Shown here: one piece after another, positions 1-36,490 of the stretch | Position numbering within the stretch: position 1 is the first letter of the stretch | Layout of the letters: the number at the start of each line of letters is the position of its first letter | DNA from: a bacterium | GTDB lineage: Bacteria; Auribacterota; UBA3054 | DNA: 36,490 bases | Assembly (NCBI GenBank): GCA_017554565.1 | Contig: JAFZID010000080.1 | Span: 1-36,490, forward strand | Reading direction: 5' to 3' | Made by a program: the position numbers and the translations under genes | Notes under the pieces: generated by a model | Told to the model about the DNA's origin: nothing | Database searches by the model: none | The model's input: only the letters and a program-made list of their open reading frames with translations

Positions 1-1822
1 AGTAGGTGTAGCCGTAGCGGTAATAGCCGCCTCTGGAGATGTCCACGTTGTTCAGGATGATGCCCAGGACGTTGACGTTGATCTTCTTGAGCTGGGCGAT
101 GCAGTTCTTGACCTGCTCCCTGGGAGTCCTGTCGCCGTTGGCCACCAGCAGCGCAGCGTCCGTGTGCTGGGCGATGATGGCGCTGTCCGTCACCACCATG
201 TAGGGCGGGGCGTCGATGATGACGCGGTCGTAATTATCCCTGGCCCATTTGACCAGTTCGCCCAGCCTCGGGGAGTTCAGAAGCTCCACCGGCACCGGGG
301 GCGTGTGGCCGGAATTGATGATGCTGAGGTTCGGCATGGTGGTCTTCCTGACCAGATCGCCGATCTCCTTCATGCCAACCAGGTAGGCGGAAAGGCCGCC
401 GTCGTTGTCTTCGCCGAAGATCTTGTGCACTCGGGGACGGCGCATGTCGGCGTCTATCAGAAGGACCTTGTCGCCGGCGGCCGCCATGACCTCCGCCACG
501 TTGGCGGCGGTGGTGGTCTTACCTTCGCTCATGGCCGAGCTGGTGATCACCATGACTTTGATGGGCTTGGGCGAAGAGAAGAGAATGTTCGTCCTGATGG
601 ACTGGTAACTCTCCGTGATGATGCTCTTGGGATAGAATTCCACGATCCTTTCCAGATCCTGGACGTTGTTGGACTTGGCCATCTTGGGAACGGTGCCCAG
701 AACGGGCATGTGCAAGAAGCGCTCCACGTCGTCCGGAGTCTTCAGGGTGTCGTCCCAGTATTCCAGGAAGAAGGTCAGGGCGAGGCCCAGCACAAGGCCA
801 ATGACGAAGCCCATGATGAGGTTGTTGATGGCGTTGGGCTTGATGGGGGAAGTGGGAACTTCCGAATAGTCCACGATGCGGACGTTGTAGTTTTCCATAT
901 TGCTGCCCAGGGCGAATTTCGACACCAGGGCCAAAAGATCCCTGTATTGGCTGCGGGTGGACTCCAGCTGCATCTCCCGGACCTTGACGTTTTTCACGAT
1001 CTCGTCCAGGGCGATGATGGTGGAGCGCTTGTGCAGGATATCCCGGTTGATCTTGGCGTTCTCGTCGTTGACGGTGAACTTGTCGGTCTCGGAGAGGCTG
1101 GAGTCGTCAAGCTTCACGAGGTTGTTCTGCAGCATGTGCTGAAGCTCCGCGATCTCCGAATTCAGAAGCTCGATGTGGCCGGGTACGTTCTGGTAGTTGT
1201 TGGTGCTCTTGTATTCCAGAAGGGCCTGCTCCTCCGCTATGAGCTCGGCTTTCTTGGCGTTGGCGTTGTCGTTCATCTGCTTGTAGTAAAGCTGCATGAC
1301 GGCCATGCGGCGCTGCACCGAGAAGCGAATGTAAGTTTCCGCCAGAGTGTTGCAGTACGCGCTGGCCCGCCTTTTGTCCTCGTCCTCCACGTAGAGCCAG
1401 ACAAGGTCCGTGCGCATCTCGGACTTCAGGGAGATCTTCTTCGAGAAGGCCGTGATGAGCTGGGCTTCCGTGGCTTTGCGGTTGGGGATGGTGAATGACA
1501 GAAGCGAGTTGGTCCTCAGGGTGTCCAGGGTCATCTTGATCAGGTTGCGGCTGTAGAACATCTGGATCTGCGTCTGCCTCAAGGCGTAGGCGCGCTGGTC
1601 GCTGACCCTGACGTTGTCTATGAGCGTGTTGTCCTGGGGCTCGATGCAGAGGAGCACTTTGCCCTGAGAGACCTTGTGCATGTTGAGGGTAATGGCGATG
1701 GCCAAGCCCGTGGTGATGACGGTGATGATGAAGATCAGGGGAGCGTATTTGGTGAGAACTTCAAAGTAGTAGCGAATGTCCCGCTCTTCCGTTTTGGCTT
1801 CCCAGTTTGTCTGTTCGTTCAT
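1..1822 (-). CDS. Polysaccharide-biosynthesis tyrosine autokinase (Wzc/BY-kinase type), 3' end cut by window
   Basis: Reading from the ATG at 1822, 607 codons stay open to the window edge. The N-terminus carries a Wzz-like chain-length domain: a membrane helix at about residues 25-47, a long coiled periplasmic region, then a proline-rich stretch and second helix at about 316-350. The cytoplasmic kinase follows, with a Walker A-like SAMSEGKTTTAAN near 427-440, a Walker A' LLIDADMRRPR near 451-461 and a Walker B RVIIDAPP near 530-539. The last visible residues, GGYYRYGYTY, look like the tyrosine cluster that BY-kinases autophosphorylate, so only a short tail is missing. Such proteins control polymerisation and export of capsule or exopolysaccharide at the inner membrane. 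It lies 39 bases after a PHP tyrosine phosphatase, the usual antagonist, in the same orientation. Family assignment is secure; the polymer is unknown. Confidence 0.93.
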   Translation of the reverse strand, partial: MNEQTNWEAKTEERDIRYYFEVLTKYAPLIFIITVITTGLAIAITLNMHKVSQGKVLLCIEPQDNTLIDNVRVSDQRAYALRQTQIQMFYSRNLIKMTLDTLRTNSLLSFTIPNRKATEAQLITAFSKKISLKSEMRTDLVWLYVEDEDKRRASAYCNTLAETYIRFSVQRRMAVMQLYYKQMNDNANAKKAELIAEEQALLEYKSTNNYQNVPGHIELLNSEIAELQHMLQNNLVKLDDSSLSETDKFTVNDENAKINRDILHKRSTIIALDEIVKNVKVREMQLESTRSQYRDLLALVSKFALGSNMENYNVRIVDYSEVPTSPIKPNAINNLIMGFVIGLVLGLALTFFLEYWDDTLKTPDDVERFLHMPVLGTVPKMAKSNNVQDLERIVEFYPKSIITESYQSIRTNILFSSPKPIKVMVITSSAMSEGKTTTAANVAEVMAAAGDKVLLIDADMRRPRVHKIFGEDNDGGLSAYLVGMKEIGDLVRKTTMPNLSIINSGHTPPVPVELLNSPRLGELVKWARDNYDRVIIDAPPYMVVTDSAIIAQHTDAALLVANGDRTPREQVKNCIAQLKKINVNVLGIILNNVDISRGGYYRYGYTY

Positions 1823-1861
1823 GTTGCGTATCGTTTTGGTTATTGGTGTTGAGATTTATTT

Positions 1862-2668
1862 TCAAAGGAAAGGATCGAAGTCGTCACGCTCCGCCTCCGG
1901 CTCGTAGCCCAGGATGCGGCAGGGCGTTTTCCAGGTCAGTTCGACAAGCGTGTTTTCCCCGTATTTTTTGGCCACCCAGCGGCAGCCCTCGGCGTACTGC
2001 TCGTAATAGTCCGGGCGGTGGGCGTCGGAACTGAGGGCGTCCGCCGCGCCGTTTTTCAAAATGCTCTCCGCCGTTTCTTTGGCGATCTGGCCGTAGTGGC
2101 CGACGAAGCTGGTGGCGTTGGGCATTATGAGGGCGCCGCGGCTCTGCATCTCCCCGGCGGCCTCGGGATGGCGCTGCACGAAATAAAAGCGCTCGGGATG
2201 GACCACCACCGGCCGGAAGCCGGAGAGGGAAAGCTGGAAGACCGCCGCCACGGCGGCCTGCTGGTTGACGTCGGAGGTGAACTCGATGAGGGCGTATTTC
2301 CCGCCCTTGCCGGTCAGGGAGACGCGGCATTCTTTGAACAGCGATTCGACCTCCGGATAGAATTCCGTCTCCAGGGAGCAGGAGAGGGAAAGGGGAAGGA
2401 GATTTTTGTCCCGCAGCTCCCGCGTCTTGGAGAAGGCCCGGCTGATCTCGGCAATTTCCGGGCTCAGATTGTTCCTGTGGTGGGCCGTGGCGTTGATGTG
2501 CACTACGCTGGCCCTCAAAGCCGCTTCCATCATTTCAAGCGTCATAGCCTCGTCCCTGCTGCCGTCGTCAACGTCGGGCAGGATGTGGGCGTGAAGGTCG
2601 ATCTTCGGGAAGATCTGCTCTTCCTTCTTTTCTTCCTTCTTTCTGCGCCAAAAATCGAAAAGCGCCAT
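1862..2668 (-). CDS. CpsB/CapC-type tyrosine-protein phosphatase (PHP domain)
   Basis: The 268-residue protein has the PHP metal-binding signature DLHAHILPDVDDGSRD near residues 24-39, followed by the family's EAMTLEMMEAA helix. Other likely metal ligands are in HINATAHHRNN, VVHPERF and LSSDAHRP, in the family order. CpsB/YwqE enzymes are manganese-dependent phosphatases that remove phosphate from the tyrosine tail of BY-kinases, and this gene sits directly upstream of such a kinase. It starts 5 bases after the argF stop and is probably co-transcribed with argF and the kinase. Length matches the family (about 250-260). No signal peptide is seen, so it acts in the cytoplasm. Confidence 0.92.
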   Translation of the reverse strand: MALFDFWRRKKEEKKEEQIFPKIDLHAHILPDVDDGSRDEAMTLEMMEAALRASVVHINATAHHRNNLSPEIAEISRAFSKTRELRDKNLLPLSLSCSLETEFYPEVESLFKECRVSLTGKGGKYALIEFTSDVNQQAAVAAVFQLSLSGFRPVVVHPERFYFVQRHPEAAGEMQSRGALIMPNATSFVGHYGQIAKETAESILKNGAADALSSDAHRPDYYEQYAEGCRWVAKKYGENTLVELTWKTPCRILGYEPEAERDDFDPFL

Positions 2669-2673
2669 AAAAA

Positions 2674-3609
2674 TCAGATCTTGACCTGGTCAAGTTTTCC
2701 CAGAGCGTAGAGAAGGGCGGCCTTCTCCACGTGGCGGCGGTTCTCCGCCTCCTGGAAAACGCGGGAATTAGGGCTCTCTATGACGGAGTCGGTGATCTCC
2801 TCGCCCCTGTGGGCGGGTAGGCAGTGGAGAACGATGGCGTCGGCCGCGGCGAGCTTCAGGCATTCGTCGTCCAGGCAGAAGCCTTCGAAGGCTTTCATCT
2901 TGGAGGTCTTCTCGTCCTCCTGGCCCATGCTGACCCAAACGTCAGTGTAGAGGACGTCGGCGCCCTTGGCGGCGGCTTTGGGATCGTTGATTATCTTTAT
3001 CTCGGAGCCGCTTTCCCTGGCGTATTCCAAAACTTTTTTCACCACGTCCTCGGGAGGCTCGAAACCCTTGGGGCAGCCGACGGTCATGTTGGCGCCGGTC
3101 ATGGCGGCGCCGAACATCAGGCTGCAGCAGACGTTGTTGCCGTCGCCCAGGTAGGTGATGTTAACGCCCTTGATCCTGCCGAAGCACTCCTCGATGGTCA
3201 GAAGGTCGGCGAAGGCCTGGCAGGGGTGCTCCTCGTCGCACAAAGCGTTGACCACGGGGATGGAGGCGTATTTGGAGAATTCCACCAGCGTGTTGTGGGA
3301 AAAGACGCGCATGGCCGCGATGGTGACGTTGCGGGAAAGATAGCGGGCGATGTCCTTGACGGCTTCCCTGACGCCCATCTTGATCTCGTCGGGGCGCAAT
3401 ACCAGGGCGCGGCCGCCCATTTCCTCGGCGGCCAGCTGGAAGCTGACGCGGGTGCGGAGGCTCGGCTTCTCGAAGATCAAAGCCAAAGTCTCGCCTTTGA
3501 GCAGCGTGTTTTCCGGTTCTTTCTTCAAAGCCGCGGAGACCTTCAGGATCTTTTCCAAGGTCTCGGGGCTCAGGTCTGTCATGCGGAGCAAATTAGTGTA
3601 ATTTGCCAT
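2674..3609 (-). CDS. argF: Ornithine carbamoyltransferase
   Basis: It converts ornithine and carbamoyl phosphate to citrulline in arginine synthesis. From the ATG at 3609 the protein has 311 residues, typical for the family. The carbamoyl-phosphate loop reads EKPSLRTRVSF (about 47-57), with leucine in place of the common threonine of STRTR. HPCQAFADLLT (128-138) and the ornithine-loop HCLPAHRGEE (262-271) are intact. The start at 3609 is preferred over an in-frame ATG at 3645 because AAGGAG lies 8 bases before it and MANYTNLLRM begins the family alignment. The gene follows the zinc protein by 40 bases and precedes the tyrosine phosphatase by 5. No other arginine genes are in the window, so linkage to the exopolysaccharide pair is probably only operon packing. 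Confidence 0.95.
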   Translation of the reverse strand: MANYTNLLRMTDLSPETLEKILKVSAALKKEPENTLLKGETLALIFEKPSLRTRVSFQLAAEEMGGRALVLRPDEIKMGVREAVKDIARYLSRNVTIAAMRVFSHNTLVEFSKYASIPVVNALCDEEHPCQAFADLLTIEECFGRIKGVNITYLGDGNNVCCSLMFGAAMTGANMTVGCPKGFEPPEDVVKKVLEYARESGSEIKIINDPKAAAKGADVLYTDVWVSMGQEDEKTSKMKAFEGFCLDDECLKLAAADAIVLHCLPAHRGEEITDSVIESPNSRVFQEAENRRHVEKAALLYALGKLDQVKI

Positions 3610-3649
3610 AAAAACTATCTCCTTATTTGGCTTTGCCTTGAACAATTCA

Positions 3650-4291
3650 TCAGCCTGTCACGCTCTGGACGTTATAGCAGGCGGTATCTTTCTTTTTTGC
3701 TTTTGCGATTTGAAAATTCAGTATTTTGCTCAACAATTTATCCTGGAAACTGACGGACGAGTACTGCTCGATCAGCTCGTCGAACATCCCCGCCCTGCGC
3801 ATCAAGTCCGCCCTGATCAGCAGAAGATTTTCCTTGTTGACTTCCCCGCCCTCTATAAGCTTCGCCGCCATCGAGGCCGCCAGTTTTCGGCAGATCCGGG
3901 CGTTTTCGTCGTCCTCTATGTCGTCGCAGGACCAAGCCGCGTAAAGGACAGCGTAGAAAGCATTTTCCGGATCCCCCTCTTCCAGGCAGATCAAATGCCG
4001 CCTGTAGAAGTCTACGGCCAGCTTGGAGCGGAAAGCGATCCCGTCGCAGGTCTGGTATCCTTTCGACTGCAGCCATTCTTTGGTCACTTTGGTCTGGTCG
4101 GACACATCGTTGGCGACGTAGCCGCACGCGGGGCAGGCTTGGATCCAGGCGAACATAGTGTTTCTTTGCATCGGAGGCGGACGCAGATCCAGATCCGGCG
4201 CGCCAAAGCTGTTGGTGCTGCCGATGCAGGTATAGCTGTTTGTCGCGCCGCAGACCGCGCACGTGTTGTTTTTATCGAAGAATGTGGACAT
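3650..4291 (-). CDS. DUF2225-like zinc-binding protein of unknown function
   Basis: The 213-residue soluble protein opens with CAVCG (residues 12-16) and has a second pair, CPACGY, near 53-58. Together these form a plausible four-cysteine zinc site, the arrangement seen in DUF2225-type proteins. The remainder is helical, with alternating aromatic and charged residues that resemble TPR-like packing. No signal peptide or membrane helix is present. The start has AGAGGT at a good distance. It is first in an apparent run with argF, the tyrosine phosphatase and the kinase, behind an extended -10 promoter at 4327-4332. The DUF2225 link is from memory of the cysteine pattern and is not certain; the function is unknown. 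Confidence 0.75.
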   Translation of the reverse strand: MSTFFDKNNTCAVCGATNSYTCIGSTNSFGAPDLDLRPPPMQRNTMFAWIQACPACGYVANDVSDQTKVTKEWLQSKGYQTCDGIAFRSKLAVDFYRRHLICLEEGDPENAFYAVLYAAWSCDDIEDDENARICRKLAASMAAKLIEGGEVNKENLLLIRADLMRRAGMFDELIEQYSSVSFQDKLLSKILNFQIAKAKKKDTACYNVQSVTG

Positions 4292-4326
4292 TAGTTTTAC
4301 CTCTTATAATTCTCAGAATAAATTAG

Positions 4327-4354
4327 ATTATACCATAAACGCAAAGGAAAACAA
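4327..4354 (-). promoter_or_regulatory. Promoter for the zinc protein/argF/phosphatase/kinase run
   Basis: On the minus strand TGGTATAAT forms a consensus extended -10 (hexamer 4327-4332). A weak -35, TTGTTT, lies at 4349-4354 with a 16-base spacer. Transcription would start near 4320, about 30 bases before the ATG at 4291. Confidence 0.6.
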
Positions 4355-4365
4355 ACACTTAGGAA

Positions 4366-4397
4366 GGCCTCTGCCAGGGAGGCCGGAGAGTCCTGGC
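4366..4397. other. GC-rich hairpin in divergent intergenic region
   Basis: GGCCTC (4366-4371) pairs perfectly with GAGGCC (4379-4384) around a 7-base loop. An alternative pairing joins GCCAGG (4373-4378) with CCTGGC (4392-4397). The two are mutually exclusive because they share bases. The element sits in an otherwise AT-rich gap between divergent genes, upstream of the lipoprotein at 4481. No gene on either strand needs a terminator here. Confidence 0.4.
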
Positions 4398-4480
4398 GCC
4401 CTGGCTCCGAAACTTTTTACCCGAGGCTTTTTTATGATAAAATCTATTGAACTTTTAATTTAATTTTTCGAGGGATTTTT

Positions 4481-5119
4481 ATGTCATCTTCGCAAGCATT
4501 GATATTATGCCTTCTGGTCTTCGGCCTGGCCCTTTGCGGCTGCGAGAAGCAGGATCCGGAAGGCAAAGGGGAATCGGAGAAGCAGTCTAAAAGGACCGTC
4601 GAGCCGTCGGTCCCCATCTTCGACCCCCAGCAGATAGAAGCAATAGTGAGATCGACTTCCAACATGGACGTGGACTCTCTTCTGAAACAGTGCGCCAGCG
4701 AGACCAACAACGTCGTCCTGGCCCAGTACGCCACGCTTCTCAGCAAGACCACCACCAGGGGCCCGGGAGTGCGGGCGGCCTTCCGCAAGATGCTTAAAAG
4801 CGAAGATCCTTACCTGCGCGAGCAGGCTCTCATGGCGCTGGAAGACTACGCCGGCGTGGGCTTCATGCTGGACGACATGATCCCGCTTCTCAATGATCCT
4901 TCCGAGGACGTCAGGGATTCCGCCATGACCACCATCGCGGATTACGTGGAGAGCCGCCGCAAATTCCAGGTCCTCATCGACTGCCTTGACAGCGAATTTG
5001 ACGACGTGAAGGAGAACGCCATCTTCAATTTGGGCTTTTACACCGACGTGAATTTCGAGACCGCCGAGGAATGGAAGAAGTGGTGGGAAGAGAACAAAAA
5101 CACCTTTAAGCCGGAATAA
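4481..5119 (+). CDS. HEAT-repeat lipoprotein
   Basis: The 212-residue protein begins with a lipoprotein signal ending LALCGC, giving Cys21 as the lipidated residue. A charged linker (about 22-45) follows. From about residue 75 to 195 there are repeated helical pairs of the HEAT/PBS-lyase kind, for example EDPYLREQALMALEDYA and EDVRDSAMTTIADYV. These repeats usually form protein-binding scaffolds. The residue after the lipidated cysteine is Glu, so the E. coli Asp+2 inner-membrane rule does not apply. GAGG stands ahead of the ATG. It is a single gene, converging on rlmN with 6 bases between the stops. Its partner is unknown. Confidence 0.8.
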   Translation: MSSSQALILCLLVFGLALCGCEKQDPEGKGESEKQSKRTVEPSVPIFDPQQIEAIVRSTSNMDVDSLLKQCASETNNVVLAQYATLLSKTTTRGPGVRAAFRKMLKSEDPYLREQALMALEDYAGVGFMLDDMIPLLNDPSEDVRDSAMTTIADYVESRRKFQVLIDCLDSEFDDVKENAIFNLGFYTDVNFETAEEWKKWWEENKNTFKPE

Positions 5120-5125
5120 AAAAGC

Positions 5126-6199
5126 TTAAGGTTTCTTGGGGCCGGGCGCGTTCCGGCGGGCGGCCAGCTGTCCGCAGGCCCCGCTTATTTCCCCGCCTTT
5201 GCTGCGCCTCACGGTGACGTTGAGGCCGGCTTCCTTAAGGCGGCCTTCGAACTGGAGGATCTTTTTCTCCGGGCTGCCGGAGAATTCGCCGCCGGGCACG
5301 TCGTTCAAGGGAATGAGGTTTATTTTGCAGTCCAGTCCGTTTACAAGGCGCGCCAATTCCCCGGCCTCTTTCAAGCCGTCGTTGAGATCCTTTATCATGA
5401 CGTACTCGAAGGTCACCAGCCTTTTCGTTTTGGAAAAATAATCCTTCAGCGCGGGCATCAGTTCGCTTATTTTGGAAGGCGCGCGGGGAATGATGAGTCT
5501 TCTTAATTTTTCGTTGGGCGCGTGCAGCGAGACCGCCAGGTTCATCTGGGGAAAATCGGCGGCGAAATTTTCGATGCCGGGTATGACGCCCACGGTGGAG
5601 ACGGTTATGCGGCGGGAGCCGATGTCGAAGCCTTTCTTATCCTTGCAGAGAGCGAGGAAGGCTTTAAGGTTGGCGTAATTGTAAAAGGGCTCCCCCATGC
5701 CCATGATCACCAGATTGAGGCTCTCCCTTCCCGTTTTTGGCAAAGCCAGGCGCAGGCTGTCCGCCAGTTCTCCCAAGGTAAGATTCCTTTTCAGGCCGTC
5801 CCTTCCGCTGAAGCAGAAGCGGCAGCTGACCGGGCAGCCCACCTGGGTGGAGAGACAGACGGTGCGGTGCCCGTCCATGGGCATGGTGACGGTCTCGGTG
5901 CGCAGTCCGTCCCGCAAAAGAAGCGTGTTTTTTTGCGTGCCGTCCCGGGAGGCCAGGGCTGTTTCAGGCTCCAGGCAGGAAAAGGCGAAATTAGTTTCAA
6001 GTTTTTCTCTTAAGGACTTCGGGAAATTGCTGAAGTCTTGGAAACTTCCGGCTTCCGGTCTTTTGAAATACCATTCCGCCAGCTGATCCAGCCGGAAGCG
6101 CTTTTCCTTTTCCTTCAGGAGCCACTCTTCCAGCGGTTTAAAAAACATCTCCCCCAGAGGCGGGAGAAGCGCGCCGCCCTTGTTTTTTTCCGCGTCCAT
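5126..6199 (-). CDS. rlmN: 23S rRNA (adenine-2503-C2) methyltransferase RlmN, dual specificity
   Basis: A radical-SAM enzyme that methylates C2 of A2503 in 23S rRNA and A37 of some tRNAs. The iron-sulfur motif is CPVSCRFC (Cys122, Cys126, Cys129). Upstream is the family's TVCLSTQVG segment (Cys115). The methyl-carrying cysteine is in SGACGQLA near the C-terminus (Cys342). GMGEPFYNY and SLHAPN are further family signatures. Length (357) is normal. The gene is last of a tight run; its ATG at 6199 abuts the stop of the upstream lipoprotein (6201-6203). All catalytic residues appear present. Confidence 0.95.
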   Translation of the reverse strand: MDAEKNKGGALLPPLGEMFFKPLEEWLLKEKEKRFRLDQLAEWYFKRPEAGSFQDFSNFPKSLREKLETNFAFSCLEPETALASRDGTQKNTLLLRDGLRTETVTMPMDGHRTVCLSTQVGCPVSCRFCFSGRDGLKRNLTLGELADSLRLALPKTGRESLNLVIMGMGEPFYNYANLKAFLALCKDKKGFDIGSRRITVSTVGVIPGIENFAADFPQMNLAVSLHAPNEKLRRLIIPRAPSKISELMPALKDYFSKTKRLVTFEYVMIKDLNDGLKEAGELARLVNGLDCKINLIPLNDVPGGEFSGSPEKKILQFEGRLKEAGLNVTVRRSKGGEISGACGQLAARRNAPGPKKP

Positions 6200-6200
6200 T

Positions 6201-6872
6201 TTATCTCAGGGGAAGGACCTTGTATTTGTTGGTGCAGGGCTCGAAGGCGTGGGGCGCGTTGACTTTTTCGGGCTTGCTGAAAAGGCCCCGGCATTTTTCG
6301 CCGGTGGGGGCTTCCCACCAGCCGGAAGCGGGAAGGAACATTTCGTCGTAGGCAAGCTTTCCGTCGGCGGTCTCCAGGACCACTTGGCTTCCGCTCTCGT
6401 AGGCTTTCTTTATGCGGCTTGTTTCGGGGCAGAAGCCGCCCAGGGATTGATAAAGCACTTTCCAGGCCAGGGGCGGTATGTTGGGCGCCCGCACGCTCTG
6501 CAGTCGCGAGGCGGGGCAGGTGTAAACGATGCCGGCGTCCTCCAGGAAAAGCAGCCAGGTGTTGTTGTCGCCCAGGGCGGAGAAAAAGGTGTAGCCCATG
6601 TATTTCAATCTCCAGCGCACCGCGCGATCCGGCTGCCAGAGCGCCATGGCGGCTATTCTCTGCTTCCCCTGGTCGAGGGTTTCTATTTCCAGATCGACGC
6701 TGTAGCGGAACACGCCGCCGGCGTTTTTGGCTTTGTTTTCCCCGATCTCCTTCAGAGCGTTTTCCTTTCGGTCAGGGCCGAAGGCGGGCGAATCGTCCGG
6801 TTCCGGGGTGACGGTCGCGCAGGAAACGAGCAGGAACAAGGAGGCAAGAAGAAAAAGCAGCTTACTTTTCAT
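6201..6872 (-). CDS. Lipoprotein of unknown function, LolB/LolA-like fold possible
   Basis: The 223-residue protein starts with a lipoprotein signal ending LLVSC (Cys18). The mature part has alternating beta-strand patterns, such as FRYSVDLEIE, AVRWRLKYMGYTFFSAL and NTWLLFLEDAGIVY. This is the style of LolA/LolB or DUF4292-type half-barrels that bind acyl chains, but no diagnostic motif is visible, so this is a guess. The C-terminus contains a cysteine pair (GEKCRG and EPCTNK). The start overlaps the upstream membrane-protein gene by 11 bases, and the stop abuts rlmN, so the four genes from desulfoferrodoxin to rlmN are probably co-transcribed. Confidence 0.7.
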   Translation of the reverse strand: MKSKLLFLLASLFLLVSCATVTPEPDDSPAFGPDRKENALKEIGENKAKNAGGVFRYSVDLEIETLDQGKQRIAAMALWQPDRAVRWRLKYMGYTFFSALGDNNTWLLFLEDAGIVYTCPASRLQSVRAPNIPPLAWKVLYQSLGGFCPETSRIKKAYESGSQVVLETADGKLAYDEMFLPASGWWEAPTGEKCRGLFSKPEKVNAPHAFEPCTNKYKVLPLR

Positions 6873-7296
6873 ACTCCGCCTCCTCTTCCTTCGTCAGGGC
6901 GAAATGCCGCTTGTTGTAAAGGGCCAGCAGCGCGAAGACCACCGCCATGAAAACGTGCCGCCGCATGACGAGAGAGACCGCCGGATGCTGTCCGGTCCGC
7001 CAGATCATGAGCGCAAGGAAAACCAGCAGCACGAAGCAGAGGATCGTGTACTGGCGCTTTCTGGAAACGATGTTGGGGGCTTTCTTGACCGAGGAGGCCA
7101 GAAGCCCTGTGAAATAGACGCCCAGAACGAGAAGGATGTCGAGGGCGAAGGGCGCGGCCTGGCGCGTCGTCTCGACCTTTTCAAGTTTCACGGGATCGGT
7201 TTTGGCCGTGTAGAGCGCCGCGGCGTAAAGGAGATGCCCCGCGGCGAAAAACAGCGCCATTACGATCGCCAGACGGGCAAAATGAGCAGGCCGCAT
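6862..7296 (-). CDS. Small membrane protein with about four helices, unknown function
   Basis: The 144-residue protein has four hydrophobic segments: ARLAIVMALFFAAGHLLYAA, FALDILLVLGVYFTGLLASS, YTILCFVLLVFLALMI and HVFMAVVFALLALY. A charged C-terminal tail (TKEEEAEYEK) is likely cytoplasmic. A long hydrophilic loop lies between helices 1 and 2. The layout resembles small DUF4149-like membrane proteins, but no motif proves it. It begins 4 bases after the desulfoferrodoxin stop and overlaps the following lipoprotein by 11 bases, so translational coupling is likely. Confidence 0.7.
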   Translation of the reverse strand: MRPAHFARLAIVMALFFAAGHLLYAAALYTAKTDPVKLEKVETTRQAAPFALDILLVLGVYFTGLLASSVKKAPNIVSRKRQYTILCFVLLVFLALMIWRTGQHPAVSLVMRRHVFMAVVFALLALYNKRHFALTKEEEAEYEK

Positions 7297-7300
7297 CTAA

Positions 7301-7678
7301 TTATTTTTTCCAGAGGCCGTGGAGGTTGCAGTAGGCGAGGGTCTGGATGACTTCGTCGCCGGGCAGGAGCGGGAATTCCGCCTTCGGTTCGTCGCTGGGA
7401 GTCAGAGCCTTCCTCTGGTTGCCGTTCTTGGTCTGGACGGCGATCCATTCGATGTAGTGGGCTTCCGTCATAGGATGCGCCACGGAGCCCACGGTCACGA
7501 CGACTTTGCCGTCTTCCACGGAGACCACCGGCACGTGCTTTTCAACAGCAGCGTCGGTGGTGTTGGGAACGAGTTCCTCCATTTTCTCGCCGCAGCAGAC
7601 GACGGGAACGCCGCTGGCTTTGGCGAAGGCGATGATGTTGCCGCAGTGTTTGCAGATGTAAAACTTAAGTTCTGACAT
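7301..7678 (-). CDS. dfx: Desulfoferrodoxin (2Fe superoxide reductase)
   Basis: It reduces superoxide to hydrogen peroxide without making oxygen, a defence typical of anaerobes. The 125-residue protein has the desulforedoxin-type centre I ligands Cys9, Cys12, Cys28 and Cys29 (CKHC then CC). The catalytic centre II ligands are His48 (EKHVP), His68 and His74 (VAHPMTEAH), Cys117 and His120 (CNLHGLW). The glutamate next to the first histidine ligand pair (Glu46) is kept. AAGGAG precedes the ATG. Downstream, within 4 bases, come a membrane protein, a lipoprotein and the iron-sulfur enzyme RlmN. A complete class I enzyme strongly suggests an anaerobic or microaerophilic host. Confidence 0.95.
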   Translation of the reverse strand: MSELKFYICKHCGNIIAFAKASGVPVVCCGEKMEELVPNTTDAAVEKHVPVVSVEDGKVVVTVGSVAHPMTEAHYIEWIAVQTKNGNQRKALTPSDEPKAEFPLLPGDEVIQTLAYCNLHGLWKK

Positions 7679-7729
7679 GAGACTCTCCTTTTTATTTTAG
7701 ATTAAGGAAGGGTGATGTTTCCTGAACGT

Positions 7730-8434
7730 TCAGCCGATGATGGAGCAGGGGGCCTCGCCGCGCAGGACCTTGGCGATGTTGCCCTCCTCCCGCATGTTGA
7801 AGACCATGATCTTCAGACCGTTCTGGCGGCACATGGTGATGGCGGTGAGATCCATGACCTGGAGGCCTTTTTCCAGGACCTCCTGATAGGAGATCTCGGG
7901 AAGCCTTTTGGCGCTTGGATCCTTCATGGGATCGGCGGTGTAAACGCCGTCCACCTTCGTGCCCTTCATGACGACCTCCGCCTGTATTTCCGAGGCCCTC
8001 AGGGCCGCGGTGGTGTCGGTGGAGAAGACGGGGTGGCCGGTGCCGCCGGCGAAGATGACGATCTTGCCTTTTTCCAGGTATTGCACGGCTTTCAGGGGCT
8101 GGACCAGGCCGGCGATCCTGGGCATCTCCACCGCGGACATGACTTTGACGGGGACTTCCTGGCTCTCTAGAAAATCCTTCAGAGCCAGGGCGTTCATGAC
8201 GGTGCCCAGCATGCCGATGTAGTCGGCGGACACTCTGTTCATGGTATGCCCTTTCTCGGAAAGGCCGCGGAAGAAATTGCCGCCGCCCACCACGATGGCG
8301 ATCTGGGTCCCTGTCGCCCTTGCTTCTTTGATCTCCTTGGCCACCCGGCTCAAGGCTTCCGGGTCGAGGCCCGTTCCGGAAGCGCCGCCCAGAACTTCTC
8401 CGCTGAGTTTCAGCAGCACGCGTTTGAATTGCAT
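7730..8434 (-). CDS. pyrH: Uridylate kinase
   Basis: The hexameric UMP kinase of the amino-acid-kinase fold makes UDP from UMP. The 234-residue protein shows LLKLSGEVLGG at the N-terminus, the glycine-rich VVGGGNFFRG, the UMP-site DYIGMLGTVMNALAL and the ATP-site AGGTGHPVFSTDT. The order rpsB-tsf-pyrH is the classical bacterial cluster, but the usual frr does not follow; a desulfoferrodoxin lies 51 bases downstream. AAGGGA is placed ahead of the ATG. A strong terminator lies only 23 bases upstream, so transcription must come by read-through or from a promoter inside tsf. Confidence 0.96.
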   Translation of the reverse strand: MQFKRVLLKLSGEVLGGASGTGLDPEALSRVAKEIKEARATGTQIAIVVGGGNFFRGLSEKGHTMNRVSADYIGMLGTVMNALALKDFLESQEVPVKVMSAVEMPRIAGLVQPLKAVQYLEKGKIVIFAGGTGHPVFSTDTTAALRASEIQAEVVMKGTKVDGVYTADPMKDPSAKRLPEISYQEVLEKGLQVMDLTAITMCRQNGLKIMVFNMREEGNIAKVLRGEAPCSIIG

Positions 8435-8457
8435 AGGATCCCTTGTGGTTTCAGCTT

Positions 8458-8489
8458 AAAAAAAAGAGCGCCTTGCGGGCGCTCTTTTT
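8458..8489 (-). terminator. Rho-independent terminator between tsf and pyrH
   Basis: AAAAAGAGCGCC (8461-8472) pairs with GGCGCTCTTTTT (8478-8489) across a 5-base loop. On the minus strand the stem is followed by eight T residues (8465 down to 8458), the classic form. It ends rpsB-tsf transcripts or attenuates pyrH. Confidence 0.9.
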
Positions 8490-8496
8490 AAAGGTT

Positions 8497-9093
8497 TTAC
8501 AGCTCTTCGCCGACCTGGTAACGGACGAAGCGGCGAACGACCATGTTCTCACCCAGCTTGGCGATGACGCCCTTGATGAGGTCATTGATCTTGATCTTGT
8601 CGTCTTTAACGAAGGGCTGGTCGACGAGGCAGATCTCGGAATAGAACTTCTCGAGCTTGCCTTCGATGATCTTGTCCTGGATGTTGGCGGGCTTGTTGGC
8701 CACTTCCTCGCGGTAGAAGGATTTTTCCTTCTCGACCACTTCGGCGGGAACCTGCTCGCGGGAAACGTACTGCGGAGCCATGGAGGCGATCTGGATCGTC
8801 AGGTCCTTGACCATCTCCTGGAACAGTTCGTTCTTGGCCACGAAGTCGGATTCGCAGGCCACTTCGATGAGCACGCCAACTTTGCTGTTGGAGTGGATGT
8901 AGCTGGCCACGATGCCCTCGTTGGTGGAGCGGGCGGCTTTCTTGACGGCTTTCGCCACGCCGCGCTTCCTTAAGATCTCTTTGGCTTTTTCCATGTCGCC
9001 CTCGGCTTCCACCAGGGCTTTTTTGCAGTCCATCATGCCGGCTTGGGTAAGCTCGCGCAGTTGGTTGACCAGTTTAGCGGTAATTTCGGCCAT
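8497..9093 (-). CDS. tsf: Elongation factor Ts
   Basis: The nucleotide-exchange factor for EF-Tu. At 198 residues it is the short form found in several phyla rather than the roughly 280-residue E. coli type. The N-terminal UBA-like part contains LTQAGMMDCKKAL, and the core has the signature VACESDFVAKN. The C-terminal end, RRFVRYQVGEEL, is that of short EF-Ts proteins. It lies 35 bases after rpsB and is followed within 10 bases by a strong terminator hairpin. Confidence 0.96.
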   Translation of the reverse strand: MAEITAKLVNQLRELTQAGMMDCKKALVEAEGDMEKAKEILRKRGVAKAVKKAARSTNEGIVASYIHSNSKVGVLIEVACESDFVAKNELFQEMVKDLTIQIASMAPQYVSREQVPAEVVEKEKSFYREEVANKPANIQDKIIEGKLEKFYSEICLVDQPFVKDDKIKINDLIKGVIAKLGENMVVRRFVRYQVGEEL

Positions 9094-9128
9094 ATGTATA
9101 TTCCTGTATTGTTGTTCGTTAATTTATG

Positions 9129-9983
9129 TTATTCCTGGGGAGCTTCCTGGGGAGCGCTTTCGGGGGCTTCCTTGGGAGCGGACTTGGGTTCTTTTTCGGC
9201 GCGCTTTTCGCCGCGCTTTTCACTGCGCTGCTTCTGCTGGGCCTTTTCCTGTTCCTTTTCCAGGAGCTCGCGTTCCTTTCTCTGCTTCTCGACTTCCTCG
9301 AAATAGACGCGGCCTTCGTTGATGGCCTTGGCGATGGTGGTCGTGATGAGAGTCACGGAGCTGATGGTGTCGTCGTTGCCGGGGATGACGAAGTCGGCGT
9401 TGTCGGGGTTGCCGTTGGTGTCGCAGAGAGCGATGACGGGGATGCCCAGCTTCTTGGCTTCGGTGACGGCGATGCGTTCTTTGTTGACGTCGATGATGAA
9501 GATGGCGGCGGGGGCTTCCTGGAGGTCCCTCAAGCCGCAGAGGTTCTTGTCGAACTTGGCGTATTCTCTGCTCATGACAGCCTGCTCTTTCTTGGGCAGC
9601 TTTTCAAAGAGGCCTTTCTTCTGGAGATCTTCGATCTCGTTCATGCGTCTGACGGACTGGCGGATGGTGCGGAGGTTCGTCAAAGTGCCGCCCAGCCAGC
9701 GTTCGCAGACATACGGCATTTCGCAGCTCTTGGCCTGGTCGGCCACGATGGTCTTGGACTGGAGCTTCGTGCAGACGAAGAGGACTTTGCCGCCCTTCTG
9801 GGCCACTAAGCGGGCGAACTGGGTGGCGTAGTCCAGGAAGCGCTGGGTCTTCCTGAGGTCGATGATGTGGATGCCTTTGCGTTCCTCGAAGATGTAAGGG
9901 ATCATCTTCGGGTTGCGTTTGCGTCTCTGGTGACCGAAATGGACTCCGGCTTCCAGAAGTTCCTGAATGGAAATAACGGACAT
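9129..9983 (-). CDS. rpsB: 30S ribosomal protein S2 with long charged C-terminal tail
   Basis: The first 230 residues are a standard S2: MSVISIQELLEAGVHFGHQ, then FVCTKLQSK, RWLGGTLTN and the C-terminal PVIALCDTNGNPDNADF and IPGNDD motifs. The chain runs to 284 residues. The additional 50 or so start with a lysine/glutamate-rich helix (KQRKERELLEKEQEKAQQ) and end with a repetitive Pro/Ala/Glu string (APKEAPESAPQEAPQE). Such tails occur in some lineages and their role is unclear. AAAGGAAC precedes the ATG. A hairpin in the 5' leader (10004-10039) could be an autoregulatory site. Confidence 0.96.
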   Translation of the reverse strand: MSVISIQELLEAGVHFGHQRRKRNPKMIPYIFEERKGIHIIDLRKTQRFLDYATQFARLVAQKGGKVLFVCTKLQSKTIVADQAKSCEMPYVCERWLGGTLTNLRTIRQSVRRMNEIEDLQKKGLFEKLPKKEQAVMSREYAKFDKNLCGLRDLQEAPAAIFIIDVNKERIAVTEAKKLGIPVIALCDTNGNPDNADFVIPGNDDTISSVTLITTTIAKAINEGRVYFEEVEKQRKERELLEKEQEKAQQKQRSEKRGEKRAEKEPKSAPKEAPESAPQEAPQE

Positions 9984-10003
9984 AAATGTTCCTTTGTTTG
10001 TTC

Positions 10004-10039
10004 AGACTCCGCCGCGAATAGGGCTTCGGGCGGACGTCT
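10004..10039 (-). promoter_or_regulatory. Hairpin in rpsB 5' leader, possible S2 autoregulatory element
   Basis: AGACTCCGCC (10004-10013) pairs with GGCGGACGTCT (10029-10039), a 10-bp stem with one bulged base. It lies 20-56 bases before the rpsB ATG. S2 leaders in several phyla carry structured autoregulatory RNA. No sequence match to a known motif was made; only the structure and position are seen. Confidence 0.4.
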
Positions 10040-10090
10040 TGGTTATTTTGAGGTTGGTTAATTTGTATCTGAAATGCGAAATATCGCAGA

Positions 10091-10801
10091 TCATTCGATG
10101 ATGGCCAGCATCTCCTTCACCGCCTGGGGAAGGCCCGTAAAAACGGCGCGGGAGATGATGGAGTGGCCGATGTTGAGCTCTTCCAGGTAGGGGACGTGGT
10201 GCATCCAGGAAGCGTTGAAATAGTCCAGGCCGTGGCCCGCGTTGACTCTCAGGCCCAGGGAATGGGCTTTTTCAGCCGCTTCGATAAGACGCGTCAGCTC
10301 CCTCTGCTGGTCGCTTTCTCCTTTCGCGTTGGCAAAAGAGCCGGTGTGCAGTTCGATGAACTGCGCTCCGGATTTTGCCGCCGCTATGATCTGCTCAAAT
10401 TCCGGCGCGATAAAAAGAGAGACGACGGTGCCGACGCTCTGCATCTTGACGACGCAGCTGCGTACCTGCGCGAGGCTGCCCGCCACGTCCAGACCGCCTT
10501 CGGTGGTAAGTTCCTGGCGTCTTTCGGGGACCAGACAAGCGCAGTGGGGCTTAACTTGCAGAGCCACTTCCATGACCTCAGCGTTCACGGCCATCTCCAG
10601 GTTAAGCTTCGTCTGAACGGTCTCCTTCAGAAGGAAAACGTCGCGATCCTGGATGTGGCGGCGATCTTCACGCAAATGCACCGTGATCCCGGAGGCGCCG
10701 GCCTGTTCCGCCAGAGAGGCGGCCAGCACGGGTTCCGGGGCCCGGCCTCCCCGCGCCTGGCGCAGGGTAGCCACGTGATCGATGTTAACGCCCAGTTTCA
10801 A
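10091..10801 (-). CDS. pdxJ: Pyridoxine 5'-phosphate synthase
   Basis: It condenses 1-deoxyxylulose 5-phosphate with aminoacetone 3-phosphate to make pyridoxine 5'-phosphate in the DXP-dependent vitamin B6 pathway. The 236-residue TIM barrel starts with the family's [17 protein letters not shown], followed by [20 protein letters not shown] and [18 protein letters not shown]. The C-terminus has VNAGHGLDY and [17 protein letters not shown]. All parts of the active site are in place. It follows the HicB-like gene by 36 bases and precedes rpsB by 107 bases. No other pdx gene is visible. Confidence 0.96.
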
Positions 10802-10837
10802 AGCAGATCAATAATTTTTTTATGGTTAGTTTTTCCC

Positions 10838-11128
10838 TCAGTTCAGCAAACGGTCTTTGGGGACTATCAGAAGCTTGGTCTCCTGCCCCGTGGAAAGCGG
10901 GAAGACGTCGTAGTCGCTCCCGGAAACGGAGGGGAAATGCTCCCTGTCCCTGTCCTTGTCGAAAGACTGCCGCCGCTCAAGCCATTCCATGATGAGGGAG
11001 GTGAGGCGGTCGGAAGCTTCCGCGCTGTTACTGCCGTTCGCCATTAGGCCCAGTTCGGGGCAAAGGGCGCAAAAAAGGCCGTCCCTGTCCCGGCGGAGCT
11101 TGATGGAAAAACATATATCACAATTCAT
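10838..11128 (-). CDS. Small HicB-like protein, unpaired
   Basis: The 96-residue protein has an N-terminal segment resembling the HicB antitoxin fold: a strand with RDGLFCALCPEL, then a glycine/asparagine turn, then the helix AEASDRLTSLIMEWLERR. The C-terminal half is short, charged and unlike the usual DNA-binding part of HicB. No HicA toxin is adjacent. Cys3, Cys6, Cys20 and Cys23 (CDIC and CALC) form two CxxC pairs that could bind metal. A good promoter lies so close to the ATG (-10 at 11138-11143) that the mRNA would have almost no leader, and no ribosome-binding site is visible. The HicB relationship is a fold-level impression only. Confidence 0.55.
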   Translation of the reverse strand: MNCDICFSIKLRRDRDGLFCALCPELGLMANGSNSAEASDRLTSLIMEWLERRQSFDKDRDREHFPSVSGSDYDVFPLSTGQETKLLIVPKDRLLN

Positions 11129-11137
11129 AGGAAGGAT

Positions 11138-11166
11138 ATATTACCAAATACCCGATCAATTTTCAA
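11138..11166 (-). promoter_or_regulatory. Promoter of the HicB-like/pdxJ run
   Basis: On the minus strand TTGAAA (11161-11166), a 17-base spacer and TAATAT (11138-11143) make a good sigma-70 promoter. Only 9 bases separate the -10 from the ATG at 11128, predicting a leader of about 0-4 bases. Confidence 0.6.
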
Positions 11167-11181
11167 GTGCGGCCGCCGGAT

Positions 11182-12195
11182 TCATTTGACGTCTTTGGCG
11201 CTCAAACGGACGCGGCCTTCCGCGGAGTCGCAAAGGCCTGTGTACACGTCGCATGTCCCGTCGTCATTGAAAACGAAGCCGGAAGTGAAGACGCAGTCAT
11301 CGAGGTGCGGGACTTTCGGTTCCTGCTCAGGGTAGAGCATGCGCGTGGCGACGATGCGGATGCGCGTCGCCTTGTGCGTCGCGGGGTCGAACACGAAGGA
11401 CGCGTTGCAGTAGACGCCGCGGTTGACTCCGTTGGAAGCCTTGGAGCCGGTGTAACACAGATGCCCGGCGACGAGCACCTTGCCGTCGTCCATGAGATAC
11501 GCCTGGTTGCATCCGCCCCATTCGTCCTTTCCCAAGACCCCCTCTATAACGGGCGCCTTTTCAATAACCTCCGGCGTTAGCTCGTTGAGGTCTTTGACCG
11601 TCGTGAAGCCTATGACGGCCTCGCTGCCGTATTTTTTCCTTATTTCCTCGCTGCGCGGACGCGAGAAGACCCCGATGCGTCCGTCCTTCAGCTCTATGAG
11701 GCGGATGTCCTTCATGAATTCCGGGCCGGTCGTGAAGTATTCAAGGTGCAGCGGGCCCTTTTTGTTATCGCGGTAGAAAGCTCCGCGGTACGACGCGATG
11801 TTGCCGGCGATCTTCAAGACGCGGGTCCCTCCCACGACGAGCTCGCCGCGGATATACTGGACGTACGGATCCTCTAATTCGAGAGTTCCGAATTCCAAAA
11901 CGCGCGTCCACTCGTCCTTGCCGGTCTTCTTGAAAAGCATCGTCACGCTCGCCGCCCACTTGTCGTGCGGCTCCACGCGCCCTAGGATATACTCCGTTCC
12001 GTCATAGGAAAACGGGATCGAGCAGTTGTACACGTCGTAACCTTTTTCGACGCCCTTGAAAGTCAGTTTCGCTGACTCGATGACTTTCGGAGGATCAGCC
12101 TCGAACGCCTCCTTCAGTTCCTTTACCCCGCCCATGCCGGCGACGGCGCAAAAAGCGCCGAAAAGAGCGATTGCCGTGCTTGCCATCTTGAACAT
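11182..12195 (-). CDS. Secreted DUF1861 (MTP-1-like) beta-propeller protein
   Basis: The 337-residue protein has a signal peptide (about residues 1-20, ending FCAVAG). The mature part matches, from memory, the DUF1861 pattern: YDVYNCSIPF, YILGRVEPHD, ELEDPYVQYIRGELVVGG, FMKDIRLIELKDGRIGVFSR, KDEWGGCNQAYL and a terminal DDCVFTSGFV with DGTCDVYTG. DUF1861 proteins belong to the five-bladed propeller group that includes GH130 mannoside phosphorylases, but no activity is established for them to my knowledge. Most relatives lack a signal peptide, so export here is unusual. The ATG follows PEPCK by 19 bases with AAAGGA as ribosome-binding site, so co-transcription with PEPCK is likely. Confidence 0.75.
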   Translation of the reverse strand: MFKMASTAIALFGAFCAVAGMGGVKELKEAFEADPPKVIESAKLTFKGVEKGYDVYNCSIPFSYDGTEYILGRVEPHDKWAASVTMLFKKTGKDEWTRVLEFGTLELEDPYVQYIRGELVVGGTRVLKIAGNIASYRGAFYRDNKKGPLHLEYFTTGPEFMKDIRLIELKDGRIGVFSRPRSEEIRKKYGSEAVIGFTTVKDLNELTPEVIEKAPVIEGVLGKDEWGGCNQAYLMDDGKVLVAGHLCYTGSKASNGVNRGVYCNASFVFDPATHKATRIRIVATRMLYPEQEPKVPHLDDCVFTSGFVFNDDGTCDVYTGLCDSAEGRVRLSAKDVK

Positions 12196-12214
12196 TTCCG
12201 TGTCCTTTTTTTAT

Positions 12215-14175
12215 TTATTTCGCGAGCGCGGACGAAACGTCGGCGAGGATCTGGCGCAGAGCTTTAGGCACGCGGCGCGCGGTCTTTGATATTTCCTTGC
12301 TGTCCTTGGAGGGTTTGGCGTCGTATTCGTCATAGGAGGCGCCCACGGTCGCGATCTCTTTCTTCCAGCCTTCGACGTCCACCTTTAGAAGATCCTTCAG
12401 GTATTTCGGGTCGACGCGGAAATTGGGATTCGGGTCATCGTTGTTGGCAAGGTCGATGTCCTTCGGGAAGGGCAGGTTGCCAATCGGCGTCTCGTTGGCT
12501 TTGACTTTGCCCTCGATACGCTGGCAGATCCACTTCAGCACACGGCTGTTGTCGCCGAAGCCCGGCCACATGAACTTGCCATCCTTGGTCTTGCGGAACC
12601 AGTTGACGAAATAGATCCTGGGAAGTTTCGCTGCGTCGGCGGAGGTGCGCTCCATCTCAAGCCAGTGCTGGAAATAGTCGGCGACGTTGTAGCCGAAGAA
12701 GGGCAGCATGGCCATGGGGTCGCGTCTGACCTGGCCGATCTGTCGGAGATGACCGCGGCGGTCACTTCGGAGCCGGCGGCGGAGCCAAGGAAGACGCCGT
12801 GGGTCCAGCTCTTGGCTTCGTTGACCAGAGGAATGGTGGAGGGCCTGCGGCCGCCGAACAATATGGCGTCGATGGGCACGCCGGTGGGTTTGCCGTTGTA
12901 GAGTCCGTTGAAGCCGGCCTTGTCCAAAACAGGGCAGTTCTCGGCGGGGGCGGTGAAGCGGCTGTTCTTATGGGCCGCCACGTAGCCAATTTCCTTTATC
13001 TCCTTTTTGGTCATGCCGGGCTTGGGCCCCATGCGGTAGGGGTCGTCCGCGCAGACGTAGCAGGGATTGCCTTTCCAGTCAACGCCTTCTTTGGGCGCCT
13101 TGACGCCCATGTCCTCCCACCAGATGTCGCCGTCCGGAGTCAGGACCACGTTGGTGAAGATCGTGCCCTTCTTGCAGGATTTCAGGGCGTTGGGATTGGA
13201 GTCGTTGGAGGTGCCGGGAGCGACGCCGAAAAAGCCGTTCTCAGGGTTGATGGCGTAAAGGCGGCCGTCGGATCCGGGCTTGAGCCAGGCGATGTCGTCG
13301 CCGATGGTCTGCAGCTTCCAGCCGGGCAATTTCGGCAGCATCATGGCCAGGTTGGTCTTGCCGCAGGCCGAGGGGAAAGCGGCCGTCACGTGATACTGCT
13401 TCTTTTCCGGGGAAGTCAGAGTCAAAATAAGCATGTGCTCGGCCATCCAGCCCTGATCCTTAGCCAGCTTAGAGGCTATGCGCAGAGCGAAGCATTTCTT
13501 TCCCAAGAGCGCGTTGCCGCCGTAGCCGGAGCCGAAGGACCAGATCTCGCCGTCTTCCGGGAACTGGGTGATGTATTTGTCCTCGATCTTCTTGGCGCAG
13601 GGCCAGGCGACGTCCTTTTGGCCTTTCTTCAGAGGCGCGCCCACGGAATGGATGCAGGGGATGAAGGAGCCGTCCTTGCCGAGGTGCTTCAAAACATCGG
13701 AGCCGGTCCTGGTCATGATGTTCATGTTGACGACCACGTAGGGCGAGTCGGTCAGTTCGATGCCGTACTGGGTTATGGGGTTGCCGATGGGGCCCATGGC
13801 GTAAGGAATGACGTACATCGTGCGGCCCTTCATGCAGCCGGAGTAAGATTTCAGCATCTTCTTCTTCATCTCGACGGGGTCCATCCAGTGGTTGGTGGGG
13901 CCGGCGTCGATCTCAGATTTCGAGCAGATGAAGGTGCGGCCTTCCACTCTGGCCACGTCGCTCTCGTGCGACCTGGCCAGGTAGCAATCGGGGCGCTTCT
14001 TGGGATCAAGCTTGATGAACTGGCCCTTTTTCACCATCATTTCGCAGATGGCGAGATGCTCTTCCCTTGTCCCCTTGATGACCACGATCTTGTCAGGGGA
14101 GCAGACTTTGTTCCATTTGTCGACCCAGGCGAAAACTTTTTCGTTGGTGAATTTCGGTGTTTTTACTGATGCCAT
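12215..14175 (-). CDS. pckG: Phosphoenolpyruvate carboxykinase (GTP), split by a one-base frameshift
   Basis: It interconverts oxaloacetate and phosphoenolpyruvate using GTP. The start at 14175 has GAGGAA before it. The P-loop [10 protein letters not shown] is at residues 266-275, with GDDIAWLK and FGVAPGTS downstream, marking the GTP-type family. Reading in the first frame, family sequence ends after AAVISD near residue 478 and becomes nonsense, running on to 12535. The remaining sequence ([20 protein letters not shown] onward) continues in another frame from about 12741 to 12215. Adding one base between 12741 and 12742 restores a continuous protein of about 653 residues. The rest shows no decay, so a sequencing error or a very recent mutation is likely. 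The N-terminal part alone would lack the C-terminal catalytic lobe. Confidence 0.9.
12737..12746 (-). other. Frameshift site in PEPCK (missing base)
   Basis: On the minus strand the bases read TCCGACAGATCGGCCAGG. The family expects ...S-D-Q-I-G-Q..., which needs GACCAGATCGGCCAG. One C is missing from a CC pair. No slippery sequence or stop-adjacent structure suggests programmed frameshifting. Confidence 0.85.
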
Positions 14176-14207
14176 GATATTTCCTCAAAATAAAAAATTA
14201 TCCAAAG

Positions 14208-14216
14208 ATTATATCA
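14208..14216 (-). promoter_or_regulatory. Extended -10 promoter for PEPCK
   Basis: TGATATAAT on the minus strand is a consensus extended -10 (hexamer 14208-14213), 32 bases before the PEPCK ATG. No convincing -35 was found. It allows PEPCK expression independent of the upstream PEP-CTERM gene. Confidence 0.5.
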
Positions 14217-14231
14217 AATTCCGCCGGAGCG

Positions 14232-16022
14232 CTAACCCCTAATTTTGCGCAGCCCCAAAAGCAGGAGGAAAAAGAATGCCAGCGCCGGCTCCGGAACGGG
14301 GTCGAGCCTGATCCCGAAAAGTCCGGAATAGTTGGTGCAGGCGCCGCCGTGGAGATCCCTGGCGATCAGCCTGATCCTGGACTTGTCGCTTTTGACGTCG
14401 TTGGGGAAAGTCTTCCAGCTGTAAGGGGATCTCAACTCGAAGGCGTAGTCTTCGCTGATCTCGATCCAGGGTCCCAGGAAGTCGTTGGTGGAATAGGCCA
14501 GATTATAAGACAGCAGCCCGTCTTTGGGAACATTGCGGCTTTCCCAGCAGATCCGGGAGGCGCTGTCCAGGCGTTCGCCCTCCAAAGGCTGGGTGACTTC
14601 CAGTTCCATGGGCTCGGAACTGACGACCTTGGGCCAGGCTTCCACGCTGACCACGTAGTTGGTGCTGTCGTCGAAGGGGCGGGAAAGGGAGTAGTCGTAG
14701 GCTTTGCCGAAGGTGATGTACCAGCGTCCCGTCAGCGCCTGCCCGAAGCAATTGCCCTCCGTCAGAGTCCAGACCTTTTCGGTATCCCGCAGATAAGTCC
14801 ATTCCTCGTAAGCGTTGTTGGGGCCCGTGATCATGTAGTTGCGGCTGTTCATGGGGACGTACTTCTTACGAATGCCGAATTCCACCGGGATGCCGGTTTT
14901 TACTTTGACCACCGCCTGGGTGGTGCCCTCCGGCAGCTCAAACGAGAAGGGGAAGAAGCCCGCGAAGTCCACGTCCTGCTGTTCTATGGTCTCCCCGACG
15001 CCGATTGGGTGCGCGGCTTTGGCGGGATTGAGGTAAACGCAGAGCCAGTTCATCATCTGGCCTCTGTGCAGGCCCACCTTCTGGGGAAAATGCTTGAACC
15101 ACCAGATCTTGTGCTTGTGGTTGACGCCGCCTCCCCACTCCGAGCAGTTCATGGAGCGGGCGGGGCCGGAGAGATCGGGATAGTTGTACCAGTTGTCGGC
15201 GTAGCAGTCCACGTAATTCTTCATGCCCCACAGATAGTCGTTGGTGGAGTTGGGGGCGTAGTGCACCGTCCCTACCTGGATGTTGTTGGTGTCGATGGCG
15301 TAGTTCATGTTGAAGAGGACGAAGTCGTTCTTCTTCGAATAGTCCCGCCAGGGATGATAGTTGATGTAGCTGCAGTCCCACCTGGTGTGCAGCATGCTTT
15401 CCGCGGCGTGGCCGAAATTCTCCATGGGCGTGTCGGTCCTCTCCACGCTGGGGGTGCACATCATGAAGACCTTCTCGGAATCAAGCGTTCCCAAGCCGTT
15501 GGAATTGCAGTAGTCGGCGCCCCAGCCGTTCAGCCTGCTCTCGTAGCAGCCGCCGTCGGGATGGCTGTAAAGCCAGACCTGGTCTATTATCCCGCGGTTC
15601 ACGTAATCCACGATCCAGGGGCACTCGTTGGTGTAGAAATGCAGATAATCGAAAGTGAAGTCCGTGTTGAAGCCGGGCTTTATGCCCTTCTTGCGGGCGT
15701 CGTAATAAGATTGCGGCGTGAAGCTGTCGCCGCTGGTGTAGCGAGGCCAGGTCGCCAGCACGACGTTCGTCACGAAGGTGACCTTCACCATGCCGTGGGA
15801 GGCTTCGAACCACCAGCTGGCCTGGTCTTTGGCCATGTTGTAGCCCAGGGGCCATCCGAAGGTGGCGTTCATCCTTCTTCCCCTGGCTATTTCAGCCACG
15901 TTGGTCATCCAGGGATTGTAGGTGATGACAGCCACCTTAAGGTTAAGATTGCCGACGGCATAAGAATTCAAAGCGGAAAAAAACAACGCCAGAACGAGGG
16001 CGGCGCTCCAGATAGATCTCAT
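14232..16022 (-). CDS. Large secreted PEP-CTERM protein of unknown function
   Basis: The 596-residue protein has a signal peptide (about 1-22) and a C-terminal PEP-CTERM sorting signal: PVPEP, a hydrophobic stretch (ALAFFFLLLLGL) and a basic end (RKIRG). Exosortase cuts and transfers such proteins to the cell surface or matrix. The body holds a conserved-looking block, DQVWLYSHPDGGCYESRLNG, followed by VFMMCTPSVERTD and ENFGHAAESMLH. I recall similar blocks in uncharacterised secreted proteins of actinobacteria and fungi; the GH..E pattern could bind metal, which is inference. The region around 495-580 resembles a fibronectin-like or Ig-like domain. GGGGG precedes the ATG. It sits 30 bases after another secreted protein in the queD-folE run. 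Confidence 0.8.
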   Translation of the reverse strand: MRSIWSAALVLALFFSALNSYAVGNLNLKVAVITYNPWMTNVAEIARGRRMNATFGWPLGYNMAKDQASWWFEASHGMVKVTFVTNVVLATWPRYTSGDSFTPQSYYDARKKGIKPGFNTDFTFDYLHFYTNECPWIVDYVNRGIIDQVWLYSHPDGGCYESRLNGWGADYCNSNGLGTLDSEKVFMMCTPSVERTDTPMENFGHAAESMLHTRWDCSYINYHPWRDYSKKNDFVLFNMNYAIDTNNIQVGTVHYAPNSTNDYLWGMKNYVDCYADNWYNYPDLSGPARSMNCSEWGGGVNHKHKIWWFKHFPQKVGLHRGQMMNWLCVYLNPAKAAHPIGVGETIEQQDVDFAGFFPFSFELPEGTTQAVVKVKTGIPVEFGIRKKYVPMNSRNYMITGPNNAYEEWTYLRDTEKVWTLTEGNCFGQALTGRWYITFGKAYDYSLSRPFDDSTNYVVSVEAWPKVVSSEPMELEVTQPLEGERLDSASRICWESRNVPKDGLLSYNLAYSTNDFLGPWIEISEDYAFELRSPYSWKTFPNDVKSDKSRIRLIARDLHGGACTNYSGLFGIRLDPVPEPALAFFFLLLLGLRKIRG

Positions 16023-16052
16023 TTGTCCCCCAAGAGAAAAGTAAACATTAAA

Positions 16053-16910
16053 CTATTCTTCGACTTTGAAGATGAAAGTCGTCTCCGAGCCGTCCAGGGC
16101 CCGGCGGTAGGTCTTCACGATGCGCTGCTTCGTTTTGTCGAACCAGACATGGCGGCGCAGAGCCACATAGGAATACTGGTTGTAATCTTTTCTCAATCTC
16201 AGCTGCGCATCCGGCAAAAGCACGAAATCGTAGCGCCAGAGCTCCCCGTCCCGGAAGGCTCCGGTGTAATAGTTCGTGAGGGATCCCTGGATGGGAACGC
16301 CCAGAAGATCGTCCCAGGGATACTCGAAGGGGCGCAAAAGCCTCTTGTCGCACAAGGAGGAGCCGGTGAAGGAGACCGAGAGGATGCCGTTGGAATAATC
16401 GGCCCGGTAGGCCAGCTCTCCGCCGTAGTCGATCCTCAGAAGATCCTTCGGGCCGAAGGTTATGGTGGCCGGCGCCTGCACGGAGGTCAAAAGATCCTCC
16501 ACGACGGAGTCGCTTTCCGCCCGCCAGACGCACTGTGTCTCGGATTCCAGATAGACCTTCTGCCAGACCGCGATGTCCATGGCCACGTTTGTCCGCTCGT
16601 TCTTTTCCTTTTTCTCCTTAGGCGTCTCCGCTTTCTGAGGCACCTTCGCTTCCGATCTCACGACAGCGCCGGTGGCGCTTTCCGCGGAGGTCTGGGCGGC
16701 GGAAATGGGGGAGCTTTTTTCCTTTTGGTATTCCGTGGTTCCGACGGGGCGGGCGTTGTCCACGATAGTCTTGGCGTCCTCCCTGGCGGCGGGGTCAAGA
16801 ACGACCTTGGCGGCCGCGGGCTTGGCCGGGGCGGGCGCGCCATCCTCCTCGGCCGCAACCATAAGCGGACACAAAAGGAAAAGCAAAAGCAGGCAAAAAC
16901 GGAAATTCAT
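16053..16910 (-). CDS. Secreted protein with proline/alanine-rich linker, unknown function
   Basis: From the ATG at 16910 the protein has 285 residues. A signal peptide (about 1-20, ending PLMVAA) is followed by a low-complexity linker rich in Ala, Pro, Lys and Ser (about 21-105). A beta-rich C-terminal domain follows: ETQCVWRAESDS, APATITFGPKDLLRIDYGGEL, LWRYDFVLLPDAQLRLRK and YRRALDGSETTFIFKVEE. This style is compatible with a LolA-like lipid-binding barrel, but no diagnostic motif is seen. The frame stays open upstream to 17264 inside folE; that part is a shadow, because the signal peptide marks the true start, 5 bases after the folE stop. Confidence 0.75.
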   Translation of the reverse strand: MNFRFCLLLLFLLCPLMVAAEEDGAPAPAKPAAAKVVLDPAAREDAKTIVDNARPVGTTEYQKEKSSPISAAQTSAESATGAVVRSEAKVPQKAETPKEKKEKNERTNVAMDIAVWQKVYLESETQCVWRAESDSVVEDLLTSVQAPATITFGPKDLLRIDYGGELAYRADYSNGILSVSFTGSSLCDKRLLRPFEYPWDDLLGVPIQGSLTNYYTGAFRDGELWRYDFVLLPDAQLRLRKDYNQYSYVALRRHVWFDKTKQRIVKTYRRALDGSETTFIFKVEE

Positions 16911-16915
16911 AAAGG

Positions 16916-17524
16916 TCAGCGGTGCAAAGAAGGCATGGAGATAAGTTTCAAAAATTCGTGGCGCGTCCTGCCGTCCGTCTTGAAAGTCCCCTCCATGGCG
17001 GAAGTGGTGGTAAAAGAGTCGCTCTTCTGCACGCCGCGCATGGCCATGCAGAGATGGTTCGCTTCGCAAACGACGCCTACGCCGTAGGGCTTCAAGTTTT
17101 CCATCAGGCACTTGGCGATCTGGGAAGTCAATCTCTCCTGGATCTGCAGCCTTCTGGCGAACATCTCGATTATCCTCGGGATCTTGCTCAAACCAACGAT
17201 GCGGCCCTTGGGAAGATAAGCCACGTGGATCTTGCCGAAGAAGGGCAGCATGTGGTGTTCGCACATACTGTAGAAGCTGATGTCCCTGACCAAGACCATC
17301 TCGTCGCAGGGATCCTCGAAGATCGCGCCGTTCAGTATGGTCTCCGCGTCCATTTTGTAGCCGGACATCAGAAATCCCCGGGAATCCCGGATGCGCTGGG
17401 GAGTTTTTATCAATCCTTCCCTTGTCGGGTCGTCGCCCATTCTTGTAATAAGCTCGCGGTAAATGTCGAGGTCGTCAGCCGACTTCAGCATCTCTCTTAT
17501 TTCTTCGGGGGAAAATTCTTTCAT
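16916..17524 (-). CDS. folE: GTP cyclohydrolase I
   Basis: It converts GTP to 7,8-dihydroneopterin triphosphate, the entry to folate, queuosine and biopterin. The 202-residue protein has zinc ligands Cys88 and His91 ([10 protein letters not shown]) and Cys159 ([11 protein letters not shown]). [10 protein letters not shown] near the C-terminus is the last family signature. Its ATG overlaps the stop of queD by four bases (ATGA), so the two are translationally coupled. Pairing with queD, and absence of other folate genes here, points to the pre-queuosine route at least in part. Confidence 0.97.
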
Positions 17525-17943
17525 ACAAAGTGAAGCGTCACGCTGTTCTTTTCGCTTTCCGCTAAGGTTAGTTCACATAATTCCGCGCCGATCCCAGACA
17601 AAGGCTCCTCCAGCTTTTCCGCTGTTTTTTTAGCGATGTTCTCCATAGTCGGAAGAACGCCCATAAGGAACGGCACGTCGGTGTTCAGGTTTTTGTGGTC
17701 AAGGAGAGAAATAACTTCCTTTTCAACCACTTCGCCCAAAGTTGAAACGTTCACCACCATGTCGGGATCCGCGCCGCCGGCCGCCTTGACCGTCACCTTC
17801 ATGACGTAGTCATGGCCGTGCAGCCTGGAGCACTTGCCGAACAGCTTCTCGTTCTCCTCAGTGCTCAGCCCTTCCTTGAAAAGGCGATGCGCCGCCGAAA
17901 AACAAAAGCTCCTGCTCACAGTGATGAATTTTATTTTAGGCAT
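17521..17943 (-). CDS. queD: 6-carboxytetrahydropterin synthase (QueD/PTPS family)
   Basis: It turns dihydroneopterin triphosphate, the FolE product, into 6-carboxytetrahydropterin for queuosine. From the ATG at 17943 it has 140 residues. Zinc ligands are His19 (SAAHRL), His42 and His44 (LHGHDY); the catalytic cysteine Cys38 is kept in CSRLHGH. A Cys rather than Glu at that place argues for QueD rather than the PTPS-III folate bypass enzyme. A GTG at 17970 is in frame but adds nine residues outside the family. No ribosome-binding site is seen before 17943, while a -10-like TATCAT lies 6 bases upstream, suggesting a leaderless mRNA. Confidence 0.9.
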
Positions 17944-17949
17944 AACAAT

Positions 17950-17955
17950 ATGATA
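17950..17955 (-). promoter_or_regulatory. Possible -10 of queD, leaderless
   Basis: TATCAT on the minus strand ends 6 bases before the ATG at 17943. The predicted transcript would begin at or very near that ATG. No acceptable -35 is visible, so this is weak. Confidence 0.3.
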
Positions 17956-18101
17956 GCAAAAAGCGAACACTTACCGTTTTTCGCGCGTGAAATCGCAAGC
18001 GGCCTTGCTACAAAAACATATAGAAATCACGAATTTCCTTGCTTTAAAGACAAAGCTTGACTATAGTATGTCTAGTGGAAACATTTGACCCAACGGCCTT
18101 A

Positions 18102-18130
18102 TTTACTTTTGCTCTTTAAAATCATATAAT
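18102..18130 (+). promoter_or_regulatory. Promoter of the AbiEi-like antitoxin gene
   Basis: TTTACT (18102-18107), a 17-base spacer and TATAAT (18125-18130) give a good sigma-70 promoter, 29 bases before the ATG at 18160. Confidence 0.65.
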
Positions 18131-18159
18131 TAAAGAACGATAATAAAAAGGTATTACAT

Positions 18160-18762
18160 ATGCGCGAGTTGCAAAACGACATAATCAAAACTCTCTCTAA
18201 AAAAACTAACGGGATGATTACAACGGCTCAGCTTGAAAAAGCCGGCGTTTCCCGCGTTTATATACCAAACCTAATTAAAGAAGGGCTGTTGATCAAAGAG
18301 GCTCACGGGATATATTATTATTACGATGAATTTCCTGACAAATTGCGGATACTTCAGGAAAAAAGCCAAAAATTAATTTTTTCTTTTGGAACGGCCTTGT
18401 TCCTCTGGAATTTATCCGACCGAGCGCCGCACACAATAGACATCACTGTACCTCAAGGCTATAACACGGCCAGATTGAAAAACAGCGATCCTAACCTAAG
18501 ATTCCACTACGCCTCACAGAAAAAATGGGAAATTGGAATAACAAAAACCCGAACGCCCAACGGAAATCTCGTCAACCTTTACGACAAAGAACGCTGCATA
18601 ATAGATCTGGTCAAAGCAAAACAGAAAACGGAAAAGCAATTATATCTTCAGGCTCTCAAAGAATATTTCTCTGATCCCTCTGCCAACATAAGCAAATTAT
18701 TAAAGTACGCCAAACTTTTCAATCAGGAAAACATTATCAGAAATTATTTGGAAATACTTTAA
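18160..18762 (+). CDS. AbiEi-family antitoxin (type IV toxin-antitoxin), toxin lost
   Basis: The 200-residue protein matches AbiEi-type antitoxins. It has an N-terminal winged helix (MITTAQLEKAGVSRVYIPNLIKEG, about 19-42, then HGIYYY), and a C-terminal domain with TALFLWNLSDRAPHTIDITVP and the family's NLYDKERCIIDLVK. In complete systems it represses its own operon and blocks the AbiEii nucleotidyltransferase toxin encoded directly after it. Here only the last 70 or so codons of the toxin follow. The gene is much more AT-rich than its neighbours, which suggests horizontal transfer. AAGG precedes the ATG. Confidence 0.85.
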   Translation: MRELQNDIIKTLSKKTNGMITTAQLEKAGVSRVYIPNLIKEGLLIKEAHGIYYYYDEFPDKLRILQEKSQKLIFSFGTALFLWNLSDRAPHTIDITVPQGYNTARLKNSDPNLRFHYASQKKWEIGITKTRTPNGNLVNLYDKERCIIDLVKAKQKTEKQLYLQALKEYFSDPSANISKLLKYAKLFNQENIIRNYLEIL

Positions 18763-18979
18763 TAAAGAGAATCTCAAACTTGCGGTGGAGCACACCGCCG
18801 CCCAAAGAAGAATTAGCAACCTGATAAAAGACGGTCCAAAAATATGTGCTGAGCTCCAAAAAAGCCAAGAACTTATGAATATTTGGCAAAATTACGCCAA
18901 AGATTTTTCTTACGCCGCCAACATAACTTTTGCGGAAGTTATTGCCACAATAAGCAAAATCAATATAATGCTGGAATAA
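18758..18979 (+). pseudogene. AbiEii-type toxin remnant (C-terminal fragment)
   Basis: Read in the frame of the GTG at 18785 and extended back to 18758, the translation contains ENLKLAVEHTAAQRRI, then MNIWQNYAKD and ITFAEVIATISKI before the stop. This order (DPELL-like helix, A..TF..R-like motif, W..Y, FxEVI..I) is that of the last part of AbiEii/AbiGii nucleotidyltransferase toxins. The N-terminal catalytic domain, normally over 200 residues, is missing. The fragment begins right at the antitoxin stop, so one internal deletion removed most of the toxin. It is followed by a terminator. It is presumably inactive. Confidence 0.65.
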
Positions 18980-18980
18980 C

Positions 18981-19016
18981 AAAAAGCCTTCCCGGCTTGC
19001 GCAGGGAAGGCTTTTT
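18981..19016. terminator. Bidirectional rho-independent terminator
   Basis: AAAAAGCCTTCCC (18981-18993) pairs with GGGAAGGCTTTTT (19004-19016) around a 10-base loop. T runs follow the stem on both strands, serving the AbiE remnant (plus) and the symporter (minus). Confidence 0.92.
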
Positions 19017-19041
19017 TCACGGTTCGTTTATAGTGAACGGT

Positions 19042-20721
19042 TTACCAGAAGTAAACGTAGAGGGCGACGGTCAGCACGACCACGATAACGCCGAAAACGA
19101 GGGCGGCCGTGGAGGGCTTCATGTCAAGCTTGGTGCTGGACTCGAAGGAGACCGGCTCTTCCATCTTGAAGACGGCGCCCAAAACGAACATGATGACCAA
19201 GGTTATGATCAGGTTGTAGGAAGCGGCCCAGAGATAGTGCATGGGCTGAACCACGCCGTCAATGACCACGCATCCGCAGACTTCAGGAACGAAGGAGGCG
19301 GCTCCCGGCAGGAGGCTCCAGCCGAAAGTGGACAGGAGGTAGTAGATGACCGGGGAAAGGAGCAGCGCCAGAGCGCCGATCCAGCGGGCGCCCCTGCGGT
19401 TCACGAGACCGAAGATAAAGACGGCCACGATGCCCGGGGAGACGTAGAGCTGCATCTTCTGAATGTAGGCGAAGATGGACTGGGCGTTCAGGAAGGAGGC
19501 GACCACGATGCCGATAACCAAGAGCACGACGATGGTCAGACGACCGAAGGTCACGATCTCTTTCTGGGAAGCAGAGGGGCGCATATAGCGCTGATAGATG
19601 TCCATGGTGAACAACGTGGAGGTCGCGTTCAGAACGGCCGCCAGCGAGGAGACGATGGCACCCAAAAGCGCCGCCAAAACGAAGCCCATAAGGCCGACGC
19701 CCTGGGGGATGAGCCTGGTGATAAGGAGACCCAAGGCTTCATCGGGTTTCGCAGAAAGATCCTTGGCGAAGAGGTTGAAGGCGATCATGCCGGGGATGAC
19801 GATCACAAAGGGGATTATGAGCTTCAGGAAGGCCGCCAGCACGATGCCTTTCTGGCCCTCGGAGAGGGAGCCGGAGCCCAGAATGCGCTGGGTGATGTAC
19901 TGGTTCAAGCCCCAATAGTAGAAGTTCGGGATCCAGATGCCGATTATGAGGATCGTCCAGGGCATGGCCGCGTCGGTGGCTTCCCTGCCCATGTGCAGCT
20001 TGGCTTCGTTGAGTTCCCTGAAGCGCTCGATGGCGCCGGCGGAGGCGGAGGTCACCGCATCCTTGGCGCCGGTCAGAGTCTCGGGAGCAGCGCTGCCCAG
20101 AGCCTTCATGGCGAAGTAGGCGATAACGGCGCCGCCCACGATGAGGGCGGAGCCCTGCAGCAGGTCAGCCCAGGCGCAGGCCTTGAGGCCGCCCACCATT
20201 ACGTAAACGCCCGCCAAGCACCCCATGATAAGACAGCATGACCAGAAGGGCAGGTTCCAGCCGAGGTGCTGGAAGAGCTGCTGCATGACCAGGCTGCCGG
20301 CGTAGGTGACGCCGATCAAGGAGGCCACGATCAGAATGCCCATCATTGAGACGGTCATGAAAGCGCGGGCCCAGTGGTTGTAGCGGATCTCCAGGAATTC
20401 CGGGATGGTGGTGATGCCGGACCTAAGGAAATAGGGCAGCAGCGCGAAAGCCACGACGACCAGCGCGATGGCGGCGATCCATTCCCAGGAGGCGCAGGAG
20501 AGGCCTTCCGCGCCGGCGCCCTGTCCGGACATGCCGACGAACTGCTCGGCGGAGATGTTGGCGGCTATGAGCGAGAAGCCGATGAGCCACCAGGAGAGGC
20601 CGCGGCCCGCCAGGAAGTAATCGTCAGCGCTCTTGCCGGCTTCGCCGCCGCTTTTCCAAAGGCTGACGACCATCACGCAGGCGATGAACGCGAAGAAGAT
20701 GATAATGTCAAAAATACCCAT
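19042..20721 (-). CDS. Sodium/sugar symporter of the SSS family (SGLT-like)
   Basis: A 559-residue inner-membrane protein with about 14 helices. The N-terminal region has the SGLT pattern SADDYFLAGRGLSWWLIGFS then AANISAEQFVGMSG, which is typical of the sugar branch (vSGLT) rather than proline or pantothenate carriers. Later motifs include the GLxQYITQRILGSGS-like WGLNQYITQRIL and the MDIYQRYMRP segment. The substrate is probably a hexose such as galactose or glucose, because an aldose 1-epimerase gene lies directly upstream in the same run. AAGGAAC precedes the ATG. It is last in its unit, ending at the terminator at 18981-19016. Confidence 0.92.
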   Translation of the reverse strand: MGIFDIIIFFAFIACVMVVSLWKSGGEAGKSADDYFLAGRGLSWWLIGFSLIAANISAEQFVGMSGQGAGAEGLSCASWEWIAAIALVVVAFALLPYFLRSGITTIPEFLEIRYNHWARAFMTVSMMGILIVASLIGVTYAGSLVMQQLFQHLGWNLPFWSCCLIMGCLAGVYVMVGGLKACAWADLLQGSALIVGGAVIAYFAMKALGSAAPETLTGAKDAVTSASAGAIERFRELNEAKLHMGREATDAAMPWTILIIGIWIPNFYYWGLNQYITQRILGSGSLSEGQKGIVLAAFLKLIIPFVIVIPGMIAFNLFAKDLSAKPDEALGLLITRLIPQGVGLMGFVLAALLGAIVSSLAAVLNATSTLFTMDIYQRYMRPSASQKEIVTFGRLTIVVLLVIGIVVASFLNAQSIFAYIQKMQLYVSPGIVAVFIFGLVNRRGARWIGALALLLSPVIYYLLSTFGWSLLPGAASFVPEVCGCVVIDGVVQPMHYLWAASYNLIITLVIMFVLGAVFKMEEPVSFESSTKLDMKPSTAALVFGVIVVVLTVALYVYFW

Positions 20722-20748
20722 TTTGGTTCCTTGTTTTGATAAGGGTTA

Positions 20749-20773
20749 GGCGGAGGCAAAGCTTGCCTCCGCC
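20749..20773 (-). other. Hairpin between galM and symporter genes
   Basis: GGCGGAGGCAA (20749-20759) pairs with TTGCCTCCGCC (20763-20773) around a 3-base loop, an 11-bp perfect stem. No T run follows on the minus strand, so it is more likely an mRNA stabiliser or processing site than a terminator. Confidence 0.6.
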
Positions 20774-20782
20774 TTCAAATAT

Positions 20783-22015
20783 TTACTTCGTGCCGAAGCG
20801 ATATTCCGTGGTGGATTTGTAGACCTGTCCAGGCTGGACGATGGTGCTGGGGAAGTTCGGCTGGTTGGGAGAATCGGGATAATGCTGAGTCTCGAGAGCC
20901 AGACCGCCTCTGAACTGATAGGGCTTGCCCTGCTTGCCGATCATCTTGTCGGTCAGGAAGTTGCCGCAGTAGAACTGAATGCCCGGTTCGGTGGTCCAGA
21001 TCTCCATGTAGCGGCCGGACTTTTCGTCATAAAGAGCCGCGGCTTTGGCAAGCTCGCCGTTCTGGGAGGGGCTGGTCAGGACGAAGTTGTGGTCGTAGCC
21101 GTTGCCGTATTCAAGCTGCTTGTCGCCCTTGGTGTCGACTCTCTCGCCGATCTTGTGGGGCGTGGTGAAGTCGAAGGGCGTGCCGGCCACCGGAGTGATC
21201 TCGCCGGTGGGGATGAGGCCGGCGTCCACCGGGGTCATCTTGTCCGCGAAGAGCGTCAGCTCATGATCGAGGATGGTGCCTTCCGCTTCGCCGTTGAAGT
21301 TGAAGTAAACGTGCTGCGTGAGGTTGATGGGGGTGGCCTTGTCGGGGACGGCCTGGTAGTCTATTCTCCAGACGTTTTCCGGAGTCAGGGTGTAGGTGAC
21401 CTGCGCCTCAACTTTGCCGGGGAAGCCCTGGTCGCCGTCGGGGCTGGTGACTTTGAAGACTACGCCCACGGTGTCGCCGTTCTGGAAGGGCTCGGCATCC
21501 CAGATCTTGGTGTCCCAGCCGGAAGCGCCGCCGTGCAGGCAGCAGGGAATGCCGCCGGGCTCGTTGTTGGTGGGCAGACGGTAGGTCACGCCGTTCAGGA
21601 CGAAGAGACCTTCCGCGATGCGGTTGCCGTAACGGCCGATGATGGAGCCGAAATAGGGATCCACGGTCTCGTAGCCCGCGACGTCGTTGAAGCCCAGGGT
21701 GCAGTCCTTGGCTTCGCCGTTCTTGTCGGGCAGATAGAGACGGACGACTTTGCCGCCGTAGTTGATGACATCCATGACGACGCCGCCGGCGCCTTTCAGA
21801 GTGTACTGTGTGACGGTCTGGCCGATTTTATTCTTGGCGAAAAATTTGGAAGTTACGCTGGCTTTGGAAGAGGGAGCGGCCTGTTCCTGGACCTGGGCTT
21901 CTTCCTGAGCGGGAGCTTCCGCCGGGGCTTCCGTGGTCTGTTCCGGCGCGGTGGCGCAGCCGAAAGTTAAGAGCGCCAAAGTGCAGAAAAGGGCGCCATA
22001 GATGTTTTTCTTCAT
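20783..22015 (-). CDS. galM: Aldose 1-epimerase, lipoprotein form
   Basis: It interconverts alpha and beta anomers of aldoses. The 410-residue protein has a lipoprotein signal ending LTFGC (Cys20) and a Glu/Ala/Pro/Gln linker (about 21-50). The catalytic domain follows, with CLHGGASGWD, NLTQHVYFNFNG (general-acid histidine) and ALETQHYPDSPN (catalytic glutamate). The lipid anchor places it outside the cytoplasm, where it could feed the correct anomer to the symporter encoded next. It is about two-thirds identical by eye to the cytoplasmic-looking copy at 22197-23288, suggesting tandem duplication followed by gain of a secretion signal. It has its own promoter and AGGAGA before the ATG. Confidence 0.93.
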   Translation of the reverse strand: MKKNIYGALFCTLALLTFGCATAPEQTTEAPAEAPAQEEAQVQEQAAPSSKASVTSKFFAKNKIGQTVTQYTLKGAGGVVMDVINYGGKVVRLYLPDKNGEAKDCTLGFNDVAGYETVDPYFGSIIGRYGNRIAEGLFVLNGVTYRLPTNNEPGGIPCCLHGGASGWDTKIWDAEPFQNGDTVGVVFKVTSPDGDQGFPGKVEAQVTYTLTPENVWRIDYQAVPDKATPINLTQHVYFNFNGEAEGTILDHELTLFADKMTPVDAGLIPTGEITPVAGTPFDFTTPHKIGERVDTKGDKQLEYGNGYDHNFVLTSPSQNGELAKAAALYDEKSGRYMEIWTTEPGIQFYCGNFLTDKMIGKQGKPYQFRGGLALETQHYPDSPNQPNFPSTIVQPGQVYKSTTEYRFGTK

Positions 22016-22090
22016 TTTTCTCTCCTAGAAAAGAAAGGTTAACGCGCCAGGGCTCACTGCCCGGCGCAGAATACAAATTGGAACAATTAA

Positions 22091-22119
22091 ATTATAGTGA
22101 AAGCGCCCTTATTTTACAA
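22091..22119 (-). promoter_or_regulatory. Promoter of lipoprotein galM and symporter
   Basis: TTGTAA (22114-22119), a 17-base spacer and TATAAT (22091-22096) on the minus strand. Predicted start near 22084 gives a leader of about 70 bases. Confidence 0.7.
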
Positions 22120-22125
22120 TTCAGT

Positions 22126-22170
22126 AAAAAAAGACCTTCCGCGGCGGAGGATGCGCGCCGGGAAGGTCTT
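22126..22170 (-). terminator. Rho-independent terminator after the second galM
   Basis: AAGACCTTCC (22131-22140) pairs with GGAAGGTCTT (22161-22170); the 20-base loop is GC-rich. On the minus strand seven T residues follow (22132 down to 22126). It closes the unit 24846-22197. Confidence 0.85.
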
Positions 22171-22196
22171 GATAAGCCGGGATTTTAAGCCTCGTC

Positions 22197-23288
22197 TTAC
22201 TTCACGCCGAATCTGTATTCCGTTACGGTGCGGTAAGTTTCGCCGGGACGGACTATGGTGGAGGGGAATTCGGGCCTGTTGGGGGAATCGGGATAGTGCT
22301 GGGTCTCCATGGCCACGCCGCTGTTCTCCTGGTAAGGGATGCCGTTCTTGCCGACGATGTGGGGGCCCAGGTAGTTGCCGCTGTAGATCTGGATGCCGGG
22401 TTCCGAGGTCCAGACCTCCAGATACCTGCCGGAGGTCGCTTCGTAGAGCTCCGCCGCCTTGACGGGAGCGCCGTCCTTGGAGGGCTCCGTCAGGACGAAG
22501 TTGTGGTCGTAGCCTTTGCCGAAGGCTAGCTGCTCGTTCTCGACCCTTATCCTTTCGCCGATCTTGTGCGGAGTGGTGAAATCGAAGGGCGTGCCTTTGA
22601 CGGAGGCGATCTCACCGGTGGGTATAAGGCCCTTGTTGACCACGGTCATCTTGTCCGCGAAGAGCGTGAGGTCGTGGTCCAGGATAGTGCCTTCGCCCTC
22701 GCCGTGGAGGTTGAAGTAAACGTGCTGGGTCATGTTGATGGGCGTGGGCTTGTCGGTCACGGCCTCGTACTCGATGCGCCAGACGTTGTCGGGCGTCAGG
22801 GTGTAGGTGACTTTGACTTTCACGTTCCCCGGGAAGCCCTGGTCGCCGTCGGGGCTCTCAAAGGTGAAGATGACGCCCACGGTGTCGCCTTCCTGGAAGG
22901 GGATGGGCTTCCAGGCGAAGGCGTCCCAGCCCTTCGCGCCGCCGTGCAGGCAGCATTGCAGGCCGCCGGGGTCGTTGTTCAGAGGAAGTTCGTAAGTCTG
23001 GCCGTCCAGGGTGAATTTGCCGAAAGCGATGCGGTTGCCGTAGCGCCCGATCAGGGAGCCCAGATAGGCGTCCACTTTCTCGTAGCCCTCCACGTCGTTG
23101 AAGCCCAGGATGCAGTCCTTCAGCTCGCCCTTTCTGTCGGGGAGGAAGAGGCGGGTTATCTTGCCGCCGTAGTTGTTGACGTCCATTCTGACGCCGCCGG
23201 CGCCCTGCAGGGTGTAGGTGTTGATGTTTTCGCCGGAACTGGTCTTGGCCAGAAACTGCGAAGCGACGTAAGCTTTCGATTCTTCCAT
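22197..23288 (-). CDS. galM: Aldose 1-epimerase, cytoplasmic form
   Basis: A 363-residue paralog of the neighbouring lipoprotein. There is no signal peptide: the protein begins MEESKAYVASQF and goes straight into the catalytic fold. CLHGGAKGWD, NMTQHVYFNLHG and AMETQHYPDSPN carry the catalytic residues. It is probably the original galM copy, acting on sugar after uptake. The ATG lies 16 bases after the stop of the zinc-ribbon/thioredoxin protein, with AAGGAA as the ribosome-binding site, and a terminator follows. Confidence 0.94.
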   Translation of the reverse strand: MEESKAYVASQFLAKTSSGENINTYTLQGAGGVRMDVNNYGGKITRLFLPDRKGELKDCILGFNDVEGYEKVDAYLGSLIGRYGNRIAFGKFTLDGQTYELPLNNDPGGLQCCLHGGAKGWDAFAWKPIPFQEGDTVGVIFTFESPDGDQGFPGNVKVKVTYTLTPDNVWRIEYEAVTDKPTPINMTQHVYFNLHGEGEGTILDHDLTLFADKMTVVNKGLIPTGEIASVKGTPFDFTTPHKIGERIRVENEQLAFGKGYDHNFVLTEPSKDGAPVKAAELYEATSGRYLEVWTSEPGIQIYSGNYLGPHIVGKNGIPYQENSGVAMETQHYPDSPNRPEFPSTIVRPGETYRTVTEYRFGVK

Positions 23289-23304
23289 AAGTTTTTCCTT
23301 TTAT

Positions 23305-24846
23305 TTATTGATTATTGTTGTTTTCTTTTTCCTGCTCTTTTTTGGCGCGTTCCCTGGCTTCGATCATTTTGGCGAAGTCGGTGTCGGGAGCGGCCTCCAG
23401 GGCTTTTTTCACGTATTCCTTGCTCTTCTCGGGATCCCGGACGACGGCGTAAACGACGGCGATCCTGCGAAGAACGTCCTGCTTTTGCTCGCCTTCCAAT
23501 TCGAAGGTCGTGATCAGCTCCTCGTAAGCGGCGACGGCTTCCCGGGCTTTCTCGGCGGTGGCTTTGGTGGGATCGTAGCCTTCGCCGATCTGGTAACGCT
23601 CGCCTATCTGGGCGAGGCCGGCCTTTATTTTTTCTTCTCTTTCCAGGGCCGCTTTGATATCAGGGCTTTTTTCCTTGCAGACGTCGTAGTATTTCCCGAG
23701 CCCCTCTTTTACGCAGGGGAAGCTTTTGTATTTGCCGGAATATTCTTCCAGAAGGTTGAAAAGCTCCGTTATGGCGTCCGCGCCGCCGTCTTTCAGCTCC
23801 TCCGATCTGGCGTCCAGCGCGGCTTTTTCTGCCAGAAGCCCCTTGAGCATCTCAAGGTACGATTGCTCGCCGCCGGACTGGTAGCCGCAGACGGCGAAGG
23901 CGTTTCCCGAGGCGTCGGCCAAGATGACGGTGGGGAAGCCCCGGATGTTGAGGCGCTTCATCTCGGCTTCGTAGCTTTTCCTGATCTTTTCCGGGAATTT
24001 CACCTTGTTGGGAAAATCCAGTTTGACGGGCACGAAAAGTTTGACGACTTCCTGCTGGAACTCCGGTTTGGAGAAAACTTCCTCGTTTAGCTTAACGCAC
24101 CAGTGGCACCAGTCGGATCCGGTGAAGAGGATGAGAAGCTTTTTCCCGCTTGCTTCCGCGCTCTTTTTGGCTCTGTCGAGATCGACGGTCCAGATGCCCT
24201 CGTCCTCCGGCATGACCGTGCCTTCCTCGAGTTCGGCGGGAGAATCTTGCGTCTCGGTCTCCTGATTTTCCGCGACGGTCTCCTGCTGGACCGGAGCGGG
24301 CTGTTCTTCTTTTTCCTTGTTCTTGCCTATTTCGCCGGCCAGGAACATCAGGGCTACGCTGACGACTATCGTTATGATTATCCAAAGGCGGGCGCGTTTA
24401 GAGGAGCGAAGAGCGTTCATTTTGTCTCCCATGGCGATGTAGCGGTTGCATTGAACGGCATAGTAGATGGCCACGAGCCCCAGGGGCTGGCAGCAAACTA
24501 TGGTGAAAATTATGGAGCCTATCAGGCTGTCGGGAATGTAAATGTCTTTTCCGGGGTTTTCGGGATCGACGATCAGGACTCTTTTCAGGCGCTTTTCCTC
24601 CAGCTGCCGGTGGTAGGCTCTGTCCCTTTCGGAAAAATAGCGGTCGTTCGACTCTTCCTCGTCCTCGCGGTCGTGGTAATTTTCCTTCTTCGGATCAAAA
24701 GTCAGGACGCCGTCCTCGTCGTAGAGATCCCGGTCTTTTCGTCCAGGTCTTTCCGGGGGCTTTTGATTCGGGCTGGCTTTTTTCCCGCAGTTTTCGCAGT
24801 AGGCGCTGTTGGGAGCCGCTTCTTTTCCGCAGCGGAGGCAACGCAT
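23305..24846 (-). CDS. Zinc-ribbon, CD225/dispanin-like and thioredoxin-like fusion protein
   Basis: The 513-residue protein combines three modules. Residues 1-22 form a zinc ribbon (Cys3, Cys6, Cys17, Cys20). Two helices at about 105-131 and 153-171, with a short basic loop RSSKRARLW between them, look like a CD225/dispanin membrane unit (PDSLIGSIIFTIVCCQPLGL). After a Glu/Gln-rich linker comes a thioredoxin-like domain with DWCHWC (Cys247, Cys250) and cis-proline GFPTVILAD. The C-terminal part (about 370-500) is helical and TPR-like. The WCHWC type is that of DUF255/thiol-disulfide relatives. In the dispanin topology both soluble parts could be on different sides of the membrane. It is first in a unit with cytoplasmic galM. 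Confidence 0.85.
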   Translation of the reverse strand: MRCLRCGKEAAPNSAYCENCGKKASPNQKPPERPGRKDRDLYDEDGVLTFDPKKENYHDREDEEESNDRYFSERDRAYHRQLEEKRLKRVLIVDPENPGKDIYIPDSLIGSIIFTIVCCQPLGLVAIYYAVQCNRYIAMGDKMNALRSSKRARLWIIITIVVSVALMFLAGEIGKNKEKEEQPAPVQQETVAENQETETQDSPAELEEGTVMPEDEGIWTVDLDRAKKSAEASGKKLLILFTGSDWCHWCVKLNEEVFSKPEFQQEVVKLFVPVKLDFPNKVKFPEKIRKSYEAEMKRLNIRGFPTVILADASGNAFAVCGYQSGGEQSYLEMLKGLLAEKAALDARSEELKDGGADAITELFNLLEEYSGKYKSFPCVKEGLGKYYDVCKEKSPDIKAALEREEKIKAGLAQIGERYQIGEGYDPTKATAEKAREAVAAYEELITTFELEGEQKQDVLRRIAVVYAVVRDPEKSKEYVKKALEAAPDTDFAKMIEARERAKKEQEKENNNNQ

Positions 24847-24863
24847 GAAAGTGTTCCTTGTTG

Positions 24864-24892
24864 GTTATAGGCTAAGCGCTTTAATTTTACAA
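24864..24892 (-). promoter_or_regulatory. Promoter of the thioredoxin-fusion/galM unit
   Basis: TTGTAA (24887-24892), a 17-base spacer and TATAAC (24864-24869) on the minus strand. The -35 is the same as that of the galM/symporter promoter. AAGGAAC follows as ribosome-binding site. Confidence 0.65.
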
Positions 24893-24933
24893 AAAAAGCC
24901 CCTCAGGGTAAACAGACCGGAACGTCCTCTTTA

Positions 24934-24942
24934 TGCTAAAAT
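24934..24942 (+). promoter_or_regulatory. Extended -10 directly before dsbD, likely leaderless
   Basis: TGCTAAAAT is an extended -10 (hexamer 24937-24942) that ends 8 bases before the ATG at 24951. The transcript would start within about 2 bases of that ATG. No ribosome-binding site is present. Confidence 0.45.
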
Positions 24943-24950
24943 TAAATAAT

Positions 24951-26435
24951 ATGAACACACTCTTTAAAAATCTCTGCTTATCTCTGACACTCTGCGCGCT
25001 GTCCGCCCTGGCCGCCGCCGCGGAACAGTATCCCGTCTCCTTTTCCCTTTCCGGGACCGAGGGGGATTCCTCCATTGTTAAAGTCAGCGTGAAGGGCGGC
25101 GCCTATCTTTACGCCGGCTTCACCGTCAACGGCGTCGCGCCCTCCCTGCCGGCGCCGGAAAAGAACGCCGCCGGCGAGGATGTCTATAAGAAGAGCTTCG
25201 AATTCTCCATTGCAGCGCAGCCTCCTCTGACCGTCGATTTCCAGTGCTGCGACAGGGACATCTGCTATCCTCCCCTGCGGGCGATATTATCGGAAACGGA
25301 TTATAAAGTGGGGGACGCTTTCTCTATGCCCGCCGCGGCCGCGCCGAAGGCGAAACTTCCCTTCAAGGAGGTCAGGCGTTCCTACGGTTATCTCTCGCCC
25401 AAGGATCTTCTGACTTTCCTGAACGGCCAGGAGGAGCAGTCCGCCGCGCCCGCTTTCGGGCTTCTGGCGCTTCTGATGCTCTTCGTGGGCGGCTTCCTTC
25501 TGAACCTTACGCCCTGCGTGCTGCCGGTCATTCCCATGACGCTGGCGGTCCTGGGCGCGAAGTACGACAAGGCCGGGCCGAAAAGGGGCTTCCTTCTGGG
25601 CTCCGTCTATGGGCTCGGCATGTGCCTTACTTACGGAACGCTGGGCGCCATCGCGATCTTCTTGGGCGGCAGCTTCGGGACCTGGTATGATCTCTGGTAT
25701 TTCCGCGCCATCCTGGCTCTGCTCTTCATCGCCCTCGGTCTGGCGATGATGGATATCTTCATCCTGGACTGGAGCCGCTTCATCGGAAGACCGCAGTCCC
25801 TGAAGGAAAAGAAGGGCAGCCTTTGGGGCGCTTTCATGCTGGGCGTTCTGGCCGCGCTTTTAGCCGGCGCCTGCATCGCTCCCGTCATCGTCTATACGCT
25901 GGTCCAGGGCGCCGAATTGTACAACAAGGGCAATTATTTCGGCATCGCGCTGCCTTTTGTTCTGGGCCTCGGCCTGGCCTCCCCCTGGCCTTTTCTGGGC
26001 GCGGGCGTGAGCTTCCTGCCGAAGCCCGGCAACTGGATGAACTGGCTGAAGAAGCTGATGGGCGTAGTTTTGATCTTACTTGGCATCTGGTACGCCCTGG
26101 CGATCCCCAGGCTCTTCAAAGCGGAAAACTACAGCGCCAAAGAAACGGAAAAGCTTCCGGGCTATTACTACAACGACTCCATAAGCGCCGCCTTCAAGAA
26201 GAGCCAGTCTGAAAAGAAGCCGCTGCTGGTGGATCTGAGCGCCACCTGGTGCGCTTCCTGCAAAAAAATGGACCGCAAAACTTTCCGCGATCCTTCTGTT
26301 AGAAAAGTTTTGACCAACGATTATGTTTTCCTGAGCTTCACCACGGATCTGAAAGCCGAGAGCGAGGATCTGAAGAACGCTCTGGACACGCTTAAACCCC
26401 AAGGCCTGCCGGCCGTCATCATTTTAGAGCCATGA
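24951..26435 (+). CDS. dsbD: Thiol:disulfide interchange protein DsbD, short thioredoxin end
   Basis: It passes electrons from cytoplasmic thioredoxin to periplasmic thiols. From the ATG at 24951 (494 residues) there is a clean signal peptide ending ALAAAA. The periplasmic alpha domain has CCDRDICYPP. The CcdA-like membrane core has LTPCVLPVIPM and a second cysteine in AGACIAPVIV. The C-terminal thioredoxin domain has ATWCASCKKMD and GLPAVIILEP. It stops there, about 28 residues before the end of a typical domain, so the last strand and helix are absent. An ATG at 24933 is also in frame but spoils the signal peptide. The stop overlaps the next ATG (ATGA). Confidence 0.9.
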   Translation: MNTLFKNLCLSLTLCALSALAAAAEQYPVSFSLSGTEGDSSIVKVSVKGGAYLYAGFTVNGVAPSLPAPEKNAAGEDVYKKSFEFSIAAQPPLTVDFQCCDRDICYPPLRAILSETDYKVGDAFSMPAAAAPKAKLPFKEVRRSYGYLSPKDLLTFLNGQEEQSAAPAFGLLALLMLFVGGFLLNLTPCVLPVIPMTLAVLGAKYDKAGPKRGFLLGSVYGLGMCLTYGTLGAIAIFLGGSFGTWYDLWYFRAILALLFIALGLAMMDIFILDWSRFIGRPQSLKEKKGSLWGAFMLGVLAALLAGACIAPVIVYTLVQGAELYNKGNYFGIALPFVLGLGLASPWPFLGAGVSFLPKPGNWMNWLKKLMGVVLILLGIWYALAIPRLFKAENYSAKETEKLPGYYYNDSISAAFKKSQSEKKPLLVDLSATWCASCKKMDRKTFRDPSVRKVLTNDYVFLSFTTDLKAESEDLKNALDTLKPQGLPAVIILEP

Positions 26436-29341
26436 AAATATTGAAAAGACTCTTTTGGGTCGCGGTCATTCTGATCGCGCTTTTGGTCGTCGCAATCTTC
26501 GTCGTAACCTCCTCGCCTTTCATAACGAAAGTGCTCGTCCCGGCGCTGCAGACGGAGGAGTACATGTTCACGCTGGATGACATAGACCTCGGCTTCGGCG
26601 AGAGCTCTTTTTCCAACCTGAATTTCGTCTGGCGGAACCCTTCCGGCGAAACGAACATGACTTTGTTCGTCCAGAATTTCAAGACCGGGTACGAACTCAT
26701 GTCTTTCGGCTCCGACCAGAAGAAGATCAAAGTGCTTTCCATAACCGGGCCGCGGCTGGCCATCTTCCCGACCTTCTTTGAAAAGCAGGAAAAGCAGCCG
26801 GAGGAAAAGAAGGAGAAGGAAAACTTCGATCTCAAGAAGAAGATCGAGGAACTGAAGGTGCCGGTGGATCTCGACGCGCTCTGCGTCCCGGGCGCCTCCT
26901 TTTCCGTCACGACCAAAGAGGAAAAACTCTGGGGCAATTTAAATCTGGAGGTCAACAAGTTCGCGCCCAACAAGGAGGCCGATCTGAAACTGACCGGCAA
27001 CGCGCGCTACGTCAAGGGCGAGGACGTCGTGGTGGAACGGATGCCTTTCTCTATGGAGGCGGCTTTCACCTTCACGGATTCCCTGATCCCCACGGGCGCC
27101 AAAGGCTCGCTGCTCATAACCAACCTGACAGGGCGGGCGGGTGAGATAGACCTCGCGAACTGGTACGTCCTGGGAAATCTGCAGGCGGAATGCGAGAACG
27201 TAGGCCAGGCCCTTATTATAAAGAATCTCTCCCTGGCGCTGAAGCAGGGCAAGAAAGATGTCGCCGGGCTCATAAGCAACGGCCGCTACGACGTCGCTTC
27301 CGGCAGCGCCGAGGCGGCGGCCGCGCTGCAGGTCATGCCGTCCACGCTTTGGGAAAAGCTTTTCGGCGACCGCGTGCCGCTGGCCCTGGGGCAGCTAGAG
27401 ACTTCGCTTACCACGAACGCGCGCTGGGACAATTCCGCCTCCACGCTCTCCGGCAACAACCACATCTTCCTCAAGAAAGTCGCTTACTCCGCCTATCCGC
27501 ACCTGCCGCCCCTGGACTGCGAACTGGTCTCCACCACCCGTTTCGAGACCGTCAACAAAAAGATATCTTTCGACAGATTCGACCTGTCCGCCAGGCGCCC
27601 GGACGGCAGCGTCATGCTGCTAGTGAAAACGCTTTCGCCCCTGGCGCTGGAATTCGACAAGCTTTCCAGAGGCGAGCTCTGCTCGGCTAATCTGGCCTAT
27701 GAGCTGAGGGACGCCGAGCTGCAATGGCTCTCGCCCTTCGTCAAGGGCAGCGACGTCAAGATCAACAAGGGCACGCTCTCGGTGGTTGGCAAGACCGCCT
27801 TCGATCCGGCAAAGAAAGACCTGTCCGGCAATTGGCAGCTTTCTCTCAACGACGCCGACGTCTCCATGAAGGAGAAGCGCTACCGCAAGCTGAACGGCGA
27901 AGCGCTCCTTGAAGGTTCTTTTTCGGACAACGACCGCTTCCTCTTCACCCTAAAGCGCTTTTCAGCGACTCTTAACAACAAAAACGTTCTCTCGGCCGGC
28001 GCCAAAGGCGAGGGCTCCCTCAGCAAGAAAAGCTACGCCGCGCGCTGGGATGTCGGTTCGCTCTCTTCGCTCCTCTGGGATCCCGCCAACGTTGACGGCC
28101 AGCTCTTTTTGCAAAGCGCCGGCAGCGCCAGCGCCGTTTTGCCCAAGGTCACGCTGAATCCGACCTCGCTTACCATCCAGAAAGGCGGCAATCCGAAGCA
28201 GAGCCTGGATCTCAACGGCGAATTTTACATCGAGCCGACCGCCGGCAAGCAGAAACTTTACGTCGCCTCGAACCATTTCGACATCCAGGCCCTGACCGCC
28301 TCGGAGGAAGACAAAGCCAAGCAAAGCAAACAGGAAAAGCAGGAAGAGCCGAAGAAGAGCGGTCCGGCCGAGCCCGCCAAAGACATTGAAAAATGGCAGG
28401 CGGAAGCCACCTTGGACTTCAAGGAACTCTGTTACGGCAACTACGTTCTCTCCCCGTGCAAGCTCTTTATTGAACTCATGAACGGCGTGGCCACCCTGAA
28501 GGGCCCGAACCTTGGGTTTGCCGAAGGCACGCTCGATCTTGCCAGCGTCTGCGACCTGAAGATCCCCGGCTACGCTTACAATTTGTCCCTTTTGGGCACG
28601 AACCTCTCCTGCATGGCGATATCGAAAGCCGCGAAACCGGACGGCGACACTTACATCTCCGGCATTGCCGGGCTTAATCTCCAGTGCCAGGGACAGGGCA
28701 CAGACAGCGAAGCCATCAAGAAGGACCTGACCGCGCAGTTCAAGATGGACGTCAAGGACGGCGCCCTGAAGAATATCAAGGTGCTGAACGCCCTCGCTTC
28801 GGTCATTCGCTACGACCGCCTGCGGAATCTGCCCTTCCGCGATTTTGATCTGCAGGCTTCCTTGACCAACGGGCTTTTGAGGATCGAGGAAAGCGAAGTC
28901 CAAAGCACAGTCGTCGGCGTGAGGACCGAAGGCACCATCGATATGGACAAGAATATCGACATGGCCATAAGCCTGACGCTCACCGCCCAGGCCGTAAAAG
29001 AGATCATTCTTTCGCTCGCGCCGAAATCCACCATAACCGACGACGACGAACCGGGCAAGAGTTACCCCCTGCCGCCTATCGTGGTGACGGGAACGCTGGA
29101 AGATCCCAAGATCCTCGGGCCGGAAAACGTCTTCAAATCCCTGACCAAAACGCTCGGCGCCCACTGGGAGATGTTCCTGGACGTGGTGCCCACGGACAAG
29201 GTCAAGGAAGGCGTGCAGAAGGGCATCGAGAAGCTGGGCGGCGTCATTCAGGGAGGCGATAAGAATTCCGATGCTTCGCAGCAGGCTGACAAGCTCATAA
29301 AGGAAGGAAAGAATCTCCTGAAAGGCCTCTTCAAGAAGTAA
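26432..29341 (+). CDS. AsmA-like inner-membrane-anchored periplasmic protein
   Basis: The 969-residue protein has one N-terminal helix (about 6-27, FWVAVILIALLVVAIFVV) and a large periplasmic part of repeated beta-strands. The C-terminal portion matches the AsmA/DUF3971 group: NLPFRDFDLQASLTNGLLRI, SEVQSTVVGVRTEGTIDM and VVTGTLEDPKI. These proteins resemble lipid-bridging grooves that move phospholipid between membranes. Two acidic/lysine-rich inserts (about 110-135 and 625-655) interrupt it. It overlaps dsbD (ATGA) and shares a TAATG overlap with hflX, so the genes are translationally coupled. Confidence 0.85.
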   Translation: MKILKRLFWVAVILIALLVVAIFVVTSSPFITKVLVPALQTEEYMFTLDDIDLGFGESSFSNLNFVWRNPSGETNMTLFVQNFKTGYELMSFGSDQKKIKVLSITGPRLAIFPTFFEKQEKQPEEKKEKENFDLKKKIEELKVPVDLDALCVPGASFSVTTKEEKLWGNLNLEVNKFAPNKEADLKLTGNARYVKGEDVVVERMPFSMEAAFTFTDSLIPTGAKGSLLITNLTGRAGEIDLANWYVLGNLQAECENVGQALIIKNLSLALKQGKKDVAGLISNGRYDVASGSAEAAAALQVMPSTLWEKLFGDRVPLALGQLETSLTTNARWDNSASTLSGNNHIFLKKVAYSAYPHLPPLDCELVSTTRFETVNKKISFDRFDLSARRPDGSVMLLVKTLSPLALEFDKLSRGELCSANLAYELRDAELQWLSPFVKGSDVKINKGTLSVVGKTAFDPAKKDLSGNWQLSLNDADVSMKEKRYRKLNGEALLEGSFSDNDRFLFTLKRFSATLNNKNVLSAGAKGEGSLSKKSYAARWDVGSLSSLLWDPANVDGQLFLQSAGSASAVLPKVTLNPTSLTIQKGGNPKQSLDLNGEFYIEPTAGKQKLYVASNHFDIQALTASEEDKAKQSKQEKQEEPKKSGPAEPAKDIEKWQAEATLDFKELCYGNYVLSPCKLFIELMNGVATLKGPNLGFAEGTLDLASVCDLKIPGYAYNLSLLGTNLSCMAISKAAKPDGDTYISGIAGLNLQCQGQGTDSEAIKKDLTAQFKMDVKDGALKNIKVLNALASVIRYDRLRNLPFRDFDLQASLTNGLLRIEESEVQSTVVGVRTEGTIDMDKNIDMAISLTLTAQAVKEIILSLAPKSTITDDDEPGKSYPLPPIVVTGTLEDPKILGPENVFKSLTKTLGAHWEMFLDVVPTDKVKEGVQKGIEKLGGVIQGGDKNSDASQQADKLIKEGKNLLKGLFKK

Positions 29342-30636
29342 TGAAGCAGAAGACTTTCTCCACTCTGCCCATCAAGGAACAGGCGCTTTTGATCGGTTTT
29401 CAGGAAGCTGGAAACATGATCGGTGAGCGCAATGTCAGCTTTGAAGAGCTCTCCGCCTTGGCGGAGACCGCCGGCCTTGAGACAGTGCTGAAAACGGAGA
29501 TCAAGCTCCGCGACATCAATCCCGCCACTTACATCGGCGCGGGGAAAGTCAAAGAATTAGCGGAACTGGGCGCCGAGTTTCCCGACCTGCATCTCTACAT
29601 CTTCGACACGGAATTAAGCAACGCCCAGCACAAAAACCTCGAGGACGCCCTGCAGGCCAAGATCATGGACCGCACCGGCCTTATCCTTGAGATCTTCGCC
29701 CAGCGGGCGCGCACCAAGGAAGGCAAGCTGCAGGTGGAGTGCGCCCAGCTCAGTTATCTTCTGCCGCGCCTGACCGGCCTTTGGTCGCACCTCTCCCGCC
29801 AGTACGCCGGCGCCGGCACGAAAGGCCCCGGCGAAACGCAGCTCGAGCTCGACAAGCGCAAAGCCAGGGCGAGATTGCAGCGCTTACGGGAGGAGCTCGC
29901 CGACATTAGGAGCAACCGCGAGCTGCAGCGCAAAGCGCGCCAAAAAAGCCGCGAGACCGCCGTGGCGTTGGTCGGCTACACCAACGCCGGGAAATCGACT
30001 CTAATGAACGCACTCACCAAAGCGGACGTTTTGGTGGAGGACAAGCTCTTCGCGACCTTGGACCCGACTTCGCGCCTCTACAAAGCGAAAAACAACGAGC
30101 AGCTCGTCTTCATCGATACGGTCGGCTTCATTAGGCATCTTCCGCACGGCCTGGTAGAAGCGTTCAAAGCGACCCTTGAGGAAGCGGAAAAGGCGGACGT
30201 CATCGTCCATGTGGCCGACGCTTCGGCGCCCGACACAATCGAGCAGATAAAAGCGGTGGAAAAAGTGCTATCCGAGATCGGCGCGGATAAGAATCCCCGC
30301 ATCCTGGCTCTCAACAAAAAGGACGCGCTCTCCTTCGCCCGCTACCACGAGCTGAAAGCCATGTATCCGGAAGCTGTCTTCATCTCTGCCAAGGAAAAGG
30401 ATAATTTCGAAGCGCTCTTAGATCTCATTCTGGAGAAAAGGAAAGCGCCCCGCCCCTGGGCGAAACTTAGATTCCCGCCGGACAGGGGAGATCTGGTGGC
30501 GAAGCTTTTCGCCCGCTGCACCGTCAGAGACCTCGAATACAAAGAGGACGCCATCACTTTGGAAGCGGAGATCCCGAAAGATCTTCGGGCGGAATTCTTC
30601 CCCTACAGGGAAAAAAGCCAGGGAGAGGAAAGTTGA
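29341..30636 (+). CDS. hflX: GTPase HflX
   Basis: A translational GTPase that splits or rescues stalled ribosomes. The 431-residue protein has the HflX N-terminal domain ending in GTKGPGETQLELDKR (about 159-173), a basic coiled-coil, and the G domain: GYTNAGKST (212-220), LDPTSR, DTVGF (259-263) and NKKD (325-328). The C-terminal extension is intact. The ATG overlaps the stop of the AsmA-like gene by one base. The stop overlaps the TTG of the glycosyltransferase gene. Confidence 0.96.
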   Translation: MKQKTFSTLPIKEQALLIGFQEAGNMIGERNVSFEELSALAETAGLETVLKTEIKLRDINPATYIGAGKVKELAELGAEFPDLHLYIFDTELSNAQHKNLEDALQAKIMDRTGLILEIFAQRARTKEGKLQVECAQLSYLLPRLTGLWSHLSRQYAGAGTKGPGETQLELDKRKARARLQRLREELADIRSNRELQRKARQKSRETAVALVGYTNAGKSTLMNALTKADVLVEDKLFATLDPTSRLYKAKNNEQLVFIDTVGFIRHLPHGLVEAFKATLEEAEKADVIVHVADASAPDTIEQIKAVEKVLSEIGADKNPRILALNKKDALSFARYHELKAMYPEAVFISAKEKDNFEALLDLILEKRKAPRPWAKLRFPPDRGDLVAKLFARCTVRDLEYKEDAITLEAEIPKDLRAEFFPYREKSQGEES

Positions 30637-31757
30637 AGATCCTTCACGTCATAACGCGCCTTATTCAGGGCGGCGCCCAGGAGAACACGGTCTATACCGC
30701 CCTCGGCCAGGCTAAGCTCGGCCACGAGGTGACGCTCCTGCACGGCCCGGAACTGAACGGGGAGAGCCGCTTTCTAGCCGACCTTTCCGGCCTAAAAGAG
30801 GAAACGCTTCCCAGCCTTAAGCGCGCGCTTTCGCCTTACTGGGACGTGAAGGCTTATCATGACCTGAAAAAATACTTCCGCGAAAATTCCTTCGACATCA
30901 TCCACACCCACTCTTCCAAAGCCGGGATCTTGGGAAGGCTGGCGGCCGCCGACGCCCAAACAAGCGCCAAAATAGTCCACACCATCCACGGCTTGGCCTT
31001 CGACGAATTCCAGAGCGCGCTGAAAAACAAGCTCTACATCGCGGCGGAGAAAAAAGCCGCCAAGGTATCCGACGCCATCATCACGGTCTGCGACGCCATG
31101 CGCGACCAGGCTCTCCAGGCCGGCATAGGCAGAAAAGAACTCTACCACACCGTTCGGTCCGGCAGCGACCTCACAGCTTTCCAAAACGCCAAAAACTTGC
31201 GTTCCGAGAGCCGGCAAAAACTGGGCGTCGCCCAAGACGAACTGCTTTTCGTGGCGGTCACCAGGCTCTTCCCCCGGAAAGGCGCCCCGGAAATAATCAG
31301 ATCGCTCCCCAAGAGAGCCAAGCTTCTCCTCGTAGGCGGCGGGCCCTTGCAGGAAGAACTGCAATCCTACGCGGAAAAAGAACTCAAAGGCCGAGTCATC
31401 TTCTACGGTCAGGCCGCGCCGGAAGAGATCCCCGCGCTAATTTCCGCCGGCGACGCGCTTGTCCACGCTTCCTGGCGGGAAGGGTTGGCCCGAGTGCTCA
31501 TTCAGGCGCTGGCGGAAGGCATTCCCGTTATCTCCTCCAGGGCCGGAGGCGCCGCGGAAGCGGTCTCTGACGGCGTGAACGGCTTCCTCTTCCCCATTGG
31601 CGACGAAAGGGCCTTAAAAACGATTCTGGAGCGCGTGGCCAGCGATCCCGCCCTGCTCTCAAAGCTGAAAGAGGGCGCCCTCAAAACCGACGTCTCGAAT
31701 TACAGCATAGAGTCCATGGTAGCGGGCACCATGGAAGTCTACGCCTCTCTCACATAA
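30633..31757 (+). CDS. Glycosyltransferase family 4
   Basis: The 374-residue protein has the GT-B fold. The N-terminal half has VITRLIQGGAQENT and IIHTHSSKAGILGRLAA, and the C-terminal half has the nucleotide-sugar site HASWREGLARVLIQALAEG with GAAEAVSDGVNGFL. This is the GT4 pattern seen in exopolysaccharide and lipopolysaccharide synthesis. The start is a TTG at 30633 overlapping the hflX stop, with GGGAGAGGAAAG before it. The 3' end overlaps the convergent Rrf2 gene by 8 bases. The donor and acceptor sugars cannot be told. Confidence 0.93.
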   Translation: MKILHVITRLIQGGAQENTVYTALGQAKLGHEVTLLHGPELNGESRFLADLSGLKEETLPSLKRALSPYWDVKAYHDLKKYFRENSFDIIHTHSSKAGILGRLAAADAQTSAKIVHTIHGLAFDEFQSALKNKLYIAAEKKAAKVSDAIITVCDAMRDQALQAGIGRKELYHTVRSGSDLTAFQNAKNLRSESRQKLGVAQDELLFVAVTRLFPRKGAPEIIRSLPKRAKLLLVGGGPLQEELQSYAEKELKGRVIFYGQAAPEEIPALISAGDALVHASWREGLARVLIQALAEGIPVISSRAGGAAEAVSDGVNGFLFPIGDERALKTILERVASDPALLSKLKEGALKTDVSNYSIESMVAGTMEVYASLT

Positions 31758-32145
31758 GATCAGCGATAGTTTTTTTGCCGAAATATTCCTTGGTCATCTC
31801 GTCAAATTCCATCCACATGGCGATGGTGGAGCATTTTTTCCTGAAGGGGCATATCTTGGCGCCTTTCGAAAGACAGGCCACCGGAGCCACGGTCCCCTCC
31901 ATCAGTTCCAATATCTCCAGGACGGTGATCTTTTCGGGATCTTTCGTCAGCTTGTAGCCGCCGCATTTGCCGCTTTTGCCCACGATATATTTGGCCGCCA
32001 CCAGTTTTTTCAAAATTATCTCAAGGTAAAGCTTCGAGATGCATTGGCGATCCGCCACTTCTCCCAGCGGCGTAAAACGCTCCCTGTCTTGCCGCGCCAA
32101 GTCGACCAACAGTCTTATGGCGTATCTTCCTTTGGTGGATATCAT
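31750..32145 (-). CDS. Rrf2-family regulator with IscR-like cysteine triad
   Basis: From the ATG at 32145 (AAGGAG upstream) the protein has 131 residues. It has the family wing-helix start MISTKGRYAIRLLVDLA and the recognition region CISKLYLEIILKKLVAAKYI, then GKCGGYKL. Three cysteines, Cys91, Cys99 and Cys105 (CLSKGAKICPFRKKC), sit where IscR holds its 2Fe-2S cluster. Rrf2 proteins of this type sense iron-sulfur status, redox or nitric oxide. CymR, another Rrf2 protein, controls cysteine genes together with CysK. It is divergent from a thiol-related run with a palindrome in the shared promoter region. The frame is open upstream to 32271, but only 32145 has a ribosome-binding site and fits the family. 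Confidence 0.93.
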   Translation of the reverse strand: MISTKGRYAIRLLVDLARQDRERFTPLGEVADRQCISKLYLEIILKKLVAAKYIVGKSGKCGGYKLTKDPEKITVLEILELMEGTVAPVACLSKGAKICPFRKKCSTIAMWMEFDEMTKEYFGKKTIADLM

Positions 32146-32165
32146 ATTTTTCTCCTTTTCCAGAA

Positions 32166-32196
32166 AGTATATCAAATTAGTAGGCAATTGTGTCAA
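32166..32196 (-). promoter_or_regulatory. Promoter of the Rrf2 regulator gene
   Basis: TTGACA (32191-32196) and TATACT (32166-32171) on the minus strand with a 19-base spacer. A 17-base spacing to GATATA is also possible. The start would be about 15-20 bases before the ATG. Confidence 0.55.
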
Positions 32197-32220
32197 GCCC
32201 TCTTCCCATCTGCCCTTAAT

Positions 32221-32249
32221 CACATATTGACATAGTATGTGAATATGTG
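32221..32249. promoter_or_regulatory. Inverted repeat, candidate Rrf2 operator
   Basis: CACATATT (32221-32228) and AATATGTG (32242-32249) are perfect 8-base inverted repeats separated by 13 bases. A second copy of the half pattern, TATGTG (32236-32241), also pairs with CACATA. The repeat covers the -35 and most of the spacer of the promoter at 32227-32255, so a bound protein would block RNA polymerase. Confidence 0.5.
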
Positions 32250-32255
32250 TATAAT
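32227..32255 (+). promoter_or_regulatory. Consensus sigma-70 promoter of the thiol run
   Basis: TTGACA (32227-32232), 17-base spacer, TATAAT (32250-32255): both hexamers are full consensus. Start near 32262 gives a leader of about 36 bases ending in AAGGAGGGGG. Confidence 0.85.
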
Positions 32256-32297
32256 GGTGTCCTCTTAACAATGGGGATATGTCCCAAGGAGGGGGCT

Positions 32298-33683
32298 ATG
32301 AAAAGAAACGACATCGACGAAGCGATCTACCAAAAATACATCGCTCCCACGCAGAAGAAGCGCGGGGAATACATCGGTATTGAGATTGAAATGCCCATCG
32401 TCAACCTATCCAATCAGCCGGTAATAGAGGGCGTGGCGCATGAAATGGCCGAGTCTTTCCGCAAGCGTTTCTCTTTCAAGGTCGCTTCCAAGGACAGCGA
32501 AGGCGAGCCCTACAATTTGGTCGAAGGGAAAAGCGGCGACTCCCTCTCCTTCGACTGCAGCTATTCCAACCTCGAATTCTCCATGGGGAAGCGCCGGACC
32601 ATCTTCGAGATCAAGGAGAGCTTCGACAAATACTACGCCTATATCGCGAAATATCTCAAGCGTCACGGGCATACCGTGACCGGCATGGGCGTCAACCCCA
32701 ATTACAACATCAACCACAACTACCCCATCCCCAGCGAACGCTACAGGATGCTTCTGCATTACTTAAGGTCTTACAAAAACCACGTTGGGGAAAAAGGCGC
32801 GCGTTTCCACACCCGCCCGGACTTCGGGACCTTCACCAGCGCTTCCCAGGTCCAGCTGGACGTTGATTTCGCCAACCTCATAGACACCCTGAACGTCTTC
32901 GGGCTCCTCGAACCCTACAAGATACTGCTTTTCGCGAACTCGCCCTCAAGGGAGTATCCCGATCTTCTGTGCTCCAGGAACATCTTCTGGGAGCAAAGCA
33001 TGCACGGCTACAACAAAAGGAACGTGGGGCTCTTCGACAAAACCTTGAAGAGCGTGGACGATCTTGTGGCCTACATCAGGAAAACCGGCATTTACTGCGT
33101 TGAGCGCGACGGCAAGTACTTCGACTTCGACCCGGTCCCCGTAAGCGAATATTTCAAGCTGGACAGCCTAACCGGCAGATACTTCGACGGCAAGAGATAC
33201 CGCACCAAAACGATCGTTCCTCAAATGGAGGACATCAAGTATCTCAGGACCTTCAAACTGGAGGATCTCACTTACCGCGGCACCATAGAATACAGGAGCG
33301 CCTGCTGCCAACCCATAAAGGACAGCATGACGGTGGCGGCCTTCCACACCGGACTCATAGAGAAACTGCCGGAGCTTAAGGATCTTCTGGAAAAGGATAA
33401 TGTCATCTACGGCAAAGGCTACGGCGCCGACGACCTTCAGCACCTTTTCTCCGCCAGGAAGCTTCCCGCTTTCGCAGATGAGCGCAAAGTAAAAGAGCAG
33501 CTCCTAAGGATCCTCGCCCTCTCGGAAAGCGGACTTCAAAAAAGAGGCTTCGGGGAGGAAGTTTTCCTCAAGGCGCTCTTCGAGCGCGCGGAGAGGCTAA
33601 CAAACCCCGCCAAGGAATTGCTCGCCGGTCTCGGGGAGGGAAAGCCCATAAAAGAGTTTGTCGAGCGCTATGCGGTGATATAA
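32298..33683 (+). CDS. Glutamate-cysteine ligase-like protein, GCS2/EgtA type
   Basis: The 461-residue protein begins at 32298, where AAGGAGGGGG gives a strong ribosome-binding site. It has the GCS2 signs: GIEIEM (27-32), SNLEFS (90-95), MGVNPNY with PIPSERYRMLLHYL, SASQVQLDVDF, and RGTIEYRSACCQP. This branch includes EgtA of ergothioneine synthesis and plant-type gamma-glutamylcysteine ligase, which join glutamate to cysteine using ATP. A second, unrelated-branch ligase follows 15 bases later, so the two probably do not share one reaction. Alternative products are gamma-glutamyl amides of other amines. The TCQP-like ACC cysteine pair at RSACCQP is noted. Substrate is unknown. Confidence 0.8.
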   Translation: MKRNDIDEAIYQKYIAPTQKKRGEYIGIEIEMPIVNLSNQPVIEGVAHEMAESFRKRFSFKVASKDSEGEPYNLVEGKSGDSLSFDCSYSNLEFSMGKRRTIFEIKESFDKYYAYIAKYLKRHGHTVTGMGVNPNYNINHNYPIPSERYRMLLHYLRSYKNHVGEKGARFHTRPDFGTFTSASQVQLDVDFANLIDTLNVFGLLEPYKILLFANSPSREYPDLLCSRNIFWEQSMHGYNKRNVGLFDKTLKSVDDLVAYIRKTGIYCVERDGKYFDFDPVPVSEYFKLDSLTGRYFDGKRYRTKTIVPQMEDIKYLRTFKLEDLTYRGTIEYRSACCQPIKDSMTVAAFHTGLIEKLPELKDLLEKDNVIYGKGYGADDLQHLFSARKLPAFADERKVKEQLLRILALSESGLQKRGFGEEVFLKALFERAERLTNPAKELLAGLGEGKPIKEFVERYAVI

Positions 33684-33698
33684 TAGAAAAAGGACTGA

Positions 33699-34877
33699 AT
33701 GAAATTCAAAAGCGACATATTCAAAGGCTATTTTGGCTTGGAAAGAGAGACTCTGCGCGTCAATAGCGCAGGGCGCCTAGCCCTGTCAAAGCATCCTTTC
33801 AGATCAAAGCACCTTTCAAGGGATTTCTGCGAGAACCAGCTGGAAATTATCACGCCGGTCTGCGATTCCGTGAAAGGCGCCCTCAAGGCCTTGGGAAAAC
33901 TCGACGCCTACGCAAGGAAAACGATCGCCAAAAAAGGCGAGACGCTCTGGCTTTACTCCAACCCGCCCTACTTTGAGAGCGAATCGGAAATACCCATTGC
34001 CAAATACATTGGGAAATACTCTTACGAATACGACTACCGGGCCTTCCTGGAAAAGCGCTACGGCAAAAGGATCATGCTCTATTCCGGCATCCACTTCAAT
34101 TTTTCCTTCCGGGATGAGTTTTTCAAAAAGCAAGCAGAATCCAAAGACGAACTTTACCTCAGGTTGTTCAAGCAGCTCTCCCGTTACAGCTGGCTCTTAG
34201 TCCTTTTGACCGCCGCGAGCCCCCTTTACGACCGCTCCTTCGACAAAAAGAAGCCCGGCTTAGCTCTCAACAAAGACGCCTCGCCCAGAAGCGGAAGCAA
34301 GGGCTACTGGAACACCTTCATCCCGGCCCTGGATTATTCCTCCGTAGAAAATTACGTCGAGAGCGTCCAGGCCTACGTTAAAAGCGGCGCGCTTTATTCC
34401 GCCCACGAACTTTACTTGCCTGTCAGGATCAAGCCCAGGGGAGAGAACTCCCCGGAAAATCTCAAAAAGACCGGCATCGACCACATCGAGCTGAGAATGT
34501 TCGACCTTGATCCTCTGGAGAAGCTGGGCATCGCGGAAAAAGATCTCGACTTCGCGCATCTTCTCGCTGTTTATCTTCTCTCTGAAAAAGATTTCCGCTT
34601 CACCAAAGCGCTGCAGGCTGAAGCCGTGAAGAATCACCAGAACGCTGCCCTCTATGACTTAAAAAACGTCAGAATCGGAAAGAAACCGATCAAAGACGCC
34701 GCGCTCGCCGTCATAGGAAAAATGGAGCGTTATTTCTCAAGCTTTGAAGACAAAAAGGAAATAAACAAAATACTTGCTTACGAAAAGGAGAAACTGACCA
34801 AAAAAAGGCTCTGCGAACAAGTAAGAGAAGCCATCGGCTCCTCTTTGGACAACATACGAAAACTGGGAGGGAAATGA
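33699..34877 (+). CDS. gshA: Glutamate-cysteine ligase, GshA type, short form
   Basis: The protein has 392 residues; E. coli GshA has 518. Family motifs are GLERETLRV (13-21), DFCENQLEIITP (42-53), SGIHFNFSF and HIELRMFDLDP. They carry the ATP/metal and glutamate contacts of the GshA/GshAB class. The C-terminal region is lean and basic, and no glutathione-synthetase domain is fused. Without gshB in the window the product would stop at gamma-glutamylcysteine. AAAAAGGAC precedes the ATG. It follows the GCS2-like gene by 15 bases and precedes the amidotransferase by one base, so co-expression is almost certain. Confidence 0.9.
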   Translation: MKFKSDIFKGYFGLERETLRVNSAGRLALSKHPFRSKHLSRDFCENQLEIITPVCDSVKGALKALGKLDAYARKTIAKKGETLWLYSNPPYFESESEIPIAKYIGKYSYEYDYRAFLEKRYGKRIMLYSGIHFNFSFRDEFFKKQAESKDELYLRLFKQLSRYSWLLVLLTAASPLYDRSFDKKKPGLALNKDASPRSGSKGYWNTFIPALDYSSVENYVESVQAYVKSGALYSAHELYLPVRIKPRGENSPENLKKTGIDHIELRMFDLDPLEKLGIAEKDLDFAHLLAVYLLSEKDFRFTKALQAEAVKNHQNAALYDLKNVRIGKKPIKDAALAVIGKMERYFSSFEDKKEINKILAYEKEKLTKKRLCEQVREAIGSSLDNIRKLGGK

Positions 34878-34878
34878 T

Positions 34879-35640
34879 ATGTGCGAATTGCTTGGAATCT
34901 CCTCCCATGAACCTTTGAACGTCAAGCCTTACCTCGAGGCTTTCCTCCGCCACAGCCAGAAATTCCCTCACGGCTGGGGTCTTTTGAGAAGCGATGAGGA
35001 TGTCTTTGGCGTCATAAAGGAACCCATAGCCGCCTACAAAAGCGAGATCGCAAAGGAAACTTTGGACCGCCTTGCCCCGCAAAACAACATTGTGGCTCAC
35101 ATAAGGTTCGCAACAATCGGCTCCATCAAAACGGAGAACTGCCATCCCTTCTGCGGCAAGGACTCCACCGGGCGCGAATGGACCGTGGCCCACAACGGCA
35201 CGGTCTATTCCGGCAAATACCTGACGAAATATCTTGGGCTTCAGCAGGGCGACACAGACTCCGAAAAGATCTTGCTCTTCATAATCGACGAAGTGAACAA
35301 GGCCCAGAGTCAAAAAACCTTGAGCGCCAGGAAGCGCTTCGAAGTCGTGGACGAGGCTGTCAGAAAGCTTTCCCACCGCAACAAGCTGAACCTTATCATC
35401 TTTGACGGAGAGCTGCTCTACGTTCACAAGAACATGAACAACTCCCTGTGTTACAAGCACGAGGACAACAGCTTCATCTTCTCGACCACGCCTTTGGACG
35501 ACGGGACCTGGGAAGACTTCCCCCTTTCCCAGCTCTTCGCCTTCCACAACGGGAAAAAAGTCTTCCGCGGACACGCGCACAACGAGATCTTCGTTCCCAA
35601 CCTAAATTACGCCAACATAACCAACGCAATTAACATTTAA
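34879..35640 (+). CDS. Class II glutamine amidotransferase, YafJ/EgtC type
   Basis: The 253-residue Ntn-hydrolase starts MCELLG, exposing Cys2 as nucleophile after methionine removal. PHGWGL, AHIRFATIG, NCHPFC, VAHNGTV and GDTDSEKIL fit the YafJ/EgtC group, which lacks a synthase domain. EgtC removes the gamma-glutamyl group from an ergothioneine intermediate, so in this setting, next to two gamma-glutamyl ligases, a gamma-glutamyl-amide hydrolase role is the best guess. Ammonia donation from glutamine is the alternative. One base separates it from gshA, with GGGAGGGAAATG as ribosome-binding site. Confidence 0.9.
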   Translation: MCELLGISSHEPLNVKPYLEAFLRHSQKFPHGWGLLRSDEDVFGVIKEPIAAYKSEIAKETLDRLAPQNNIVAHIRFATIGSIKTENCHPFCGKDSTGREWTVAHNGTVYSGKYLTKYLGLQQGDTDSEKILLFIIDEVNKAQSQKTLSARKRFEVVDEAVRKLSHRNKLNLIIFDGELLYVHKNMNNSLCYKHEDNSFIFSTTPLDDGTWEDFPLSQLFAFHNGKKVFRGHAHNEIFVPNLNYANITNAINI

Positions 35641-35658
35641 AAATACAGGAGAATTACC

Positions 35659-36108
35659 ATGGCCAAAATCAACCAAAGCATACTCGACCTGGTCGGCAAC
35701 ACCCCGCTCGTGGAACTCAACCGCTATAAGAGCGAGAAAGGCTACAAGGCCCGCCTCATCGCGAAAGTAGAGTATTTCAACCCCATCGGCTCCGTCAAGG
35801 ACCGCATCGCCTCTTACATCATCAGCGAGTCTGAGAAGAGAGGCCAGCTCGTTCCCGGTTCCGTCATCATCGAGCCGACTTCCGGCAACACCGGCATCGG
35901 CTTAGCAGCCGTCGCGGCGGCCAAGGGCTACCGCATCATCATCACCATGCCCGACACCATGAGCATTGAGCGCCGCAACCTGCTCAAGGCCTTCGGCGCG
36001 GAATTGGTCCTGACTCCGGGCGCGGAGGGCATGAAGGGCGCCATCAAGAAAGCCAACGAGCTGGGTATCACCATGCTCTTCATCGGCGTTCGCCACTTCA
36101 AACACTAA
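35659..36108 (+). CDS. cysK: Cysteine synthase, truncated at a suspected junction
   Basis: It uses O-acetylserine and sulfide to make cysteine with pyridoxal phosphate. The ATG has AGGAGA before it. The first 135 residues are normal: [27 protein letters not shown] (PLP lysine), [14 protein letters not shown] and [15 protein letters not shown]. After ANEL (about 36063) the family sequence stops and an unrelated 14-residue end, [14 protein letters not shown], leads to a stop at 36108. A complete enzyme has about 300-310 residues. The lost half binds the rest of PLP, so this version would not work. The change coincides with a switch to foreign-looking sequence. Confidence 0.9.
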
Positions 36109-36152
36109 GGGAAATGTACAATGAACAATTAACAATTATCGTATAATCGAAT
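36059..36152. other. Probable chimeric junction and foreign intergenic sequence
   Basis: cysK homology ends near 36059-36063. The frame continues as a short unrelated peptide end, followed by an AT-rich spacer (ATGAACAATTAACAATTATC) typical in style of Bacteroidales intergenic regions, then purD. It may be a misassembly or a recombination point; the exact base cannot be fixed. Confidence 0.6.
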
Positions 36153-36490
36153 ATGAATAAAGTACTAGTTATCGGAGGCGGGGGTCGCGAACATGCCATT
36201 GCAGATGCGTTGCATCGTTCGCCGCAGGTAGGTCAGATTTTCTGTGCGCCCGGCAATGCGGGAACTGCCGTCATCGCTACCACCACTGGGTTGAAAGATA
36301 CCGATGTGGAGGGACTGTTGCGTTTCGCCCAGGAGAACCAGATTGACTTGACTGTGGTGGGCCCCGAGGCGGCTCTGGCAGTCGGTATTGTGGATACTTT
36401 CCGTGCCGCTGGATTGGCGATTTTCGGTCATACGAAGTCAGCCACCCGTATCGAGAGCAGCAAGGAGTTCGCCAAGGAATTGATGATGAA
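36153..36490 (+). CDS. purD: Phosphoribosylamine-glycine ligase, 5' part, from a different source
   Basis: The 112 visible codons begin MNKVLVIGGGGREHAIA, the PurD N-terminal nucleotide fold, and go on with CAPGNAGTA, VVGPEAALAVGIVD and IFGHTKSATRIESSKEFAK. PurD joins glycine to phosphoribosylamine in purine synthesis. The gene runs past the window edge. Codon usage differs clearly from the rest: CGT for arginine, many TTG leucines, GAT and GTG mixed, whereas neighbours favour CGC, CTC/CTG and GAC. No clear purine-rich ribosome site precedes it, as is usual in Bacteroidetes. Confidence 0.93.
   Translation, partial: MNKVLVIGGGGREHAIADALHRSPQVGQIFCAPGNAGTAVIATTTGLKDTDVEGLLRFAQENQIDLTVVGPEAALAVGIVDTFRAAGLAIFGHTKSATRIESSKEFAKELMM

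Follow-up and report, generated by a model that had tools for sequence, protein, structure and literature searches.

Upstream of a glutamate-cysteine ligase operon, we identified a 29-bp palindrome that overlaps a full-consensus promoter and is the predicted operator of a divergently encoded Rrf2-family regulator. On our preferred reading, to which we assign a confidence of 0.8, the regulator would repress the operon from this site, regulator and operator would derive from Bacillota, and the change of the half-site to ACATA would have accompanied a Lys39-to-Leu substitution in the recognition helix. The window, meaning the whole 36,490-nucleotide stretch of DNA that was analyzed, contains the following features, given with strand and basis.

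31753..32145, minus strand: Rrf2-family regulator (rrf2), 131 aa, with CX7CX5C (Cys91, Cys99, Cys105) and recognition helix ISKLYLE containing Leu39 (profiles, alignment)
32166..32174, minus strand: probable extended -10 TGATATACT of the rrf2 promoter (by eye; conserved 6/6)
32221..32249, strand-neutral: whole 29-bp palindrome, centre 32235 (palindrome scan of the window)
32222..32240, plus strand: predicted core operator ACATATTGACATAGTATGT, ACATA-N9-TATGT, centre 32231 (sequence, six-genome conservation, homologous cores)
32224/32238, plus strand: putatively re-coded pair in the core operator, -7/+7 (comparison with relatives)
32230..32248, plus strand: second overlapping register ACATAGTATGTGAATATGT, centre 32239, 8 bp on (sequence)
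32227..32255, plus strand: full-consensus promoter TTGACA-17-TATAAT of the glutamate-cysteine ligase operon (sequence, homologous loci)
32298..33683, plus strand: glutamate-cysteine ligase-like gene (GCS2), first gene after the promoter (profiles)
33699..34877, plus strand: GshA-like gene (Glu_cys_ligase) (profiles)
34879..35640, plus strand: class-II glutamine amidotransferase-like gene (profile)
35659..36072, plus strand: 5' part of cysK, up to residue 138 (sequence match)

The palindrome, the promoter and the operon

The original prediction placed a perfect 8-bp inverted repeat around the -35 and spacer of a consensus promoter, and every element lies where it was described: TTGACA at 32227-32232, TATAAT at 32250-32255 after a 17-base spacer, and arms CACATATT (32221-32228) and AATATGTG (32242-32249). 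No other TTGACA-N16-18-TATAAT occurs on either strand of the window. An 8-bp repeat by itself is common and not noteworthy; the window holds 37 perfect ones with gaps of up to 20 bases, against a mean of 16 per simulated window (40 windows generated from the window's own dinucleotides). The rare object is the complete 29-bp element, CACATATTGACATA-G-TATGTGAATATGTG, in which 13 of 14 pairs match across 14-bp arms and one central base. It is the sole palindrome of this kind in the window, and one in total occurred across the 40 simulated windows. The 8-bp arms are nested within it and share their centre with an inner part, ACATA-G-TATGT, that the original prediction missed. An alternative parsing gives two ACATA-N9-TATGT repeats that overlap with an offset of 8 bp (32222-32240 and 32230-32248), or four near-copies of one half-site. 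Another place in the window, 18980-19017, also pairs at 13 of 14 positions with 14-bp arms, with spacers of 4-10.

Among 39 genomes searched, the ligase gene was matched in seven, comprising the six genomes of the genus that carry a full rrf2 and one weak match (E 2.5e-4); in all six it is divergent from rrf2 by coordinates. At the distal end of the operon (35659-36490), the cysK match ends after residue 138, and residues 178-310 are encoded elsewhere in this genome, running precisely up to the terminus of contig C188. After cysK, the window has a purD fragment that shares just 40-46% identity with its counterparts in six other genomes of the genus. The end of the window's contig is probably a chimeric assembly join, or else a rearrangement.

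The regulator

The divergent gene was predicted to encode an Rrf2 regulator, and profile scores agree, with PF02082 at 105.6 bits (cut-off 30) and TIGR00738 at 110.9 bits (cut-off 73.3). The protein falls below the equivalog cut-offs for IscR (TIGR02010, 79.9 versus 207.55 bits), CymR (NF047409, 73.7 versus 195), RirA (NF008886, 51.1 versus 193) and NsrR (NF008240, 34 versus 182). By profile it is therefore a member of the Rrf2 family, and by curated cut-offs it is not IscR, CymR, RirA or NsrR. The CX7CX5C triad is kept in all six genus proteins and in all 77 relatives described below (83/83), so the window regulator likely carries an iron-sulfur cluster on these cysteines.

Conservation within the genus

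The genus is represented by eight draft genomes, and its named records come from yak or sheep rumen or omasum; six of the eight carry a full rrf2. G005 retains only residues 91-130, cut by a contig end, and G001, 83% complete, holds a distant Rrf2 paralogue only; G001 is the one informative genus genome without gene and without site. The palindrome is present in all six genomes with a full rrf2. All 19 columns of the core (32222-32240) are invariant, against 18 of 31 in 32190-32220, so that the alignment proposed as a check finds the repeat conserved alongside its promoter. The conserved dyad is this 19-bp core and not the outer arms of the repeat as first described. The -10 is likewise invariant in six of six, and the 3' flanks retain 16 of 20 columns (32256-32275) and 7 of 22 (32276-32297). 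Near the rrf2 start, 34 of 40 columns are invariant; conservation within the genus alone is therefore no proof of an operator.

A pattern spanning A-type and C-type sites, allowing 0-1 mismatch, occurs once per genome in the six with a full rrf2 and in neither of the other two. At up to 3 mismatches, extra copies number zero in four genus genomes, one each in G002 and G007, and two each in G001 and G005; as control patterns give 0-3 per genome, none of these is credited.

Homologous operators and the origin of the regulator

A scan of species genomes returned at least 548 relatives of the regulator, of which the best 80 were kept: three genus members at 88% identity and 77 others at 50-58%. 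These 77 are mostly rumen and gut Bacillota, with two labelled Eggerthellaceae and one Aeromonadales. Within the wider phylum, the best full-length match outside the genus is 39% identical. A tree of 105 proteins, rooted at the midpoint only, included the six genus proteins, the 77 relatives, 21 wider-phylum homologues and B. subtilis CymR. The 21 came from 24 phylum, order and paralogue loci (L007-L030), as L011 and L030 gave no usable tblastn match and L019 is a fragment; one of them, L028, is the paralogue from G001. The genus regulators are nested inside the 77 relatives, without resolution of their exact sister group, and together they split from the 21 phylum homologues at 100/99. Since the genus regulator thus sits inside a mostly Bacillota clade with ACCTA-type operators, it was probably acquired horizontally, and transfer from Bacillota into the genus would be the simplest reading.

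Upstream of the 77 relatives (from the best 80 of at least 548), the core was found in the divergent direction at 60 loci with up to 4 mismatches and at 57 with up to 2; at 17 of the 77, it was not found upstream even with 4 mismatches. The relatives' element reads ACCTATTGACA(T/C)(A/G)GTAGG and lies over the -35, in the same place as in the window. Their promoters carry an exact TTGACA in 52 of 60 cases, a spacer for which 17 is the best of 16-18 in 58 of 60, and a -10 with at most one mismatch in 39 of 60. Classified by motif, the divergent gene is iscS at 34 loci, metY-like at 9, cysK at 1 and unclassified at 16, the other 17 being those without a core. The weakest part of the element in relatives is the right outer arm, which is homologous to the right half-site of the second register. 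When 20 relatives were searched genome-wide with a 27-base pattern (up to 2 mismatches), matches were found in 18, with control matches in two genomes; in G039, both matches look unlike the window-type site.

At 49 of the 77 loci, a second site (up to 4 mismatches) lies on the regulator's own promoter. Sought by eye in the genus, such an autoregulatory site was represented by a half-site only: a lone GCCTACTA (GCCTA) by the rrf2 promoter, conserved in six of six genomes. In 32160-32190 on the minus strand, the relatives' second site is reduced to this conserved half-site beside the extended -10 of rrf2. Autoregulation may have been lost in the genus.

The window operator appears to derive from the ACCTA-N9-TAGGT operator of these mostly Bacillota Rrf2 regulators. 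Its place over the -35 and its spacing equal theirs, and its sequence is ACATA-N9-TATGT in place of ACCTA-N9-TAGGT. On this comparison, the altered half-site makes a variant of an operator type already known, and no new class; within its own clade, as far as sampled, it is new. The suggestion of a new Rrf2 operator consequently survives for the half-site letter, but not in the sense of an unrelated class, as an ACCTA-N9-TAGGT derivative that keeps the IscR-like C at -8 would be no such thing.

A half-site change accompanied by a change at residue 39

Among 57 sites from relatives, 19 positions are at least 85% conserved; the genus is equal at 17 and differs at positions 3 and 17 only. Position 3 is C in 56 of 57 relatives and A in six of six genus members, and position 17 is G in 57 of 57 and T in six of six. 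These positions, -7 and +7, are partners in the 19-bp dyad. The 57 sites were first collected with a pattern containing the C and G in question; with both letters left free, the result held (C in 53 of 54 and G in 54 of 54 relatives). By our own estimate, chance would place two departures on dyad partners, and with letters that complement each other, in about 1% of cases. At the third free half-site (position 25), the genus has T where 48 of 57 relatives have G.

Residue 39 of the recognition helix is Lys in all 77 relatives and Leu in all six genus members. Pairing of lysine with G, and of leucine with the methyl group of thymine, would be familiar chemistry, although the equivalent residue of IscR reads +5. 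The helices align without gaps, residue 39 corresponding to Ser40 of E. coli IscR and residue 42 to Glu43. In the IscR-DNA complex, Glu43 contacts C at -8, Ser40 a purine at +5 and Gln44 a T at +4 (PMC9338935, Table 2; PMC5411485). A dyad centred at 32231 puts the changed pair at 7, directly beside the C at -8; that C and Glu42 are both retained in the genus. Other residues are also fixed as different between genus and relatives (35, 47, 53, 57, 101 and 123), and wing residue 61 is C or S in the genus versus G, H or N in relatives.

A separate draw of 147 genomes gave 107 with a match, from which the best 30 loci were taken (L189 is L034 again, already among the 77). All 30 carry Lys39; in three, offset by one residue, it was read by eye. 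When letters 3 and 17 were left unconstrained, an exact dyad was found at 15 of these loci, each of them C-type. At up to 3 mismatches, 17 of the 30 gave a match, one of which (L191) is not C-type. Two Lys39 loci depart from the C-type: L191 of the separate draw, a poor match only with A at 3 and 17, and L047 of the 77, with A at position 3. Among 14 Lys39 loci with ISLKY or ISEKY helices, L211 has a dyad, and the other 13 (L196, L197, L199, L200, L202, L204, L209, L212, L213, L214, L216, L217 and L218) have none in the 400 bases upstream. L212 and L214 lie directly behind an apparent cysK, by eye, and their operator may be elsewhere.

A-type sites were also sought in one Bacillota order, where 4 of 146 genomes matched at 2 mismatches, close to the 3 genomes matched by the control. 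The single perfect palindrome in that order (G098, L185) lies just upstream of a gene that is TetR-like by eye and has a different core; it was set aside.

Operator and recognition helix appear to have evolved together. On the tree, residue 39 and the half-site each changed once, which leaves a single transition to link them, and from it we infer a Lys39-to-Leu switch in specificity.

Proposed mechanism and alternative explanations

We propose that a dimer centred at 32231, possibly with a second at 32239, covers the -35 and the spacer, blocks RNA polymerase and would thereby repress the operon. The glutamate-cysteine ligase, gshA, amidotransferase and cysK genes would then stay silent until the regulator is deprived of its signal; this is probably an iron-sulfur cluster on CX7CX5C that reports iron-sulfur or cysteine status. 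In C. perfringens, cysteine limitation induces a gene cluster that contains iscS, iscU and an Rrf2 gene (PMC2940859), which by analogy suggests that the window operon would be derepressed when iron-sulfur clusters or cysteine run low. The rrf2 gene would have entered the genus from Bacillota with ACCTA-type operators over iscS and metY promoters, and the half-site would have become ACATA in the genus together with the Lys39-to-Leu change in the recognition helix.

That the palindrome arose by chance in A+T-rich promoter DNA could be argued from the abundance of 8-bp inverted repeats in the window, but the rarity of 13/14 palindromes in the simulations, together with conservation and the homologous sites in relatives, makes this highly improbable. 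Another regulator could bind the palindrome while Rrf2 acts elsewhere, for instance at the GCCTA half-site of its own promoter, whose 6/6 conservation would fit such a role. The homologous element, however, adjoins an Rrf2 gene in many other lineages, and the genus site occurs only in genomes with a full rrf2; we consider a different binder unlikely. The original claim of regulation by the divergent Rrf2 keeps its support in a conserved element that co-occurs with the full gene and has homologues beside Rrf2 genes elsewhere, and binding itself stands as a prediction.

A more serious competitor accepts the site as an Rrf2 operator and takes the half-site change as drift in a single-target regulator of relaxed specificity, with nothing special about residue 39. 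A single recognizable target per genome lowers the cost of drift, and several other residues changed too; but the two departures are each other's partners in the dyad and their letters are complementary, the third free half-site has changed to the same letter, and all 19 core columns were afterwards fixed in the genus. Drift is to our minds a possible, though not the probable, account. Several observations also weigh against the reading we prefer, a co-evolved operator of Bacillota origin. In the known complex, IscR Ser40 contacts +5 and not 7; residues other than 39 changed as well; L047 and L191 depart from the C-type despite Lys39; no core was found at up to 4 mismatches in 17 of the 77 relatives; and a lone GCCTA half-site is conserved near the genus rrf2 promoter.

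A bolder version of the preferred reading concerns why the letter changed. In relatives, three half-sites read CC and the fourth sits in TTGACA. With both of its letters left free in the search, this fourth half-site reads CC in 0 of 59 cases and CA in 52; the matching place in the site on the regulator's own promoter reads CC in 42 of 49. The relatives' promoter and operator would then be in conflict, and re-coding the regulator would have resolved it, with Lys39-to-Leu moving the preference from CC to CA. Loss of the lysine would forfeit a guanine contact and leucine would gain a thymine-methyl contact. On the assumption that the protein contacts the half-site in TTGACA, this pinned half-site would thereby become perfect, the other three would follow, and a perfect operator would coincide with a perfect -35. 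All four half-sites are alike in the genus, as this scenario predicts, and we advance it tentatively, at somewhat worse than even odds.

If the preferred reading holds, the genus and its relatives would offer a natural before-and-after pair for the DNA-recognition code of Rrf2 proteins, involving one helix residue and one symmetric base pair. It also predicts that the Rrf2 regulators encoded beside iscS, metY or cysK in gut Bacillota, a large group, share one operator.

Comparison with known systems

The spacing of the cysteines in RirA, C-X7-C-X5-C, is the same as in the window regulator. RirA is likewise an Rrf2 sensor, with a [4Fe-4S] cluster and three cysteine ligands (PMC6748827), but its targets differ. 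With the type 2 sites of E. coli IscR (PMC5411485, PMC9338935), the window system has in common Glu43 (window Glu42) and C at -8; it differs at Ser40 (Leu39), Gln44 (Ile43) and wing Arg59 (Ser58). B. subtilis CymR is also an Rrf2 regulator of cysteine metabolism with cysK among its targets (PMC3828012), whereas CymR is described as binding no cluster (PMC9338935) and the window regulator has three cysteines.

Among the papers listed, our literature search found none on the window operator; the ACCTA motif may already be known from the clostridial IscR/CymR logos (RegPrecise) mentioned in PMC3828012. The clostridial IscR/CymR-like Rrf2 beside iscS-iscU (C. perfringens Cpe1786; PMC2940859) likewise adjoins cysteine or iron-sulfur genes, and the relatives sampled here have the homologous operator over the -35. 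The clostridial targets are iron-sulfur cluster assembly or sulfhydrylase genes, whereas the window's target would be a glutamate-cysteine ligase operon, and the half-site is ACATA in the window versus ACCTA in the sampled relatives. By analogy, the window system would work like a divergent repressor of the IscR/CymR kind.
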